Shown one piece after another: positions 1 to 64,000 of a stretch of DNA of 64,000 nucleotides; position 1 is the stretch's first letter, and every line of letters starts with the position of its first letter. Made by a program: the position numbers and the translations under genes. The stretch lies in contig NZ_CP092487.1 in assembly GCF_022429565.1 (NCBI RefSeq), positions 1,397,001 through 1,461,000 on the forward strand, given 5' to 3'. The notes beneath the pieces are model-generated. The model worked only from the letters and a program-made list of their open reading frames with translations, had not been told where the DNA came from and did not search any database. The DNA is from Lutibacter sp. A64 (GTDB taxonomy: Bacteria > Bacteroidota > Bacteroidia > Flavobacteriales > Flavobacteriaceae).

Positions 1-81
1 TAAATCTATCATAAAAAATCGGCTGTAAATTTATATTCATGTATATTCGTGCCTTAAAATTGAATAGCTCTTTTTTCTTTT

Positions 82-1836
82 ATGAAAGCCTTAAAATATT
101 TAAATAAATACTTCTTAAAATATAAATATCGCCTGCTTGTTGGTTTATTTATCACCTTTTGTTCTAAATATTTAGCACTTCAAATTCCTCAGTTAATCAG
201 CCAATCTTTAGATGCTTCACAAGATTACAAAAACGGCATTATTACTGATTTAGAAATTGTAAAAACAGATTTATTTCATAATATTCTACTAATTATTGGT
301 GCTGCATTACTTTCTGGTTTTTTTACATTTATAATGCGTCAAACCATAATTGTAACTTCTAGGTTAATTGAATTCGACCTAAAAAATGAAATTTATCAGC
401 AATATCAACGCTTATCTCTAAATTTTTATAAAAAAAATAAAACTGGAGATTTAATGAATAGGATTAGTGAAGATGTAAGCAAAGTTAGAATGTATTTTGG
501 CCCGGCAATAATGTACACTATGAACATGTTAGTTCTTTTTATTGTGGCCATTGTAAAAATGTATAATATAGACGCTACTTTAACTATTTATACCATACTT
601 CCACTGCCTGTTTTATCTGTTTCTATTTATCTATTAAGTAGAGTTATTAATAAAAGAAGTACAATTGTTCAACAATATTTATCGAAATTAACAGCGAATG
701 CGCAAGAAACATTTTCTGGAATTAGTATTTTAAAATCGTATGGTATTGAACAAAATGCTATTAACGAATTTGATAACCTTGCTTCAACCGCAAAAGAAAA
801 AAACATCAATTTATTTAAAGCACAAGCATTATTTTTTCCTACAATGATATTTTTAATAGGATTAAGTAATATTTTAGTTATTTATATTGGTGGTTTAAGA
901 TATCTTGCCGGTGAAATTACAATTGGTGTTATTGCCGAATTTATTATGTATGTAAATATGTTAACTTGGCCTGTTGCCGTTGTTGGTTGGGTTACTTCTA
1001 TTATACAACAAGCTGAAGCTTCTCAAGAACGTATTAATGAGTTTTTAAAGCACGAACCTGAAATTAAAAACATAGCTAAAACTTCATCAAAAATTAATGG
1101 TACTATTGAGTTTAAAGATGTTACTTTTACCTATGACGACACAAATATAACCGCTTTAAAAAACCTAAGCTTCAAACTAAAACAAGGAGAAACATTAGCT
1201 ATTCTAGGAAATACAGGCTCTGGAAAGTCTACCATCTTAAATTTAATTGCTAGATTGTATGATACCGATGCTGGTACTGTTTTAATTGATGGTAAAAACA
1301 TAAAAGATTTAAATTTAAATGATCTAAGACAAAATATAGGTTTTGTGCCTCAAGAAGCTTTTCTGTTTTCAGATACTATTAAAAACAATATAAAATTTGG
1401 AGATAATAATGCTTCAGATGCTAAAATTGAACAAGCCGCAAAAGACGCATACATTCATCATAATATTGTAGATTTTAACGATGGTTACAATACTTATGTT
1501 GGTGAAAGAGGCGTTACCCTATCTGGTGGGCAAAAACAACGTGTATCTATTGCTAGAGCACTTATTAAAAAACCTAAAATTTTAATTTTAGACGATTGCT
1601 TATCTGCCGTAGATACAGAAACAGAAGAAACCATACTTAATAACCTCTATAACGTAAGTAAAAATATTACTACTTTAATTGTAAGTCATAGAATATCATC
1701 ACTTAAAAATGCTGATACAATTATAGTAGTTGAAAATGGCTCAATTATACAACAAGGCACACATAACCAACTTGTTAATAAAAAGGGATATTATAAAGAG
1801 TTATACGAACAACAACTTTTAGAAAAAGAATTATAA
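82..1836 (+). CDS. ABC transporter, fused permease/ATP-binding half-transporter (MdlB/MsbA-like)
   Basis: Inner-membrane type IV exporter half-transporter of 584 residues, the normal length. The N-terminal half (about 20-310) has six hydrophobic segments (ABC_membrane). The nucleotide-binding domain follows, with Walker A GNTGSGKST at 376-384, Q-loop in FVPQEAF, signature LSGGQKQR at 480-487, Walker B ILILDD and a D-loop. The residue after Walker B is Asp (LDDCLSAVD) instead of the catalytic Glu, as in many MdlA/MdlB-type heterodimer halves, so it may pair with another half elsewhere. Substrate cannot be told. It stands alone; the 81 bases before it hold no gene, only AT-rich sequence including a remnant-like tatattcgtgcct stretch. 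Confidence 0.9.
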   Translation: MKALKYLNKYFLKYKYRLLVGLFITFCSKYLALQIPQLISQSLDASQDYKNGIITDLEIVKTDLFHNILLIIGAALLSGFFTFIMRQTIIVTSRLIEFDLKNEIYQQYQRLSLNFYKKNKTGDLMNRISEDVSKVRMYFGPAIMYTMNMLVLFIVAIVKMYNIDATLTIYTILPLPVLSVSIYLLSRVINKRSTIVQQYLSKLTANAQETFSGISILKSYGIEQNAINEFDNLASTAKEKNINLFKAQALFFPTMIFLIGLSNILVIYIGGLRYLAGEITIGVIAEFIMYVNMLTWPVAVVGWVTSIIQQAEASQERINEFLKHEPEIKNIAKTSSKINGTIEFKDVTFTYDDTNITALKNLSFKLKQGETLAILGNTGSGKSTILNLIARLYDTDAGTVLIDGKNIKDLNLNDLRQNIGFVPQEAFLFSDTIKNNIKFGDNNASDAKIEQAAKDAYIHHNIVDFNDGYNTYVGERGVTLSGGQKQRVSIARALIKKPKILILDDCLSAVDTETEETILNNLYNVSKNITTLIVSHRISSLKNADTIIVVENGSIIQQGTHNQLVNKKGYYKELYEQQLLEKEL

Positions 1837-1914
1837 AAATTACGTTTTAAGTAAATTTATTTTTTAGATTTGTGTAGAAATCTAAAAAAAGATTAATAAA
1901 ATAGAAAGTTAATT

Positions 1915-2283
1915 ATGAGTGACAAAGAACATTTAGAACAAGAAGAGATATTCTCCCAAGTTCTTAGAGCAGGAAGAAGAACTTACTTTTTTGACGTAAG
2001 AGCTACAAAGGCCGAAGATTATTACCTAACTGTTACAGAGAGTAAAAAATTTACACACGAAGATGGATCTTTCCATTACAAAAAACACAAAATTTATCTA
2101 TACAAAGAAGATTTTGCTGAATTTAACGAAATGTTAAAAACCGCTACTGATTACATTTTAAATGAAAAAGGTGAAGAAGTTATTTCTGAACGCCACCAAA
2201 AAGACTTTAAAAAACCATCAGAATTAAGTGGAGAAACTTCAAGTACAGAAAGTTTTACTGACTTAAACTTTGAAGATATTTAA
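1915..2283 (+). CDS. DUF3276 / PUR-alpha-like nucleic-acid-binding protein
   Basis: A 122-residue protein of the DUF3276 family, which adopts the PUR (Whirly-like) fold and binds single-stranded DNA or RNA. The conserved core runs from about residue 14 (FSQVLRAGRRTYFFDVR) through YYLTVTESKK to the YLYKEDFAEF block; the Ser/Thr/Glu-rich C-terminal tail is probably disordered. Cytoplasmic. A TAGATTTG -7-like element lies at 1865-1872, though no good TTG partner is visible at the usual distance. It is a single gene, and a weak terminator-like structure follows it. The family is near-universal in Bacteroidota; its precise job here is not deducible. Confidence 0.9.
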   Translation: MSDKEHLEQEEIFSQVLRAGRRTYFFDVRATKAEDYYLTVTESKKFTHEDGSFHYKKHKIYLYKEDFAEFNEMLKTATDYILNEKGEEVISERHQKDFKKPSELSGETSSTESFTDLNFEDI

Positions 2284-2306
2284 AAAATTATACGTTTATT
2301 TAAAAC

Positions 2307-2383
2307 TGCCTAAAGAGTAAAAAATCAGTCAAACTAAACTTGCTTTAGAATGATGATTTCAATTACCTTTTAGGCATTTTTTT
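2307..2383 (+). terminator. Possible terminator after the DUF3276 gene
   Basis: Inverted arms tgcctaaa (2307-2314) and tttaggca (2369-2376) followed by seven T. The loop of about 54 bases is long, so this is weaker than the other terminators in the window. Confidence 0.35.
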
Positions 2384-2397
2384 ATACTTAAATTTCA

Positions 2398-3437
2398 ATG
2401 AAAACAATAAAATTAACTTTCGCTTTAATTTACTATTTAACAATACTAAGTTGCGCTCCAAAACAACAACCACTCACAGTTTTACAATTTAATATTTGGC
2501 AAGAAGGAACCGTAATAGAAAATGGCTACAATGCAGTTATTGATGAAATTATTAATTCTAATGCAGATTTAATTGCATTAAGTGAAGTTAGAAATTACAA
2601 CAACACTAATTTAAATGAACGCCTTGTTGCTTCCTTAAAAGAAAAAGGATACACCTTTTATTCAGAAAAAAGTGAAGATTCTGGCATACTTTCTAAATAT
2701 CCAATTACAGAACAAACAGCTGTTTTTCCATTAAAAAACGACCACGGTTCTATAACAAAAGCTATTATTGATATTCATGGAACAGAAATAGCATTTTACA
2801 GCGGACATTTAGATTATTTAAATTGCGCATTATACTTACCTCGAGGCTACCATGGCACCACTTGGAAAAAACTAGAAGCACCAATAACAAATATTGAAGA
2901 AATTGAAAAAGAAAACTTACAATCTAAAAGAGATGATGCCATAAAAAACTTTATAAAAGATGCTAAAATGAAATTAAAAAAGGTAGAATTGTAATTTATG
3001 GCGGTGATAATAACGAACCTTCTCATTTAGATTGGACAACAGCAACTAAAGATTTATACGACCACAACGGTGTTGTAATGCCTTGGAATGTATCAAAAGA
3101 AGTAGAAAAAAATGGATTTATAGATACGTATAGAAACGTATTTCCAAACCCAGTTACACATCCTGGTTTTACATATCCAGCAAATAATCCTGCTATTAAT
3201 ATTGAAAAATTAGCTTGGAGTCCAGATGCCGATGATAGAGATAGAATTGATTTTATTTACTACTATCCAGATACAAGAATTCAACTAAATACTTCTAAAG
3301 TTTTTGGACCAAAAGGTGATATTTCAAAAAACAAACGTGTTTTAGAACAAACTGAAGATGTTTTTTTAGAACCCTTAGCTATTTGGCCAACGGACCATAA
3401 AGGTGTTATTTCTGAGTTTACGTTGTTTTTAAATTAA
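2398..3437 (+). pseudogene. Endonuclease/exonuclease/phosphatase-family lipoprotein, frameshifted
   Basis: Two consecutive reading frames together make one EEP-superfamily (DNase I-like) protein of about 346 residues. The first part (2398-2994) has a lipoprotein signal ending LTILSC and the early EEP motifs (LQFNIWQEG, LIALSEVRN, SGHLDY). The second frame, open from before 2982 to 3437, reads GRIVIYGGDNNEPSHLDW and on to SPDADDRDRIDFIYY and WPTDHKGVIS, the catalytic GDxN, DRIDFIY and DH motifs. The switch lies at the A run 2976-2981: one more A would restore a continuous protein. All catalytic motifs are intact apart from this, so the lesion is recent, a sequencing error, or a rare frameshift. 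The intact family would be a secreted, lipid-anchored phosphodiesterase. Confidence 0.8.
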
Positions 3438-3460
3438 AGTAGAAAAATCATATAAAACAA

Positions 3461-3488
3461 AAAAAACCGACAATTGTCGGTTTTTTTT
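3461..3488. terminator. Bidirectional terminator between the EEP gene and sucC
   Basis: Perfect stem accgacaa/ttgtcggt flanked by an A run on the left and a run of eight T on the right, lying between two convergent genes, so it works for both strands. Confidence 0.88.
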
Positions 3489-3517
3489 AATCTATTTATG
3501 TTGCTTACTTTTTTTAG

Positions 3518-4711
3518 TTAAGCTAAAACTTCTTGTACTTTATCTGCAGCTTCTTGAAACTCTGTAGCCGAAATTACATCTAAACCACTATCATCAATTA
3601 ACTGTTTTGCTTCAATTGCATTTGTACCTTGCAATCTAACAATAATAGGAACTTTAATAGCATCTCCCATATTTTTATAAGCATCAATAACACCTTGGGC
3701 TACTCTATCGCAACGTACAATTCCACCAAAAATATTTACTAAAATTGCTTTTACATTTGGATCTTTTAAAATAATTCTAAAAGCTGTTTCAACACGTTTT
3801 GCATCTGCAGTACCACCAACATCTAAAAAGTTAGCAGGCTCTCCACCAGATTGTTTAATTAAATCCATAGTACTCATAGCTAAACCAGCACCATTTACCA
3901 TACAACCAACATTTCCGTCTAAATCAACATAATTTAAACCAGCAGCATTTGCTTCAACTTCAATTTCGTTTTCTTCGCGTAAATCTCTTAACTCAGCTAA
4001 ATCTTTATGACGGAACAAAGCATTATCATCTAAAGTTACTTTAGAATCTACTGCTAAAATTTTATCGTCTGAAGTTTTTAAAACAGGATTAATTTCAAAT
4101 AATGAAGAATCTGATTTTACAAAAGCAGTATATAATGAAGTAACAAACTTAACCATTTCTTTTAATGCACCACCAGATAAGCCTAAATTAAAAGCAATTT
4201 TACGTGCTTGAAAAGGTAATAAACCTAATAAAGGGTCTATATCTTCTGTAAAAATTAAATGAGGTGTTTTTTCAGCAACCGCTTCAATATCCATTCCTCC
4301 TTCGGTAGAGTACATTATCATATTTCTACCTGTACTTCTGTTTAATAATACCGACATATAATATTCTTCTGGCTCATTCTCACCAGGATAATATACATCT
4401 TCAGCTATTAAAACTTGATTTACTTTTTTTCCTTCAGCAGAAGTTTGAGGAGTTTTAAGCATCATTCCAATTATCTCTTCAGAAATACTTTCTACATCAG
4501 CTAAACTTTTGGCAAGTTTTACTCCACCTCCTTTTCCGCGTCCACCTGCGTGAATTTGAGCTTTTACAACCCACCATCCAGTACCTGTTTCAGCTGCTAA
4601 CTGCTTTGCTGCGTCAACTGCTTTTTTATGATTATCGGCAACAATCCCTCTTTGAATTCTAACGCCAAAACTATTTAGTAATTCTTTTCCTTGATATTCG
4701 TGTAAATTCAT
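3518..4711 (-). CDS. sucC: Succinyl-CoA ligase (ADP-forming) beta subunit
   Basis: TCA-cycle enzyme subunit: with SucD it interconverts succinyl-CoA and succinate, coupled to nucleotide triphosphate formation. The 397 residues match the family length. It has the ATP-grasp N-terminus (MNLHEYQGKELL), the glycine-rich AGGRGKGGGVK loop near 52-62, the FEINPV motif and the C-terminal CoA-ligase domain with NIFGGI. sucD is not adjacent, which is usual in flavobacteria. A CAAATGTA sequence at 4743-4750 (TACATTTG on this strand) is a candidate -7 element, but the nearest TTG is 26 bp away, slightly too far. Confidence 0.97.
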   Translation of the reverse strand: MNLHEYQGKELLNSFGVRIQRGIVADNHKKAVDAAKQLAAETGTGWWVVKAQIHAGGRGKGGGVKLAKSLADVESISEEIIGMMLKTPQTSAEGKKVNQVLIAEDVYYPGENEPEEYYMSVLLNRSTGRNMIMYSTEGGMDIEAVAEKTPHLIFTEDIDPLLGLLPFQARKIAFNLGLSGGALKEMVKFVTSLYTAFVKSDSSLFEINPVLKTSDDKILAVDSKVTLDDNALFRHKDLAELRDLREENEIEVEANAAGLNYVDLDGNVGCMVNGAGLAMSTMDLIKQSGGEPANFLDVGGTADAKRVETAFRIILKDPNVKAILVNIFGGIVRCDRVAQGVIDAYKNMGDAIKVPIIVRLQGTNAIEAKQLIDDSGLDVISATEFQEAADKVQEVLA

Positions 4712-4971
4712 TAGAAATAGTATTTATTTTTTTTAATATTAACAAATGTAATAAATCAAAACTTATTTTTTAGTTTCAACAAAAAAAAGATTGTAACAAA
4801 TTAATTTTCAAACTGTCTTTAAAACATTTAATAAACGAATTATACATTTTTAAAATAAAAAAATACATTAAAAAATATTTGATATTACTTTAAAACTGAT
4901 AGCATTCAATTACATAAAATAGTAGTAAAAATGTGAATTACTCACTACATTTAAGTATAAAATTTAAGGTT

Positions 4972-5106
4972 ATGAATAATTCAATTTTAAAATCCATTAT
5001 TTTAATCCCTTTAAGCATTATAAGCGCTCCTATTGCTTTACTTTTTATTCTATCTTATATTGGGTATATTAATTTAATAGTTAGAATATTTATTTCTAAT
5101 TTTTAA
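4972..5106 (+). CDS. Possible 44-residue membrane peptide
   Basis: Short open frame starting MNNSILKSIILIP and ending RIFISNF, almost wholly hydrophobic with one long or two short membrane segments. A taaggt stretch sits just before the ATG. It fills part of the 469-base gap between sucC and the DUF5916 gene; the rest of that gap is AT-rich sequence with no feature I can name. I recognise no family, and AT-rich DNA easily yields hydrophobic frames, so this is tentative. Confidence 0.3.
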   Translation: MNNSILKSIILIPLSIISAPIALLFILSYIGYINLIVRIFISNF

Positions 5107-5179
5107 ATATAAAAATGTTTTACTTTATTTAAGACTGTCTAATAAATTGTTTATATTTTAGCATCTATTAAATTATTGA

Positions 5180-7597
5180 ATGTGCTATTTTATGAATAAG
5201 GTGTTAATTATAATTACATTTTTAAGTTTTACTTTTATTACAGCTCAAGAAACTAAAAAAAACTTAGTAACAAAACGAGTCAACACACCTCCTAAAATTG
5301 ATGGTATTTTAAATGATAAAGCTTGGCTTAATACAGATATAGCAAAAGACTTTGTAATGTTTAAACCTGCATCAGGCACACTTGAAACTAAAAAAAATAG
5401 AACTGAAGTTCGTGTTGTTTATGACGATGAAGCTATTTATTTTGCTGCTTATTTATACGATGAAAACCCTTCAGAAATACCGAAAGAATTTGCAAACAGA
5501 GATAATTTTGGTTCTGCAGATTGGTTTGGAATTATAATAAACCCTAATAACGACTCTCAAAACGACACTGAATTTTTTATACAGGCAACAGGAAATCAAG
5601 CCGATGCAAAAGCAACTCCAAACGACGAGGATTTTAGCTGGAGTGCTGTTTGGGATAGTAAAGTGAAAATTGTAAATGACGGCTGGATTATTGAAGTTAA
5701 AATTCCTTACGCAGCACTGCGTTTTTCAAATTCAGAAGTACAAACTTGGGGGTTAAATTTTCACAGACATTTTAGATCTAACAGACACCAATACACTTGG
5801 AATTATATTGATAGAACCAAAGGTGTAATTCAACAATATTCTGGAACTTTAAGTGGAATTAAAAATATTAAACCTTCAACCAGATTAAACTTTTCCCCAT
5901 ATGCATCAACAGCCTATAATTCTTACAATGGAGAAGATGATTTTGAAAGCAATATTGGCTTAGATTTAAAATACGGAATTAACGAAAGTTTTACATTAGA
6001 CGCCACTTTAATTCCAGATTTTGGACAAACAGCTTTTGATGATTTAGTACTAAACTTAGGTCCTTTTGAAGAACAATATCAAGAACAACGTCCTTTTTTT
6101 ACTGAAGGAACTGAACTCTTTTCAAAAGGAGATTTATTTTATTCTAGAAGAATTGGAAACACCCCTATAAATTATGTAAATAATGAAACTTTATCTGAAA
6201 ACGAAACCCTTATTCACAATCCTAATAAAGTGAATATGCTAAATGCTTTAAAGGTTTCTGGAAGAACAAAAGGCGGACTTGGAATAGGTTTTTTTAATGC
6301 TGTAACAGAAAAAACGGAAGCTAAAATTAAAGACTTAACAACTGATGAGATTAGAAAAGTTATTACTGAACCTTTAGCAAATTACAATGTTTTAATATTA
6401 GATCAACAATTCAATAAAAATTCATCTATATCTCTTATAAATACCAATGTTTTAAGAAATGGAAGCGCAAGAGATGCAAATGCTACTGGATTACTTTACA
6501 CCTTGGTTAATAAAAAAAACACACATTTTATTGACGGAAGCTTTAAAACCAGTAATATAAGAGAATCTGGAACTAACACAAATGGCTATTATTTTGATAC
6601 TAGTGTTGGTAAATTTGCTGGTAAAATTCAATATGAAATTGGTTATAGAATGGTAGATGAAAAATTTAATATAAACGATTTAGGTTTTCAAAATACTAAT
6701 AATTATCAAAAAATATACAGCAGCATTTCCTATCAAATTTTTGAACCAACAAAGCTCTTTACAAATTACACTATTAGCAGTTGGGCAAATTTAAACTATC
6801 GAAAAATTGATGGCGCATATATGGACAATGAAGTAGGCTTAAGTTTTAGTGGCACAACTATTAAACAATTTTCTTTCGGAGGAAATATTAATAGCATTAT
6901 TGGCAATAATTACGATTTTTACGAACCTAGAGTTGAAGGAAGATATTACAAAGACGATCCTGAAATAAATTATAACGCTTGGATTTCAACAGATTTTAGT
7001 AAAAAATTCGCCATAGAATCTAGGTTATTTTATAGTCATAAAATAGGACAACCAAGAGATTATATTGAATTAGAAATTGAACCTAGATACCGTTTTAACG
7101 ATAAATTTAATATGATTTATGGTTTTAATATTGGAAAAGGAAACAGTAGCAAAGGCTGGGTAAATAAATTAGAAGATGGCACCATTATTTTTGGGAACAG
7201 AGATAGTAAAAATATTACAAATTCAATTTCTGGAAGGTATAATTTTAGTGTGAAATCTGGCTTATCACTAACATTTAGACATTATTGGTCGCCAATTGAA
7301 TACGATACTCAATACTATAGTTTAAATGAAAATGGTACACTTTCACCAAATTCTTATTATAAAAACCACGATATAAACTTTAATACTTGGAATTTAGATT
7401 TCAGCTATTCATGGCAATTTGCACCAGGAAGTCAACTTGTTGCACTATACCGAAATGCTATTTTTAATGAAGATAATATGTCCGATTTAGATTTCAACAA
7501 AAACCTTACAAATTTATTTGAACAACCTAAACAACACAATATTTCGCTAAAACTAATTTACTATTTAGACTACAACAATCTAAAAACTTGGTTGTAA
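5180..7597 (+). CDS. DUF5916 domain protein with CBM9-like N-terminus (outer membrane)
   Basis: A protein of about 800 residues. The likely start is the second Met at 5192, giving the clean signal peptide MNKVLIIITFLSFTFITAQ; the ATG at 5180 adds four residues. Residues about 35-230 form a carbohydrate-binding-family-9-like beta-sandwich (PPKIDGILNDKAW, VRVVYDDEAIYFAAYLYD, GWIIEVKIPYAALRF). The remainder is DUF5916, rich in alternating aromatic strands, typical of an outer-membrane barrel. The motif GPFEEQYQEQRPFFTEG is characteristic. The family is common in Bacteroidota and often sits near peptidase or transport genes; here it stands alone, and its substrate is unknown. Confidence 0.88.
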   Translation: MCYFMNKVLIIITFLSFTFITAQETKKNLVTKRVNTPPKIDGILNDKAWLNTDIAKDFVMFKPASGTLETKKNRTEVRVVYDDEAIYFAAYLYDENPSEIPKEFANRDNFGSADWFGIIINPNNDSQNDTEFFIQATGNQADAKATPNDEDFSWSAVWDSKVKIVNDGWIIEVKIPYAALRFSNSEVQTWGLNFHRHFRSNRHQYTWNYIDRTKGVIQQYSGTLSGIKNIKPSTRLNFSPYASTAYNSYNGEDDFESNIGLDLKYGINESFTLDATLIPDFGQTAFDDLVLNLGPFEEQYQEQRPFFTEGTELFSKGDLFYSRRIGNTPINYVNNETLSENETLIHNPNKVNMLNALKVSGRTKGGLGIGFFNAVTEKTEAKIKDLTTDEIRKVITEPLANYNVLILDQQFNKNSSISLINTNVLRNGSARDANATGLLYTLVNKKNTHFIDGSFKTSNIRESGTNTNGYYFDTSVGKFAGKIQYEIGYRMVDEKFNINDLGFQNTNNYQKIYSSISYQIFEPTKLFTNYTISSWANLNYRKIDGAYMDNEVGLSFSGTTIKQFSFGGNINSIIGNNYDFYEPRVEGRYYKDDPEINYNAWISTDFSKKFAIESRLFYSHKIGQPRDYIELEIEPRYRFNDKFNMIYGFNIGKGNSSKGWVNKLEDGTIIFGNRDSKNITNSISGRYNFSVKSGLSLTFRHYWSPIEYDTQYYSLNENGTLSPNSYYKNHDINFNTWNLDFSYSWQFAPGSQLVALYRNAIFNEDNMSDLDFNKNLTNLFEQPKQHNISLKLIYYLDYNNLKTWL

Positions 7598-7638
7598 TTC
7601 TAAATTAATTATGTATTTTCACGCAACTATTTTACACC

Positions 7639-8301
7639 ATGATACAAGCACATAACATACATAAGTTTTACGGAGAATTAGAAGTTTTAAAAGGCGTTGA
7701 TTTAACTATAAAAAAAGGAGAAGTTGTTGCCATAGTAGGCCCTTCTGGAGCCGGAAAAACAACATTGCTTCAAATTTTAGGCACTCTAGACAAAACCACT
7801 GTAAATACAGATACAGCACTTAAAATTAACAATATAGATTTATTAAAATTAAAAGATAAATCGCTTTCTAATTTTAGAAACCAGCACATTGGGTTTATTT
7901 TTCAATTTCATCAATTGCTTCCAGAATTTACAGCACTTGAGAATGTATGTATCCCAGCATTTATTGCAAATAAGTCTAAAAAAGAAGCTGAAACAAAAGC
8001 TAAAGAGTTACTAAAATTTCTGGGATTATCAGATAGAATACAACACAAACCAAACGAATTATCTGGTGGTGAACAACAACGTGTTGCGGTAGCTAGAGCT
8101 TTAGTAAACGATCCTGACGTTATTTTTGCCGATGAACCAAGTGGTAATTTAGATTCTGAATCTGCAAAAAATTTACATGAATTATTTTTTGAACTTCGTA
8201 AAAAATTCAATCAAACATTTGTAATTGTTACCCACAATCAAGAATTGGCTGAAATGGCAGACAGAAAATTAGAAATGAAAGACGGAAAAATTATCAACTA
8301 A
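7639..8301 (+). CDS. ABC transporter ATP-binding protein, LolD-like
   Basis: A 220-residue stand-alone ATPase with Walker [10 protein letters not shown] (34-42), Q-loop [18 protein letters not shown], signature LSGGEQQR (141-148), Walker B VIFADEP (161-167) and H-loop VTHN. The Q-loop followed by [10 protein letters not shown] is the LolD/MacB-FtsE subgroup pattern, so it probably energises a MacB- or LolCE-type permease, perhaps lipoprotein release. No permease is adjacent; in flavobacteria LolD is often separate from LolC/E. mtnN starts 10 bases after the stop and may be co-transcribed. Confidence 0.88.
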
Positions 8302-8311
8302 AATATTTTAA

Positions 8312-9049
8312 ATGATTGGAATTATAAGTGCAATGCAAGAAGAAATTCAAGCTTTGTTAAATGAACTTAAAAATGTACAAAGCTCTGAAAAAGGGATGCG
8401 TACTTATTATTCAGGAACTTTATTTGATAAAAAAGTTGTTTTGGTTTTTTCTCGTTGGGGAAAAGTAGCTTCAGCAGCCACAACTACACAACTTATAAAC
8501 GATTTTAATGTTGATGAGATAATCTTTACAGGTGTTGCAGGATCAATTAAAAAAGATTTAAATATTGGAGATATTGTAATTGGAAAAAATTTATTTCAAC
8601 ACGATTTAAATGCGAGTCCGTTCTTCAAAAAATTTGAAATCCCAATCTTAAAAAAAGAATTTCTAGAAACCAAAAATGCTACAAAACTTATAGAAGCAAC
8701 TACTAATTTTATAAAAAGTTATAGCTCTTACATAGATAAAAAAGAAGCTTTAGTTTTTGATATAACAACGCCTAAAATTGTTTTTGGAGATATTGCTAGT
8801 GGCGATAAATTTATTAAAAGTTTAAAAAAAATTAGGAAATTAAACAACGCATTACCTACAGCTATTTGTGTTGAAATGGAAGGCGCCGCAGTTGCTCAAA
8901 TTTGTTACGAATACAATATCCCATTTTCAATAATTAGAATAATATCAGACAAAGCAAACGACAATGCAACTATTGATTTTTCAAGATTTGCAAATTCTAT
9001 TGCAAGTTATTATGCTTTAGGGATTTTAAAAAATTATTTTGAAGATTAA
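8312..9049 (+). CDS. mtnN: 5'-methylthioadenosine/S-adenosylhomocysteine nucleosidase
   Basis: Hydrolyses MTA and SAH to adenine plus the thioribose or ribosyl-homocysteine, clearing inhibitory by-products of SAM use. The PNP/UDP fold is recognisable: ISAMQEEI with catalytic Glu11 (E12 of the E. coli enzyme), FTGVAGSI at 72-79, VEMEGAAVAQ with Glu190, and SDKAND with Asp213, the general acid. At 245 residues it is a little longer than the E. coli protein, with an insertion around 110-150. It follows the LolD-like gene closely. Confidence 0.93.
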   Translation: MIGIISAMQEEIQALLNELKNVQSSEKGMRTYYSGTLFDKKVVLVFSRWGKVASAATTTQLINDFNVDEIIFTGVAGSIKKDLNIGDIVIGKNLFQHDLNASPFFKKFEIPILKKEFLETKNATKLIEATTNFIKSYSSYIDKKEALVFDITTPKIVFGDIASGDKFIKSLKKIRKLNNALPTAICVEMEGAAVAQICYEYNIPFSIIRIISDKANDNATIDFSRFANSIASYYALGILKNYFED

Positions 9050-9143
9050 ACTGAAAATCATGGTTTCATAATTTTTACTTAAATATTTCCAATTTTCTAA
9101 TCAAATCAATCTTATAAAAACTCACCACTAACAATACAAGAAA

Positions 9144-9174
9144 TTGTTTAAATTAAATTTTGTACATATATTTG
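9144..9174 (+). promoter_or_regulatory. Promoter of the yefM-yoeB module
   Basis: Bacteroidota-type promoter: TTG at 9144-9146, 20 bases, then TATATTTG at 9167-9174 (consensus TAnnTTTG). Expected transcription start is about 9180, some 15 bases before the antitoxin ATG at 9195. Confidence 0.65.
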
Positions 9175-9180
9175 TACAAA
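9159..9180. promoter_or_regulatory. Palindromic operator over the toxin-antitoxin promoter
   Basis: Perfect 8-bp inverted repeat tttgtaca-6-tgtacaaa that covers the -7 element and probable start site. YefM-type antitoxins bind palindromes with a central GTACA/TGTAC core, so this fits the autoregulatory operator of this module. Confidence 0.7.
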
Positions 9181-9194
9181 TAAAACACACTGTT

Positions 9195-9449
9195 ATGCAA
9201 ATTACAACTGTATCGGACTTTAGAAAGGATATTAAAACTTATTTAGACAACGTAGTTAAAAATTTTGAAACCTTGATTATAAATCGTGGTAAAGATACCG
9301 GAATAGTAGTAATGTCCCTAAAAGAATACAATTCTTTAATGGCTACAAATCACGAGTTGTCATCTCGAAAAAATGAATTAAGATTAGATACTGCTATCGA
9401 CAAACTAAAAAACAACGTATCTTTCGAAAAAGATTTAATTCAAGAATAA
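9195..9449 (+). CDS. yefM: Antitoxin of the Phd/YefM family
   Basis: An 84-residue antitoxin starting MQITTVSDFRKDIKTYLDNV. An upstream in-frame ATG at 9144 is rejected because it would place the promoter and operator inside the gene. The N-terminal Phd/YefM fold (DNA binding and dimerisation) includes the LIINRGKDTGIVVMSLKEYNSL block; the charged C-terminal tail (about 55-84) would wrap and neutralise the toxin. The stop is followed one base later by the toxin ATG, a tight two-gene operon. Expected to repress its own promoter with the toxin as co-repressor. Confidence 0.92.
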   Translation: MQITTVSDFRKDIKTYLDNVVKNFETLIINRGKDTGIVVMSLKEYNSLMATNHELSSRKNELRLDTAIDKLKNNVSFEKDLIQE

Positions 9450-9450
9450 T

Positions 9451-9708
9451 ATGAAATTTATTTTCGTTGACGAGTCTTGGGAAGATTATTTATTTTGGCA
9501 AAAAACTGACAAAAAAAAATTAAAGAAAATAAATGAACTTCTAAAAGAAATAGCAAGAAACGCTTTTGATGGAATAGGAAAACCTGAACCATTAAAACAT
9601 AAATACGCGGGATTTTGGTCAAGGAGAATTGATAGTGAACACAGGTTGATTTATCAATTTGAAGAAGACCAAATTTTGATTGCAAAATGCAGATTTCATT
9701 ATGATTAA
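9451..9708 (+). CDS. yoeB: Toxin of the Txe/YoeB family (ribosome-dependent mRNA endonuclease)
   Basis: An 85-residue RelE-superfamily toxin of full length. Catalytic residues match YoeB: Glu46 in KPEPLKH, Arg65 in SEHRLIY, and His83-Tyr84 in the C-terminal CRFHYD; the GFWSRRI block is also conserved. When freed from the antitoxin it would cleave mRNA in the ribosomal A site and stall growth. Translationally coupled to the antitoxin (one-base gap). Followed by low-complexity aaactttaaacttt sequence (9750-9779). Confidence 0.93.
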   Translation: MKFIFVDESWEDYLFWQKTDKKKLKKINELLKEIARNAFDGIGKPEPLKHKYAGFWSRRIDSEHRLIYQFEEDQILIAKCRFHYD

Positions 9709-9792
9709 ATGAAAATATTGATAAAAATATTACTAAATTCGACAACCGTAAAACTTTAAACTTTTTAACTTTAAAACTTATATTTATCAATA

Positions 9793-11751
9793 ATGCATTT
9801 TAAAAACCCTGAAATTTTATACGCGCTAATATTGCTTATTATACCTATATTAGTACATTTATTTCAGTTGCAACGCTTTGTAAAAATACCTTTTACAAAC
9901 GTAAAATTTTTAAAAAATATTGAGCAACAAACTCGTAAAAGTGCACGTATAAAAAAGTTGTTAATTCTACTAACAAGAATGCTCGCTTTTGCCTGTTTAA
10001 TTTTGGCTTTTGCTCAACCATATTTTTCAGATTTTTCTTCTGATAAAAAATTTGCTACCAACATTTATTTAGACAATTCTTTTAGCATGCAAGCTAAGGG
10101 TGAAAATGGTGAAATATTAAAAAGTACAATTCAAAAAATTATTGAACAAAGCAATTTTTTAACTACAGAATTATCGATCTTTACAAATGATAAAAATTTA
10201 GTAAACTTAGACGCAGAAAATTTAAAAAATGAACTAATAAAACTAAAATACAGTCCTAATAAATTAAATTTATATAGTGCAATATTAAAATTAAGAAGTT
10301 CTATAGACACTAAAAGCAATACTCTAAATAAAAATATTTTAATATCTGATTTTCAAAACATTAATTTAGAAAACACAAATGACATTACAAATGTAGACTC
10401 GTCAATTCATTTTTTAAAAGTCACACCAAAATCTATTTTAAATATTTTTATAGATAGTTTGTTTATAAGCAGTAAGAACACTTCTGAAATTAAACTAAAT
10501 GTTCTTATTAAAAGTACTAAAAACAATTCAGAAAACGTTCCAGTATCATTACTCAATAATTCAAAATTAATTGGAAAAGCAACTGCTAAATTTAATAATT
10601 CTAAAAATGCTAATGTAGAATTTACCATTCCAAATGGCACAGATTTTAATGGTAAAATTTCAATAACCGATACTAATTTAGAATTCGATAACGACTTCTA
10701 TTTCACCCTTTCAAAACCAGAAAAAATAAATGTATTAGCTATTGGAAAATCATCTAATTTTTTATCAAAAATTTATACTAAAAACGAATTTAATTATACT
10801 ACTACTCCACTTCAAAATTTAAATTACAATACAATTCAAAATCAAGATTTAATAATTTTAAATGAACTCGAAGAATTTTCAACTGCATTAATTACAAGTT
10901 TAAAAGAATTCTATTTTAACGGTGGAAATTTAGTTTTAATTCCTTCAGAAAAAACTAGTATTACATCTTACAATTCACTATTACAAAATTTAAATATTGG
11001 CACTATACAAATGCCAATTTCTAAAGAACACAAGATTACAAGTATTAATTATAAGCATCCAATTATTAAAGATGTTTTTGAAAAAAGAATAGACAATTTT
11101 CAATATCCAAAAACCAGTTTACATTTTAAAAATAATTTTAAAAATAGCACCAGTATCTTAAAATTTGACAACAATCAACCTTTTATAACCTCTACTTCAT
11201 CTAAAAATAGTAATTTTTATTGGGTAGCTTCACCTTTAAATAAAGAAATTTCAGACTTTGTACAATCACCGTTAGTAGTTCCAACATTTTATAATTTTGC
11301 TAAAAACAGTGCTAATTTTTCTCAATTATATTACACCATTTCACCCGAAACAAATATTGCTATTAAAGCTTCCTTAAAAAAAGATGCTATTTTAAAAATT
11401 TCTGATGGCAATTCTGAATTTATTCCACTGCAACAAGTTTTACAAAATAAGGTTACCATCTCTTTAGAAAATACCATTTTAAAAAGTGGTATTTACACAG
11501 TCAACAATAAAGAAACACCTATAAAAACAATAGCTTTCAACTATAATAGAGCTGAAAGTGATTTAAACTATCTCGACTTAAATACATTAAAAAATAGCAA
11601 TAAACATATAAAAATTTCTACTTCAGTTTCATCTCTGTTTAATGAAATTAACAATCAACAAAAAATCAATTGGCTTTTTAAGTGGTTTTTAGCTTTTTCT
11701 GTACTATTTTTGTTAATTGAAATGCTGCTATTAAAATATTTCAAAATATGA
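9793..11751 (+). CDS. BatA N-terminal domain membrane protein
   Basis: A 652-residue protein with the BatA (aerotolerance regulator N-terminal) domain: MHFKNPEILYALILLIIPILVHLFQLQ, then IPFTNVKFLK and a second membrane segment near 55-75. The long middle is periplasmic and von Willebrand-like at its start (TNIYLDNSFSMQAKG resembles the DxSxS MIDAS strand). A last membrane helix lies near 630-650. The stop overlaps the next gene by four bases (ATGA), so the two are translationally coupled. This BatA-plus-dihydroorotase pairing is common in flavobacteria; its function is unknown. Confidence 0.85.
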   Translation: MHFKNPEILYALILLIIPILVHLFQLQRFVKIPFTNVKFLKNIEQQTRKSARIKKLLILLTRMLAFACLILAFAQPYFSDFSSDKKFATNIYLDNSFSMQAKGENGEILKSTIQKIIEQSNFLTTELSIFTNDKNLVNLDAENLKNELIKLKYSPNKLNLYSAILKLRSSIDTKSNTLNKNILISDFQNINLENTNDITNVDSSIHFLKVTPKSILNIFIDSLFISSKNTSEIKLNVLIKSTKNNSENVPVSLLNNSKLIGKATAKFNNSKNANVEFTIPNGTDFNGKISITDTNLEFDNDFYFTLSKPEKINVLAIGKSSNFLSKIYTKNEFNYTTTPLQNLNYNTIQNQDLIILNELEEFSTALITSLKEFYFNGGNLVLIPSEKTSITSYNSLLQNLNIGTIQMPISKEHKITSINYKHPIIKDVFEKRIDNFQYPKTSLHFKNNFKNSTSILKFDNNQPFITSTSSKNSNFYWVASPLNKEISDFVQSPLVVPTFYNFAKNSANFSQLYYTISPETNIAIKASLKKDAILKISDGNSEFIPLQQVLQNKVTISLENTILKSGIYTVNNKETPIKTIAFNYNRAESDLNYLDLNTLKNSNKHIKISTSVSSLFNEINNQQKINWLFKWFLAFSVLFLLIEMLLLKYFKI

Positions 11752-13001
11752 ATTTACTTATAAAATCTGCAACTATTATTGACCCAACTAGTCCGTTTCA
11801 TAATAAAAATCAAGATATTTTAATTGAAAACGGAAAAATCTCAAAAATTTCAAACTCTTTAGACAATCCTAAAAACTATAAAGAAATTAAATTAGACAAT
11901 TTACATATTTCTCAAGGTTGGTTTGATACTAGTGTTTGTTTTGGTGAGCCTGGATTTGAAGAACGAGAAACTATAGAGAACGGTTTAAAAACAGCAGCTA
12001 AAAGTGGTTTTACCGCTGTTGCTGTAAACCCTAACACTTATCCAGTTGCCGATAATAAATCTGCCATAGAATTCATAAAAAACAAAGGAACTAATAGTGC
12101 TACAAGCTTATACCCTATTGGAAGCCTAACAAAAAAAACTAAAAGTGAAGATCTTGCTGAATTATTTGATATGCAAAATTCTGGCGCTATAGCTTTTAGC
12201 GATTATAATAAACCAATAGAAAACGCCAATTTATTAAAAATTGCCTTACAATACGCCCAAAATTTTGACGCCTTAGTATTAAGTTTTCCTCAAGACAATT
12301 CTATTGCACAAAATGGCTTGGTAAATGAACATATTAATAGCACCAAACTTGGTTTAAAAGGCACACCCGCTTTAGCTGAAGAATTACAAATTACACGCGA
12401 TTTATATTTATTAGAATATACAGGAGGTAAATTACATATTCCTACAATTTCAACTGCAAAATCTGTAAAACTTATTAAAGAGGCTAAAAAAAATGGACTT
12501 AATGTTAGCTGTAGTGTGGCTGCACATCATTTAGTTTTAACAGACGATGAATTAGTTAACTTTGATTCAAATACCAAAGTTTTACCGCCTTTAAGAACCT
12601 TAAACGATATAAAAGCTTTAAGAAAAGGTGTAAAAGACGGTGTTATAGATATAATTACCAGTGACCACAACCCTATTGATATTGAACATAAAAAAGTAGA
12701 ATACAGTAGCGCCAAATATGGAACTATAGGTTTAGAAAGTTTATTTGGAGCATTAAACAACGTAATTCCTTTAGAAACTTTAATTACCTGTTTAACTACG
12801 AACCCAAAAAACAGATTTGGAATTGAAAAATCTTCAATAAACGAAAATGAAATTGCGAACCTAACACTTTTTAACCCAGAGTTTAAGTATAAATTCACTG
12901 TAAATAACATTTGTTCAATCTCTAAAAATTCCATATTTTTAAATAAAAATATGAATGGAAAAGTTTATGGTATAATTTCAAACAAAAAAGTACTATTATA
13001 A
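11748..13001 (+). CDS. Dihydroorotase-like amidohydrolase lacking metal-ligand histidines
   Basis: A 417-residue class I dihydroorotase homologue, normally the third step of pyrimidine synthesis. The fold is clear (GWFDTSVCFGEPGFEERETI, KSGFTAVAVNPNTYP, FSDYNKPIENANLL, KLHIPTISTAKSV, TSDHNPIDIEHK). However, the metal site is stripped: the usual HxH of DxHxHLREPG is TSV, the later His of the HxED segment is replaced (FPQD), and the His of the HVST segment is absent (PTIST). Only the Asp residues remain. It is therefore probably catalytically inactive, like the PyrC' partner subunits that help aspartate carbamoyltransferase assemble. A functional pyrC should exist elsewhere. Annotation pipelines call it dihydroorotase. 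Confidence 0.85.
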   Translation: MNLLIKSATIIDPTSPFHNKNQDILIENGKISKISNSLDNPKNYKEIKLDNLHISQGWFDTSVCFGEPGFEERETIENGLKTAAKSGFTAVAVNPNTYPVADNKSAIEFIKNKGTNSATSLYPIGSLTKKTKSEDLAELFDMQNSGAIAFSDYNKPIENANLLKIALQYAQNFDALVLSFPQDNSIAQNGLVNEHINSTKLGLKGTPALAEELQITRDLYLLEYTGGKLHIPTISTAKSVKLIKEAKKNGLNVSCSVAAHHLVLTDDELVNFDSNTKVLPPLRTLNDIKALRKGVKDGVIDIITSDHNPIDIEHKKVEYSSAKYGTIGLESLFGALNNVIPLETLITCLTTNPKNRFGIEKSSINENEIANLTLFNPEFKYKFTVNNICSISKNSIFLNKNMNGKVYGIISNKKVLL

Positions 13002-13040
13002 TTTAATATATTTACACAACTAAAATTTAAAAATTAAGAA

Positions 13041-13367
13041 ATGCAAAATCAAACAGTAAACGAAGGAAAAACAACCGCAATTATTAGCTACATTACTTGG
13101 ATAGGTACTTTAATTGCTTTTATTATGAATAATAGCAAAAAAAATACTTTTGCAGCTTTCCATATTAGACAAATGATCGGATTAAGTATTTTTTCTCTAA
13201 TAAATGGATTTGTTATTGGCCGTTTTCTTGGTGTATGGGCTTCAGGGGCAGTAGGTATTGCGTTATTTGTTCTTTGGATTATTGGATTTATTGGAGCAAT
13301 ACAAGGTGAAGAAAAAAAAGTACCTTTAGTTGGAGACTTATTTCAAGACTGGTTTAAAGGAATTTAA
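13041..13367 (+). CDS. Small multi-pass membrane protein (DUF4870/Tic20-like)
   Basis: A 108-residue protein with three or four hydrophobic segments (about 13-30, 46-62, 68-92). The layout TAIISYITWIGTLIAFIMN then FAAFHIRQMIGLS is the DUF4870/Tic20-like pattern of small inner-membrane proteins with no assigned function. It lies 40 bases after the dihydroorotase-like gene and ends at a strong terminator, so it may be the last gene of that operon. Confidence 0.75.
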   Translation: MQNQTVNEGKTTAIISYITWIGTLIAFIMNNSKKNTFAAFHIRQMIGLSIFSLINGFVIGRFLGVWASGAVGIALFVLWIIGFIGAIQGEEKKVPLVGDLFQDWFKGI

Positions 13368-13389
13368 TATTTATTGAATAACATATTAT

Positions 13390-13418
13390 AAAGTCGCGCC
13401 TTAAAAAGCGCGACTTTT
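13390..13418 (+). terminator. Intrinsic terminator
   Basis: Ten-bp stem aaagtcgcgc/gcgcgacttt with an eight-base loop and a following T-rich tract. This GC stem is conspicuous in such AT-rich DNA. It lies 11 bases before the next start codon. Confidence 0.88.
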
Positions 13419-13429
13419 ATTTTAGCATT

Positions 13430-14083
13430 ATGGAGAAATTAACACTACAATATATCTCAAGAGAACCAAATACAGTTACAGAAAAAACTTCGCTTTTAAT
13501 ACTTTTACACGGTTATGGCAGTAATGAAGAAGATTTATTTTCATTTGCTACTGAATTACCTGAAGATTTAATAATTGTTAGCGCTCGCGCACCACAAAAT
13601 TTAGGTTTTGGAAGCTATGCTTGGTACACTATAAATTTTACTGCAGATGCCGGTAAATTTTCAGACATACCAGAAGCGCTAGAAGCCAGAGAATTAATTG
13701 CCACGTTTATTGATGAAGTTCAAAATAAATATAAAATTTCACCTGAAAAAACATTTTTACTAGGCTTTAGTCAAGGTACAATTTTAAGCTATTCAGTTGC
13801 TTTAAATTATCCTGAAAAAGTTCAAAAAATAATTGCTTTAAGCGGTTATATTATACCAGATTTATTACCTTCAAATATAGAAGATAAAGATTATAGCAAG
13901 TTAGATTTCTTTATCTCTCACGGAAGCGTAGATCAAGTAATTCCTTTAGAATGGGCAAATAAAGCTCCTGATTTTTTAAATCATTTAAACATTAAAAACA
14001 GCTTTCAAGAATATCAAGTAGGACATGGTGTTGCCCCTAATAACTTTTTCGATTTTAAACAATGGATTGAAGAAAGGCTTTAG
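13430..14083 (+). CDS. Carboxylesterase/phospholipase-family alpha/beta hydrolase
   Basis: A 217-residue alpha/beta hydrolase of the YpfH/carboxylesterase-2 group. Catalytic triad: Ser114 in GFSQG, Asp167 in SVDQVIP and His198 in VGHGV; the oxyanion region is LLHGYGSNEEDLF near 25-37. No signal peptide, so cytoplasmic. It starts 11 bases after a strong terminator and has no partner that reveals its substrate. Confidence 0.88.
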   Translation: MEKLTLQYISREPNTVTEKTSLLILLHGYGSNEEDLFSFATELPEDLIIVSARAPQNLGFGSYAWYTINFTADAGKFSDIPEALEARELIATFIDEVQNKYKISPEKTFLLGFSQGTILSYSVALNYPEKVQKIIALSGYIIPDLLPSNIEDKDYSKLDFFISHGSVDQVIPLEWANKAPDFLNHLNIKNSFQEYQVGHGVAPNNFFDFKQWIEERL

Positions 14084-14123
14084 TTTATTAATTTTTTAAA
14101 CGTTTATTTTTAATAATAAAAGA

Positions 14124-14981
14124 ATGAATACATTAAATAACATATTAAATTTTGAAGTTTTTAGTATTGGAGACACTACTGTGAAAATCTCAAAATTGGT
14201 AATTATAGTACTCACTATTTTTATTATAAAAATCCTTTTATGGGTTATAAAAAAAGCACTTTTCCGTAAACATACAATAACTACACTAGATACCGGAACA
14301 TCGTACGCTATTTATCAAATTATAAAATACATTTTATATGTGGCAGCTATTGGCTTTATACTTGAAAATTTTGGTATAAAAGTCACTTTATTATTAGCCG
14401 GATCTGCCGCTTTACTAGTTGGTGTTGGGTTAGGATTGCAACAAACATTTAACGACATAGTTTCTGGTTTTATATTGCTTACCGAAAGATCTATTAAAAT
14501 AAACGATGTTTTAGAGGTTGATAATGAAGTTGTAAAAATTGAAAGCATTGGTTTAAGAACTTCTAAAGCATTAGATAGAGATGATATTTCAATTATAATC
14601 CCTAATTCTTTAATAACCACAAGTAAAGTAATTAATTGGAGCCATCAATCTCAAAAAACAAGATTTAAAATTGATGTACGTGTAGCTTATGGCAGTGATG
14701 TTGATTTGGTTCTAAAAATTTTAGAAGAAAGTGCATTTGAACATCCAGAAGTTTTTAACAGAAAATTAATAGAAGCAAGATTAATTAATTTCGGCTACTC
14801 ATCTTTAGATCTTCAATTGTTATTTTTTAGTAAAAATGTTTTTAGAATTGAGAGAACTAAAAGTGGAATACGAAAAATTATTAATAGAAAATTTGCCGAA
14901 AACAACATTAAAATTCCATTTCCACAAATGGATGTGCATTTTAAATCTAACAATTCTGAAAATCAAATAGATAAAACATAA
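14124..14981 (+). CDS. Mechanosensitive ion channel, MscS family
   Basis: A 285-residue small-conductance mechanosensitive channel of minimal architecture. Three membrane helices (about 25-45, 60-82, 88-108) are followed by the pore/TM3b sequence VGVGLGLQQTFNDIVSGF, the beta domain (ILLTERSIKINDVLEV...IPNS) and the C-terminal alpha/beta vestibule. It would open under membrane tension to release solutes in hypo-osmotic shock. It converges with the hotdog gene with only six bases between the stops. Confidence 0.93.
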   Translation: MNTLNNILNFEVFSIGDTTVKISKLVIIVLTIFIIKILLWVIKKALFRKHTITTLDTGTSYAIYQIIKYILYVAAIGFILENFGIKVTLLLAGSAALLVGVGLGLQQTFNDIVSGFILLTERSIKINDVLEVDNEVVKIESIGLRTSKALDRDDISIIIPNSLITTSKVINWSHQSQKTRFKIDVRVAYGSDVDLVLKILEESAFEHPEVFNRKLIEARLINFGYSSLDLQLLFFSKNVFRIERTKSGIRKIINRKFAENNIKIPFPQMDVHFKSNNSENQIDKT

Positions 14982-14987
14982 TTTTTA

Positions 14988-15389
14988 TTATTTTTTTAAA
15001 ACATGATTTTCTAAAGAAAAACAAACAAATTCACCTTCAAAAACCTTTACATTATCTTCATTTAAAACTGAAACTTCAATTACAGATTTTACTTCATTTA
15101 TTTGTTCTTTATACACAGCTGTAGCTTCTAAAATATTTCCTAAAACTGTTGGCTTTATAAATTTTACTTCAGCTTTTCCTAAAACTACATTTGGTTTATT
15201 AATTAAAACCATTGCCGCATAATCTGCTAGACCAAAAGTAAAACTCCCGTGAGAAAGTCCAAAATTATCAACCACCATTTCATCTGTAATTTTTAATTGA
15301 ACTATGGCTTTTGTTTTTTCAATCGAAATTACTTTTCCAATAAATTTTTCAGATGCTTTTAAATGGGTATTTTGAGAAATTACATTCAT
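14988..15389 (-). CDS. Hotdog-fold thioesterase-like protein
   Basis: A 133-residue single hotdog domain. The helix region NFGLSHGSFTFGLADYAAMVL and the strand GKAEVKFIKPTVLGNILEATA are typical of acyl-CoA thioesterases, with Asp in the central helix as the probable catalytic acid. Substrate unknown. A CAAATTTA at 15396-15403 (TAAATTTG on this strand) is a candidate -7 element, which would leave a leader of only a few bases. Confidence 0.75.
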   Translation of the reverse strand: MNVISQNTHLKASEKFIGKVISIEKTKAIVQLKITDEMVVDNFGLSHGSFTFGLADYAAMVLINKPNVVLGKAEVKFIKPTVLGNILEATAVYKEQINEVKSVIEVSVLNEDNVKVFEGEFVCFSLENHVLKK

Positions 15390-15593
15390 TTTTCACAAAT
15401 TTATGATTACAAAATTAAGGTGTTTTTACTTTAGAAACATTCTATATAATGCTTTTACAAGATGTTTTTAATTATATTTTAAAACACATTATATTAAGCA
15501 TTTAACCTACAAAATCTTATTTATTTTTAAATTAAAAAGAAAAAAATAATTTTACATTGTATTTTTTTTAATAAATTGTTCAAAAAATAGAAA

Positions 15594-16337
15594 ATGATCG
15601 TTTTAGGAATTGATATTGGAGGTACAGGAATAAAAGGTGCTTTAGTAGATACAAAAACTGGAAATTTAACTACAGAAAGGCATAGAATTGCTACTCCAAA
15701 ACCTGCAAAACCAGAAAAAGTTGCTAAAACAATTCAAAAAATGATTAACCATTTCGAATGGGATGGACCTGTTGGTTGTGGTTTCCCTACACCTCTACAA
15801 CATGGTAAATGCCTTACTGGAGGAAATCTTCATGAAGATTGGAAAGGCACACAGGTTGATTTAGTTTTTTCGGAAAAAACAGGAAATGAATACTCCATTG
15901 TAAATGATGCAGATGCAGCTGGTTTAGCCGAAATGAGTTTTGGGGCTGGAAAAGATAAAAAAGGAACTGTTATTATGATTACTTTAGGTACAGGAATAGG
16001 TTCTGGAGTATTTTTAGATGGAAAATTATTACCTAATACTGAATTAGGACATGTACTTTATAAAAATGGTGAAGTTTTTGAGAAATACGCTGCAGACTCC
16101 GTTAGAAAAAGCGAGAAGCTAAATAGAAAAGAATGGGGTAAAAGATTAAATAAATACTTTAAACATATAGATTTAATCCTTTCTCCAGATTTATTTATTG
16201 TAGGTGGCGGTGCTAGTAAAAAACTAGGGAAATTTGTAAATCATATAAAAATTGATACTCCTATTGTAGCTGCCGAAGCTGAAAACGAAGCCGGGATTAT
16301 TGGAGCTGCAATGGCTGCTAACTTTCAAATTAAATAA
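15594..16337 (+). CDS. ppgK: Polyphosphate glucokinase (ROK family)
   Basis: A 247-residue ROK-fold kinase. It has the phosphate-1 motif LGIDIGGTGIKGALVD (4-19), catalytic Asp105 in VNDADAAG, and ITLGTGIGSGVFLDG. It lacks the zinc-binding CxCGxxGCxE motif of ordinary ROK glucokinases and has the LGHVLYKNGE...EKYAADSVRK region of polyphosphate glucokinases, which use polyP to phosphorylate glucose. Its last eight bases overlap the end of the convergent DUF58 gene. Confidence 0.85.
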   Translation: MIVLGIDIGGTGIKGALVDTKTGNLTTERHRIATPKPAKPEKVAKTIQKMINHFEWDGPVGCGFPTPLQHGKCLTGGNLHEDWKGTQVDLVFSEKTGNEYSIVNDADAAGLAEMSFGAGKDKKGTVIMITLGTGIGSGVFLDGKLLPNTELGHVLYKNGEVFEKYAADSVRKSEKLNRKEWGKRLNKYFKHIDLILSPDLFIVGGGASKKLGKFVNHIKIDTPIVAAEAENEAGIIGAAMAANFQIK

Positions 16338-17661
16338 ATCCCTTAGCTTTAAATTCTAAGTATTTATTAATAACGTTAACTGTTAAATTTTTGGGCTTTG
16401 TAAGTATTCCATAAATACCATTACGCTCTAATTCTTTAACAATCAATCTTTTTTCATAGGCAAATTTTTCTGCAATTGTTTTATGATAAATAGTTTGCAA
16501 ATCTTCTGCATCTTCTTGAATTAAAATATCTAATTCTGTATTTTCAAAAAATACAACAACTAATAAGTGATATTTAGCAATGGCTTTTAAAAATGGCAAT
16601 TGACGCTTTAAAGATGAAATATGCTCAAAGTTTGTATATAAAATTAACAAACTACGCTGCGTAACTTTTCGTTTAATTACAGCATACAAATATCCAAAAT
16701 CTGCATCGTTATATTTAGTAGTTATGTTATATAAAGCTTCATTTATAACATTTAAATGTGTTTTTTTATTACTTGCAGCTACTATTGTATCTACTTTTTT
16801 AGCAAAAGTTATTAAACCTGCTTTGTCATTTTTCCTAAGGGCAATATTAGAGAAAGCCAAGGCAGAATTTATAGCATAATCCAATAGTTTTAATTCTTCA
16901 AAAGGCATTTTCATCACTCTACCTAAATCTATAATAGAATAAATAGGTTGCGATTTCTCGTCTTGATATTGATTAACCATTAACTGAGAATGCTTAGCTG
17001 TGGCTTTCCAATTTATTGTTCTAACATCATCTCCTGCTATGTAATTTTTAATTTGTTCAAATTCTAAGGTATGTCCTATTTTCCTTATTTTTTTTAATCC
17101 GAATGCTGTTAAACGGTTGCTCATTGCTAAAAATTCATATTTTTTCATTTGAATATAAGATGGATATACAGCAACCATTTCATTTTCTTGAAATTTAAAG
17201 CGTCTGGCAATAATTTTTAAAGGTGAAGATACAAAAATATTTAAATTACCAAAATGATATTCTCCACGTTCTACAGGAATAACTTCATATTCGAAATTAT
17301 AATTTTCTTGCGATTTTAGATTTGCAATATGTTCAAAATCTCTTTTTTGAAATTGATTTGGTAATTCATCAATTATTTTAGCTTCAATATTAAATGCATA
17401 CTTATTATTTATAGTTATTGAAATTGGATTTTCATCTGAATTAGAAAACTTTTCAGTTAAAATTCTACGTGCATCAATTCCTTTTTTAGAATTAAATAAC
17501 AATATTAAATCACTAAAAAGCAAGGCTGCAATAATAGTTACTAAAATCCAAGCCAAGCTATACAATATTGGTAGCCAAAAAGAAACCAAAAATAACGCTG
17601 AAATAATGCTTATGTAAACAAAAAAACGTTGATGTATGTATATGCTTTTAATAATTTTCAA
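16330..17661 (-). CDS. DUF58 domain membrane protein
   Basis: A 443-residue protein with two N-terminal membrane helices (about 12-50), a beta-rich segment, and the DUF58/vWA-like region containing GDDVRTINWKATAKHSQLMVNQY (the DxRxInWxxtAr motif). DUF58 proteins partner MoxR ATPases, and the MoxR gene lies upstream on the same strand, though 228 bases separate them. It closes the membrane cluster that begins at 22662. Its 3' end overlaps the convergent ppgK by eight bases. Confidence 0.9.
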   Translation of the reverse strand: MKIIKSIYIHQRFFVYISIISALFLVSFWLPILYSLAWILVTIIAALLFSDLILLFNSKKGIDARRILTEKFSNSDENPISITINNKYAFNIEAKIIDELPNQFQKRDFEHIANLKSQENYNFEYEVIPVERGEYHFGNLNIFVSSPLKIIARRFKFQENEMVAVYPSYIQMKKYEFLAMSNRLTAFGLKKIRKIGHTLEFEQIKNYIAGDDVRTINWKATAKHSQLMVNQYQDEKSQPIYSIIDLGRVMKMPFEELKLLDYAINSALAFSNIALRKNDKAGLITFAKKVDTIVAASNKKTHLNVINEALYNITTKYNDADFGYLYAVIKRKVTQRSLLILYTNFEHISSLKRQLPFLKAIAKYHLLVVVFFENTELDILIQEDAEDLQTIYHKTIAEKFAYEKRLIVKELERNGIYGILTKPKNLTVNVINKYLEFKAKGFI

Positions 17662-17790
17662 TTGTTTTATTTTTAATTTTCAACTTTTTAAATATTATTT
17701 TATTCGTCTTTACTAAGAGTAAAACACGAAGTAATCTGTTGTTCATAAATACAAACTATTTTTTATTTTAAACATTGAACTTTTTAATAA

Positions 17791-17849
17791 TGAGATTGCC
17801 GCAGTCGTGTTTTTCATTACATTTCAAACACTTCTTGGCAAAGACGTGT
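17791..17849. repeat. Degenerate intergenic repeat-like sequence
   Basis: Sequence beginning gagattgccgcagtcgt and ending cttggcaaagacgt, between the MoxR and DUF58 genes. From memory it resembles the REP-like intergenic sequences of Bacteroidota that read tgagattgcc...gcaatgacg. It is followed at 17860-17890 by ctttcaactt-type low-complexity DNA. Copy number could not be checked. Confidence 0.35.
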
Positions 17850-17889
17850 AAAATTTAATCTTTCAACTTCCAGACTTTTCAACTTTTAA

Positions 17890-18873
17890 CTATCTAGGAA
17901 CTTCAACTGATTGAACAATCATTTCAATAACTTTATCTGTAGTTAAACCTTCCATTTCGCGCTCTGGAGTTAAAATTAATCGATGGCGTAATACAGGAAA
18001 TATAACTTTTTTAATATCTTCTGGAATTACAAAATCGCGTCCGTTTATTGCTGCATACGCCTTAGATGCATTTAAAATTGCAATACTTGCTCTAGGTGAA
18101 CCACCTAAATACAAATGTGGATGGTTACGTGTTTTTGTAATTATTTGAGCTATATACCGCATAATTTTTTCTTCAACCAACACTTCAAATACCTTGTTTT
18201 TATACTCTAATAAATCAGCTTCAGAAAGTAATGACGTAATTAGATTTTGTGGCAACGTTCCTTTTCTATCTTGATGTGATTTTAGAATTAAAATCTCTTC
18301 ATCTAAATTAGGATAACCAACATCTATTTTAAATAAAAATCGGTCTAATTGCGCTTCTGGTAGCGCATAAGTTCCCTCCTGCTCAATTGGATTTTGTGTT
18401 GCTAACACCATAAATGGAGGTTTCATTTTATAGGTGGTTCCATCAATAGAAATTTGACGTTCTTCCATAACTTCAAACAAAGCAGCTTGTGTTTTTGCTG
18501 GAGCTCTATTTATTTCATCTATTAAAACTAAGTTAGAAAAAATAGGGCCTTCTCTAAATTCAAATTCAGAATTTTTCATATTTAAAACCGAAGTTCCTAA
18601 CACATCACTTGGCATTAAATCTGGCGTAAATTGTAATCTACTAAAACCAGTATCTATAGTTTTTGCTAACAATTTAGCTGTAATTGTTTTTGCTACGCCT
18701 GGCACACCTTCAATAAGTACATGACCATCAGCCAATAATGCAACAATTAATAAATCTATAAAATTTTCTTGACCTACAATAATTTTACCTAATTCTGCTT
18801 TAATTTGAATTACTGCATTTTTTAATTTTTCTAAATCTATTCTATTTTCAAAATTCAAATCGTTATTTTCCAT
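17890..18873 (-). CDS. MoxR-family AAA+ ATPase
   Basis: A 327-residue MoxR ATPase. Walker A is GVPGVAKT near 58-65, Walker B VLIDEINRAPAKTQAALFEVMEE, sensor 1 FMVLATQNPIEQEGTY and the C-terminal lid with GGSPRASIAIL. MoxR ATPases act as chaperones that activate vWA-domain partners, here probably the DUF58 protein. The start codon overlaps the end of the DUF4350 gene by 11 bases, so it is translationally coupled within the cluster. Confidence 0.95.
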   Translation of the reverse strand: MENNDLNFENRIDLEKLKNAVIQIKAELGKIIVGQENFIDLLIVALLADGHVLIEGVPGVAKTITAKLLAKTIDTGFSRLQFTPDLMPSDVLGTSVLNMKNSEFEFREGPIFSNLVLIDEINRAPAKTQAALFEVMEERQISIDGTTYKMKPPFMVLATQNPIEQEGTYALPEAQLDRFLFKIDVGYPNLDEEILILKSHQDRKGTLPQNLITSLLSEADLLEYKNKVFEVLVEEKIMRYIAQIITKTRNHPHLYLGGSPRASIAILNASKAYAAINGRDFVIPEDIKKVIFPVLRHRLILTPEREMEGLTTDKVIEMIVQSVEVPR

Positions 18874-20068
18874 ATTGAATTGTTTTTTTAAATTTTTCTA
18901 TTAATGTGTTCAATTTAATAAGCTCTTCGTTTGTAATTTGGTTTTTTAAATGAATGGCATCACAAAATTTGAACAATTTTTCAACGTCTTCTTTAGTATT
19001 TCCACTACGCATTGCTACATTGTTATAAAACTCTGCATCTATTTTTGTTGTTGAAATATTTAGCTTAACTCTTACATATTCTAACAAATAACTTATTTTA
19101 TGTTCTGCAATATTTTTGTGTTCTTGCTTTTCAAAATACATATTAGAAATAGTTTGTGTAAAAGCAAGTGTTTGATTTTTTAATGGTTTTATAATTGGAA
19201 TACTGCGTTGTTTTCTTTTCCCTTCAAAAATAATAAAGAACAAAACACCTATTAATGCCATATAATATGCCCATTTTAAATGTTTAGAACCTAGTAAATA
19301 TTGTAAAGGAGAAGTAATTCTACTTTTTCCAGTTTTATAATAAGCATCCCATAAAATTGGAATATCATCTCTTAAATACGATAAAATATTTGCTGTATGT
19401 TGATGATTGGTTTCGTACAACATATTATAATTTGTAAACGCTTCTGGAAATGTATGCAAATAAAAATTACCTTTTCCATAAGGACGTTTTACAAAATTAA
19501 CACCTTCTTCTGTACGTTCTTCTTCAGAATTTACATAACCTGTAATACCTAGAATTACAGTATTTATGGTATCTATTTTTGTAAAAATTTGATTTATAAA
19601 AGGTCTATCAAAAGAATATTCTCTTCCTTTAAACGATTTATTTAATTGCTTAAAAAATACTTTTTCATCTAAATTTTTACTAACCAAACGTTCGGTTTCA
19701 AAATTTAAAGTATCAATATTCATTCCGTGGGTAGAAATAAATACATCGTTACCACGTTCCACAAATTCCATTAATCTAAAAAATTCTGTATCACCAAAAT
19801 TTAATGCATCATCTACAAAAAAATAGGTTCCTGTTCTTGTTGAATCTTGTAAATAAATATAAGGTGGAATGTTTACTGTTTCTACTTTAGTTGAAGGGAA
19901 TAAATTGCTTAATTCTTGATTTAAAACATAGGTTCCAAAAGGAATTTTGTGTTTAGACACATAACTTGGAAACCAATTTATAGGCTGTTTTTTTGTACTT
20001 TCCAAATAAATATATCCGAAAATTAAGAGTACAAACAGTACAGCATATATTTTTGCTTTTCTATCCAA
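18863..20068 (-). CDS. DUF4350 domain membrane protein
   Basis: A 401-residue protein with an N-terminal membrane helix (about 7-23), a periplasmic DUF4350 domain (YFFVDDALNFGDTEFFRLMEFVERGNDVFIS, glutamine-amidotransferase-like fold without catalytic residues) and a second helix near 268-285, then a cytoplasmic tail. This gene is a regular member of MoxR/DUF58 clusters in Bacteroidota. One base separates it from the preceding DUF4129-like gene. No enzymatic function is known. Confidence 0.82.
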   Translation of the reverse strand: MDRKAKIYAVLFVLLIFGYIYLESTKKQPINWFPSYVSKHKIPFGTYVLNQELSNLFPSTKVETVNIPPYIYLQDSTRTGTYFFVDDALNFGDTEFFRLMEFVERGNDVFISTHGMNIDTLNFETERLVSKNLDEKVFFKQLNKSFKGREYSFDRPFINQIFTKIDTINTVILGITGYVNSEEERTEEGVNFVKRPYGKGNFYLHTFPEAFTNYNMLYETNHQHTANILSYLRDDIPILWDAYYKTGKSRITSPLQYLLGSKHLKWAYYMALIGVLFFIIFEGKRKQRSIPIIKPLKNQTLAFTQTISNMYFEKQEHKNIAEHKISYLLEYVRVKLNISTTKIDAEFYNNVAMRSGNTKEDVEKLFKFCDAIHLKNQITNEELIKLNTLIEKFKKTIQYGK

Positions 20069-20069
20069 C

Positions 20070-20810
20070 TTATTTACTATTTATTAAATTAGTTATTGCT
20101 TCAAAATTTCTAGTAACTTTTACAAACTCATTTTCATTAATTTCAAAATTTCCATACCAAACAAAATCGTACAATCTTGTTAGATCTTTAAACGAACTTT
20201 TTATAGCTTCTTTAGAAATTTCTTGAATATAATCTTCGTTTGTTTTTTGTTGCTCCCAAGTAATAACCTGAGTATCTTCAAGTTGTTTTAATATATTTAA
20301 ATAATAATAACGAACTGCTAATCTGTAATTTTTAAGTGCTATTGCTTGCTCTATTAATTTATTAAGATCTTTATTTTTTATCAATTCCTCATCATCTGTA
20401 ATAGATACAACCGCTTTATTTGAAGCGCTAGAAACTATTGAATTAGAATTTACTTTTAAAAAGAATTTAATTAATAAAAACAGTAATATACCTACAATTA
20501 TATAAGGTAATGCTTGTAAAATACTGCCAAAAATACCTTTAGCGTATTGCACACCAAAAATCCATTCTAAAAAGCGTAAAAATTGCCTACTTAACCAATT
20601 AAACAAGCGTTCTATTAATGTTGGATCTTTAGTTTCTTTAGCTTCTGAATAATCGAAATCTTTATCAGAATTGTACTTTTCTAAAGCGTTCGTATCAAAT
20701 TTCTTTTGAACTATACTGCTTTTATCATTTTTTACAACAAGTGAATCGGCTTGGGCATACACACCCGCCGAAAACATTAAAAAAAGTATAAAAAACAGTA
20801 TTTTATGCAT
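20070..20810 (-). CDS. DUF4129-like membrane protein
   Basis: A 246-residue protein with a signal peptide (MHKILFFILFLMFSAGVYAQA), one central membrane helix near 102-120 (LPYIIVGILLFLLIKFFL) and a cytoplasmic C-terminal domain (NYRLAVRYYYLNILKQLEDTQ...TNEDYIQEI) matching DUF4129. DUF4129 genes accompany MoxR and transglutaminase-like genes; here it sits between the DUF4350 gene and a multi-pass protein with only a few bases on each side. Confidence 0.78.
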   Translation of the reverse strand: MHKILFFILFLMFSAGVYAQADSLVVKNDKSSIVQKKFDTNALEKYNSDKDFDYSEAKETKDPTLIERLFNWLSRQFLRFLEWIFGVQYAKGIFGSILQALPYIIVGILLFLLIKFFLKVNSNSIVSSASNKAVVSITDDEELIKNKDLNKLIEQAIALKNYRLAVRYYYLNILKQLEDTQVITWEQQKTNEDYIQEISKEAIKSSFKDLTRLYDFVWYGNFEINENEFVKVTRNFEAITNLINSK

Positions 20811-20813
20811 CTC

Positions 20814-21704
20814 TTATTCTTCTGTAGTTGTTGTACCTAAACTTTCAATTTTTTCAAAAGTACCTGTTAAGTTTTTTTGTTCATTTAAATCGAAATAAAT
20901 AAAAACTGTTGAAATTAACGGGATTGAATATAAAATAAACTGAAAGATATAAGAGCCAATATTTAAAGCCAAATAAATAGGATCTTTAAAAATTGAAAAC
21001 ACTTCAGTTGGGTCATCACCTCCCATTACAGTTCCTAGTTTAATAAATTGATAAATCATAGCAGGAATAGAAAATGCCTGACCTAAAACCATTAATAAAA
21101 GCCAAACAACAATTAAAACTCCAAATGTATTCCACCATTCACCTTTTATAAGTGTAAATGAATGCGAAAATGTATCACCAATACTTTTGTCTTCAAAAAC
21201 CATAATTGAAGTGGCTAAAGACAAAACTGTTCCTAAATAAAAACCTGGTAAATAGCAAAATACCATTCCTAACAATGTTACAATAGTAATTAAAAAACCT
21301 AAGCCTAAAAATTTCCAAATATTTTTAAATACATTTTCTTTTACTTCAGAAAATAGAGGTTTTCCATTATGATCTATGTACGATTTTATAAAATATAATG
21401 AAGACATAGATAATAAAGTGTACATTAAAATATACACGAAAATTAGTACAAAAACCCATGAAAAAATTGAAGATAAAAATCCAACTGGATTCTCGTCAAT
21501 AGTATCAATTTGGCTAAATAAATCTGACATTGTAAACATATAAAGCACCAAAACAACTAAGCCCATTAATAAAACTGGGCCAACCATTTTTAAAACAGTT
21601 AAAAAATATTCTTTCCAATTTTCTCGAATAAATTTAAACGTATCAGTAATAATTGCACCTAAATCACGCTCTTTTTTAAATTCTATAAAGCTATTTGTTT
21701 CCAT
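20814..21704 (-). CDS. Multi-pass membrane protein of the MoxR cluster
   Basis: A 296-residue integral membrane protein with about six hydrophobic stretches after a short cytoplasmic N-terminus (EFKKERDLGAIITDTFKFIRENWKEYF). The N-terminal motif is that of the loosely defined YciC/DUF975-like membrane proteins. No catalytic residues are evident. The start overlaps the SpoIIM-like gene by 14 bases, so it belongs to the same operon. Confidence 0.7.
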   Translation of the reverse strand: METNSFIEFKKERDLGAIITDTFKFIRENWKEYFLTVLKMVGPVLLMGLVVLVLYMFTMSDLFSQIDTIDENPVGFLSSIFSWVFVLIFVYILMYTLLSMSSLYFIKSYIDHNGKPLFSEVKENVFKNIWKFLGLGFLITIVTLLGMVFCYLPGFYLGTVLSLATSIMVFEDKSIGDTFSHSFTLIKGEWWNTFGVLIVVWLLLMVLGQAFSIPAMIYQFIKLGTVMGGDDPTEVFSIFKDPIYLALNIGSYIFQFILYSIPLISTVFIYFDLNEQKNLTGTFEKIESLGTTTTEE

Positions 21705-22662
21705 TAATCTTTTGTTGTTTAGTTAATTTTATTGGGTAAATTATATAGTAATAAATTATTATTATAAAAGATGTTAGTATTATAAATACGGCTAACCAAT
21801 CTGGCATTTGCGTTTGACGTGTTACAAAACCTTCTAAAAATCCGGCTACAATAAAAAAAGGAATTGTACTTACCATAATTTTTAATCCTGCTTTAAAACT
21901 ATGTTTAAATGAAGTTAACCTAGAATATGTTTTAGGAAATAACAAACCGTTCCCTAAAACCAAACCAGCACAACCAGCAATTATAATAACAGAAATTTCA
22001 ATAGTTCCGTGTATCCAAATAGTTCTAGATGATTCCCAAAGTAGGGCTTTATCGTAAAAAAAGTATAAAAAAGAGCCCAACATTACACCATTTTGCATCA
22101 TAACATATAAAGTACCAATAGAAAACAGCATTCCAAACACAAAAGCCGTCATTGCAACTTTAATGTTGTTTAAAGTTATCAAAATAAACATATTTCCTTC
22201 TCCCATTTTTTTATATACAGCCATTGGATCACCAGATGCAATATTTTCTAAGGTCATATTTACATAATTATCACCCATAATTAAGCGTACAAAATCTCCA
22301 TTATTAGCAGCAGAATACGCTCCAACTATAGCAAAAAACAAGAACGTAATAAAAGCTATTAATAATTGTTTATGATATTTAACAAATTCTAGTGGAAATT
22401 CAGTTTTAAAAAAATCTACAAGTCTATTTTTACTTTCTTTCTTAGTTTTATAAATTTTTTGATGTGCTTTTGAAGCTAAAGAGTTCAGGTAAACTACTGT
22501 ATTACTCTGGGTATAAAAGGTTTTAGCGTAACTTAAATCATCTGTAATTTCTATATATAAATCCGACAATTTATCAGGAGAAACTTGTTCTTTTTTATTT
22601 AGAACATCTTCAAATAAGAGCCATTTATTTTTATTTCTTTTTACAAATGATGCTTCACGCAT
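21691..22662 (-). CDS. SpoIIM (stage II sporulation protein M)-like membrane protein
   Basis: A 323-residue protein. A cytoplasmic N-terminal helical region (about 1-100; MREASFVKRNKNKWLLFEDVL) is followed by five membrane helices containing the conserved NNIKVAMTAFVFG and WIHGTIEISVIIIAGCAGLVLG motifs of the SpoIIM family. This organism is not a spore former; the name reflects homology only. First gene of the minus-strand MoxR cluster, divergent from the RDD gene 107 bases away. Confidence 0.88.
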   Translation of the reverse strand: MREASFVKRNKNKWLLFEDVLNKKEQVSPDKLSDLYIEITDDLSYAKTFYTQSNTVVYLNSLASKAHQKIYKTKKESKNRLVDFFKTEFPLEFVKYHKQLLIAFITFLFFAIVGAYSAANNGDFVRLIMGDNYVNMTLENIASGDPMAVYKKMGEGNMFILITLNNIKVAMTAFVFGMLFSIGTLYVMMQNGVMLGSFLYFFYDKALLWESSRTIWIHGTIEISVIIIAGCAGLVLGNGLLFPKTYSRLTSFKHSFKAGLKIMVSTIPFFIVAGFLEGFVTRQTQMPDWLAVFIILTSFIIIIYYYIIYPIKLTKQQKINGNK

Positions 22663-22769
22663 TTTTTATACTTTTGCTGCTTCAAATTAGCAATTAATTA
22701 TATTATTTTTTTAGAGTTAACGAATGTAGAAAATACAATTGTATCAACCAAAGAGTTTAAACATTAAAA

Positions 22770-23489
22770 ATGGACAATTTTAAAATAGAAACAGCGCAAA
22801 ATATTACAATTCAACAAAATGTTGCCCCTTTAAGTACTAGAATTGGCGCTTTTTTAATTGATATGTTAATTATTGGAGCTTATTATGCTTTAATTATCTA
22901 CATAGTAAATGCTTTAGGATATCTAGAAACTGAAAATATATATGTTTTATATACGCTAATAAGTTTACCTGTATTTTTCTATAGTTTATTATTTGAAACA
23001 TTAAATAATGGTCAAACTCCCGGAAAATATTTTAATAAAATTAGAGTTACAAAAATTGATGGTTCAAAACCTACCTTTGGAAGCTACTTAATTAGATGGG
23101 TTTTAAGGGTTATTGATATCAGTTTAGCCTCTGGTTCAATTGCCTTATTAACTATTTTATTAAATGGAAAAGGGCAACGACTTGGAGATATTGCTGCTGG
23201 AACAACAGTAATTTCTGAAAAACAAACAGTTTCAATAAATAACACATTAGCGGTTGATATTCCAGATGATTACACGCCAACATTCCCTCAAGTTACTATG
23301 TTGTCAGATAAAGATATTCAAACTATAAAAGAATTATTTTTAAAAGCTAAAAAAAATAATAACCACAAGATGCTCTTAAAATTAAAACTAAAAATTATTG
23401 AAATAACAGGAATTAATTCTGAATTAAACACAGTTGAATTTATTGATATTATTCTTAAAGACTATAATTATTTTACACAACAAATGTAA
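22770..23489 (+). CDS. RDD family membrane protein
   Basis: A 239-residue protein with the RDD domain: STRIGAFLIDMLIIGAYY, NNGQTPGKYFNKIRV and GQRLGDIAAGTTVIS, with three membrane helices in the first 150 residues and a charged cytoplasmic tail. RDD and SpoIIM genes are often neighbours, so it is probably functionally tied to the divergent cluster. Its stop codon overlaps the start of the TRIC gene by one base. Confidence 0.9.
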   Translation: MDNFKIETAQNITIQQNVAPLSTRIGAFLIDMLIIGAYYALIIYIVNALGYLETENIYVLYTLISLPVFFYSLLFETLNNGQTPGKYFNKIRVTKIDGSKPTFGSYLIRWVLRVIDISLASGSIALLTILLNGKGQRLGDIAAGTTVISEKQTVSINNTLAVDIPDDYTPTFPQVTMLSDKDIQTIKELFLKAKKNNNHKMLLKLKLKIIEITGINSELNTVEFIDIILKDYNYFTQQM

Positions 23490-24100
23490 TGACACTATTT
23501 AACGTTTTAGATATTTTAGGAATTATTGCTTTTGCAATATCGGGATCTTTAGTTGCAATGCGTAAAAAAATGGATCCGTTTGGTGTTTTTATTATAGCCT
23601 TTGCTACTGCAGTGGGCGGTGGAACATTAAGAGACGTATTAATTGGTGCGCATCCCGTATTTTGGATGAAAAATCCAGCTGTAATTTATTACATACTTGG
23701 GTCTTTTATATTTGCTACTATTTTTAGAAAAAAATTAAAATACATTAATAAATCACTTTTTTTATTTGATAGTATTGGACTTGGAATATTTACCATTATG
23801 GGAACAGAAATTGGTTTAAATGCTAACTTTCATCCAATAATTATAATTTCTATAGCAACAATGACCGGTTCTTTTGGTGGTGTTATAAGAGATATATTGT
23901 GTAATGAAATTCCTATAATATTTAGAAAAGAAATTTATGCTACGGCATGCGTCTTAGGATCTGCTATATTTTTAGCATTGCATAATTTTGAAATTAATAG
24001 TGGTATTATTTATGTTACTACATCTATTTTAATTATTGCCATTCGATTAATTGCTCTTAAATTTAAATTATCCTTACCAACTTTTTACGCAAAAGAATAA
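23489..24100 (+). CDS. Trimeric intracellular cation (TRIC) channel family protein
   Basis: A 203-residue protein of the UPF0126/TRIC family: seven membrane segments arranged as two three-helix repeats, each with the hallmark glycine kink, VGGGTLRDVLIG and SFGGVIRDILCNE. Bacterial members form trimeric K+-permeable channels. It overlaps the RDD gene by one base and precedes a Nudix gene by two, so the three form an operon. Confidence 0.92.
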   Translation: MTLFNVLDILGIIAFAISGSLVAMRKKMDPFGVFIIAFATAVGGGTLRDVLIGAHPVFWMKNPAVIYYILGSFIFATIFRKKLKYINKSLFLFDSIGLGIFTIMGTEIGLNANFHPIIIISIATMTGSFGGVIRDILCNEIPIIFRKEIYATACVLGSAIFLALHNFEINSGIIYVTTSILIIAIRLIALKFKLSLPTFYAKE

Positions 24101-24102
24101 CT

Positions 24103-24738
24103 ATGAATTTTTTAGTTTTTAAAAAACATATTAAACAGTTATCAAATGCTAAAATTAGCGGTTTAGAAGCACAATTTAAATTAGCTCCAGAAATTAGAAA
24201 AGAATTTTCTGAAGAAAAAATTAAAGCCAGTAACCCCAGAAAAGCAGGTGTTTTAGTTATTTTTTATCCAGATAAAAAAGGCGAATTACATATTTTATTA
24301 ACACTTAGAGCCAGTTACAAAGGTGTACATTCTGCTCAAATAAGCTTCCCTGGTGGTAAATTAGACCCTAAAGATAGCTCGTTGCAACACACAGCTTTAA
24401 GAGAAGCAAAAGAAGAAGTTGGAATTATTGAGGAAGACATTACTATTTTTAAAAAAATGACCGATGTTTATATTCCACCAAGTAATTTTATTGTAACACC
24501 TTATTTAAGTTATCTAAAATACACTCCAAAATTCACTAAAAATTATGAAGTTGAAGCTTTAATTGAAGTTAAACTCTCCGATTTATTAGCAGATACAGCA
24601 ATTAGCTCTACAATTTTATCAACCTCTTATGCAAAAAACATTTATGTACCTTGCTTTAAACTAAACAATTATATTGTTTGGGGAGCCACTGCAATGATGT
24701 TAAATGAAATCAAAGAATTAATAAAAACAATATCATAA
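24103..24738 (+). CDS. Nudix hydrolase, CoA pyrophosphatase-like
   Basis: A 211-residue Nudix protein. The Nudix box GGKLDPKDSSLQHTALREAKEEVGI spans about 86-110, with the metal-binding REAKEE core. The preceding LLTLRASYKGVHSAQISFPGG carries the UPF0035/CoA-pyrophosphatase signature. It would cleave CoA and acyl-CoA to 3',5'-ADP and phosphopantetheine. It is in the RDD-TRIC operon with the acyltransferase 37 bases downstream. Confidence 0.88.
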   Translation: MNFLVFKKHIKQLSNAKISGLEAQFKLAPEIRKEFSEEKIKASNPRKAGVLVIFYPDKKGELHILLTLRASYKGVHSAQISFPGGKLDPKDSSLQHTALREAKEEVGIIEEDITIFKKMTDVYIPPSNFIVTPYLSYLKYTPKFTKNYEVEALIEVKLSDLLADTAISSTILSTSYAKNIYVPCFKLNNYIVWGATAMMLNEIKELIKTIS

Positions 24739-24775
24739 TTTTTTTATTAAATTTGTAAGAACCAAAACCAACTAA

Positions 24776-25588
24776 ATGCCTATTTTCAAAAGAAATCCTT
24801 TTGGCCATATTTTATTTTTAAAGAAATGGCTAATTCGCTTTTTTGGAATTGTTTCTCATGGTAGATACCGTAGATTCAACAACCTTCATATTGAAGGTTC
24901 TGAAATTATAAGAGAACTTCCAGATACAAATGTATTGTTTGTTTCAAACCATCAAACTTACTTTGCAGATGTTGCTGCTATGTTTCATGTTTTTAATGCT
25001 TCTTTAAAAGGAAGAAATGATTCTATTAAAAACATAGGATATATTTGGCAACCAAAATTAAACATCTATTATATTGCCGCTTCAGAAACTATGAAATCTG
25101 GCTTATTACCTAAAATCTTTGCTTATGCAGGTTCTATATCAATTGAAAGAACTTGGAGAAGTGCAGGAAAAGAGGTTAACAGACAAGTAAAAATGTCTGA
25201 CATTAGTAATATCAAAAAAGCCTTAGGAGATGGTTGGGTAATTACCTTTCCACAAGGTACAACTAAACCATTTAAACCTATTAGAAGAGGAACTGGACAT
25301 ATTATAAAAACATACAAACCAGTTGTAGTTCCTATTGTTATTGATGGTTTTAGACGATCATTCGACAAGAAAGGTCTATTGATTAAAAAACGTAATATTC
25401 TACAATCAATGGTTATTAAACCTCCTATGGAAATTGATTATGAAAACGAAACTGTAGATGAAATTGTTAAAAGAATTGAAATTGAGATAGAACAAGACCC
25501 TACAATGCTAAAAGTAATTCCTACAGAAATTTACAAACGTCATGAAGAAGAACTTAATAAAAAGCGTCAATTTTGGGATCTATACTAA
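24776..25588 (+). CDS. 1-acyl-sn-glycerol-3-phosphate acyltransferase-like protein
   Basis: A 270-residue PlsC-family acyltransferase. Motif I reads FVSNHQTYFADV, giving H-x5-D rather than the usual H-x4-D. Motif III reads ITFPQGTTKPF in place of FPEGTRS, with Gln for Glu. A PIVIDGFRRSF block corresponds to motif IV. Expected role: transfer of an acyl chain to a glycerophosphate or related lipid at the inner membrane, but the motif changes make the acceptor uncertain. A TAAATTTG element lies at 24748-24755 without an obvious -33 partner. Confidence 0.82.
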   Translation: MPIFKRNPFGHILFLKKWLIRFFGIVSHGRYRRFNNLHIEGSEIIRELPDTNVLFVSNHQTYFADVAAMFHVFNASLKGRNDSIKNIGYIWQPKLNIYYIAASETMKSGLLPKIFAYAGSISIERTWRSAGKEVNRQVKMSDISNIKKALGDGWVITFPQGTTKPFKPIRRGTGHIIKTYKPVVVPIVIDGFRRSFDKKGLLIKKRNILQSMVIKPPMEIDYENETVDEIVKRIEIEIEQDPTMLKVIPTEIYKRHEEELNKKRQFWDLY

Positions 25589-25595
25589 AAAAAAC

Positions 25596-25665
25596 TGCTT
25601 AAAAAGTGTTTTATCTGTTAACCTGAACTAATTTTCAGAATAACTAAAACTTCACTTTTTAAGCA
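25596..25665. terminator. Long hairpin, probable bidirectional terminator
   Basis: Thirteen-bp perfect inverted arms tgcttaaaaagtg (25596-25608) and cactttttaagca (25653-25665), enclosing a partly complementary 44-base interior. It lies between the convergent acyltransferase and dps genes, with T-rich sequence after the right arm. Confidence 0.6.
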
Positions 25666-25690
25666 TCTTCTTTTTATTAAAAAGTTACTT

Positions 25691-26161
25691 TTAATTTAAC
25701 CAAGCATTTAACATCCAAATTGTTTTTTCTTGCTCAGCAATAAAATCACTCATCATAGAGTTGGTTCCTTCATCATCTGCTTCATCAGATTCTCCTAAAA
25801 TATTTCTCTCAATTTTCAATAATTCTGACAAAGAACTTACTACTAATTTTACAGACTCAACATCATTCGTTACATCTTTTCCTACAGGAACTTTAGCTAA
25901 ACTTACATAATCATTAAAAGTATGTAATGGAGTTCCTCCTAAAGTTAAAATTCTTTCAGCAATTAAATCAATTTTTTCTTGAGAATCTGTATAAAGTTCT
26001 TCAAATTTCTCATGCAATATAAAAAAGGACTTCCCTTTTATATTCCAATGCAAACCTCTTAAATTTTGGTAATATACTTGAAAGTTTGCTAATAATTCGT
26101 TTAAACTTACAGCTAAGTCATCTGTTTCTTGTTTGTTTAATCCAATACTTGTTGTACTCAT
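25691..26161 (-). CDS. dps: Dps-family ferritin-like DNA-protection protein
   Basis: A 156-residue Dps/ferritin-like protein that forms dodecamers, oxidises and stores iron with peroxide, and shields DNA. The inter-subunit ferroxidase residues are visible: HWNIKGKSFFILHEKFEELYTDSQEKIDLIAERI (His, Asp and Glu ligands). It is divergent from oxyR with 114 bases between. A CAAATTTA at 26196-26203 (TAAATTTG on this strand) is a candidate -7 element without a -33 partner, as expected for an OxyR-activated promoter. Confidence 0.94.
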   Translation of the reverse strand: MSTTSIGLNKQETDDLAVSLNELLANFQVYYQNLRGLHWNIKGKSFFILHEKFEELYTDSQEKIDLIAERILTLGGTPLHTFNDYVSLAKVPVGKDVTNDVESVKLVVSSLSELLKIERNILGESDEADDEGTNSMMSDFIAEQEKTIWMLNAWLN

Positions 26162-26275
26162 TTTATCTATTTTTTATATTATTTTATTTCTACATCAAAT
26201 TTAAGCAAAAAAAGACGTTGTTTATCATAATCGTTATCAATTGTTTTAATATCTTTATCGTAAAAATTTATACCA

Positions 26276-27223
26276 ATGACAATAACCCAATTAAAATATG
26301 TTTTAGCCGTAGCAGAACATCAAAACTTTACAATTGCATCGGAACATTGTTTTGTTACACAACCAACATTGAGTATGCAAATTCAAAAGCTAGAAGAGGC
26401 TTTAGAAACAAAAATTTTTAATAGAAATAAAAAACCGATACAATTAACTGAAATTGGAAAAAAAATTGTTGAGCAAGCTAAAATTATTGTTGATGAAAGC
26501 AATAGAATAAATGATATTGTTGAGCAACAAAAAGGATATATTGGAGGTGATTTTAAATTGGGAATAATTCCAACAATAATGCCTACATTGTTACCTTTAT
26601 TTTTAAAGTCATTTATAAAAAAATATCCAAAAATAAATTTAAAGATTGAAGAATTAACTACAGGCGAAATTGTAAAAAAATTAAGTGAAGGACATATTGA
26701 TGTTGCAATTGCAGCTACCCCACTTGAAAATGAAAATATTAAAGAGCGTGTTTTATATTACGAACCTTTTGTTGGTTTTGTTCCTGAAGAACATCGCTTA
26801 AATAATCTAAAAACGCTAGATATAGAAAATTTAGATATTGATGATATTTTATTACTTGAAGATGGCCATTGTTTTAAAGAAAACATTTTAAATTTATGTA
26901 GTGCTTTAGGTAATAAAAATCAAAATTTTCAACTGCAAAGCGGTAGCTTTAATACTTTAATAAAACTCTCTAAAGAAGGTTTAGGAATGACACTTTTACC
27001 GTATTTACAAACTTTAGACTTAAACGATGAGGATAAAAAATATCTAAAAGAGTTTAAAAAGCCTGCACCCGCTAGAGAAGTTAGTATTATTTATCATAAA
27101 TCACATCTAAAAGTACACTTAATAGAAGCTTTAAAAAACTTAATAGACAGTTTAATTAGAGGTGTAATAACATTTAATGATGTAAAAATCATAAGCCCTA
27201 TACAACAAAAAAAAGGAGCTTAA
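26276..27223 (+). CDS. oxyR: Hydrogen peroxide-sensing LysR regulator
   Basis: A 315-residue LysR-type regulator with an N-terminal winged helix-turn-helix (MTITQLKYVLAVAEHQNFTIAS...TQPTLSMQIQKLEE) and a sensor domain. Cys199 and Cys208 in GHCFKENILNLC occur at exactly the spacing, and even the residue numbers, of the redox cysteines of E. coli OxyR. Peroxide should form the 199-208 disulfide and switch on target genes; dps, divergently transcribed beside it, is a classic target. Its stop codon lies in the loop of a terminator shared with the convergent gene. Confidence 0.95.
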   Translation: MTITQLKYVLAVAEHQNFTIASEHCFVTQPTLSMQIQKLEEALETKIFNRNKKPIQLTEIGKKIVEQAKIIVDESNRINDIVEQQKGYIGGDFKLGIIPTIMPTLLPLFLKSFIKKYPKINLKIEELTTGEIVKKLSEGHIDVAIAATPLENENIKERVLYYEPFVGFVPEEHRLNNLKTLDIENLDIDDILLLEDGHCFKENILNLCSALGNKNQNFQLQSGSFNTLIKLSKEGLGMTLLPYLQTLDLNDEDKKYLKEFKKPAPAREVSIIYHKSHLKVHLIEALKNLIDSLIRGVITFNDVKIISPIQQKKGA

Positions 27224-27237
27224 ACGCTCCTTTTTTT
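27207..27237. terminator. Bidirectional terminator overlapping two stop codons
   Basis: Stem aaaaaaaggagc/gctccttttttt with the oxyR stop (27221-27223) in the loop and the convergent gene's stop (27220-27222) on the other strand. A single hairpin ends both transcripts and encodes the last codons of both proteins. Confidence 0.88.
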
Positions 27238-27432
27238 AGATTCTACTAGAGACAGGCACTTATGTAGGTCTGGTTTATTTTGAGTGAATTCTTGTAACCA
27301 AAAATACAACTCTTTAACCTCATAAGGTAATAACCTAGTCACTGCCTTTTCTAATTCTTTGTTAAATAATTCAAAATTAAAGCTGACTTTTTCAAGTACT
27401 GTTTTTGTGTACTCAAACATTGCTCTTGCCAT
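27220..27432 (-). CDS. Small conserved protein of unknown function
   Basis: A 70-residue protein, MARAMFEYTKTVLEKVSF..., predicted mostly helical, with aromatic and acidic residues (LLPYEVKELYFWLQEFTQNKPDLHKCL) and a basic tail SKKRSV formed by the terminator hairpin. I recognise it only as a small cytosolic protein of a type common in flavobacterial genomes. It ends in the terminator shared with oxyR. A CAAAAATA at 27500-27507 could be its -7 element. Confidence 0.75.
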   Translation of the reverse strand: MARAMFEYTKTVLEKVSFNFELFNKELEKAVTRLLPYEVKELYFWLQEFTQNKPDLHKCLSLVESKKRSV

Positions 27433-27549
27433 AAATTAAAAATTTTATAGTTGGTAAATAAAGAACGTTTTATTAGTATTAATTATTGTATAAATTTACC
27501 AAAAATAAGACACATTTCAAACCTTTAAAAAGGTAAAGATTTGTTAAAG

Positions 27550-27816
27550 TTATAAACTATTAATTTTTTCAATTAACTGTTTTGCAGTTTGTTCTAACTC
27601 ACTATTAATAGCTTTAAAATGCGCTTTATAATTTTCTACGTCTTTTGAATTTACTTTTTCAATTAAAGCATCAAAAGCCTCAATAGCTTCATCAATAATT
27701 TCCTCAGTTCCTTTAGTATCTGCTTTCGGGTTTAAAATTTCCCAAGTATAGCATTCTTCAATAATATCACCTAAAACGTAATTAATATCCTTTTTTAAAT
27801 TTTTTATACTAGCCAT
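27550..27816 (-). CDS. Small acidic helical protein of unknown function
   Basis: An 88-residue protein starting MASIKNLKKDINYVLGDIIEECY. The earlier in-frame ATG at 27861 is rejected because a candidate -7 element (CAAATTTA, 27841-27848, TAAATTTG on this strand) would lie inside the gene. Strongly helical and acidic with repeated IDEAIEAFDALIEKV-like heptads, so possibly a coiled coil or helical bundle. I cannot assign a function. It is divergent from the short transcription unit at 27892. Confidence 0.75.
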   Translation of the reverse strand: MASIKNLKKDINYVLGDIIEECYTWEILNPKADTKGTEEIIDEAIEAFDALIEKVNSKDVENYKAHFKAINSELEQTAKQLIEKINSL

Positions 27817-27891
27817 AATTATTTTATTAGTTTGTAATTGCAAATTTACACTAAAAAGCATAATTTAACTTTAATTTTATATGAAATTTCT

Positions 27892-27920
27892 TTGTTAAAC
27901 AAAATAATTTTATATTTTTG
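27892..27920 (+). promoter_or_regulatory. Promoter of a short transcription unit
   Basis: TTG at 27892-27894, 18 bases, then TATTTTTG at 27913-27920: a full Bacteroidota promoter. The start site would fall around 27926, only a few bases before the ATG at 27930. Confidence 0.6.
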
Positions 27921-27929
27921 ATAACAATT

Positions 27930-28070
27930 ATGAAATTAGTCGCCAAAACATATCAATTATGTTCCAATATTATGGAAACCAAATCGATTTTAACATCAAT
28001 TTGTTCTGTTTTTGTTATGCGTAATTCTAAACAACAACTTGTTTATATTTCCAAAAGGCACTATTATTAA
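27930..28070 (+). CDS. Possible 46-residue leader peptide or small-RNA region
   Basis: Open frame MKLVAKTYQLCSNIMETKSI...KRHYY, basic, with two Cys, directly after a good promoter and ahead of a strong terminator. With the start site near 27926 the mRNA would be almost leaderless. The roughly 205-base transcript (about 27926-28132) could instead be a small noncoding RNA, or an attenuator leader for the gene at 28290. No family recognised. Confidence 0.35.
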   Translation: MKLVAKTYQLCSNIMETKSILTSICSVFVMRNSKQQLVYISKRHYY

Positions 28071-28098
28071 ATTTAAATAAATTAAATAACAATATTAC

Positions 28099-28132
28099 AA
28101 AAGGTGCTTTTTTTAAAAAGCACCTTTTTTTT
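28099..28132 (+). terminator. Strong intrinsic terminator
   Basis: Stem aaaaggtgctttt/aaaagcacctttt followed by eight T. It ends the short transcript from 27926 and separates it from the downstream gene. Confidence 0.88.
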
Positions 28133-28162
28133 ATCCATAAATTAATCATTAAAACAAAAATT

Positions 28163-28270
28163 ATGAAACAAATTACAAATTATCAACAGGCCTACTCCAT
28201 TATTTGCATGCTCTTAAAAAAGATGAACAGCAAAACAACTCTTAAATTAATTCCCATACATTACAAATAA
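28163..28270 (+). CDS. Possible 35-residue peptide
   Basis: Short frame MKQITNYQQAYSIICMLLKK...IPIHYK between the terminator and the 121-residue gene, ending 19 bases before it. Basic and mixed in composition. Only its position supports it; it may be a leader frame or chance. Confidence 0.2.
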   Translation: MKQITNYQQAYSIICMLLKKMNSKTTLKLIPIHYK

Positions 28271-28289
28271 ATTTTAAAATTCAATTTTT

Positions 28290-28655
28290 ATGAAAACTAC
28301 TGAAAACAACACTATAAATAACACTAATATATTTACTGTAACTATAAAAGACATTAACAAAAACAACGCTTTATTACCTGCAGTACTTTACAATAAAATG
28401 GAAACATTTGTAAAAGAAAAAATAACTGAAAAGGCAGATATAGTACACCCAATTCCTCGATTATATAAATTACAAATTTTAAAAAACGCTTATCTAAAAG
28501 ATCAATTAGTTTTAAACTCTCAAATAAAACATTTAAGCGAATACGAATTACATTTAGCGGTTACTGTAAGTTTAAACAATAGCCAACAAGAAGATATTAT
28601 TTGTAAATCTATATTTAAACTCCCCTTAAAAAAACATATTTCAAAAGCCTCTTAA
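28290..28655 (+). CDS. Hypothetical protein, possibly hotdog-like
   Basis: A 121-residue protein starting MKTTENNTINNTNIFTVTIKD, with a Thr/Asn-rich N-terminus. The body LLPAVLYNKMETFVKEKI followed by the strand series LYKLQILKNAYLKDQLVLNSQIK, YELHLAVTVSL, IICKSIFKLPL resembles the helix-plus-four-strand order of hotdog domains, but no catalytic residue stands out. Inference only. It lies upstream of adenosine deaminase with 175 bases between. Confidence 0.65.
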   Translation: MKTTENNTINNTNIFTVTIKDINKNNALLPAVLYNKMETFVKEKITEKADIVHPIPRLYKLQILKNAYLKDQLVLNSQIKHLSEYELHLAVTVSLNNSQQEDIICKSIFKLPLKKHISKAS

Positions 28656-28830
28656 CAGATAAAATTATATTTATTTGGCTGTTTAGAAATGTGAAATTTT
28701 TAAATCTTAATTTGCTGACAAAAAGGTTTAATTAAAATAATTTTACATTTCTACAGCCATTAATTAACTTATATTACTTAAGTTTTCAACAAAATGAAAT
28801 TTAAATAGCTGAATTAAGTAGTTTTGCGGA

Positions 28831-29838
28831 ATGAAAGAATTTATTACTAATTTACCAAAAGCTGAATTACATCTACATATCGAAGGTTCTTTTGAACCTG
28901 AACTAATGTTTAAAATAGCTAAAAGAAACAATATTACAATTCCTTATAATTCTATTGAAGAAATTAAAGAAGCCTATAACTTTAATTGTTTACAAGATTT
29001 TTTAAACATCTATTATCAAGGTGCAGCTGTTTTAACCACAACACAAGATTTTTACGATCTAACTTACAGTTATTTAAAAAGTTGTGCAAAACAAAATGTG
29101 CGTCATACAGAAATTATGTTCGACCCACAAACACATACAGAAAGAGGTATCTTATTTGAAACTGTAATTTCGGGTATTTCAAAAGCTTGTGAAGATGCAA
29201 AAGAAAAATTAGGAGTTTCTTCAAAATTAATAATGAGTTATTTACGCCATTTAACAGAAGAAGACGCTTTTAAAACATTAGAACAATCGTTACCATTTAA
29301 AAACAAAATTACTGCCGTTGGTTTAGATTCTTCAGAAAAAGGAAACCCACCTTCAAAATTTAAAAATGTTTTTGAAGCTTCTATTAAAGAAGGCTATATT
29401 ACTGTTGCACATGCTGGTGAAGAAGGAAACTCTGATTATGTATGGGAAGCTTTAGATATTTTAAAAATTAAACGTATAGATCACGGAAATAATGCACTAC
29501 AAGACCATAAATTAATACAAGAAATTCTAGCTAAAGATCTTGCTTTAACCGTTTGTCCGCTTTCAAATACTGCATTAAAAGTAGTAACAGATTTAAAAAA
29601 GCACCCTTTAAAAAAAATGTTAGATTTAGGTTTAAAAGTAACTATTAATTCTGACGACCCTGCTTATTTTGGAGGTAATGTAAATCTAAATTTTATTGAA
29701 ATACAGGCTGCTTTAAATTTAACAAAACACCAAATTTACCAACTTGCAAAAAACTCATTTCAATATTCTTTTTTAAATGATGAATTAAAACAACAATATT
29801 TAGAAGAATTAGAAGTTTATTACTTAAATAACAACTAA
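28831..29838 (+). CDS. add: Adenosine deaminase
   Basis: A 335-residue metal-dependent deaminase converting adenosine to inosine in purine salvage. Zinc ligands and catalytic motifs are intact: HLHIEGS with His14 and His16, HAGEEG near 195, RIDHGNNAL and INSDDPAYFGG (the catalytic and Zn Asp pair). TAGTTTTG at 28819-28826 ends only four bases before the ATG, so the mRNA may be leaderless. The small coiled-coil gene follows after 32 bases. Confidence 0.94.
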   Translation: MKEFITNLPKAELHLHIEGSFEPELMFKIAKRNNITIPYNSIEEIKEAYNFNCLQDFLNIYYQGAAVLTTTQDFYDLTYSYLKSCAKQNVRHTEIMFDPQTHTERGILFETVISGISKACEDAKEKLGVSSKLIMSYLRHLTEEDAFKTLEQSLPFKNKITAVGLDSSEKGNPPSKFKNVFEASIKEGYITVAHAGEEGNSDYVWEALDILKIKRIDHGNNALQDHKLIQEILAKDLALTVCPLSNTALKVVTDLKKHPLKKMLDLGLKVTINSDDPAYFGGNVNLNFIEIQAALNLTKHQIYQLAKNSFQYSFLNDELKQQYLEELEVYYLNNN

Positions 29839-29870
29839 TTTTGTCCCCAAAAAAATCAAATTAATTTATA

Positions 29871-30461
29871 ATGAAAAAAAGATTACTAGTAACGTTTATT
29901 TTAGTGTTTATTACTATTATTTCATATAGTCAAACAACTAAACAATTTATTGATTCTGGCTCTGTAGATACACAATTCGAAAACTTAATTGAAAATTCTA
30001 ATAAATACCAAGATTATAAAGTTGTAAAACTAAATTGGTTATTAAAATTAAAATCTAATATTAACGATTCAATTTCAGCTTCAAAAGAAGATATTTTAAA
30101 AGCTACAAACACCATAAACAAACAAAAAGCAGTAATTGATAGCCTAAATACTTCTTTTAGTTCTAAAAAAAATGAAATAGCTAAATTAAAAAATCAGATA
30201 ACCACAATTTCTTTTTTAGGAATCGATTTTGAAAAAGGCTTATTTAAAACTATAATGCTATCTATAATTGGTGGATTACTATTATTCCTTTTGTTCTTTA
30301 TTTCTAAATACAAACAAAGTATTAGTGTTACAAAGCTTACAAAACAAAATTTAAAAGAAGTTGAAGAAGAGTTTGAAGAACACAGAAAAAGAGCTTTAGA
30401 ACGTGAACAAAAAGTAATGAGAAGATTACAAGATGAATTAAATAAACATAAAAAAGATTAG
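29871..30461 (+). CDS. Secreted/membrane coiled-coil protein
   Basis: A 196-residue protein with a signal peptide (MKKRLLVTFILVFITIISYSQ), a periplasmic segment, a coiled coil (about 70-115), one membrane helix near 125-145 and a basic, charged helical tail (ehrkralereqkvmrrlq-type). Homologues are sometimes auto-annotated as tRNA (guanine-N1)-methyltransferase, for which there is no support here: no SAM-binding or SPOUT motif. A TAATTTTG at 29836-29843 may be its own -7 element. Confidence 0.75.
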   Translation: MKKRLLVTFILVFITIISYSQTTKQFIDSGSVDTQFENLIENSNKYQDYKVVKLNWLLKLKSNINDSISASKEDILKATNTINKQKAVIDSLNTSFSSKKNEIAKLKNQITTISFLGIDFEKGLFKTIMLSIIGGLLLFLLFFISKYKQSISVTKLTKQNLKEVEEEFEEHRKRALEREQKVMRRLQDELNKHKKD

Positions 30462-30475
30462 TTTTTATAGTTATT

Positions 30476-31495
30476 TTACTTTCCAATAAAGTTTGTATCG
30501 GTTAATGTTTTTAAAAATGAAATAAGATCTAATTTTTCCTGTTCTGTTAAAGGAATTCTATTGCCATTTTTTTTAAAAATAGGATCTAAATTATCGGCAT
30601 ATAAAACGCCATTATCAAAATAATCTAAAACTTCTTTTAAAGTAGCAAATTGTCCAAAACTGCCATAAGGTGCTGTGTATTCTATGTTTCGTAAAGAAGG
30701 AACACGAAAACGCATATAATCTTCTTCAATTCCAGTAACTCTTGCTCTACCTGCTTCATCTGTATTTGGGTTTATAGGAAATCCAATATTTCTAAAGCTT
30801 TGATCTGTAAAAAGTTCTGTACTATGGCAAGTTGCACATTTTTCTTGAAAAATTTGATAGCCTTTTGCTTCATTTTCAGTAAAAACAACTTCTTCATTTC
30901 TTTTTACACTGTCGTATTTACTATTAGCAGAAATCAAGGTATATTCATATTGAGCAATGCTATTATATATTCTTTCTGGTGTTATTTCTTTATCACCAAA
31001 AGTTTTATTAAATAATTGAACATACGTTTCATCAACTTCAAGTTTACCCATTACTTCTAAAATAGAAGAATCCATTTCTTCATGAGTAATTATAGGAACT
31101 AAAGGCTGATTTTCTAATTTACGTTTATTTCCATCCCAATTATAAACTTGCATAAATGCCAAATTTTGAATTGAAGGTACATTACGCAGTCCTACTCTAC
31201 CCTTAATTCCAATACCTATTGCATTGGTATCTGAAAATGCATTTTCTTGTTTATGGCAACTAGAACAAGAAATGGTATTATCTGTACTTAATCTTTTATC
31301 AAAAAAGAGTTTTTCACCCAATTCAACTCCATATTTTGTAGGAAAATTACTATATACCGAGTTGTTTAACTCTGGAAATTCTGCTGGAATATTGAGAACT
31401 AAGTCTGGATTGTCATAAGAAATAATCTCATAATCATCGTTGTTACAAGATATTAATAACAGCAAAATAGCTATATTTCTTATAAATAATTTCAT
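30476..31495 (-). CDS. Diheme cytochrome c peroxidase, MbnH/MauG-like lipoprotein
   Basis: A 339-residue periplasmic diheme enzyme with a lipobox (LLLLISC, Cys17) and two c-type heme sites, CSSCH (77-81) and CATCH (220-224). RNVPSIQNLAF and VYNWDG (Trp120) match MauG/CCP proteins. The usual PYMHDG segment reads PYGSFG (276-281), losing the Met/His seen in ordinary peroxidases. Directly downstream of an MbnP gene, which defines the MbnP/MbnH pair: in methanotrophs MbnH oxidises a Trp of MbnP to kynurenine, creating a copper site. I infer the same role. A hairpin at 31526-31561 separates the two genes. Other possibility: a peroxide-detoxifying CCP. Confidence 0.88.
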   Translation of the reverse strand: MKLFIRNIAILLLLISCNNDDYEIISYDNPDLVLNIPAEFPELNNSVYSNFPTKYGVELGEKLFFDKRLSTDNTISCSSCHKQENAFSDTNAIGIGIKGRVGLRNVPSIQNLAFMQVYNWDGNKRKLENQPLVPIITHEEMDSSILEVMGKLEVDETYVQLFNKTFGDKEITPERIYNSIAQYEYTLISANSKYDSVKRNEEVVFTENEAKGYQIFQEKCATCHSTELFTDQSFRNIGFPINPNTDEAGRARVTGIEEDYMRFRVPSLRNIEYTAPYGSFGQFATLKEVLDYFDNGVLYADNLDPIFKKNGNRIPLTEQEKLDLISFLKTLTDTNFIGK

Positions 31496-31525
31496 TAAAA
31501 ATAGATTTTATTGACTTTTATTTAA

Positions 31526-31561
31526 AGAGTCAGCCTGCTTTTAATAAGCATAACTGACTCT
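31526..31561 (-). promoter_or_regulatory. Intercistronic hairpin between mbnP-like and mbnH-like genes
   Basis: Outer arms agagtcag (31526-31533) and ctgactct (31554-31561) with an inner stem tgctt/aagca. Only a short T tract follows on the minus strand, so it looks like a partial terminator or mRNA-end stabiliser that would keep the peroxidase below its protein substrate. Confidence 0.55.
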
Positions 31562-31574
31562 AAACATTAAAATA

Positions 31575-32444
31575 TTAATTTTCTACACTTGTTATAGAAA
31601 ACATTCCAGTTACATTACTTGTTCCATTTCCTCCAATATTATCAACAAATCTCGTCATTTGAACAGCTGTATGAATATTTGGTGTTGCGTTATTAGGCAT
31701 AGCAGTTCCAGAACTTAGTGTAATAACTTCATTATCACCACTTAACAATTTATCAAAATCTACATTTATGTTAATTAATGGTGCGTTGCTACCTACAATT
31801 GCATTTGTTGGTAAATTTAATGTAATATCTCTATAAGCATCTACACCAGGTACATAAGTACTTTCGTCTCCTTGAGTTCCATCTATTGTGCTACCTGTAT
31901 GTATTGATAATTCTTTATCATCAACATCATAAAAACCTTCTATTTTTGTAAAACGATAGCCTGTTCCCCACTCCCACATCATTTCTGTATCATTTGCTCC
32001 AGCAAGTGCATAAAAATTTGGAAAACTTACTTGATCTAAAGTATTTAATTCAGATTTTACACCTAATCCAAATTTTATTTGAGTGTATTCTGCGGTAGGA
32101 ATTTCATTTAAAACATATTGTAATGTCACTGATTTTGAATGATCTACAACTGTTGCTCCATTATCTAAATTATTTATATTATACGGAATTTCAATTCCAT
32201 CAGTATTTATAAGTCTAATATTACTAATCACATATTTTAATTCAGAAAAATAATGCGTTTGCCCTGCTTCTGAAGTATTTACAGTTGCAGTTGCAGCATC
32301 GGTACCAAGCACTATAGTAGTACCTTTAAACGTATTATTAAACGCTAATACTATGTTGTTTGCTACAGGAATATCATCATTTTCACAAGCTATAAATGTA
32401 ATTGATAAAATAGCTAATAAAATGTAGTTTTTTAAATTTTTCAT
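31575..32444 (-). CDS. MbnP-family copper-associated lipoprotein
   Basis: A 289-residue lipoprotein (lipobox ITFIAC, Cys20) of the MbnP family. Family blocks: YFSELKYVISNIRLI (66-80), FGLGVKSELN, and MMWEWGTGYRFTKIEG (155-170) with the conserved tryptophans 157 and 159. In characterised MbnP/CorA proteins a Trp is turned into kynurenine by the partner diheme enzyme and helps bind copper; whether W157 or W159 plays that part here is inference. Located between the TonB receptor and the MbnH-like gene, all on the minus strand with short gaps. Confidence 0.87.
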   Translation of the reverse strand: MKNLKNYILLAILSITFIACENDDIPVANNIVLAFNNTFKGTTIVLGTDAATATVNTSEAGQTHYFSELKYVISNIRLINTDGIEIPYNINNLDNGATVVDHSKSVTLQYVLNEIPTAEYTQIKFGLGVKSELNTLDQVSFPNFYALAGANDTEMMWEWGTGYRFTKIEGFYDVDDKELSIHTGSTIDGTQGDESTYVPGVDAYRDITLNLPTNAIVGSNAPLININVDFDKLLSGDNEVITLSSGTAMPNNATPNIHTAVQMTRFVDNIGGNGTSNVTGMFSITSVEN

Positions 32445-32485
32445 TGTTTTTGATTTTTTATTATTTGTTGTTTAGTTATTCTTTT

Positions 32486-34471
32486 TTAAAAATTTATTTT
32501 TAAAGACGTAAATACATTACGTCCCATTCTTGGTATATTTCCCCAGTCGGCATAAGTGCTGTAATATGTATTAAATAAATTTTCTGCACCTACTTGAATT
32601 TCTGCTTTATAATTTTTAATATAAAAATTATAATCTACTGAAACATCTAAATTATTATAAGAAGGTGTTTCATCTTCTCCGTATTCCGGACTGTAATTTT
32701 TTTGTTTTAAATCTCCATAAAACGACGTTTGAATTCCAAATTTGTGATACGAAAAATGTAGTGTTGTTTGATAACTTAACGGGCGAATAAATGGTAAGTT
32801 ATTTTTATGATCATCCAATCCTCTCGCATAGGTTAATGTTCCATTCCAATGCAAATTATTCAATACATTGTATTTTGCATTTAGCGAAAAATTAAACAAA
32901 GATGCATTGTCTAACGAAGTATAGCCTTTTACACCAACAGACTGATAATTCATAGGGCTTCCCAAACTTAAAATTCTTCCTATAATATAATTTTGAATAT
33001 AGAAATAATTTACTTTAGCTTGTAAACTTCCCTTTTGAATGTTAACACCAGCACTTGCATTTAATTCATAAGAAATTTCATTTTTTAAATCTGGATTTCC
33101 TATATAATCGTATCTATCAAAACTATTATAAATATAATATCCATAACCTTCAGAAACAGAAGGAGCTCTATGTCCATACCCACCACCGACAGAAAAATTA
33201 TAGTTGTTTACCTGTAACGTATAACCCGCATGTAAACTTGGCAAAAACCGTGTTTTTTTCTGAGGTGCTCCCGGATGAAAAATCCAGTTAAATTCTGCAT
33301 ATTTAGAATAGTTATAATTTAAACCTAAAGATCCTCCAAAGTTAAGTTGACTTACCGCTGAAATTTCCCACAAATTATTTGTTGAAAGTCCTGCATAGCG
33401 CGTAGTAACCCAAGGCCAACTGTAAGCAAACATTGTACGCTCACTTCTGTCTTGTGGATACATTCTCATTTCTGCAATCGATAAATTATCGTATATATTT
33501 AATTGTATTTCTGAAGCTAAATCATCATTTTTCAAATTTACTTTAGAAAGCAATCCATAAGTTGTACTCCATCCTGGCATATCCATATGCACTAAATTTT
33601 CTGGTCGGGTTGTATCGTCCATATAATGTTCAATTGCATTAAAATAAACTTTAGTATCCCAAACTTTTAAAGTTCCTTTTTCAAAAAATTGTTTATATGC
33701 AACTGATGTAATAAGTGCTCTAGAAAGTAATAAATCCATTGGAAGCGCCGGAAAACCAACATCATTTGCCTTATCAAAAATAGCATCTACTTTTAAAGAA
33801 GATAAATCGCTAGTTTTATAAGCAATACCAATTGAAGCATTTAATTTTTCGAACTGAGAATGCTTTACGTCGTCATTATTTCCATCTTTATAATTAGCTG
33901 CTTTTCTGTGTGATATACTTCCATCAACGACCAAATTTTTATTAGAATAAGAAGCATTTGCAAGGTTAAAAAACTGATTGTTATTAAACTCAAAACCTGT
34001 TTGGTATGCTCCTTTATAATTTTTATCAATTGTAAATGCAGTACTTTTTCTTTTTAAATTGATACTTCCAGCAACTGTTGCTCCGTGTAAACTTCCTTCT
34101 TGTCCAGATTTTATATCTATTTCAGAAAGGTTATTACTCTCAACATACGATGTTACAGGATCCATTTTATCTGTACAAGCACCAAAAATGTGCATTCCAT
34201 CAATGGTAACAGTAGAACGCTCTGTACTCATATTATTTAATAAGGGTTCCCAAGCATAAGCTCCACGTTTAATAAAACTTATATTATTTGAAGATGCTAA
34301 AAACTCATCAACAGTAACTGCCATTTTCATTTCAGTTTCTAATTGCTTTTTTTTAGCTGCAATAATTACAACTTCATCTAAAGCTACACCTAAACTGTCG
34401 CTTTTTTTCTGAACGGTTTGGGCACTTACAACTGTTGTTATTAAGAGTATTGCTATAGTTATTCTTTTCAT
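32486..34471 (-). CDS. TonB-dependent receptor, OprC/NosA-type (copper)
   Basis: A 661-residue outer-membrane receptor: signal peptide to about residue 17, plug domain (about 25-145; DEVVIIAAKKKQ, TIDGMHIFGAC, GSLHGATVAGSINLK) and a 22-strand-type barrel ending in the aromatic residue of SLKINF. The plug carries CTDKM (Cys99-x3-Met103) and the barrel EHYMDD (His282-x-Met284), the CxxxM and HxM motifs that bind copper in Pseudomonas OprC and mark NosA-like receptors. It should import copper with TonB/ExbBD energy. It starts five bases after the YtkA-like gene and precedes mbnP by 42. Confidence 0.9.
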   Translation of the reverse strand: MKRITIAILLITTVVSAQTVQKKSDSLGVALDEVVIIAAKKKQLETEMKMAVTVDEFLASSNNISFIKRGAYAWEPLLNNMSTERSTVTIDGMHIFGACTDKMDPVTSYVESNNLSEIDIKSGQEGSLHGATVAGSINLKRKSTAFTIDKNYKGAYQTGFEFNNNQFFNLANASYSNKNLVVDGSISHRKAANYKDGNNDDVKHSQFEKLNASIGIAYKTSDLSSLKVDAIFDKANDVGFPALPMDLLLSRALITSVAYKQFFEKGTLKVWDTKVYFNAIEHYMDDTTRPENLVHMDMPGWSTTYGLLSKVNLKNDDLASEIQLNIYDNLSIAEMRMYPQDRSERTMFAYSWPWVTTRYAGLSTNNLWEISAVSQLNFGGSLGLNYNYSKYAEFNWIFHPGAPQKKTRFLPSLHAGYTLQVNNYNFSVGGGYGHRAPSVSEGYGYYIYNSFDRYDYIGNPDLKNEISYELNASAGVNIQKGSLQAKVNYFYIQNYIIGRILSLGSPMNYQSVGVKGYTSLDNASLFNFSLNAKYNVLNNLHWNGTLTYARGLDDHKNNLPFIRPLSYQTTLHFSYHKFGIQTSFYGDLKQKNYSPEYGEDETPSYNNLDVSVDYNFYIKNYKAEIQVGAENLFNTYYSTYADWGNIPRMGRNVFTSLKINF

Positions 34472-34475
34472 AATT

Positions 34476-35399
34476 TTAAAATAAAATGTCTATATACAAT
34501 TCTCCTTTTGCTCCTTCAATACCTGGTGTAAATTCTGTTGAAACTTCAGTTCCTTTTATAATTTGTCCATTTTCATCTAGTAATATAAAATTCAATGTCC
34601 AGTTCCCTGTCATTGTATAATTAACAAAACCATGATATAACCCATCACTTTGTTGAACCAAATCTTGATTGTTAGGCGATGAATGGTTTCCCATCGAAGG
34701 TTCTGGCATTCTTGGATCTAACAATAAAGTATGATTATCTACTATGGAATATGAAAACAGAGTTGGATCTGGAAAAGTTCCTTCAGAATTTATTGGTTGA
34801 TTGTATTTATAAATACCCGCAACCAAATCGTTTTGTGAAACATTCGGACTCTGCGGAGCAACTAAAGCTATAAAATACTGTTCGCCATCGTTACCTGTAA
34901 ACGCCGTCATATTTAGATTTAAATTTGTTTGTTCCTCAACAGTAATAATTTGTTCTACTGAATGTGTTTTATCAATATCAACAACATCTATAAATAACTG
35001 CCAACTTACTGTTGAATCACTTTCACTAGTAAATACAACATAACCTTCATAATAATTCTCGTCTGTATTATAATTTAAATTATAACTATGCGGGCAAGAA
35101 ACTTTGTTTCCATTAGCATCTGTCATAATTGGCAAAAAGGTTAATTTTAAATTATCCAAGTTTTCATTGGTTAAAGCATTACCAACTTTTAAATGAATTT
35201 TATTATAGCCTTTATATAAAGTACCGTTTAATGCATCAACACTAATAGTGTAATCATCACTAATTATAGAAGTTACCTCTTCAAATTCAATAAATTCGGT
35301 AGTTTCAATATTTAATTCAGCTTCGTAATCCGTTTTATCTATGGTACAAGAAGTAACCATAATAAAAACTGCAATTACAATAATTTGTAAAAGTTTCAT
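34476..35399 (-). CDS. Lipoprotein with two YtkA/FixH-like domains, probable copper handling
   Basis: A 307-residue lipoprotein (VTSC, Cys18) made of two similar immunoglobulin-like halves. The first has KIHLKVGN...IMTDANGNKVSCPHS (Met92, Cys102, His104). The second has LLLDPRMPEPSMGNHSS (Met231, Met236, His239), then GLYHGFVNYTMTGNWTLNF, the YtkA-like GxY-xxxxx-MxGxW pattern. Met/His clusters of this kind suggest copper binding. First gene of the receptor-MbnP-MbnH run, with 303 bases of regulatory-looking DNA upstream. Confidence 0.8.
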   Translation of the reverse strand: MKLLQIIVIAVFIMVTSCTIDKTDYEAELNIETTEFIEFEEVTSIISDDYTISVDALNGTLYKGYNKIHLKVGNALTNENLDNLKLTFLPIMTDANGNKVSCPHSYNLNYNTDENYYEGYVVFTSESDSTVSWQLFIDVVDIDKTHSVEQIITVEEQTNLNLNMTAFTGNDGEQYFIALVAPQSPNVSQNDLVAGIYKYNQPINSEGTFPDPTLFSYSIVDNHTLLLDPRMPEPSMGNHSSPNNQDLVQQSDGLYHGFVNYTMTGNWTLNFILLDENGQIIKGTEVSTEFTPGIEGAKGELYIDILF

Positions 35400-35702
35400 T
35401 ATTTATTGACTGTTTAATTAAAAACTGTTGAAAATATAGTTGCCTTTAATAAACATACTAATACCATTAAAAATTAAAAGCACCACTTTTTATTAAATAA
35501 ACTACTGTATGATATAGTTAAGAAACACACAATTTCAAAAAATACAACACAAGCATAACCCCTATATTTATAAAACTAGGTTAACTATATAGCATACTTT
35601 TTCATTATTTTTAATTTTAAAAAAGCATGTCCGTATCTAACTATTTATATCAAATAGTTAAATAATGAATATTGATTGTAAAGTTTCTTATTTATGAAGA
35701 AA
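35400..35702. promoter_or_regulatory. Intergenic region with inverted repeats upstream of the copper operon
   Basis: No gene seen. Contains a 10-bp inverted pair atatagttaa (35512-35521) / ttaactatat (35581-35590) and a compact palindrome aactattt-5-aaatagtt (35639-35659), all sharing a TTAACTAT/ATAGTTAA core. These could be regulator sites; no standard TTG/TAnnTTTG promoter is obvious on the minus strand. Confidence 0.4.
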
Positions 35703-36068
35703 TTAAACTAGTGGAGGATGAAAAATAAATCCCATATAATGAAATTTATAACTATTATTATATTCAATGTTTATTTTTGATTTTTGTTCTTCTGAAATTA
35801 AACAGCTATAAAATGGTGTTTTTTCATAAAAATAAACTGTAGAATGTTCTGCTGAATAAGAATGATTTTTTTTAGTATCATTTTCAGAATTGGAAGCTTT
35901 TACCAGTTCTTTTTTTAAATGACACTTTCCATTACATTGCATTTCAGGAACATCTTGATTTACGCAAAGTTCATTTTTAATATAGTCGTAAAAAGCAGCA
36001 TATTCCAATAGCGGAAGTATTGGTTTAAAAAATAAAAATAAAGCTAATATAAGTGCCACTGTTTTCAC
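35703..36068 (-). CDS. Small membrane/secreted protein with CxxxCH motif, copper-operon associated
   Basis: A 121-residue protein read from a GTG start. It has a hydrophobic N-terminus (about 1-22), then LEYAAFYDYIKNELC, MQCNGKCHLKKELVKA (Met43, Cys45, Cys49, His50; with Cys35) and a C-terminal FHPP. Small proteins of this kind sit in front of metal TonB receptors in flavobacteria; the Cys/Met/His cluster suggests metal binding. A short palindrome aatatc-a-gatatt lies at 36075-36087 just before the start. No ribosome-binding site is evident, so the start is uncertain. Same strand as the operon at 35399 but 303 bases upstream. Confidence 0.75.
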   Translation of the reverse strand: MKTVALILALFLFFKPILPLLEYAAFYDYIKNELCVNQDVPEMQCNGKCHLKKELVKASNSENDTKKNHSYSAEHSTVYFYEKTPFYSCLISEEQKSKINIEYNNSYKFHYMGFIFHPPLV

Positions 36069-36206
36069 GTGGCGAATATCAGATATTTTTTAAAAAATTC
36101 CTAATGTGTAATTATTTAATCTGAAAATTATACTGATTTTTATCATATAACTATTTTTTATTTTTTACTCATACTTTTAAGTACTTTTCTATTATTAATT
36201 AAACAG

Positions 36207-37196
36207 TTATTCTATTGTTATTGGTCTCCAAACACCACCATAAACTTCATCTTCTGTTCCAAAAGAATGGGTTGCTTTAATACTTTTAGTTGATCCCGAT
36301 AACGCTTCTACTTTAAATCCTGAAATAACTTCCCAGTTAGAAAAATTGGTGTAGATTTTAAATGGACGTTCTTCATTAGAAAGATCAACTTGACCTATTT
36401 TATAAATTACTGAATAAAAAGGACCAGCATCACTTATATCTTCTGAAGCTGCCGCCCAAATACCTCCTTCAGCATCAATATGAAGGTCTGTAATAGCTCT
36501 TTTTGCATTGTTATTTGTCCAATTGCCTGGCGCTTGCACTTCAATCCCTTGCAAACCTACATCACTAAAATTTAACTGATGTGTTTGTAAATTATAAACT
36601 CCCCACCTAACAATTCCATTGGGGTTTACCTTTGAACCACCGCGTTCAGCTAGAATTAGTATTCTTTTATTTTCGTTATAAGGCAAACAAACAATTGCTT
36701 CATATTGATCTCCTACAACCTCTAAATTATTTATATTTTTTAAAGGAAGTTTTGTTATACCAAGAATCTTAGCCATTAAATTTTCTACATCTACTTTAAT
36801 ATGAAAAATCCTTCCAATTTCACCTTTCCAATTTCCAGATTCTGCAATAAAATATTCATCTGTTTTACCTGGTATTTTACAAATACTTTCTAAATCACTT
36901 GCTAAACCTTCATCACCCCATTCAGAAATAGTAATTGGAGAAACTAAAACACCTTCTTCAGTAATTTTTAATATAGCTAACCTCGCTCCTGTTTTATAAC
37001 TTTTAATATCATAAACTACTAGGTAAGAATCGTCATCTAATTTTTCCATTCCACTTGAACCTCCACTTTGTTTTACTAATTGAATTTCATTGTTTTGATC
37101 AGGTTTTATAGATTTTGAAGTTTTACACGAAGTTACCAGACTTAGAATAATACAAATTAGAAACAGTGTTAAGTAATTAAATTTTAAAAATTTCAT
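36207..37196 (-). CDS. Lipoprotein, probable beta-propeller of unknown function
   Basis: A 329-residue lipoprotein (SLVTSC, Cys24). Repeating strands of the kind SGMEKLDDDSYLVVYDIK, GLASDLESICKIPGKTDEYFIAESG, DQYEAIVCLPYNENKRILILAERG and DLHIDAEGGIWAAASED resemble the blades of phytase-like esterase or SMP-30-type propellers. Conserved acidic residues (DLESI, AERGG) could bind calcium. I cannot name a substrate. It lies on the same strand as the copper genes, upstream by 138 bases, but its membership in that operon is unproven. Confidence 0.65.
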   Translation of the reverse strand: MKFLKFNYLTLFLICIILSLVTSCKTSKSIKPDQNNEIQLVKQSGGSSGMEKLDDDSYLVVYDIKSYKTGARLAILKITEEGVLVSPITISEWGDEGLASDLESICKIPGKTDEYFIAESGNWKGEIGRIFHIKVDVENLMAKILGITKLPLKNINNLEVVGDQYEAIVCLPYNENKRILILAERGGSKVNPNGIVRWGVYNLQTHQLNFSDVGLQGIEVQAPGNWTNNNAKRAITDLHIDAEGGIWAAASEDISDAGPFYSVIYKIGQVDLSNEERPFKIYTNFSNWEVISGFKVEALSGSTKSIKATHSFGTEDEVYGGVWRPITIE

Positions 37197-37393
37197 ACAG
37201 TAATATTTAATAATTGATGAAGATGCTTAATTATTTTTAGCAAAATAAGCTTCTTTAAATTTGAAAAGTAAAAGTTACAAATTTTAAAACAATACTAACA
37301 AAAAACATTCTAGGTTCTCAATTCTATTTTTAGTATAAAAAATCTCCATACCAACAAGAGCGCCATTCAATCACTTAACTAATTAGCTATAAA

Positions 37394-37729
37394 TTATTTA
37401 GAGTATTTTTCAACTACATAATCACCCCAATCAGCAATAGATTGAATTACCGGAATTAATGTTTTACCAAAATCAGTTAATGAATATTCCACTTTTAAAG
37501 GCGGTTTTGAAGTATAGACTTTCCTTTTTACAACCCCATCGTTTTCTAAAGTTTTTAACTGTAAACTTAAAGTTCGCTCTGTAACAGTTGGCATTTCTTT
37601 TCTCAATTCATTATATCTTAAAGGCCCCTTTATTAAGTGATATAAAATCACCGTTTTCCATTTCCCACCTATAATTCCCATTGTTAAACTCGCACAACAA
37701 GGGTATTCTTTTCCTTTAAATGTATGCAT
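37394..37729 (-). CDS. HxlR-family transcriptional regulator
   Basis: A 111-residue winged-helix regulator with the HxlR blocks GGKWKTVILYHLIKGPLRYNELRKEMPTVTERTLSLQLKTLENDGVV and YSLTDFGKTLIPV. Cys11-Cys12 near the N-terminus fits the redox- or electrophile-sensing cysteines of YodB/HypR relatives. It is divergent from a nitroreductase, the usual HxlR target. Its own promoter (37762-37792) and the shared region carry repeated actata/tatagt motifs, suggesting autoregulation and control of the nitroreductase. Confidence 0.92.
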   Translation of the reverse strand: MHTFKGKEYPCCASLTMGIIGGKWKTVILYHLIKGPLRYNELRKEMPTVTERTLSLQLKTLENDGVVKRKVYTSKPPLKVEYSLTDFGKTLIPVIQSIADWGDYVVEKYSK

Positions 37730-37761
37730 AAAATATTAAATTTATCATATTACTATAAGCA

Positions 37762-37792
37762 CAAAGGTATAACTCTATACTAAATAACACAA
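37762..37792 (-). promoter_or_regulatory. Promoter of the HxlR gene
   Basis: On the minus strand TTG (37792-37790), 20 bases, TACCTTTG (37769-37762). The start would be near 37757, about 28 bases before the ATG. Confidence 0.65.
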
Positions 37793-37810
37793 CTATACTT
37801 TTTATAGTAT
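37791..37810. promoter_or_regulatory. Candidate HxlR operator
   Basis: Palindrome actata-5-tatagt (37792-37808) at the -33 end of the HxlR promoter. Related actata elements occur at 37751-37756 and 37902-37907. A distant perfect pair atactatc (37863-37870)/gatagtat (37929-37936) brackets the nitroreductase promoter. Confidence 0.5.
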
Positions 37811-37884
37811 TTTTTTTAAATATTTAACAACCTATCTTTAAGCTGTTTATGTAAATTATTTCATACTATCCTTTTTGACCGTTA

Positions 37885-37915
37885 TTGCGAGATATAAATA
37901 CTATATATACTTTTG
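37885..37915 (+). promoter_or_regulatory. Promoter of the nitroreductase gene
   Basis: TTG at 37885-37887, 20 bases, TACTTTTG at 37908-37915. The start near 37921 leaves a leader of about 35 bases before the ATG at 37956, which excludes the upstream start at 37875. Confidence 0.65.
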
Positions 37916-37955
37916 TGACTATAAAAATGATAGTATAATTAAACAATACATAAAA

Positions 37956-38615
37956 ATGAACTTACAAGAAACACTAAACTGGAGATACACAACAAAAGAA
38001 TATAACCCTAGCAAGAAAATATCTGATGCAGATATGGCTGAAGTAAAAAATTTATTAAGAATGAGTCCTTCCAGTGTAAACCTACAGCCTTGGCATTTTA
38101 TAGTTGCCGAAACTACTGAAGGAAAAGCGCGTATGGCAAAAGGAACACAAGGATTTTTTAGTTTTAACGAACCTAAAATAACCAATGCTTCGGCTGTGGT
38201 ATTGTTTTGTTCAAAAACAAATGCAGATGATTTATATTTTCAACATATTGCAGATACTGAAGATAAAAGCGGAAGATTTCCAAATGAAGATATAAAAAAT
38301 GGATTTTTAGGCGCTGTTAAAGCTTTTGCTGGTATTCATAAATACGATTTAAAGGATTTGCAACATTGGATGGAAAAGCAAGTATATCTTAACATTGGAA
38401 GCTTTTTATTAGGAGTTGCAAGTTTAGGAATTGATGCTACACCGATGGAAGGTATTGATGTTAAAGCTTTAGATGAAGAGTTTGGATTAAGAGAAAAAGG
38501 ATACACTTCATTAGTAGCAGTTTCTTTAGGATATAGAGCGGAATCGGATTTTAATTCAACTGAAAAAACTCCAAAATCTAGATTAGCTGAAAGCGAAATT
38601 TTCACAATACTATAA
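37956..38615 (+). CDS. NAD(P)H-dependent nitroreductase (NfsB-like)
   Basis: A 219-residue FMN-dependent nitroreductase: MNLQETLNWRYTTKEYNPSKKI (the RxSxRxf-type FMN loop), MSPSSVNLQPWHFIVA, and the C-terminal GATP-like block SLGIDATPMEGID plus VAVSLGYR. It would reduce quinones or nitroaromatics with two electrons and is normally de-repressed by the divergent HxlR regulator. The start is chosen at the Met after the promoter. A decayed cupin-like gene follows directly on the same strand. Confidence 0.92.
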   Translation: MNLQETLNWRYTTKEYNPSKKISDADMAEVKNLLRMSPSSVNLQPWHFIVAETTEGKARMAKGTQGFFSFNEPKITNASAVVLFCSKTNADDLYFQHIADTEDKSGRFPNEDIKNGFLGAVKAFAGIHKYDLKDLQHWMEKQVYLNIGSFLLGVASLGIDATPMEGIDVKALDEEFGLREKGYTSLVAVSLGYRAESDFNSTEKTPKSRLAESEIFTIL

Positions 38616-38626
38616 TTTAAATTAAT

Positions 38627-39479
38627 AGTAAATTTAAAGTTATAACAAAAAATATAATTGTTGCTTTAGCAGTATTAGCAAGTGTTTATGCTAACGCGCA
38701 AACACCAACAACAGATACTATTAAGTCTGTAAACGAAGTAGTGACTGCAGATAACATTGAATGGGGTTGGTTAAACCCTTTAAGGGGAAATAAAAGTCCG
38801 GCAGCAGGAAAACTTTGGGGAGATCGTACCAAAAATGAACCAGCAGGATTTTTAGTGAAGTTTAACAAAGGATTCTCATCACCACCACATATTCACAATA
38901 TTACCTATCGTGGTGTTGTAATACAAGGTTTATTACATAATGATGATGAACAAGCCAAAAAGCAATGGTTACCAGTAGGTTCATATTTGGCAGGAACCAG
39001 CAGGTGAAGCGCATATTACTGCTGCAGATGATCAAGAAAATATGGCTTTTTTAGATATTCAAGAAGGCCCCTATTTGGTGAAGCCAACTTCAGAGGCTTT
39101 TGATAATGGTGAACGACCAATAAATGTAGATAAAACCAATATGGTTTGGTTAAATGCTAACGATATTGAATGGGTTGCTACAAAAAGTAATGTAGCAACT
39201 GCTTTTTTATGGGGAAGCCACGAAAAAAATCAATTACGTGCTACACTTTTAAAATTACCAGCTGGTTTTAATGGGAAAATTAAAAATTTGAATCCTAACT
39301 TTAGAACTGTAGTTATTTCTGGAAGTATAATTCATCAGTTTTCTAAAAAAGAAGCTAAAAATAAATTAGCACCTGGATCTTATTTTGGAGTTAAACAAAA
39401 TAAAACTTCAACAATTTCAGCAGCAAAAGAAACCATTATTTATATAAGAAGTAATGGAAAATTTAAAGTAAAAGCTTAA
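38627..39479 (+). pseudogene. DUF4437 cupin-like secreted protein, doubly disrupted
   Basis: The intact protein would read (M)[24 protein letters not shown]..., a signal peptide followed by two cupin-like halves ([21 protein letters not shown]...[16 protein letters not shown]; then MVWLNANDIEW...AFLWG...RTVVISGSI). The codon expected to be ATG at 38627 is AGT, with no other standard start between it and the stop at 38618. An extra T at 38986-38988 shifts the frame: SYLAGTSR* should continue [12 protein letters not shown]. Two independent lesions indicate a true pseudogene, probably once co-regulated with the nitroreductase. Confidence 0.8.
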
Positions 39480-39514
39480 ATAGTAAATCAACCTCAATCA
39501 AATAATACAGTATC

Positions 39515-39940
39515 TTATTTAGTACTTCCTTCAACTAACTTTTCATAGGCTTCATCATATGGCTCCCATAATTCAATTTTATTTCCATCATTATCCATAA
39601 TATGTACAAACTTTCCATACTCAAATGTTTCAATATTATCTAAAATAGTGACTCCATTTTTTTTCAATTTTTCTAAAAGTTTCTCAAGATGTACTACCCT
39701 ATAATTAATCATAAAATCTTTTGAAGACGGTTCAAAATAAATGGTATTTTTATCAAATGGACTCCATTGTGTATACCCTTTTCTTGTGGGATGCTCTCCT
39801 TCAAACCATTCAAAATTGGTTCCCCATTGATCGGTATTAAATCCTAAATTATTTTTATACCACGCTTTAAATTCTGCAGTATTTTCTGTTTTAATAAATA
39901 TACCGCCAATTCCAGTTACTCTAGGCTCATTATTATCCAT
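39515..39940 (-). CDS. VOC-family (glyoxalase-like) protein
   Basis: A 141-residue single vicinal-oxygen-chelate domain: GIGGIFIKTENTAEFKAWYKNNLGF at the start, a middle IYFEPSSKDFMINYRVVHLEKLLEKLKKNGV and the C-terminal FVHIMDNDGNKIELWEPYD with the metal-binding Glu. A cytosolic metal-dependent enzyme or binding protein of unknown substrate; homologues are often called glyoxalase or bleomycin-resistance-like. Confidence 0.88.
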   Translation of the reverse strand: MDNNEPRVTGIGGIFIKTENTAEFKAWYKNNLGFNTDQWGTNFEWFEGEHPTRKGYTQWSPFDKNTIYFEPSSKDFMINYRVVHLEKLLEKLKKNGVTILDNIETFEYGKFVHIMDNDGNKIELWEPYDEAYEKLVEGSTK

Positions 39941-40182
39941 AAATTTTATTTTAATATTTTTATTGTTAGTATTTGATTAAAAGTAAGTATAAATTTTAAT
40001 AAGCTAAAAAATGACTATTAAAAACACCTATTGTATAGTTTTAATTTTTAGGTTTTATTCAAAATTTTTATTGTATTTAAAATTGTAATTTTAATAGAAC
40101 AAGCATTCAAAATTCAAATATGACATTTATTCACTTTAAAATATGTCAAAAATTCACATATACGACATGTTTTCAGTGAATT

Positions 40183-40232
40183 AAATAAAATACCACCATT
40201 TAAAAAGCTCTTTTTATTTTGGTATTTTATTT
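40183..40232 (+). promoter_or_regulatory. Long AT-rich hairpin in the region upstream of hsp20
   Basis: Thirteen-bp perfect arms aaataaaatacca (40183-40195) and tggtattttattt (40220-40232) with a 24-base loop. It ends 72 bases before the hsp20 ATG. It may be a terminator-like element or a heat-labile leader structure. The rest of the 364-base gap (39941-40304) shows short atgtcaaaaattcacatat-type repeats but no gene. Confidence 0.4.
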
Positions 40233-40304
40233 GCTCTAATAGTTATGAATTCGAAAAAAAGGATTTCAAATTTGAAATAATGTTTAATTTAAAATTTTGT
40301 AATT

Positions 40305-40781
40305 ATGAGCAATTTAGTAAATGTTCCTAAAAACGGAAGCTTAGCAAACACAAATTCAAATACAAACTTTCCTACGCTATCAACTTGGTTAGATGATTTC
40401 TTTAATAGAGACTTTCCTTCAGTATTTAATTCTAATTTTAATACAGGAATTACTTTACCAAAGGTAAATATTAAAGAAACAGCAGAAGCTTACATAGTAG
40501 AAATGGCAGTTCCAGGTTTAAAGAAATCAGATTTTCGTATTGACCTCGACAATGAAGTATTAGCTATTTCTACTGAAATTAAGGACGAAAGTGAGGGAAA
40601 AGATGAAAATTACACTCGTAGAGAGTTCGGCTATTCTTCATTTAAAAGAACTTTTAATTTACCAGAAAGTGTAAATGACGAAAAAATTAATGCGAGTTAC
40701 CAAGAAGGTATTTTAAGTATTCTTTTACCAAAAAAAGAAGAGGCTAAACAAAAACCTGCAAGAAGTATTAAAATCTCATAA
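40305..40781 (+). CDS. Small heat-shock protein (Hsp20/alpha-crystallin)
   Basis: A 158-residue Hsp20 chaperone. A disordered N-terminal arm (about 1-50) with TLSTWLDDFFNRDF precedes the alpha-crystallin domain (PKVNIKETAEAYIVEMAVPGLKKSDF...RREFGYSSFKRTFNLPESVNDEKINASYQEGILSILLPKK), ending in the assembly motif ARSIKIS. It holds unfolded proteins in an ATP-independent way. Followed by a hairpin terminator and two small genes. Confidence 0.95.
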   Translation: MSNLVNVPKNGSLANTNSNTNFPTLSTWLDDFFNRDFPSVFNSNFNTGITLPKVNIKETAEAYIVEMAVPGLKKSDFRIDLDNEVLAISTEIKDESEGKDENYTRREFGYSSFKRTFNLPESVNDEKINASYQEGILSILLPKKEEAKQKPARSIKIS

Positions 40782-40815
40782 GTGTCTCATTAAATTTTAG
40801 AGCAAAATATTTAAA

Positions 40816-40842
40816 AGGATGCTGATTTTTCAGCATCCTCTT
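40816..40842 (+). terminator. Hairpin after hsp20
   Basis: Ten-bp stem aggatgctga/tcagcatcct with a four-T loop; the trailing T tract is short, so termination may be partial. Confidence 0.6.
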
Positions 40843-40875
40843 AAAATTAGTTTAATTCTTTAAAATTTTAATGCT

Positions 40876-41136
40876 ATGCCAAGAAAATTTAAACCCGGAG
40901 ATTGGGTAAAAATTAAAGGAAAACTTATGGGTCCAAAAATGCAAGTTCTAAAATATGTACCAAAAAAAGATTCCTTACTCAGACTGGTTGATAATAATAA
41001 CTATTTAGAGTGCGTTTGGTATAAAAATGGAGAACGAAAATTGAAAGTAATTCACCAAAATAAACTGATTAAAATAATAGAAACTGGTGGTTTATTTAAA
41101 ACATTTTTTACACACCCTAAATTAAGTTTAACATAA
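40876..41136 (+). CDS. YodC-like DUF2158 protein
   Basis: An 86-residue protein with the DUF2158 layout: KFKPGDWVKIKGKLMGPKMQVLKYV then NNYLECVWYKNGERKLKVIHQNKLIKI, an SH3-like small barrel. Unknown role. It lies between hsp20 and a small lipoprotein, with 11 bases to the latter, so the two are probably co-transcribed. Confidence 0.8.
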   Translation: MPRKFKPGDWVKIKGKLMGPKMQVLKYVPKKDSLLRLVDNNNYLECVWYKNGERKLKVIHQNKLIKIIETGGLFKTFFTHPKLSLT

Positions 41137-41147
41137 ATTTTTTAGTT

Positions 41148-41630
41148 ATGAAAAAATATATGCTATTAATTATGATTGGCTTTTTAAGTGTTAGTTGTAA
41201 CGGACAAAATAATGCATCTAAACTAGCAAAAGAAAATGAAAACAATGTAGTTGAACAACCTAAAGGGTCTTGGAAAGTTGATAAAGAATTTGATGAAGAT
41301 GGAAACTTAATAAAATATGATAGTATTTATTCTTGGTCTTCAACTAAAAATTTCGATAATCTTTCATCTGTAAATAAAGACAGTTTAGTACAATCTTTTA
41401 AATCAAGTTTTTTTAAAAATTATTCTGGATTTAAAAACGAAGGCTTTTCATCAATTTTTTCTGAAGATTCACTTTTTAGCAACCATTTTTTTAATGATGA
41501 TTTTTTTGGAAGTGATTTTGGAAAGGACTTTATGGATATTGACAAAATACATCAAGAAATGATTGATAGACAAAAGAAATTTTTAAAAAAATACCAATCA
41601 GAATTTAAAAATTCTGAAGACGAAAACTAA
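41148..41630 (+). CDS. Small lipoprotein of unknown function
   Basis: A 160-residue lipoprotein (lipobox LSVSC, Cys17) with an acidic, Phe/Ser/Asp-rich mature chain (SSFFKNYSGF, NHFFNDDFFGSDFGKDF) and a charged helical C-terminus. No family recognised. The last codons form the left arm of the terminator. Confidence 0.75.
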   Translation: MKKYMLLIMIGFLSVSCNGQNNASKLAKENENNVVEQPKGSWKVDKEFDEDGNLIKYDSIYSWSSTKNFDNLSSVNKDSLVQSFKSSFFKNYSGFKNEGFSSIFSEDSLFSNHFFNDDFFGSDFGKDFMDIDKIHQEMIDRQKKFLKKYQSEFKNSEDEN

Positions 41631-41650
41631 AAAGTTTTCGTCTTTTTTTT
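41618..41650 (+). terminator. Intrinsic terminator overlapping the lipoprotein stop
   Basis: Stem agacgaaaact/agttttcgtct with the stop codon near the loop and a run of eight T. Confidence 0.88.
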
Positions 41651-41672
41651 AATATTATTTTTATAAAACCAA

Positions 41673-42533
41673 TTATAAAAAACTATCTTTTATTTGAGCT
41701 ACAATTTTAGTTCCATCAGGATCTGCCTGCGTTTTTAAATCACAAAAATCTTCAGCCCATTTTGATGTACGTATACGCAAAGGCGGATTTTCATTTTGAG
41801 CTATTGCTAAAGCTACAGTTGCAACTTCTAATCCTGTTTGATATACTTGTTCTTTACTTTCATTAGCCCTTTTTTGATTTCCTGCCATATATCGTTCAAA
41901 AATTGGAAGATATTCACCTGTTGCAAATTGTCCTTCACTTGCTGTTTTTTCAATAGCTGAATTCATAAATTCAGTAGTTATTCCTCCAGGTTCTACACAA
42001 GTAATTTTAATATTAAAAGCATCGCTAACATAAGTAGCTAGTCCTTCCATAAAACCTTCAACCGCAAATTTTGTACCACAGTACAGTTCGTTAAATGGTT
42101 GTCCAACCAATCCACCAACAGATGTAACACTAATTATTTGTCCATATTTTTGTTTACGCATATAAGGTAAAACTTCTTGAGTACAGTAAACAACTCCTAA
42201 ATAATTAACATCTGTTACCCACCTAATTTCTGCTTCGGTTGCTTGTTCTGTTGTTTTTGCAAAACCAGCCCCTGCATTATTAAATAAAATATCAATTTTT
42301 CCATCTTTTTCTATAATAGTTTCTACAACAGTTTTTATTGTAGCTACTTTTGTAACATCTAATTCAAGAATTTCAATATCTAAAGATTCTTTCTCTATTA
42401 TTTTTTGTAATTCTATTGCTTTACTAAGATTACGCATTGTAGCATAAACCTTAAAATTATTTTTAGCAAATAGCACGGCACTTTCAAATCCTACTCCTGT
42501 GGATGTCCCGGTAATCAATACATTTTTTTTCAT
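41673..42533 (-). CDS. Short-chain dehydrogenase/reductase
   Basis: A 286-residue SDR. Cofactor motif TGTSTGVG near 8-15, structural NNAGAG, catalytic Ser in ISVTSVGG and Tyr-x3-Lys in YCGTK. The start MKKNVLITG (42533) is chosen over an ATG at 42560 because the upstream stretch contains a TetR-type operator (42551-42566). It lies 53 bases after the TetR gene on the same strand. Substrate unknown; the extended loop EFMNSAIEKTASEGQF suggests a bulky carbonyl substrate. Confidence 0.92.
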   Translation of the reverse strand: MKKNVLITGTSTGVGFESAVLFAKNNFKVYATMRNLSKAIELQKIIEKESLDIEILELDVTKVATIKTVVETIIEKDGKIDILFNNAGAGFAKTTEQATEAEIRWVTDVNYLGVVYCTQEVLPYMRKQKYGQIISVTSVGGLVGQPFNELYCGTKFAVEGFMEGLATYVSDAFNIKITCVEPGGITTEFMNSAIEKTASEGQFATGEYLPIFERYMAGNQKRANESKEQVYQTGLEVATVALAIAQNENPPLRIRTSKWAEDFCDLKTQADPDGTKIVAQIKDSFL

Positions 42534-42550
42534 AAGTATCACTTTAACTA

Positions 42551-42566
42551 GAATGAACATTCATTC
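42551..42566. promoter_or_regulatory. TetR-type operator before the SDR gene
   Basis: Palindrome gaatgaa-ca-ttcattc. Read on the gene strand with its flank it begins ttggaatga, the same half-site as the operator at the TetR promoter. Confidence 0.6.
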
Positions 42567-42586
42567 CAAAATTTAAATAAAATTTT

Positions 42587-43138
42587 TTATTCTTTAATGG
42601 CATCCCAAACCATTTTTATTTGATTTTTAAGAGATGAATCTTTGATTTCTTTTTGATTAAAATACCATCTTAAATAAGCTAAAACAGCACCTCCAATAAA
42701 CATAAGGAGCTCCTCAATCCCAACATTTTTAATAATACGTTCTTTTTTACCTTTTATTAAAAGCGCATATACAGAAGCTATAGACTTTCCACCTTCATCC
42801 CTACTTTCTTTAGTAATTATTGGAGATGCTTGTAATTGCTCCATAAACATAAAATAGTTTTGATTTGCAATAAAAAATTCAATCATAGAAACAAAATAAT
42901 TTTCAAATTGGGTTTTAATAGGTTTAGCTGTATCAAAATCTAAAAAAACATCTTTCTCTTGCTGTTTTATATTAACATAAATAGCATTGATCAACTCTTC
43001 TTTATTTAAAAAATAATTATAAATAGTTCCCATTCCAGTCCCTGCAGCTTTTGCAATGGCAGACATTGGCGTATTATGAACTCCTTTCTCAGTAAGTAGT
43101 TCTATAGCTGATTGTAAAATGGCTTCTTTTTTATTCAC
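42587..43138 (-). CDS. TetR/AcrR-family regulator
   Basis: A 183-residue TetR regulator: N-terminal helix-turn-helix KKEAILQSAIELLTEKGVHNTPMSAIAKAAGTGMGTIYNYFLNKEEL, then a helical ligand domain. The frame is also open to an ATG at 43153, but the promoter's -7 element (43143-43150) would lie inside that coding stretch. The GTG at 43138, giving (M)NKKEAIL, sits at the expected transcription start, so a leaderless GTG start is preferred. It probably represses itself and the downstream SDR through matching ggaatga half-sites. Confidence 0.88.
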   Translation of the reverse strand: MNKKEAILQSAIELLTEKGVHNTPMSAIAKAAGTGMGTIYNYFLNKEELINAIYVNIKQQEKDVFLDFDTAKPIKTQFENYFVSMIEFFIANQNYFMFMEQLQASPIITKESRDEGGKSIASVYALLIKGKKERIIKNVGIEELLMFIGGAVLAYLRWYFNQKEIKDSSLKNQIKMVWDAIKE

Positions 43139-43142
43139 ATTG

Positions 43143-43174
43143 CAAATATACACAACTTGGAATGATTATTCCAA
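43143..43174 (-). promoter_or_regulatory. Promoter of the TetR gene
   Basis: Minus-strand TTG (43174-43172), 21 bases, TATATTTG (43150-43143). The operator 43154-43177 occupies the spacer. Confidence 0.65.
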
Positions 43175-43177
43175 GTT
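43154..43177. promoter_or_regulatory. TetR operator between the -33 and -7 elements
   Basis: Ten-bp perfect inverted repeat aacttggaat-gatt-attccaagtt, placed to block RNA polymerase. Confidence 0.75.
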
Positions 43178-43213
43178 ATTATGAATTTATATTTTAAATG
43201 CTAAAATAAACAT

Positions 43214-43254
43214 CAAAAAAAATTCTAACCGAGCTAAAATCGATTAGAATTTTT
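43214..43254 (-). terminator. Terminator of the PKD-repeat gene
   Basis: Arms aaaaattctaa (43218-43228) and ttagaattttt (43244-43254); on the minus strand a run of T follows. Confidence 0.7.
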
Positions 43255-43278
43255 AATTAATTTACCGTATAAATTTTA

Positions 43279-45531
43279 TTAATCACAATCATAAACGTAA
43301 TCTGTATTACTTGTAATTGTGAATCCTTGTGTATAAATAGTAGCTGAACTAGTACGTAATAAACCACTAGCATCAATTGTATTATTTATTTCTCCAATAA
43401 CAGTTCCACTCCCATCTTTAGAAACCGTCTTTTTTAGCTGACAATCTTGGTATGTATGTGTATCAGTTTGAGTAATTGCATTACTAGAATCATAGGTTTG
43501 TACAAGTTGAGGGAAACTTTCTTCTGTACTCAAGAAATCAGAATATACCACGTAACTACCCAATTTTCCATCTGATGAATATATATCGGTACGCGTTAAT
43601 CTATTATTTGCATCATATTTATCAATAGAATATCCTGTTAATGTTCCTGAAGAATCATAGGTATTAGCTTTCACAGTTTGATCGTTATTATAGTTATATT
43701 CAGTATAATTTTGCAATGAACCTCCTAATTTACTTTCAGATTTTATTCTTCGTCCCTGTACATCATACTGAAAACTAGTAACTAAATTTCCATAACCTGT
43801 AGAAGTTGTAATTGATGAAAGTTTTTTTGAACCACTTATAACCGTATAACCATAAGTAACCGTTGTTGTAACCCCCGAAGAAACAGTTGTTGTCTTTTCT
43901 ACATAACATTCAGGAAGGTTACAGGAATTACCACTTCCTCCCCCATTAATTACTGTTATTGTCTTAATAATCTCATCTGATCCTGCTGAATTAGTCGCGA
44001 CTAATTTTACTTCATAATCGCCTGCTGTTTCAAAGGTAAATTTTGGGTGTTCTTCTGTAGAACTAAAACTTGTGCCTTCGGCTGACCATTGGTAACTATC
44101 GGCATCGGTACTTTCGTTAGTAAAACTGACTTCTGTGCCTGCTTCTGGTGTGGCTGGTGTAAAACTGAATGCTGCAACTGGCGCTTCTTGAGCCGCTGTA
44201 ACTGTTATTGTTTTTATAATCTCATCTGAACCAGCTGAATTGGTAACGACTAATTTTACTTCATAATCGCCTGCTGTTTCAAAGGTAAATTTTGGGTGTT
44301 CTTCTGTAGAACTAAAACTTATGCCTTCGGCTGACCATTGGTAACTATCGGCATCGGTACTTTCGTTAGTAAAACTTACTTCTGTGCCTGCTTCTGGTGT
44401 GGCTGGTGTAAAACTGAATGCTGCAACTGGCGCTTCTTGAGCCGCTGTAACTGTTATTGTCTTAATAATCTCATCTGATCCTGCTGAATTAGTCGCGACT
44501 AATTTTACTTCATAATCGCCTGCTGTTTCAAAGGTAAATTTTGGGTGTTCTTCTGTAGAACTAAAACTTATGCCTTCGGCTGACCATTGGTAACTATCTG
44601 CATCGGTACTTTGGTTAGTAAAACTCACTTCTGTTCCTGCTTCTGGTGTGGCTGGTGTAAAACTGAATGCTGCAACTGGCGCTTCTTGAGCCGCTGTAAC
44701 TGTTATTGTCTTAATAATCTCATCTGATCCTGCTGAATTAGTCGCGACTAATTTTACTTCATAATCGCCTGCTGTTTCAAAGGTAAATTTTGGGTGTTCT
44801 TCTGTAGAACTAAAACTTATGCCTTCGGCTGACCATTGGTAACTATCTGCATCGGTACTTTGGTTAGTAAAACTCACTTCTGTTCCTGCTTCTGGTGTGG
44901 CTGGTGTAAAACTGAATGCTGCAACTGGCGCTTCTTGAGCCGCTGTAACTGTTATTGTCTTAATAATCTCATCTGATCCTGCTGAATTAGTCGCGACTAA
45001 TTTTACTTCATAATCGCCTGCTGTTTCAAAGGTAAATTTTGGGTGTTCTTCTGTAGAACTAAAACTTATGCCTTCGGCTGACCATTGGTAACTATCTGCA
45101 TCGGTACTTTGGTTAGTAAAACTCACTTCTGTTCCTGCTTCTGGTGTGGCTGGTGTAAAACTGAATGCTGCAACTGGCGCTTCTTGAGCCGCTGTAACTG
45201 TTATTGTCTTAATAATCTCATCTGATCCTGCTGAATTAGTCGCGACTAATTTTACTTCATAATCGCCTGCTGTTTCAAAGGTAAATTTTGGGTGTTCTTC
45301 TGTAGAACTAAAACTTATGCCTTCGGCTGACCATTGGTAACTATCTGCATCGGTACTTTGGTTAGTAAAACTCACTTCTGTTCCTGCTTCTGGTGTGGCT
45401 GGTGTAAAACTAAATGCTGCAACTGGAATTTCTTCTATTTCATCTTTTTTGGAACAAGCCAAAATAAATGAAAACAAAATAAACGAAAAAAAGAATCCTT
45501 TTAATACTGTTAATAAATGGTGTGATTTCAT
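43279..45531 (-). CDS. Surface lipoprotein with six PKD repeats
   Basis: A 750-residue lipoprotein (FILACSKKDE, Cys26). Residues 36-533 are six PKD domains of 83 residues (PVAAFSFTPATPEAGTEVSF...YQWSAEG...FETAGDYEVKLVATNSAGS), nearly identical to each other. A Gly/Ser linker (NGGGSGNSCNLPECYV) leads to a C-terminal region of about 210 residues with YD/RHS-like sequence (YDVQGRRIKSESKLG, YDANNRLTRTDIY, YDSSNAITQTDTH). Probably an extended surface stalk presenting a beta-rich tip, perhaps for adhesion or polysaccharide binding. Repeats 1-4 share NQST and repeats 5-6 NEST. A 56-residue lipoprotein gene lies upstream. Confidence 0.88.
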   Translation of the reverse strand: MKSHHLLTVLKGFFFSFILFSFILACSKKDEIEEIPVAAFSFTPATPEAGTEVSFTNQSTDADSYQWSAEGISFSSTEEHPKFTFETAGDYEVKLVATNSAGSDEIIKTITVTAAQEAPVAAFSFTPATPEAGTEVSFTNQSTDADSYQWSAEGISFSSTEEHPKFTFETAGDYEVKLVATNSAGSDEIIKTITVTAAQEAPVAAFSFTPATPEAGTEVSFTNQSTDADSYQWSAEGISFSSTEEHPKFTFETAGDYEVKLVATNSAGSDEIIKTITVTAAQEAPVAAFSFTPATPEAGTEVSFTNQSTDADSYQWSAEGISFSSTEEHPKFTFETAGDYEVKLVATNSAGSDEIIKTITVTAAQEAPVAAFSFTPATPEAGTEVSFTNESTDADSYQWSAEGISFSSTEEHPKFTFETAGDYEVKLVVTNSAGSDEIIKTITVTAAQEAPVAAFSFTPATPEAGTEVSFTNESTDADSYQWSAEGTSFSSTEEHPKFTFETAGDYEVKLVATNSAGSDEIIKTITVINGGGSGNSCNLPECYVEKTTTVSSGVTTTVTYGYTVISGSKKLSSITTSTGYGNLVTSFQYDVQGRRIKSESKLGGSLQNYTEYNYNNDQTVKANTYDSSGTLTGYSIDKYDANNRLTRTDIYSSDGKLGSYVVYSDFLSTEESFPQLVQTYDSSNAITQTDTHTYQDCQLKKTVSKDGSGTVIGEINNTIDASGLLRTSSATIYTQGFTITSNTDYVYDCD
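43933..45426 (-). repeat. Six tandem 249-bp repeats encoding PKD domains
   Basis: Exact 249-bp periodicity: for example gccttcggctgacc recurs at 44074, 44323 and 44572. The four N-terminal copies are almost identical at DNA level, including silent sites, showing recent duplication or gene conversion; the two C-terminal copies differ at a handful of positions. Copy number is likely to vary and to be hard to assemble. Confidence 0.95.
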
Positions 45532-45740
45532 GCTGAAAATAATTTAGTTAGAGAATTTAAAAAATAGATTTTTACTTCGATAAAAGTAATTTCAAAGTTG
45601 TTTAAATGCTATACGGCATTTGCCCTATTTTCAAATAAGAAGTCTCTAATTTTACTAATTTCACACCTTTAATTAGCTCTATTAATAAAAATTATACAAA
45701 TTAAAATATAGTAATCGTAAAAAATTGAATTATAAATTAA

Positions 45741-45911
45741 TTATTCAATAGTATCTAATATAATTGTATTTGAAGGATTTTTTATCACTGAATCAATTAT
45801 AACTACGTCTTTTTCATCAAGAATTGGACTATCGATAAATTCTTTCTCTTTTCTTTCTGTTTTACAGCTTAAAAAAAGTAGTAATAAACTTAAATAAAAT
45901 ATCTTTTTCAT
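45741..45911 (-). CDS. 56-residue small lipoprotein
   Basis: Short frame MKKIFYLSLLLLFLSCKTERKEKEF...ILDTIE with a textbook lipoprotein signal: two Lys, a leucine-rich core and the lipobox LFLSC (Cys16). The mature part is 40 residues, acidic and Ile/Val-rich. Unknown function; transcribed in the same direction as the PKD gene but 209 bases upstream of it. Confidence 0.6.
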   Translation of the reverse strand: MKKIFYLSLLLLFLSCKTERKEKEFIDSPILDEKDVVIIDSVIKNPSNTIILDTIE

Positions 45912-46404
45912 CTTTTGGATTTTATTGTAGGTTATCTTTTTTAAATAGTTCTAATTAAGTAATCTATATTATAAATTTAATAAATATTATGGACCTAGGA
46001 AATTTATGAGGATTTTTTTCGCAAGTGTGTTAAAACCAATTTATAAAATATGCAAGTTATAGAACTAATGCACCAAAAAGACGAAAACTATTATTTGATA
46101 ATTTCATAGATTTTTCATTATCTTAATTAAAGCTAACTCCTCACAACTACAATTTCAATACACTTATCCAACTAAAAAACCAGATAAAAATAATTTTTAC
46201 ACGGTATAATAAATAGTATTTATGAAAATGCAATTTTTTTATAAACTCAAATATAACGAAAATGAATAAATAGTTAAAGTATATGGTTGCAAAAAGTTCT
46301 CTTAAACAACTGACTTTAAAACGCTCTAAACAATTACAAAATCTTTTATGTATTTAGATGAAATTACGTAAGCTTTAGTAAATTTTAAGCCTTTATTGGC
46401 TTAA
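45912..46404. other. Gene-free intergenic stretch
   Basis: Very AT-rich with no convincing frame on either strand. The only structure noticed is a small hairpin ttaagcc-6-ggcttaa at 46385-46404, next to the repeat-like element that follows. Confidence 0.5.
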
Positions 46405-46494
46405 TAAGTGTCGAGAACAATCGTTTTAATTGTAAATAAAAGTTCTCGATACAATTTTTCTCTATTTCATTTAAAAAAACCACTCGAACCTGAT
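46405..46494. repeat. Intergenic repeat-like element with tcgagaac inverted arms
   Basis: Inverted arms tcgagaac (46411-46418) and gttctcga (46442-46449), followed by tacaatttttctctatttcattt and ending ccactcgaacctgat. From memory this resembles a degenerate element widely scattered between genes in Flavobacteriaceae (ttctcgataca...cactcgaactga). Copy number could not be checked. Confidence 0.45.
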
Positions 46495-46521
46495 GTATAA
46501 TACTTTTAATTTAGATTACAC

Positions 46522-46556
46522 AAAAAAAGCTTCGGCTATATAACCGAAGCTTTTTA
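46522..46556 (-). terminator. Terminator of the OMP beta-barrel gene
   Basis: Twelve-bp stem aaaaagcttcgg/ccgaagcttttt with A and T runs on both sides, 41 bases after the minus-strand stop codon. Confidence 0.88.
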
Positions 46557-46596
46557 TAAATTACTATGTATTTATTTTTATTAGAAAAGTAATCTA

Positions 46597-49299
46597 TTAA
46601 CCACGTCTAGGACCTCTTCTTTCACGGCCACCTCCGCCGCGTTTACTTTCTTTACCTGTTGGTGGTTTTAAACTATAGGTAAAACTTAACATTGCGTAAG
46701 TTCCTAAATTACTTTTAATAGTCTCTTGAAAATAACTATCAGAACTAGTTCTAACAAGACCTAAATCTTTATCTAAAATATCAAAAACTTGTAGTTTTAA
46801 GTTTCCTCTTTTTCCTTTTAAGAAAGCATAATCAAGTCCTAAATTCCAAATTGGAATGGTTTGAGAATCAAAATTATTGTCTGTGTATAAAGAAAAATCG
46901 AATTGAGTATCAAAGGTTAAACTATTTGTAATATCCCAGTCGAATTTTGAGTAATAATTTTGTTTTACATAATCTCTATCTTGGTTTTGTAACGAGTAAT
47001 TTGTTTTATTAAAGTTGTAGTTTGCTCCAACAGTTAAGTCTACTTTATTTTTATTTTCGTTACTAAAACTCAATCCAAAATTCCAACTTTTACTATCTGT
47101 CTCGTTATATTCACTATCTATAATTGTGGTATAATTGTTAATACTACCTCCAAGATTAATATTATATCTTAAATTTATATTATTTATTTTTTTACTTAAA
47201 TTTACTCGCCCACTTACACTTTCTTTATCTCCAAAGTTTTCATAGGTTGAAGTCGTTACATAATCATCGTTTATACTTCGACTAGAAATAATGGTATTTG
47301 TAGTTTTTGCATAACTTAAATTCGAATAAAAACTGGTTGCTTTACTAAAGTCGTGCGAGTTATACCTTAAACTAAAACTGTCATTTTTCTCTGGAGTTAA
47401 ATTTATATTACCTGTAGAAATATAAAGAGCATTAAAATCGTTTACAATTGGAGATACTTGATTAGCACTAGGTAACGATGTATTTTTGCTATATCTAAAT
47501 CGTAATCTTTTTCCTTTTTTATATTCGTACGTAAGTGAAGCTCTCGGTAAAAAATTATTGTAATTATTATCTATAACTTCAATATTATCTACCTCTAATT
47601 TTTGTTGCATTGTTTCTAGAGAACCCGATAAATATATTTGTAATTTATCTTTACTAAACACGTAACCTAACTGATTATTGTATACTTTTTTATTATAATC
47701 TAAATCGTAAATAAATGGATTTTGAACTAAGTCGTCAATTGTTTTAATTTGCTCAACACTTTCATCATTATTATTGTTATTTAAATTAGATGAAAAACTT
47801 ACCAAATGATGTTCTACAATAGGTTCCATATACCTAAACGAGACATTATAATTTAACGCTTTGTTTTTCTCGTCTTTAGTTGTTAACTCATTAATTTCGT
47901 TTGCACTAGTTCCATCTGTTGAATTTTTTGAATTTTGAAAATTCATATCTTTATTATCTGTAAAAGAAATACCACTTCTAACCCTTAAGTTTCTACCATT
48001 GTCGTTTAATTTTTTTCTATAAGAAAAATCTAGTTTCCCATTACTTCTATCATCTTCGCTTCTTGTTATTCTTTCACTACTGGCATCTAAATTATCATTT
48101 TCATCATAAAACTCTGTAGCGCTAAAGCTATCAGACTCTCTATCATCCTTTTTAAAACTTCCTCTAAACTCTAAATATTTACCTTCTACAGATCTATCTC
48201 TTAAACTAAAATTAACATTATGGTTGTTAGATATATTTTGACTATTGCTAGCGTTTTCTCTTGTAAATGAATCGTCTTGCGTAAACTGTGTTCTTTTTGA
48301 AGATTCTTCTTCTTCTCTATCTGAATATCCATAATTATAATCTAAATTAAAATTTAAGTCCTTCTTAAATTCGTAGTTATAATTTGCGCCAGCAGTTCCT
48401 GTGGTTAAAAAACCACTAGATCCTCCAACGCTTCCATCTCTCCTAAAAACTGTAGCACCTGTATTGTTGATATTATTTAATTTTCCAAATAGTGCTAATT
48501 GTGTTTTTGCTGTAAACCTATTTAAATCAAAATTAGTAGTATATCTATCATTTGTTCCAATACCTGCGCCTAATTTTCCAAAATAACCAGACTTTTTACC
48601 TTCTTTTAAAATTAGATTAATTATTTTATTTTTTTCACCATCTTTTATACCAGTTGTTCTGGTATCATCACTTTCTTCATCAATTATTTGTACACTTTTA
48701 ATGGCATCAGCATTTAAATTTTGAAGTGCAATAGTTTGGTCGTTATTAAAAAACTCTTTACCATCAACCAAAATTTTAGTAATACTTTCACCTTGTGCGC
48801 TTACTGCTCCATCTGTGCCAACTTCAACACCTGGTAATTTTTTAATTAAATCACCAACATTATCGTCTTGTTTTACCTTAAACGCCTTGGTATTAAATGC
48901 AACAGTATCTTGTTTAATTTTAATTGGCACCACCGCATTTATAGTAATCTCATCTAATACATTTATATCTTTTTTTAAAATAAATTTTCCCAAATCTAAT
49001 TCACTTTTTGTAACATCTATAGTTTGTTGATTTGCTTGGTAAGTCATTAAATAAACCTGTAGCAAATAAGTTCCTTGCTTAAATCCAGAAATATCAAAAC
49101 TACCATCTTGTTCTGTTGATGTATATTTTATCAACAAAGAGTCTGATGGTTGCAACAAAGCAACTGAGGCAAATTCTAATGGCTCGTTATCTTCATCTAA
49201 CACAACCCCCTTAATACTCTGAGAATAAGCAGTTTCAATTAAACAAAACAAAATAAAAAGAGCTAAAACAAATTGTTTTTTTAAACAATAATTAATCAT
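46597..49299 (-). CDS. TonB-receptor-like outer-membrane beta-barrel protein (OMP_b-brl_3)
   Basis: A 900-residue outer-membrane protein: signal peptide ending AYSQS, a CarboxypepD_reg-like domain (about 28-110; IKGVVLDEDNEPLEFASVALL), a plug (about 120-230; VGDLIKKLPGVEVGTDGAVSAQGESITKILVDGKEFF) and a C-terminal barrel of the OMP_b-brl_3 type. It ends in an unusual Gly/Arg tail (KESKRGGGGRERRGPRRG) after the last strand, so the barrel end is not the usual aromatic residue. No partner SusD gene, so not a glycan-uptake pair; the cargo is unknown. Upstream on the gene strand lie gttaac/ttaaca repeats (49401-49426). Confidence 0.88.
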   Translation of the reverse strand: MINYCLKKQFVLALFILFCLIETAYSQSIKGVVLDEDNEPLEFASVALLQPSDSLLIKYTSTEQDGSFDISGFKQGTYLLQVYLMTYQANQQTIDVTKSELDLGKFILKKDINVLDEITINAVVPIKIKQDTVAFNTKAFKVKQDDNVGDLIKKLPGVEVGTDGAVSAQGESITKILVDGKEFFNNDQTIALQNLNADAIKSVQIIDEESDDTRTTGIKDGEKNKIINLILKEGKKSGYFGKLGAGIGTNDRYTTNFDLNRFTAKTQLALFGKLNNINNTGATVFRRDGSVGGSSGFLTTGTAGANYNYEFKKDLNFNLDYNYGYSDREEEESSKRTQFTQDDSFTRENASNSQNISNNHNVNFSLRDRSVEGKYLEFRGSFKKDDRESDSFSATEFYDENDNLDASSERITRSEDDRSNGKLDFSYRKKLNDNGRNLRVRSGISFTDNKDMNFQNSKNSTDGTSANEINELTTKDEKNKALNYNVSFRYMEPIVEHHLVSFSSNLNNNNNDESVEQIKTIDDLVQNPFIYDLDYNKKVYNNQLGYVFSKDKLQIYLSGSLETMQQKLEVDNIEVIDNNYNNFLPRASLTYEYKKGKRLRFRYSKNTSLPSANQVSPIVNDFNALYISTGNINLTPEKNDSFSLRYNSHDFSKATSFYSNLSYAKTTNTIISSRSINDDYVTTSTYENFGDKESVSGRVNLSKKINNINLRYNINLGGSINNYTTIIDSEYNETDSKSWNFGLSFSNENKNKVDLTVGANYNFNKTNYSLQNQDRDYVKQNYYSKFDWDITNSLTFDTQFDFSLYTDNNFDSQTIPIWNLGLDYAFLKGKRGNLKLQVFDILDKDLGLVRTSSDSYFQETIKSNLGTYAMLSFTYSLKPPTGKESKRGGGGRERRGPRRG

Positions 49300-49400
49300 A
49301 AAAGTTCGTTTTTTGTGTTATATTTTATAACAACATTATTTTTTTATCTTTAATATGGGATAAAGTTCCTTCAAAAAAACAGAAATTCAGAAAAATATTT

Positions 49401-49426
49401 GTTAATTAATGTTAATGTTTGTTAAC
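49401..49426. promoter_or_regulatory. Repeated gttaa motifs upstream of the OMP gene
   Basis: Three gttaa copies, two of them forming the palindrome gttaa-6-ttaac (49411-49426), about 110 bases before the OMP start and also upstream of the divergent Mpo1-like gene. Possibly a regulator site. Confidence 0.35.
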
Positions 49427-49520
49427 GCACACGAATTACAATTTAAAAAACCTTGAATGGTATGTCATTCAATAAAACTATATTAGCAAATAGCTAGTAA
49501 TTTTTATAAAATACTAACAT

Positions 49521-49988
49521 ATGAAAACACAAAAACAATGGTTTGATGAATATGCTATAAGCCATCAAAATAAAACCAATCAATTAATACATTATTTCTG
49601 CGTACCTGCAATATTTTTTAGCATTGTTGGTTTGGTAATGAGTATTCCTTCTACTTTTATTTCAAATTTATTCAATATTAGTAATCCAATTATAGAAAAT
49701 TGGGCAGCTATAATTCTAATAGCCTTATTATTTTTTTATATAAAACTCTCTTACACTACGTTTATAAAAATGTTATTTTTTTCTTTACTGTGCTTAATTG
49801 GTAATTATTATTTATCTATTATTGCGCCATTATTATATACGTCTTTAATTATTTTTGTTGTTGCTTGGATTGGGCAATTTTATGGTCATAAATTAGAAGG
49901 TAAAAAACCCTCTTTTTTTAAAGACTTACAATTTTTATTAATTGGCCCTGCGTGGGTTTTTGAAAAAATATCAAAAAAACAGATTTAA
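49521..49988 (+). CDS. Mpo1-like (DUF962) membrane protein
   Basis: A 155-residue protein with four membrane helices: MKTQKQWFDEYAISHQNKTNQLIHYFCVPAIFFSIV at the start, WIGQFYGHKLEGKKPSFFKDLQFLLIGPAWVF at the end. The conserved His residues (SHQN, IHYF, GHKLEG) match yeast Mpo1, an iron-dependent dioxygenase of 2-hydroxy fatty acids. A similar role in sphingolipid or hydroxy-fatty-acid breakdown is plausible, since some Bacteroidota make such lipids. It lies five bases before the OmpA-family gene. Confidence 0.88.
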   Translation: MKTQKQWFDEYAISHQNKTNQLIHYFCVPAIFFSIVGLVMSIPSTFISNLFNISNPIIENWAAIILIALLFFYIKLSYTTFIKMLFFSLLCLIGNYYLSIIAPLLYTSLIIFVVAWIGQFYGHKLEGKKPSFFKDLQFLLIGPAWVFEKISKKQI

Positions 49989-49993
49989 GTTTT

Positions 49994-52900
49994 ATGACTA
50001 AAAATTTAATATATACAATAACATTTTTAATTTCAAGTATCTTATTTGGACAACAAAAAGAATACAAAATTTTTAATTCTGAAGTAAACTCTAAATATGC
50101 AGAACTTGGTGTTAATTTTTTAAATGCTAAAACTGTACTTTTTGCCTCCTCAAAAAAAACAGCGAATGATAGAAGTGCTGCTTTAACTAAAAGATTAAAT
50201 AAAAAACAACTTTTATTAGAATTTTATGTTGGTACATTAAACGATAGCAGTGATATTATAGAAACCAATAGAATTAAAAATGAATCGTTTATAAAGTTTA
50301 ATGAAAGTGATTTTGCGTTAAGTCCTAATAAAAAAACAATTTATTTTTGTGGTTATAATTACTACACAGAAGAAGCCAACAACACTAGAAATCGACAAGA
50401 ATCTATAAAACTTTTTAAAGCTGATATTGATGCTAATTTTAATATTTCAAATGTTTCACAAGTAACATTTAGTAATCCAAATTACTCTATAAAAAATCCC
50501 TCTATAAGTAAAGATGGTAAAAAATTATTTTTTGCTGCAAATATGCCAGACAGTTATGGTTATTATGATATTTATGTTTCAAATATTTTAAATGATGGTA
50601 GCTTAACCAGTCCAAAAAATTTAGGAAGTACTATTAACACTTCCGATGATGATTTGTATCCGTTTGTAGATAAAAATAACACACTTTATTTTGCTTCATT
50701 TGGACATAAAGGACAAGGAAGTTTAGATATTTTTAAAAGTGAATTTATAAATGGAACTTATGGTAAAGTTGAAAATTTACCTGCTCCAATAAATTCAAAA
50801 AGTGCAGATTTTGGATATGCAACCAACCCAAAGAACGATACCGGATTTTTTGTATCAAATAGAAAAAAAGGAAAAGGTGATGTAGATATTTATGGTTTTA
50901 AATTAGTTGATGTAGTAATTGAATGCAATCAATTAATAAGTGGTTTACTAATTGATAAAAACAACCAAAAACCCATTGCCAACGCTACATTAAAGATATA
51001 CAATACTAAAAATCAACTACTAGACTCTTTAACTTCTACTAAAGATGGTAGCTACCAATTTAATTTAAATTGCAATGAAACTTTTAAAATTTCAGCAGAA
51101 AAAGAACATTACAGCACTAACGAAATTTCTTTTAAAACCGACGCGACTTTAGATGCTGAAATTGTTGAAAATATTGAACTATCTCCGGTGCAATGTACTC
51201 AAAAAATTAACGGACTTATAACCGACAAGCTAACAACAAAAAATATTGAAAATAGCAGTTTAAAACTCTATAAAAACGGTGAAATTATTTCAGAGAAAAC
51301 AACACTTAAAAATGCGCTTTATACTTTTGAACTAGAATGTAATAATGAATATATAATTATTGCAACAAAAGAAGGCTTCCACCCTACTGAAATAAAGATT
51401 AACACCGATTCAAATTACAATAAAGAGCTCACTATAAATTTAGCTTTATCTCCACTTACTTGTAATCAATCAATTAACGGTGTTATTTCAAATAAATTAA
51501 CCAAAGAGCCTTTAATAAACACCGATTTAAAATTTTTTAAAAACACTGTATTAATAACTTCTGAAACTTTAAACAATCGTTCTAATTTTAATTTTGAATT
51601 AGAATGCGAGGCAACCTATAAAATAACCATTCAAAAAGAAGGATTCTTAGATGAAGATATCACAATAACTACAGACAAGCAGGCAGGCTTTACTTTTACT
51701 ACTAATATTGAACTTACACCTATTAAATGCAATCAGCTTATTTCTGGAACAATTTCTAATTCAGAAACCAATGAGCTGTTAAATAATACAACTGTTAAAC
51801 TATTTAAAAACAATGCATTAATCGATTCTCAACTTTCTGAAAATAAGTATAGTTTTAAAATAGAATGTGAAGAAATTTATAAAATTAGTGTTGAAAAAGA
51901 TGGTTTCCAAACTACTGAAATCACACTGAATTCTGACAATAAAAACGAATTCAATCATATTAAAAATATTGAACTTACACCTATCAAATGCAATCAGCTT
52001 ATTTCTGGAACAATTTCTAATTCAGAAACCAATGAGCTGTTAAATAATGAGACTGTTAAACTATTTAAAAACGATGCATTAATCGATTCTCAATTTTCTG
52101 AGAATAAGTACAGTTTTAAAATAGATTGCGACGAAAATTACAAAGTAGTTGTTGAAAAAGAAGGTTTTCAAACTGGTGAAACCACACTGAATTCTGACGA
52201 TAAAAATGAATTCAATCATATTAAAAACATTAAACTTACTCCTATTGAATGCAATCAACTTATTTCTGGAACAATTTCTAATTCAGAAACCAATGAACTG
52301 TTAAATAATGTAACTGTTAAACTATTTAAAAACAATGCATTAATCGATTCTCAACTTTCTGAAAATAAGTATAGTTTTAAAATAGAATGTGAAGAAATTT
52401 ATAAAATTAGTGTTGAAAAAGAAGGTTTCCAAACTGCTGAAACCACACTGAATTCTGACAATAAAAATGAATTCAATCATATTAAAAACATTAAACTTAC
52501 TCCTATTGAATGCAATCAAAATTTTATTGGTAAAATTATAGATGAAAATACAGAGAAAAGACTAAACAATTTAAAAGTTTCTTTATTTGAAAACAACCTT
52601 TTAAAAGCAACAATTGACTTAAAAGCATTTCAATTTAATTTTGATTTAGATTGTGATACTACATATAAAATCCGTGTAGAAAAAACAAATTACGAAAACA
52701 CTGAAATTACTTTTTCTACAGATACTATCACAGAAGCAACGATAGAAAAAATTATACAATTAAAACCTATTGATTGTGTGCAAATATTAAATGGTACAAT
52801 TTTAAACAAAGTTACAGAGTTACCAATTACTACAGGTCTTATAACCGTATTTTCAAATGAAAAAAAGTTAAAAGAAACTCTGATTGGTACAGATGGTAAT

Positions 52901-53422
52901 TTTAATTTAGAATTAAATTGTAACATAAAAAACAGCATCTTAATAACATCAAAAGGTCATGAGCCTTATAATTTCACCATTGAACCTACCACAAATTATA
53001 ATATTGTTACAACCAAAACAATTTATTTAAATTTGTTAGATGAATTTATATTTCTTAGAAACCAAAAAATGGTTAAAACTAATAAGCTTAATTTTGAACT
53101 AAATCAAGATATTATTACACCAAAAATTGCGGTAGAATTAAACAAAGTTGTTGCTGTTTTACAAAATTACCCAACGTTAAAGATAGAGGTAAAATCACAC
53201 ACCGATAGTAGAGCTCCTGACAATTACAGCATGGAATTATCTAACAAAAGAGCTGCCTCAATAATTTCTTATATCAGTTCAAAAGGAATAGATACTTCAA
53301 GAATTTTTGGAAAAGGTTATGGTGAAACCGAACTTATTAATGGTTGTTCTAACGGAGTAAAATGCAGTGAAAAAGACCATCTACTAAACAGAAGAACCGA
53401 ATTTATTGTTATTGAAGAATAA
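49994..53422 (+). CDS. Large PD40 / CarboxypepD_reg-repeat / OmpA envelope protein
   Basis: An 1142-residue envelope protein. A signal peptide (to about residue 20) and a PD40-type propeller (about 60-300; DDLYPFVDKNNTLYFASFG, GSLDIFKSEF) are followed by eight CarboxypepD_reg-like repeats of about 87 residues (about 310-1000), then a C-terminal OmpA domain (IEVKSHTDSRAPDNYSMELSNKRAASIISYI...NRRTEFIV) with the Asp and Arg that bind peptidoglycan. Each repeat starts with xCxQ and has a second Cys before the KISV/KVVV strand, suggesting one disulfide per repeat. The architecture recalls PorE-like proteins that tether outer-membrane machines to peptidoglycan, but there is no adjacent PorP/SprF gene. 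Confidence 0.88.
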   Translation: MTKNLIYTITFLISSILFGQQKEYKIFNSEVNSKYAELGVNFLNAKTVLFASSKKTANDRSAALTKRLNKKQLLLEFYVGTLNDSSDIIETNRIKNESFIKFNESDFALSPNKKTIYFCGYNYYTEEANNTRNRQESIKLFKADIDANFNISNVSQVTFSNPNYSIKNPSISKDGKKLFFAANMPDSYGYYDIYVSNILNDGSLTSPKNLGSTINTSDDDLYPFVDKNNTLYFASFGHKGQGSLDIFKSEFINGTYGKVENLPAPINSKSADFGYATNPKNDTGFFVSNRKKGKGDVDIYGFKLVDVVIECNQLISGLLIDKNNQKPIANATLKIYNTKNQLLDSLTSTKDGSYQFNLNCNETFKISAEKEHYSTNEISFKTDATLDAEIVENIELSPVQCTQKINGLITDKLTTKNIENSSLKLYKNGEIISEKTTLKNALYTFELECNNEYIIIATKEGFHPTEIKINTDSNYNKELTINLALSPLTCNQSINGVISNKLTKEPLINTDLKFFKNTVLITSETLNNRSNFNFELECEATYKITIQKEGFLDEDITITTDKQAGFTFTTNIELTPIKCNQLISGTISNSETNELLNNTTVKLFKNNALIDSQLSENKYSFKIECEEIYKISVEKDGFQTTEITLNSDNKNEFNHIKNIELTPIKCNQLISGTISNSETNELLNNETVKLFKNDALIDSQFSENKYSFKIDCDENYKVVVEKEGFQTGETTLNSDDKNEFNHIKNIKLTPIECNQLISGTISNSETNELLNNVTVKLFKNNALIDSQLSENKYSFKIECEEIYKISVEKEGFQTAETTLNSDNKNEFNHIKNIKLTPIECNQNFIGKIIDENTEKRLNNLKVSLFENNLLKATIDLKAFQFNFDLDCDTTYKIRVEKTNYENTEITFSTDTITEATIEKIIQLKPIDCVQILNGTILNKVTELPITTGLITVFSNEKKLKETLIGTDGNFNLELNCNIKNSILITSKGHEPYNFTIEPTTNYNIVTTKTIYLNLLDEFIFLRNQKMVKTNKLNFELNQDIITPKIAVELNKVVAVLQNYPTLKIEVKSHTDSRAPDNYSMELSNKRAASIISYISSKGIDTSRIFGKGYGETELINGCSNGVKCSEKDHLLNRRTEFIVIEE
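51719..52501 (+). repeat. Three tandem 261-bp repeats in the OmpA-family gene
   Basis: Units begin at 51719, 51980 and 52241 with cctat(t/c)(a/g)aatgcaatca; the next, diverged unit begins at 52502. The three copies are almost identical at DNA level, indicating recent duplication within an older eight-repeat array. Confidence 0.93.
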
Positions 53423-53428
53423 AAACTT

Positions 53429-53767
53429 ATGAAAAACGAAATTACATTTGAAGATTTTAACAAAGTTGATATTAGAATAGGCACTGTTATTGAAGTTGCC
53501 GATTTTCCAAAAGCACACAAACCAGCCTACCAACTTACAATTGATTTTGGTGAGTTAGGTATCAAAAAATCTAGCGCTCAAATTACAGACTTTTACACAA
53601 AAGATACTTTATTAAACAAAAAAATATTGGCAGTTGTTAACTTTAAAAAGAAACAAATTGCCAATTTTTTAAGTGAGTGTTTAGTTTTAGGAATACCAAA
53701 TAAAGAGAATAAAGTTATTCTTTTACAACCTTCTAAAACTGCTAAAAATGGAGAACAAGTAAGTTAG
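53429..53767 (+). CDS. csaA: tRNA-binding/chaperone protein CsaA-like
   Basis: A 112-residue single EMAP-II/tRNA-binding OB domain: FEDFNKVDIRIGTVIEVADFPKAHKPAYQLTIDFGELGIKKSSAQITDFY, and the C-terminal SECLVLGIPNKENKVILLQP. This is the CsaA pattern, a dimeric protein proposed as an export chaperone and able to bind tRNA. Seven bases after the OmpA-family gene; it converges with the porin-like gene. Confidence 0.92.
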   Translation: MKNEITFEDFNKVDIRIGTVIEVADFPKAHKPAYQLTIDFGELGIKKSSAQITDFYTKDTLLNKKILAVVNFKKKQIANFLSECLVLGIPNKENKVILLQPSKTAKNGEQVS

Positions 53768-53778
53768 TTATTACTGTT

Positions 53779-54597
53779 TTACAAGCCAAATCTAGCACCA
53801 AAAACATACATATTTTCTAAAAACGTAAAATGTTGCGAAGCCGAGTCTGTTTTACTAGCAGTTGTTCTAATATCTCCCATATTTATATAACCAACCTTTA
53901 GGTTAGATTGTATAAAAAAGTGTTTAAAAAATGTAATATTCAATCCTGCATGCGCTGATAAACCGTATCCAGATACGTGAAATTCATCATAACGCTCTTT
54001 ACTTAACAAAGTAGTATTTGTTTTAGGATATAAAACACCTACACCAACACCTTCAGTTAAATTTATATCAATATTTTTGACTTTAAATTTTAGCCAATTG
54101 TCTAAATTATCATACCTACTAACTTCTACATTTACATAGTTTAACCCGTCAGTATGTTCAAATTTTAAGAAATCTGCAGCTAAATCAATCTCATTTCCAG
54201 AAACAAAATCACTACTTCCTAACGGCAAATCCCCTTTATAAGTTACTGTTTGGTCGTTTTTCATAACATATTTCATATGATCAACACCAATGGCAATATT
54301 GTAATTTTCTTTAAAGAAATAACCAATTCTAAAATTAGTTTGTGGAATTGTAACTTCATCTGGTTTAAAATAATAAATACCAAATGGTTTTGGTTTGTCG
54401 TTTGCAGCAACATCTTTTAATTCAAAATTATAATCATCTCCTTTAAAAGTTATATCCGATTTTGAATAATGTGCTCTATTCCACCCCCAATATGCAAAAA
54501 ACTTCCCTTTGTTTGGTCCGGCATCATTGTAATTAATTTCTTGAGCGATACTAGTAAACGAACTAAATAATACAATGGCTAAAAATATTTTTTTCAT
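53779..54597 (-). CDS. Outer-membrane porin-like beta-barrel protein
   Basis: A 272-residue protein with a signal peptide (MKKIFLAIVLFSSFTSIAQ) and amphipathic strands throughout (FRIGYFFKENYNIAIGVDHMKYVM, LSAHAGLNITFFKHFFIQSNLKVGY), ending in FGARFGL with an aromatic third from the end. It is probably an 8-12-strand barrel. No specific family recognised. CAAAGGTA at 54625-54632 (TACCTTTG on this strand) is a candidate -7 element. Confidence 0.75.
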   Translation of the reverse strand: MKKIFLAIVLFSSFTSIAQEINYNDAGPNKGKFFAYWGWNRAHYSKSDITFKGDDYNFELKDVAANDKPKPFGIYYFKPDEVTIPQTNFRIGYFFKENYNIAIGVDHMKYVMKNDQTVTYKGDLPLGSSDFVSGNEIDLAADFLKFEHTDGLNYVNVEVSRYDNLDNWLKFKVKNIDINLTEGVGVGVLYPKTNTTLLSKERYDEFHVSGYGLSAHAGLNITFFKHFFIQSNLKVGYINMGDIRTTASKTDSASQHFTFLENMYVFGARFGL

Positions 54598-54654
54598 AAT
54601 AAATGTAATTCTAAATTAAGGCTGCAAAGGTAATTTATATTGATGGAATAACGT

Positions 54655-54683
54655 AAAAAAAAACTGTATCAAATGATACAGTT
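54655..54683 (-). terminator. Second terminator downstream of rpsA
   Basis: Stem aactgtatc/gatacagtt with a run of nine A on the plus strand (T on the minus strand). Backs up the hairpin at 54709. Confidence 0.78.
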
Positions 54684-54708
54684 CAAATATATTAATGCTT
54701 TAAATTGC

Positions 54709-54740
54709 AAAAAAAAGCTGCATCTAATTGATGCAGCTTT
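54709..54740 (-). terminator. Terminator of rpsA
   Basis: Ten-bp stem aaagctgcat/atgcagcttt, 24 bases after the rpsA stop, followed on the minus strand by a T run. Confidence 0.88.
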
Positions 54741-54763
54741 AATTATATTAAATGTTAGAAATT

Positions 54764-56638
54764 TTATTTTCCTTCCATTTTTTTCTTTAAGGCAGCTAAA
54801 TCTCCACCTAAATCTCCAAGAGTAGTTTTATCTGCAGACTCAGCTTTTTTCTGAGCTACTTTGATGTTTTTCTCTTCTTGTGCTTTAAATATTGATGTAT
54901 GTGAAGCTACAACTCGTCTAAATTCTTTGTTAAATTCAATAACTTTAAATTTATCTGTATCTCCTTTAGCTAATTTAGTTCCATCTTCTTTAGTTATAAA
55001 ACGGCTTGGTACAAATGCCTCAACACCATCTTGTAAAGTAACGATTAAACCTTTATCACTTTTATCTTTTACAGTTCCTTCGTGGATAGAATCGATTGCA
55101 AAAGTAGCTTCGTGAGCATCCCAAGGATTTTCAGTAGTTTGTTTATGACCTAAGTTTAATTTACGTCCTTCAACATCTAATTCTAATACTTCAACTTCTA
55201 ATTTATCACCTACAGTAACAAAGTCTGATGGGTGTTTAATTTTCTTAGTCCAAGAAAGATCAGAAATGTAAACTAATCCGTCAATTCCTTCTTCTAATTC
55301 AACAAAAACTCCAAAGTTAGTGTAGTTACGTACAGTACCTGTATGTTTTGAACCAACTGGGTATTTTTCTGCAATATTATTCCAAGGATCTGGGTGTAAT
55401 TGTTTAATACCTAAACTCATTTTACGCTCTTCTCTATCTAAAGTTAAAACTTGTGCTTCAACTTCATCTCCTACAGATACAAAATCTTGTGCAGAACGTA
55501 AGTGTGTAGACCAAGACATTTCAGAAACGTGAATTAACCCTTCAACACCTTGTGCTACTTCAATAAATGCACCGTAATCAGCAAGTACAACTACTTTACC
55601 TTTTACTGTATCACCTACTTTAATAGTATCATCTAATGCTTCCCAAGGGTGCGCATTTAATTGTTTTAATCCTAATTGAATTCTTGTTTTCTCATCATCA
55701 AAATCAAGAATTACAACGTTTAATGTTTGATCTAATTCAACAACCTCACTTGGGTGGTTAATTCTAGACCAAGATAAATCTGTAATGTGAACTAAACCGT
55801 CAACACCACCTAAATCAACAAATACACCGTAAGAAGTAATGTTTTTAACAACACCTTCTAATACTTGTCCTTTTTCTAATTTACCAATAATTTCTTTTTT
55901 CTGAATTTCAATATCAGCTTCAATAAGTGCTTTATGAGATACAACAACGTTTTTAAATTCTTGGTTGATTTTTACAACTTTGAATTCCATTGTTTTCTCT
56001 ACGTATTGATCGTAATCTCTAATTGGTTTAACATCAATTTGAGAACCTGGTAAGAATGCTTCAATTCCAAAAACATCTACAATCATACCTCCACGAGTTC
56101 TACATTTAACGAAACCGTTAACTACTTCACCTGTTTCGTGTGCATTGTTTACACGATCCCAAGCTTTAATAACTCTTGCTTTTTTATGTGATAATACTAA
56201 TTGACCAGTACTATCTTCTCTTTTATCAACTAAAACTTCAACAGTATCCCCAACTTTTAAGCCTGGATTGTAACGAAATTCGTTTAAAGAAATAACACCT
56301 TCAGATTTTGAGTTGATATCAATAATAGCTTCACGATCTGTTTTTCTTACAACAGTTCCGTCAATTACTTCTCTTTCATTTACTAAGCCTAAAGTTCCTT
56401 CTAGGGCAGCTTCAAACGCTTTAATGTTTTCTTCGTCAACTGCCTCAATACCTTCTTCGTATTTGTGCCAGTCAAAATTTTCTAAGAATTCTTCAGGGCT
56501 AACCTTTACTTCTTCTACTTTTTCTTCTTCAACTACAGGTGCAGCTGCTGTTTTTGCTTCAACTGGAGCAGTTGCTTCAGTATTTTCTACTTTAGGAGCA
56601 TCAACTTGCTCTTCAGTTTTTTTTGTTTCTTCAGACAT
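54764..56638 (-). CDS. rpsA: 30S ribosomal protein S1
   Basis: A 624-residue S1 protein with six S1/OB domains (about 105-600) containing repeated GxVxxxxxyGxFVxLxxGxxGLVHxSD-like cores (for example YGVFVDLGGVDGLVHITDLSW and FGVFVELEEGIDGLVYISDLSW). The N-terminal 60 residues are an acidic, Ala/Glu/Pro-rich extension (TEEQVDAPKVENTEATAPVEAK) typical of Bacteroidota. It binds mRNA for translation initiation. The promoter at 56764-56794 leaves a leader of about 120 bases, long enough for feedback control. Two terminators in series follow. Confidence 0.97.
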   Translation of the reverse strand: MSEETKKTEEQVDAPKVENTEATAPVEAKTAAAPVVEEEKVEEVKVSPEEFLENFDWHKYEEGIEAVDEENIKAFEAALEGTLGLVNEREVIDGTVVRKTDREAIIDINSKSEGVISLNEFRYNPGLKVGDTVEVLVDKREDSTGQLVLSHKKARVIKAWDRVNNAHETGEVVNGFVKCRTRGGMIVDVFGIEAFLPGSQIDVKPIRDYDQYVEKTMEFKVVKINQEFKNVVVSHKALIEADIEIQKKEIIGKLEKGQVLEGVVKNITSYGVFVDLGGVDGLVHITDLSWSRINHPSEVVELDQTLNVVILDFDDEKTRIQLGLKQLNAHPWEALDDTIKVGDTVKGKVVVLADYGAFIEVAQGVEGLIHVSEMSWSTHLRSAQDFVSVGDEVEAQVLTLDREERKMSLGIKQLHPDPWNNIAEKYPVGSKHTGTVRNYTNFGVFVELEEGIDGLVYISDLSWTKKIKHPSDFVTVGDKLEVEVLELDVEGRKLNLGHKQTTENPWDAHEATFAIDSIHEGTVKDKSDKGLIVTLQDGVEAFVPSRFITKEDGTKLAKGDTDKFKVIEFNKEFRRVVASHTSIFKAQEEKNIKVAQKKAESADKTTLGDLGGDLAALKKKMEGK

Positions 56639-56759
56639 ACGTTCTGATGATTAATATTTGTATCTTGTTGTTAATCAGATTTTAAACGATATTAACGCTA
56701 AGAGATTATTTATATATTTTTTTTATAAAATCCTTTTTAAATCTGTTCTCGTAAAAAGG
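56639..56759 (-). promoter_or_regulatory. rpsA mRNA leader, candidate autoregulatory element
   Basis: About 120 untranslated bases between the predicted start site and the ATG, including inverted arms tgattaa (56648-56654) and ttaatca (56671-56677) close to the start codon, and an AU-rich single-stranded stretch. S1 mRNAs are autoregulated in other bacteria; this is inference for the present gene. Confidence 0.4.
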
Positions 56760-56763
56760 AGTG

Positions 56764-56794
56764 CAAATTTAGTAATTTTATTTTATTATAACAA
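56764..56794 (-). promoter_or_regulatory. rpsA promoter
   Basis: Minus-strand TTG (56794-56792), 20 bases, TAAATTTG (56771-56764). Confidence 0.65.
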
Positions 56795-56821
56795 AAAGAA
56801 AATGAAGCTTTTATATAATTT

Positions 56822-57583
56822 TTAATCAATCCAGTTTTTAAAATCTTTTACGCGTTCTCTACTTACAATAATTTCTGCATCATTATACGACTGTAATATT
56901 AATTTTAGGCGACTATTTGTATAGGAAATAATATCTTTAATTGCATTTATATTTACAACATACTTTCTGCTAACTCTAAAGAAAGTTTCTGGCTGTAATT
57001 TTTCTTCTAAATTATCTAATGTATCATCTATTAAGTAACTTCTGTTATCTATTGTATGAATGTTTGTCGCCTTATTTTCGCTATAAAAACACTCTATAGA
57101 TGCAGTTGAAATTAATTTTATATGCTGCCCTATTTTTACCGTAAAGCGTTTTTTATACGTATTGGTATTGCTTGAATTATTAGAAATTATATTTTTTAAT
57201 TGATGTAAATCGAAGATTACATTATTATTTGTATTGTAACTATTTTTAAATTTATGAACCGCGTTTTCAAGCTCGTCTGAATCTATTGGTTTTAATAAAT
57301 AATCTACACTATTTAATTTAAAGGCTTTTAAAGCATACTCATCATAAGCAGTTGTAAATATTATAGCGCTTTCAATTTCAACTTCATCAAAAATTTCAAA
57401 AGACAATCCGTCTGATAACTGAATATCTAAAAATATTAAATCTGGGTGCTTGTTTGTTAAAAACCAATTTACAGCTTCTTCTACAGAATGCAACATAATT
57501 AATGGCTCTATATTTAGCTCTTTTAGCATACGGCTTAATCTACGAGCTGCGGGTTTTTCATCTTCAATTATTATTACGTCCAT
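56822..57583 (-). CDS. LytTR-family response regulator
   Basis: A 253-residue response regulator. Receiver domain 1-120 with acidic pocket IIIEDEKP, phosphorylation site Asp53 in LIFLDIQLSDG, switch Thr in FTTAYDEYA and Lys in DYLLKPID. LytTR DNA-binding domain about 140-250 (FTVKIGQHIKLISTASIECFYSENKATNIHT...FFRVSRKYVVNINAIKDI). It works with the histidine kinase at 58392; LytTR proteins bind pairs of direct repeats, as seen at 60282-60312. Last gene of the locus; 122 bases of repeat-like DNA separate it from the 2TM gene. Confidence 0.95.
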   Translation of the reverse strand: MDVIIIEDEKPAARRLSRMLKELNIEPLIMLHSVEEAVNWFLTNKHPDLIFLDIQLSDGLSFEIFDEVEIESAIIFTTAYDEYALKAFKLNSVDYLLKPIDSDELENAVHKFKNSYNTNNNVIFDLHQLKNIISNNSSNTNTYKKRFTVKIGQHIKLISTASIECFYSENKATNIHTIDNRSYLIDDTLDNLEEKLQPETFFRVSRKYVVNINAIKDIISYTNSRLKLILQSYNDAEIIVSRERVKDFKNWID

Positions 57584-57636
57584 ATTTGGTTGGTTATTTA
57601 GTTTTTAGGAAAAAATAAATCTAACTTTTTTATTAA

Positions 57637-57695
57637 GGTTTCAACTCCGCTCAACCGCTATACACATTTTTACTGTTAAACTTTCGAACTTTGTG
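57637..57695. repeat. Degenerate intergenic repeat-like sequence
   Basis: Contains ggtttcaactccgctcaacc and then ttaaactttcgaactttgtggc. From memory both resemble sequences scattered between genes in Flavobacteriaceae. Lies between the LytTR and 2TM genes. Confidence 0.4.
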
Positions 57696-57705
57696 GCTTA
57701 AATAA

Positions 57706-58017
57706 TTACTCCCAATATTGTTTTTTATCTTTATTCATTATTTCTTTAATCTTTTGCTCTTCCCAGTTTTTCCCTAAAATAAAATCCATTCCAAAAACTG
57801 CAAATGCGTGAAAAGCAATTCCTATCCCCCAGAAAAATAGTGTTCCGTAAGTACTCCAATCTAAAAGAAGCCCTACGCCTTCACCAGATATTAATCTTGC
57901 TAAAATTAAAAAAGCATTTACACCTAAATAAACAAATAAATGAATATAAAATCCTTTTATTGCTTTTACTCTTTTTTGAGCTCTAATATATTTTTGATTT
58001 TCTAAATTATCTTCCAT
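57706..58017 (-). CDS. 2TM domain protein
   Basis: A 103-residue protein with the 2TM domain: basic helix (KYIRAQKRVKAIKGFYIHLFVYLGVNAFLIL), a second membrane helix (LFFWGIGIAFHAFAVFG) and the C-terminal LGKNWEEQKIKEIM motif. It is a paralogue of the next gene upstream and of the C-terminus of the histidine kinase. Function unknown; probably a membrane accessory of the LytTR system. Three bases separate it from its paralogue. Confidence 0.9.
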   Translation of the reverse strand: MEDNLENQKYIRAQKRVKAIKGFYIHLFVYLGVNAFLILARLISGEGVGLLLDWSTYGTLFFWGIGIAFHAFAVFGMDFILGKNWEEQKIKEIMNKDKKQYWE

Positions 58018-58020
58018 TTT

Positions 58021-58317
58021 TTAGTATTTTTTGTTTGAATCTTTATTCATTAACTCGTTAATTTTTCTCTCTTCCCACTCTTTTCCAAAAATTATATGTT
58101 TTCCAAAAACTCCATAGGCATGAAAAGCCAAACCTATTCCCCATCCTAACATTGGCCACCAAAACCATTTATACCCTGGAGATGTCATTAAGTTTACAAA
58201 TATTAAGAATGGTATTACTAAGCAATAAGATAATAAATTCCAATAAAACCCTTTAATCTCGTCTACTTTCTTTTTAGCTCTTAAGTATTTTTGTTCTTCT
58301 GTATAATCTGTTTTCAT
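58021..58317 (-). CDS. 2TM domain protein (second copy)
   Basis: A 98-residue paralogue: KYLRAKKKVDEIKGFYWNLLSYCLVIPFLIFVNL, WPMLGWGIGLAFHAYGVFG, FGKEWEERKINELMNKD. It is closer to the kinase-fused copy (SYCLVIPFLIFVNL against AYCIVIPILIYINL) than to its downstream neighbour, so duplication order can be read. 74 bases after the kinase gene. Confidence 0.9.
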   Translation of the reverse strand: MKTDYTEEQKYLRAKKKVDEIKGFYWNLLSYCLVIPFLIFVNLMTSPGYKWFWWPMLGWGIGLAFHAYGVFGKHIIFGKEWEERKINELMNKDSNKKY

Positions 58318-58391
58318 TATCGTATGATTTTTTTAACTTTTTTTCAACTTTTCTTTAAAAACGTTCACTGAACATTTTCTTGCACTCAATA

Positions 58392-59765
58392 TTATTCCCA
58401 ATACTGCTTTTTATCATTCTCCATAAATTCTTTAATCTTTCTTTCTTCCCAATTTTTACCTAATAATTTATTAGGACCAAAAGCTTTAAAACCTTGAACT
58501 GTCATACCAATTCCCCAACCAAGCATTGGAAACCAAAACCAATGAAACTGAGGTACGTAAGTTAAATTTATATAAATTAATATTGGAATAACAATACAAT
58601 AAGCCAATAAGCTACTATAAAATCCTTTAATTTCTTCAACTTGTTCAACTGCTCTTAAATATTTACTTGCTTCTATATTTTCTGATGTTTTCATAATTTT
58701 AGTTTTTTGAGTTAGTAATGGTAATTTTACTGTAAATGTTTCTCCTGTTTTTTCAACAGACACTTTTTTTAAGGTTATTAAATTGTACCTGTCTATAATA
58801 TTTTTAAGTCCTACTTTTGTTCCTTTTTCTAAAATAGCTTTAGGACTATAATTGTTTGTTATAATTAAAAATCCATTTTCTTCTACTATTTTTACTTTTA
58901 ATGGATTTTCTTCAGTAACTACATTGTGTTTTATTGTGTTTTCTAATAATAACTGAAGTGATAATGGAATAATTTTTAGTTCAGAATTACTTGCTTTTTC
59001 TGGAATTTCAAAGATTACAGCGTCTTCAAAACGCATTTTCAACAATTCCATATATGTTTTTGCAAATAGTAATTCTTCATCTAAATCTATTAAATCTTTA
59101 CTTTTCTGTTCTAAAACGTAGCGATATACTTTAGATAATTTTGTTGTAAATTTTTCTGCTAATTTTGGATTTTCACCAATTAATGATGTTAAAACATTTA
59201 AACTATTAAATAAAAAATGTGGATCTATCTGGCTTTTTAAAGATTCATATTTTGCCGTTTCAGTTTTTGCAACTATTTGTTGTTCTGTTACTTTTTTCTC
59301 GGTTAATGCTTTGTAAAAAAAAATTGCATGAAAAGTAAGACTTGCAAACAATGTAACCACTAAGCCAAAAATATAATAGTTTTTTGCGTATGGATCATTT
59401 ATAAAACTATCTAAAGGATTACCCGAAATTAAAACAACAGTAACAAATCTTAACAGTGTTAAACCCAACATAGTTAACACTACAGAACCTATTGCTCCAA
59501 TAATTAAACGTTTTTTAGAATCTCCTTCCCATGAAAATTTATTGCCAATATATTTAAAAAAGTAACCATTTATAGCAGACAATACAAAAGCATACATAAA
59601 ATGAACTCCAAATATTTTAAATAATTCATTTATAGGTGTATTAAAGTCGCCTTTAAAAACTAAGCGCTCTATAACAAATAACGCTATAGCAATAATTAAT
59701 GAAATTTTAAATAGGTATTTAATGCCTGTCTTCATATTAAATAATTTACTTTTTAACACTTGCAA
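58392..59765 (-). CDS. LytS-like sensor histidine kinase fused to a 2TM domain
   Basis: A 457-residue protein. Four membrane helices (about 15-165) are followed by the His_kinase domain with ESLKSQIDPHFLFNSLNVLTSLI, where the His of DPHFLFN is the phospho-acceptor, and a HATPase region (QLLLENTIKHNVV, GTKVGLKNIIDRY). Residues 358-457 are a complete 2TM domain beginning at an internal Met (58694), the same size as the stand-alone copies. The start may be Met11 (59735) rather than Met1. Pairs with the LytTR regulator. The fusion seems to have formed by loss of a stop codon between kinase and 2TM gene. Confidence 0.92.
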   Translation of the reverse strand: MQVLKSKLFNMKTGIKYLFKISLIIAIALFVIERLVFKGDFNTPINELFKIFGVHFMYAFVLSAINGYFFKYIGNKFSWEGDSKKRLIIGAIGSVVLTMLGLTLLRFVTVVLISGNPLDSFINDPYAKNYYIFGLVVTLFASLTFHAIFFYKALTEKKVTEQQIVAKTETAKYESLKSQIDPHFLFNSLNVLTSLIGENPKLAEKFTTKLSKVYRYVLEQKSKDLIDLDEELLFAKTYMELLKMRFEDAVIFEIPEKASNSELKIIPLSLQLLLENTIKHNVVTEENPLKVKIVEENGFLIITNNYSPKAILEKGTKVGLKNIIDRYNLITLKKVSVEKTGETFTVKLPLLTQKTKIMKTSENIEASKYLRAVEQVEEIKGFYSSLLAYCIVIPILIYINLTYVPQFHWFWFPMLGWGIGMTVQGFKAFGPNKLLGKNWEERKIKEFMENDKKQYWE

Positions 59766-59766
59766 T

Positions 59767-60198
59767 TTAAAATTTAATTTCTAAAATAACATCGTTGTTC
59801 TTTAATTCAAACATTGAGCTATCAAATTGTGGAGGCCCAAAATTTAATGGATTATTAGACGTTCCGTAATTTTCTTTTGGCATTCCATTATTTTGAAAAT
59901 CTAAACGTTTATTATCGTTTTCATCGTGGTAGCAAATAATTGCATATTCTCCTGCTGGTACATTTTTAAAAACAGTAGTACTAACTCCGCCTTTAATTAT
60001 AGACGATGCTGCCATTAAAGGTTCTTGTCTAAAGTTTTCTTTATTAAAAAGTGCAAAATTTACAGTTCCATTATCATTTAGAGCATTTACAACGGAAACT
60101 GTAATACTTTTTTGTTCGTTTAAATTTGAAGTTTCTTGTTCTTGTGAAAAAATTAAAGTTGAGAAAAATAATGCTGCTATTAAGATTAAATATTGCAT
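59767..60198 (-). CDS. DUF2141 secreted protein
   Basis: A 143-residue protein starting MQYLILIAALFFSTLIFSQE, a clear signal peptide. The earlier in-frame ATG (60279) is rejected because it lacks a signal and would overlap the putative promoter. The DUF2141 domain has the VNALNDNGTVNFALFN start, FKNVPAGEYAIICYHDENDNKRLDFQNNGMPKENYG and a C-terminal strand. Usually periplasmic or extracellular, function unknown. First gene of the kinase/2TM/LytTR locus; one base before the kinase gene. Confidence 0.88.
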   Translation of the reverse strand: MQYLILIAALFFSTLIFSQEQETSNLNEQKSITVSVVNALNDNGTVNFALFNKENFRQEPLMAASSIIKGGVSTTVFKNVPAGEYAIICYHDENDNKRLDFQNNGMPKENYGTSNNPLNFGPPQFDSSMFELKNNDVILEIKF

Positions 60199-60239
60199 AA
60201 TAAATTGTTTTAAGTTTATATTAATTGTTTTTGACACTT

Positions 60240-60268
60240 CAAAAGTGTGGATTATTACACATATCCAA
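60240..60268 (-). promoter_or_regulatory. Candidate activator-dependent promoter of the LytTR locus
   Basis: Minus-strand TTG (60268-60266), 18 bases, CACTTTTG (60247-60240), one mismatch from TAnnTTTG. The start near 60235 gives a 37-base leader. The weak -7 fits an activated promoter. Confidence 0.45.
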
Positions 60269-60281
60269 AACTTAAACATTC

Positions 60282-60312
60282 TGAATTGTAATTTTTTAAT
60301 GATGAATTGTAA
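60282..60312. promoter_or_regulatory. Candidate LytTR binding site: two direct repeats 21 bp apart
   Basis: tgaattgtaa at 60282-60291 and again at 60303-60312, a 21-bp period (two helical turns), ending 13 bases upstream of the proposed -33 element. This is the arrangement used by LytTR regulators such as AgrA. Confidence 0.6.
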
Positions 60313-60462
60313 CTATTTACAATTTTTAGATTTCCAAACCTAAATATTTCAATTTTAAGTATTAAAACTTCCTCTTTTAGCAATTCAAAAACTAACATTC
60401 GTCATACTTTAAAATAAAAATCTTCGTAACTTTATGTAACTTTTACAAAAACCATTAGTATT

Positions 60463-62571
60463 ATGAAAATATATGATGATAAACACATTAAAAATGTTGC
60501 TTTTGTAGGCGCAAATAAAAGTGGTAAAACTACATTAGCAGAGACAATGCTCTTTGAAGCTGGATTAGTCAACCGCCGTGGTAGTGTAGAAAACAAAAAC
60601 ACTGTTTCTGATTATCACGAAATTGAACAAGACAGAGAAACTTCTATTTTTGCCACACAACTTCACACAGAGTGGCGCAATTACAAAATAAACATTATTG
60701 ATACTCCCGGCTTAGACGATTTTATAGGCGAAATTGCTGCAACTATGCGTGTTGCAGATTCTGTAGTTACCGTAGTAAATGCACAACAAGGTGTTGAAGT
60801 AGGTACAGAAATTATATGGAATTATGTAGACCGTTTTTCGCTTCCTAGCTTATTTGTTATTAATCAAATTGACAGTCCTAATGCAGATTTCGACGAAAGT
60901 TATAAAAGTATTGTAGACCTAATTGGAAACAATGCAGTAAAAATACAATACCCTTTAATTGTAGATGGTGCACAATGTATAATTGATGTACTTAAAATGA
61001 AAATGTACAAATTTGGACCTGAAGGAGGAAAACCTGAAAAATTTGAAATTCCAGACGACCAAAAAGACATAGCTCGCGAACTACAAAATGAATTGGTTGA
61101 AAAAGCAGCCGAAAATGATGAAGCATTAATGGAACTTTATTTTGATAAAGGAACATTAAATGAAGATGAAATGCGAGAAGGAATTAAAAAAGGAATGCTA
61201 AATCACGAGTTATTCCCTGTATTCTGTGTTTCTGCTTTAAACGATATGGGAACAGGTAGATTAATGGGATTTATAGATAATGTAGCTCCTTCTGCAGCAG
61301 ATTTAAAACCTGAACAAAGCGTTGAAGGAAAAACTATTGAATGCAAACCAGATGCTCCAACATCATTATTTATTTTTAAAACATTATACGAAGCAAACCT
61401 TGGTAAAATAAGTTTCTTTAAAGTAAAATCTGGTGAAATAAAACAAAATGACAAGCTAGAAAATTCTGAAAATAATGAAATTGAAACATTAAATCAACTA
61501 TATATAATAAATGGTAAAAACCGTATACCTGTTGAAAAATTAAGTGCTGGTGATATAGGTGCTACATTAAAACTTAAATTTACCGAAACAAATAATACTT
61601 TAAGAGAAAAAGGTACTAATATTACCATAAAACCAATTAAATTTCCAGAACCAAGAGTTACAGTATCAATAAATGCTGTAGACAAAAACGATGAGGAAAA
61701 ATTAAATGAAGCTCTTAAAAAAATCCATAGTCAAGATCCAACAGTTACAATTCATTATTCAAAAGAATTAAAACAACAAATTTTATCTTGTCAAGGTGAA
61801 TTGCATCTAGCAACTATAGATTGGACTTTACAAAAAGTATATGGTATAAAAGCTGAATTTAATCAACCAAAAATAGCTTATAGAGAAACAATACAACGCT
61901 CTGCAACAACAAGTTATAAACACAAAAAACAATCTGGTGGTTCTGGACAGTTTGGTGAAGTTCACTTAAAAATAGAACCTTGGTTTGAAGGAATGCCAGA
62001 ACCAGAAGGTTTTAATATTAGAGGTAAAGAAGAAGTAGATTTAGAATGGGGTGGTAAATTAGTATTTTACAACTGTATAGTTGGTGGTGTAATAGACACA
62101 CGTTACTTACCTTCAGTTTTAAAAGGATGCTTAGAAGTTATGGAAGAAGGTCCTTTAACAGGTTCTTACGCAAGAGACATTAGAGTTATGGTATTTGATG
62201 GTAAAATGCACCCCGTAGATTCTAATGATATTTCTTTTAAAATTGCTGCAGCTCACGCTTTTAAATCTGCATTTTTAAATGCTAAACCTAAACTACTAGA
62301 ACCAATTCAAGAACTTACAGTTAAAGTTCCTGAAGAACTTATGGGAAGTGTTATGACAGATTTACAATCTAGAAGAGCTATTATTTTAGGAATGGATAGC
62401 GAGGGTAAATACCAATCTATTAAAGCAAAAACACCTTTAGCAGAAATGTATAGATACTCTACAACCCTACGTTCTATAACCCAAGGTAGAGGTAGTTTTA
62501 GCACTAAATTTGCTAATTTTGAATTAGTACCAAACAATGTACAAGAAAGCTTAATAAAAAAAGAAGCTTAA
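60463..62571 (+). CDS. Elongation factor G paralogue, EF-G2-like, GTPase motifs altered
   Basis: A 702-residue five-domain EF-G homologue. The G domain has a P-loop GANKSGKTT (16-24), but G3 reads DTPGLDDF: Leu84 replaces the catalytic His of DTPGHVDF. G4 is NQID (134-137) instead of NKxD. The N-terminus (MKIYDDKHIKNVAFVG...NKNTVSDYHEIEQDRETS) is that of the Bacteroides EF-G2 group, reported to support translocation without GTP hydrolysis during starvation. Domains II-V follow (KHKKQSGGSGQFGEVHLKIEP; GSVMTDLQSRRAIILGM). A conventional fusA must exist elsewhere. Ends at a strong terminator. Confidence 0.9.
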   Translation: MKIYDDKHIKNVAFVGANKSGKTTLAETMLFEAGLVNRRGSVENKNTVSDYHEIEQDRETSIFATQLHTEWRNYKINIIDTPGLDDFIGEIAATMRVADSVVTVVNAQQGVEVGTEIIWNYVDRFSLPSLFVINQIDSPNADFDESYKSIVDLIGNNAVKIQYPLIVDGAQCIIDVLKMKMYKFGPEGGKPEKFEIPDDQKDIARELQNELVEKAAENDEALMELYFDKGTLNEDEMREGIKKGMLNHELFPVFCVSALNDMGTGRLMGFIDNVAPSAADLKPEQSVEGKTIECKPDAPTSLFIFKTLYEANLGKISFFKVKSGEIKQNDKLENSENNEIETLNQLYIINGKNRIPVEKLSAGDIGATLKLKFTETNNTLREKGTNITIKPIKFPEPRVTVSINAVDKNDEEKLNEALKKIHSQDPTVTIHYSKELKQQILSCQGELHLATIDWTLQKVYGIKAEFNQPKIAYRETIQRSATTSYKHKKQSGGSGQFGEVHLKIEPWFEGMPEPEGFNIRGKEEVDLEWGGKLVFYNCIVGGVIDTRYLPSVLKGCLEVMEEGPLTGSYARDIRVMVFDGKMHPVDSNDISFKIAAAHAFKSAFLNAKPKLLEPIQELTVKVPEELMGSVMTDLQSRRAIILGMDSEGKYQSIKAKTPLAEMYRYSTTLRSITQGRGSFSTKFANFELVPNNVQESLIKKEA

Positions 62572-62591
62572 ATATAAATTTAAAATAGCCT

Positions 62592-62628
62592 AAAAAAAGA
62601 CTCGTTATTAAAAATAACGAGTCTTTAA
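62592..62628 (+). terminator. Intrinsic terminator
   Basis: Fourteen-bp stem aaagactcgttatt/aataacgagtcttt with a three-base loop. Confidence 0.9.
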
Positions 62629-62996
62629 GTTAGTAGTAATTCGATTAATATTTTATTAATTCAATCTAATCTAATTATATAATTTGTTTAGTTGGTCCAA
62701 TCCAAAAAACATAGTACAAAAAATATTAATCAATGCTAATTTAATACTTTTTTTCATAAAAAAATACAAACTTACTAGTTTTTAATAAATTAATTAAAAA
62801 ATACACATCATTTAACTTAAAAAAATAAACATAATTCAATATGGAATTCAGCGTTAATTTCATCAAAATTTCTTTAAGAATTCTTTATATTTGCAGTTCA
62901 AATTATATTTACAGAAATACGTTAATTATTATCCTAATTTTAGGTTAGTAATATTTAACAAATTTCAAAAATTTAATAACAATAAATTCTATATAA
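62629..62996 (+). promoter_or_regulatory. Gene-free region with promoter for the following operon
   Basis: No frame convincing on either strand. TATATTTG at 62886-62893 is a good -7 element without a visible TTG. The roughly 100-base leader after it contains the short hairpin cctaa-tt-ttagg near 62935-62946. Confidence 0.45.
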
Positions 62997-63182
62997 ATGA
63001 AATTATTATTAATTACACTTGCTTTATTAGGCTTAGGTGTTGCAGGTATTGCAATTAAAATTTGGGCAAAAAAAGATGGAAAATTCGCAGGAACTTGCGC
63101 TAGCCAAAATCCACATTTAAATAAAACTGGAGAACCATGTGGTTTTTGTGGTAAAACAGCAGATCAGTGTGAAAATAGATAA
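62997..63182 (+). CDS. Small Cys-rich membrane protein
   Basis: A 61-residue protein: one N-terminal membrane helix (LLLITLALLGLGVAGIAIKIW) then a short tail with four Cys, GTCASQNPHLNKTGEPCGFCGKTADQCENR (Cys34, 48, 51, 58), a zinc-ribbon-like or iron-binding arrangement. A recognisable small conserved protein of flavobacteria with no assigned function. Four bases (63182 to 63186) before the glycosyltransferase start, hence probably co-transcribed. Confidence 0.82.
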   Translation: MKLLLITLALLGLGVAGIAIKIWAKKDGKFAGTCASQNPHLNKTGEPCGFCGKTADQCENR

Positions 63183-63185
63183 TTT

Positions 63186-64000
63186 ATGCTCGAATTTCTT
63201 TTTATTACTTTTACAGTAATTTTTTGTATTCAGTGTATCTACTTTCTTTTCATTTTTGGAAATTTTTCTTTTTCTAAAACAACTACTAAAAATACTACTT
63301 TTAACAAAGCTGTATCTGTAATTATTTGTGCAAAAAATGAAGCTAACAACCTAAAAAAAAACATTCCACATTTTTTAGAACAAACATATAGCAATTTTGA
63401 AATTGTACTTATAAATGATGCATCTAGAGATAATACTCTTGAAATAATTGAACAGTTTAAAGATAAATATCCTTCAAAAATTAAAATTGTTAACGTATCT
63501 CCCAATGAACAATTTTGGGGAAGCAAAAAATACGCCTTAACTTTAGGTATTAAAGCAGCCTCAAACGAATATTTACTATTCACAAATGCTGATTGTAAAC
63601 CCGTATCTAAAAATTGGATTCAGGAAATGTCTAGCAATTTTTCTAAAAAAAAACAACTAATTTTAGGCTATGGGTCTTATACAAAAATTAAAAAGTCCTT
63701 CCTTAATAAACTAATTCGTTTCGAAACACTTTTAACAGCAATTCACTATTTTTCATTTTCAAAAATAGGAATGCCTTTTGCTGGTGTTAACCGAAACTTA
63801 GCATATACAAAAAATACTTTTTTTAAAGCAAATGGCTTTGTTAACCATATGCACCGCATTAAACCTGGAGACGGAGATCTATTTGTAAATCAGGTTGCCA
63901 CAAAAAACAATACTACTTTTTGTATTTCAGAAGATAGTTTTACAGAAGCTACACCTAAAACATCTTTTAAAAACTGGATTTTACAAAAAAGACGCCACAT
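63186..64000 (+). CDS. Family 2 glycosyltransferase, cut by the window end
   Basis: Open from ATG 63186 to the end of the window (271 codons seen). N-terminal membrane helix (LEFLFITFTVIFCIQCIYFLFIFG), then the GT2 catalytic fold: VSVIICAKNEANNLKKNIPHF, IVLINDASRDNT, the NADCKP segment (DxD position), PFAGVNRNLAY, PGDGDLFVNQ and QKRRH, the start of the Q/RxxRW motif. It would add a sugar to a lipid or polysaccharide at the inner membrane. The remaining C-terminus, probably with further membrane helices, is outside the window. Confidence 0.9.
   Translation, partial: MLEFLFITFTVIFCIQCIYFLFIFGNFSFSKTTTKNTTFNKAVSVIICAKNEANNLKKNIPHFLEQTYSNFEIVLINDASRDNTLEIIEQFKDKYPSKIKIVNVSPNEQFWGSKKYALTLGIKAASNEYLLFTNADCKPVSKNWIQEMSSNFSKKKQLILGYGSYTKIKKSFLNKLIRFETLLTAIHYFSFSKIGMPFAGVNRNLAYTKNTFFKANGFVNHMHRIKPGDGDLFVNQVATKNNTTFCISEDSFTEATPKTSFKNWILQKRRH

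Follow-up and report, generated by a model that had tools for sequence, protein, structure and literature searches.

Operons of the CruR type, in which a DUF2946 upstream open reading frame (uORF) stands before OprC-type or CrtA receptors, PepSY_TM and MbnPH-like genes, are known from Proteobacteria, and the joint occurrence of OprC-type receptors and MbnPH-like genes in DUF2946-led operons was described there with no mention of methanobactin genes (PMC9426467). The arrest of CruR was shown in vitro, and the same study reports that Bacteroidota lack RAPP/RGPP uORFs at copper genes (PMC12992588). In methanotrophs, isolated MbnPH pairs beside MbnT-like receptors are also known (PMC3621798). CutF-like proteins comprise 5,334 members, 40% (normalised) of them from Bacteroidota, with TonB-like genes as frequent neighbours (PMC9973294). 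As for the receptors, the copper ligands of OprC from Pseudomonas aeruginosa are numbered C143, M147, H323 and M325 (PMC8610252), and an OprC-like receptor of Bizionia argentinensis with CxxxM-HxM was proposed earlier to take part in copper uptake (PMC11213822). Copper uptake by Bacteroidota and the sensing of copper scarcity outside the cytoplasm are little described in the literature that we found.

The locus considered here lies in a stretch of 64,000 nucleotides from Lutibacter sp. A64 (hereafter, the window). On balance, we favour the view that it is a copper-acquisition operon translationally controlled by its own first gene. Copper import is the probable task of the five-gene set, with the small CNGKCH protein as, in all likelihood, both the first ORF of the transcript and a nascent-chain copper sensor of the CutF/CruR type.

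The receptor, the lipoprotein and the MbnP/MbnH pair

An earlier sequence-only reading of the window had proposed a copper acquisition system of five neighbouring minus-strand genes with copper-type features. All five ORFs are indeed present on this strand within 30476..36068, and the four genes that follow the first one have the following features.

34476..35399, minus strand: Met/His lipoprotein with two beta domains, distantly YtkA-like
34668..34718, minus strand: DPRMPEPSMGNHSSPNN cluster in the lipoprotein, with candidate copper ligands; nearly or fully invariant in 18 aligned sequences are D, P, R, M, P, M, G, N, H, S, N and N
32486..34471, minus strand: OprC-like TonB-dependent receptor, 661 aa, assigned from TIGR01778, OprC structures and alignment
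34163..34177, minus strand: CTDKM (C99, M103), putative plug half of an OprC-type copper site, aligned on OprC C143/M147, invariant in 12 of 12 aligned sequences
33620..33628, minus strand: HYM (H282, M284), putative barrel half of the same site, aligned on OprC H323/M325, invariant in 12 of 12 aligned sequences
31575..32444, minus strand: MbnP, lipoprotein-type, 289 aa, assigned from PF20243
31968..31976, minus strand: WEW (W157, W159), WxW segment of MbnP, invariant in 26 aligned sequences, aligned on WNW of 7l6g
31899..31901, minus strand: H182 of MbnP, candidate copper ligand, invariant in 26 aligned sequences, matching the His in 'MVHVGST' of 7l6g in the alignment
31602..31604, minus strand: M281 of MbnP, invariant in 26 aligned sequences, candidate copper ligand in a role that we take over from the MbnP literature
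30476..31495, minus strand: MbnH/MauG-type dihaem enzyme, 339 aa, assigned from PF03150 and TIGR04039; 6e1c 'Di-heme enzyme' aligned over 54-337
31253..31267, minus strand: CSSCH, first haem site of MbnH
30824..30838, minus strand: CATCH, second haem site of MbnH

Both motifs noticed earlier in the receptor, CxxxM and HxM, fall on the ligands of OprC, and CxxxM together with HxMD was found in all 48 receptor homologues of the loci headed by the small ORF when the patterns were searched for anywhere in the protein. The receptor resembles OprC of P. aeruginosa in its CxxxM-HxM copper site (PMC8610252), but differs from it in an identity in the range of about 21% to plasmid-borne OprC relatives and in a TIGR01778 score (94.4 bits, E 7e-27) below the cut-off of 472.45. 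A match to the haem receptor family TIGR01785 (71.6 bits) speaks for the import of a copper chelate, haem or another metal by a locus that answers iron or some other cue. We regard this as very improbable, because TIGR01778 scores higher, the four OprC ligands are all kept and copper-type features occur in every other gene of the locus. The flavobacterial receptor of B. argentinensis shares the CxxxM-HxM motifs; that case differs in that MbnP is not mentioned in the text found in PMC11213822 and that its CutF is NlpE-like and does not belong to the small family discussed below.

The lipoprotein had been described as YtkA-like with two Met/His or Met/Cys/His clusters. Its second cluster, with the pattern DPRM..P.MGNH.SPNN, is nearly or fully invariant, but the match to YtkA (PF13115) is weak (18.3 bits, below the cut-off of 25.9), and the first cluster (SCPH) is less conserved than the second one among 18 aligned sequences.

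The assignments of MbnP with its WxW segment and of a dihaem MbnH-like enzyme were borne out. MbnP matches PF20243 above the cut-off of 27 (116.8 bits, E 1.4e-33) and TIGR04052 below the cut-off of 140 (52.5 bits), and its fold is supported by structural alignment. WxW is found in 57 of the 59 MbnP proteins of small-headed loci, and W157 is a candidate kynurenine precursor. Separated from MbnP by 79 nt, the enzyme matches PF03150 (E 4.3e-50), has TIGR04039, 'MbnH family di-heme enzyme', as its best NCBIfam match (209.6 bits, below the strict cut-off of 362.85) and contains two CxxCH sites. In Methylosinus trichosporium, MbnH reportedly oxidises the first Trp of the MbnP WxW segment to kynurenine. 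The present pair is similar to that of M. trichosporium (7l6g, 6e1c) in the MbnP fold, WxW, His, Met and the adjacent dihaem partner, and differs in the low identity of MbnP (16% in the structural alignment), in the replacement of MbnT by an OprC-type receptor and in a genome with no match to methanobactin MbnB (TIGR04159) at E <= 0.001, which agrees with the absence of methanobactin genes noted before.

Conservation of the neighbourhood, on which the sequence-only reading had staked its proposal, extends beyond the receptor. The order of all five genes is fully kept in 30 of the 80 loci headed by the small ORF, while the small ORF with MbnP-MbnH accounts for 25 of them (other genes intervene in two of these, L099 and L110) and the small ORF with the lipoprotein and the receptor for 17. 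In the genomes of the family, an MbnH homologue is located no more than 2.5 kb downstream of MbnP in 103 of 108 matches (108 of 110 were used, the match in the genome itself and the contig-edge fragment G124:C48 being omitted). With 30 of 80 five-gene loci and 103 of 108 MbnP genes accompanied by MbnH, the association of these genes is more than chance. The sequence comparisons support a single conserved locus in which the MbnP/MbnH pair and the Met/His lipoprotein are joined to an outer-membrane receptor of the copper type.

The small first open reading frame

35703..36068, minus strand: small exported-type ORF, 121 aa, GTG start (36068), candidate copper-sensing upstream ORF
35922..35936, minus strand: CNGKC (CxxxC), candidate copper site; C45, G47, K48 and C49 invariant in 35 aligned sequences
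35712..35717, minus strand: candidate site of ribosome arrest, Pro-Pro codons two codons short of the stop, kept in 120 of 120 listed homologues

The small CNGKCH protein had been taken for a component of the copper route itself. This part of the earlier proposal probably needs revision, as the gene heads different copper operons, ends in PP at the stop and apparently marks the beginning of the transcript. CNGKCH represents a CxxxC motif, a haem CxxCH being ruled out, and C..KC occurs in 119 of the 120 listed homologues. The alignment shows three conserved Cys residues (C35, C45, C49) and a conserved, hydrophobic, export-like N-terminus. With at least one of the four other genes downstream, the small ORF is the operon head in 75 of the 80 named loci. 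In L074, L077 and L089 it heads a receptor lacking the CxxxM motif.

Of the 188 small-family proteins, the 120 listed were examined. Their column entropy falls to 0.0 bits at PP, compared with 2.43 for the linker, PP being the only invariant C-terminal feature. The distance from the second Cys of the motif to PP is 67-71 residues in 118 homologues, two of the 120 having been dropped by the pattern. A terminal PP was found in 79 of the 80 named loci and in all 36 small ORFs from an MbnP-seeded search, as against 3 of 223 other ORFs. It is also present in 39 of 40 distant homologues, which were hand-picked from the homologue list for matches stopping short of the C-terminus, with at least six further listed matches of this kind left out. 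L083 and L260 are the exceptions to the PP end.

Proteins with such Cys motifs are often chaperones. The conserved Cys residues, the export-like start and the neighbouring copper genes would also suit a secreted copper chaperone or sensor that acts after release, with PP serving the folded protein and an ordinary transcription factor controlling the operon. In our opinion, this is unlikely, because PP never varies, even though it follows a stretch of 47 residues that is the most variable part of the protein, and because it remains at the stop even in relatives with different downstream genes. Moreover, CutF, an analogue of the small protein, is described as rapidly degraded after export (PMC9973294).

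No family match above the cut-off was obtained for the small protein with Pfam and NCBIfam profiles. PF11162 (DUF2946) was absent from the Pfam matches of 35 small-family members at E <= 1, and a search of the genome with it at E <= 10 remained empty. Aligned by hhalign with 23 Burkholderiales DUF2946 proteins, the family reached a probability of 0.1%, so that homology is undetectable in this one comparison and the analogy with CruR therefore rests on architecture.

Proposed transcript start and the long gap

36098..36104, minus strand: TTAGGAA, candidate -33 promoter element, which many type A relatives also have upstream of their small ORF, role presumed
36073..36080, minus strand: GATATTCG, candidate -7 promoter element of the pattern [GT]AnnTT[TC][GA], separated from the GTG start by 4 bases
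35400..35702, minus strand: gap of 303 nt that divides the small ORF from the lipoprotein gene

The pattern [GT]AnnTT[TC][GA], drafted after inspection of 27 of the scored sequences, was found at the start codon of the small ORF in 65 of 74 cases (73 of the 80 loci and the window). At the same place before the four downstream genes it occurred in 0 of 48, 1 of 48, 1 of 58 and 2 of 56 cases, the starts of these genes being the first ATG set by a script, some of which may be wrong. In more distant members of the family, the start-codon promoter is much rarer (14 of 41, with 2.4 expected, and 7 of 20, with 1.1 expected). To judge from the element at the start codon, the transcript is likely to be leaderless, starting with the GTG of the small ORF or no more than a few bases away from it. 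The constant spacing from Cys to PP together with a very short or missing leader would make the mechanism directly testable in reconstituted translation.

The gap has a mean length of 282 nt in type A loci (range 133-414; 31 loci including the window) and does not exceed the other same-strand gaps of these loci in structure (mean z -2.59, n=31, vs -2.63, n=40). It is devoid of the C-over-G bias of the Rho-site kind (skew of -0.206 for the gap in the window), and a search of 30300-37400 revealed no intrinsic terminator.

These data bear on the polarity of the presumed switch. CutF shares CxxxC and a proline-rich C-terminus with the small protein and, in contrast to the operon proposed here, turns its downstream gene on with copper (PMC9973294). 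An upstream-ORF sensor of this polarity, in which a pause lengthened by copper switches the downstream genes on, would point to copper handling or detoxification instead of acquisition. We consider it improbable, because the cargo consists of an importer-type receptor with MbnP/MbnH and because CutF acts across a short gap by opening a stem-loop that covers the ribosome site, whereas the gap here is long and not specially structured. The CruR-led receptor operons, in their turn, are described as turned down by copper (PMC9426467).

Proposed mode of action and relation to known sensors

For the acquisition operon controlled by its first gene, we infer stalling, a copper response and kynurenine formation. 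Transcription would begin at the small-ORF GTG or a few bases from it. The nascent small chain would be exported, and its CxxxC, once clear of the ribosome, would probe the copper outside the cytoplasm during the time in which translation arrives at the terminal Pro-Pro and pauses. Copper binding would alter the pause and thereby decide the expression of the downstream genes across the gap of about 300 nt. Because the cargo serves uptake, these genes are most likely expressed under copper scarcity and shut off under copper abundance, according to the CruR logic. The receptor would then carry copper across the outer membrane, the lipoprotein and MbnP would accept it, and MbnH would oxidise the first Trp of the MbnP WxW segment to kynurenine, completing the copper site of MbnP.

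The likeness of the sensor to CruR would be one of analogy. Common features are a small exported-type ORF with a Cys motif in first place, Pro-Pro near the stop, a long gap (162 bp in Bordetella, PMC9426467) and a copper receptor with MbnPH-like genes downstream. Unlike CruR, the small ORF has CxxxC instead of CxxC, [H/R/K]PP instead of RAPP and about 69 residues (range 67-71) from Cys to PP, compared with about 45 in CruR and CutF, and its operon differs in the Met/His lipoprotein, the likely leaderless start and the lack of detectable profile homology. A DUF2946 protein with CGYC and RAPP was found upstream of a copper receptor on a Pandoraea plasmid.

With CutF of Rhodobacter (list D, PMC9973294) the small protein shares CxxxC, a proline motif near the C-terminus and the first place in a copper operon. 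The CutF-like proteins of that work have fewer than 150 aa and PP within the last 15 residues; the small protein, with 121 aa and PP two residues before its end, agrees with them in these two respects, and its family may be contained in the list. The same work further asks for an N-terminal signal peptide and for retrieval by iterative search starting from the CutF clusters; the hydrophobic N-terminus conserved in the small family might be such a signal. The differences are that no MbnP, peroxidase or OprC is named in the main text of PMC9973294 and that most of the gaps described there are below 100 nt, as against a mean of about 282 nt in the five-gene loci.

To our mind, the arguments are evenly balanced as to whether Bacteroidota possess, across the phylum, a family of nascent-chain copper sensors (CxxxC, xPP-stop), not recognisably related to DUF2946 and often encoded on transcripts beginning at the sensor's start codon, that gates OprC-type receptors and MbnP/MbnH. 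If so, a single co-translational switch would control both copper entry and the building of the acceptor. If the locus is the acquisition operon that we favour, copper-sensing arrest peptides would extend to Bacteroidota in spite of the reported absence of RAPP/RGPP, since the small ORF has a motif other than RAPP, and kynurenine-type copper sites would come under copper-starvation control far from methanotrophs. The locus would also identify receptor, acceptors and switch together and provide a handle on 119 of 395 sampled Bacteroidota genomes. In Lutibacter sp. A64 itself, a second small-family copy heads the other OprC-type receptor (269.7 bits with TIGR01778), and the two best TIGR01778 receptors of this genome are both headed by the only two small-family members found in it.

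Gene order and receptor of the copper-type locus

All five minus-strand ORFs placed here by the sequence-only reading are present, in the following gene order:

35703..36068, minus strand: small ORF, 121 residues, CNGKCH protein
34476..35399, minus strand: lipoprotein gene
32486..34471, minus strand: TonB-dependent receptor gene
31575..32444, minus strand: MbnP gene
30476..31495, minus strand: MbnH gene

The intergenic gaps are 303, 4, 41 and 79 nt in this order, and the genome consists of one contig of 4,028,615 bases.

When the receptor is aligned with OprC, its CxxxM and HxM motifs noticed earlier coincide with ligand positions: C99 and M103 correspond to C143 and M147, and H282 and M284 to H323 and M325, all four OprC ligands being named in PMC8610252. 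This quartet, the decisive feature for the predicted OprC-type assignment, is invariant in 12/12 aligned receptor homologues with identity down to 42%, and both patterns, counted anywhere in the protein, occur in 48/48 receptor homologues from loci headed by the small ORF. Among NCBIfam profiles, TIGR01778 (TonB-dependent copper receptor) matches best, with 94.4 bits, far under its cut-off of 472.45 bits. Copper uptake has already been proposed for a flavobacterial receptor with a CxxxM-HxM motif (PMC11213822).

The lipoprotein, described earlier as YtkA-like, does show some resemblance to YtkA in Pfam, albeit weak. Its stretches DPRM..P.MGNH.SPNN and TMTG.W are conserved in 18 sequences with identity down to 33%, and the model contains two beta domains with generic structural matches only. 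Its Met/His content and gene position allow the guess that it might be a copper relay.

The small ORF, its end and its start

The small ORF gave nothing above cut-off in Pfam or NCBIfam; a database search found 188 relatives. Relatives named across the searches belong mostly to Flavobacteriaceae, e.g., Winogradskyella, Algibacter, Polaribacter and Formosa. Among the 120 small-ORF relatives listed of the 188, a Pro-Pro pair (PP) lies ≤9 residues from the C-terminus in 120/120. In the 118 listed relatives fitting the Cys pattern, 67–71 residues separate the second Cys of CNGKC from the first Pro, PP is preceded by H, R, K, Q or V, and exactly two residues follow it in 93/118. Alignment entropy is zero in the PP columns versus 2.43 bits in the preceding 47-residue linker.

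The PP end was found in 79/80 named genome loci. A draw seeded with MbnP, independent of the small ORF, covered 108 loci; the region upstream of MbnP held 36 small ORFs with CxGKC, all 36 with PP within the last 12 residues, against 3/223 other ORFs of similar size. A profile search detected the family in 119/395 sampled Bacteroidota genomes. Forty distant matches were picked for a profile hit ending short of the C-terminus, so that the end was no part of the match; 39 have the PP end. Two homologues lack it: that of locus L083 (8001–8441), which extends beyond the stop position of its sisters and ends in SFGFAFDRSLTSII, and that of locus L260, which ends in VLLQNSVTNS upstream of a lipoprotein-receptor pair.

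The start codon, GTG in 57/74 cases, is directly preceded by [G/T]AnnTTTGC. TAnnTTTG is the -7 promoter element of Bacteroidota. The promoter-like pattern, defined after part of the data had been seen, occurs at 65/74 small-ORF starts and at 0/48, 1/48, 1/58 and 2/56 downstream gene starts; it is rarer in more distant members (14/41, expected 2.4; 7/20, expected 1.1). Since this element abuts the start, transcription is expected to initiate at the start codon or close to it, and the transcript is probably leaderless. The 303-nt gap is no more structured than control gaps and has no C-rich bias, and no intrinsic terminator was found around it (30300–37400); its features lend no support to a specific downstream switch.

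Genomic surroundings of the small family

The context of the locus, like its anatomy and conservation, was observed directly. In the gene-neighbourhood comparison proposed with the sequence-only reading, all five genes stand in order in 30/80 named loci, with receptors >60% identical. The small ORF accompanies MbnP and MbnH in 25, the lipoprotein and a receptor <60% identical in 17, MbnP only in two, and MbnP, lipoprotein and receptor in one; five have none of the other four genes. It is present in 9/9 OprC-type-receptor loci of the MbnP-seeded draw, eight found by pattern and one (L128) added by eye beyond the 36. Distant homologues precede TonB-dependent receptors, lipoprotein and receptor, MbnP and MbnH, or a different outer-membrane-like protein.

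The window's genome holds exactly two family members at E ≤ 1. The second ends in FKPPQATS and is followed, after 265 nt, by a 756-residue receptor with ACPNRM and DHLM, i.e., the OprC quartet. The two headed receptors are the genome's best TIGR01778 matches (270 and 94 bits) and both carry the quartet; thus, both OprC-type receptors of this genome are headed by the small family.

Several loci are arranged otherwise. In Flavobacterium enshiense, cauense and humi (L074, L077, L089), the small ORF heads a siderophore-receptor-type TonB-dependent receptor without CxxxM. In L012, L018, L026, L124, L126 and L130, a single MbnP or OprC operon is preceded by two small CxGKC...PP ORFs in tandem. Among L002–L031 and L115–L192, 71/108 MbnP hits, mostly lower-scoring, keep MbnH and lack the upstream PP-ended small ORF. 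In five distant Bacteroidota loci (L238, L245, L252, L254, L257), a PP-ended small ORF precedes an exported protein of 339–361 residues that contains GRPDGHAPI.VMGDH.H as well as stretches rich in Met and may be a further copper protein of the outer membrane.

Proposed copper sensing and known systems

CruR of Bordetella is a first-gene, RAPP-ended ORF with a Cys motif, which lowers its receptor operon under copper via Rho-dependent termination (PMC9426467); in vitro work subsequently demonstrated the arrest at RAPP (PMC12992588). In Rhodobacter, CutF combines CxxxC with a proline-rich C-terminus, and its effect on the downstream gene is opposite in sense to that of CruR; CutF-like proteins of Bacteroidota were counted in the same paper (PMC9973294). 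The small family shares this plan of first gene, Cys motif and proline C-terminus, and is for this reason proposed as a nascent-chain copper sensor: most likely, the nascent chain would sense copper and the operon would serve copper uptake under copper starvation. We infer stalling, copper binding and a regulatory polarity for the small ORF, and kynurenine may form in MbnP. The earlier view of a copper acquisition system is retained for the copper-type receptor, the MbnP/MbnH pair and the lipoprotein of this conserved locus, and the CNGKCH protein is recast as the putative sensor.

Operons led by uORFs, with OprC-type receptors and MbnPH-like genes, have been published for Proteobacteria (PMC9426467), and methanotrophs are reported to have isolated MbnPH pairs close to receptors of MbnT type (PMC3621798). 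The literature searched contained no description of the flavobacterial five-gene operon and, supplementary lists of PMC9973294 aside, no xPP-stop sensor at MbnP/MbnH. RAPP/RGPP uORFs of copper genes are reported absent from Bacteroidota in PMC12992588; the small family would escape the search described there because its end differs from RAPP.

Homology between the small family and 23 Burkholderiales DUF2946 proteins was not detectable with hhalign, which weighs against the proposed sensor, as do the features of the gap and the exceptions: the ends of L083 and L260 and the receptors of L074, L077 and L089. In locus L193 (2256–4851), on conjugative plasmid pPF72-2 of Pandoraea faecigallinarum, a DUF2946 gene (CGYC, RAPP) is followed after 85 nt by the gene of a TonB-dependent copper receptor, the pair being flanked by transposase genes.
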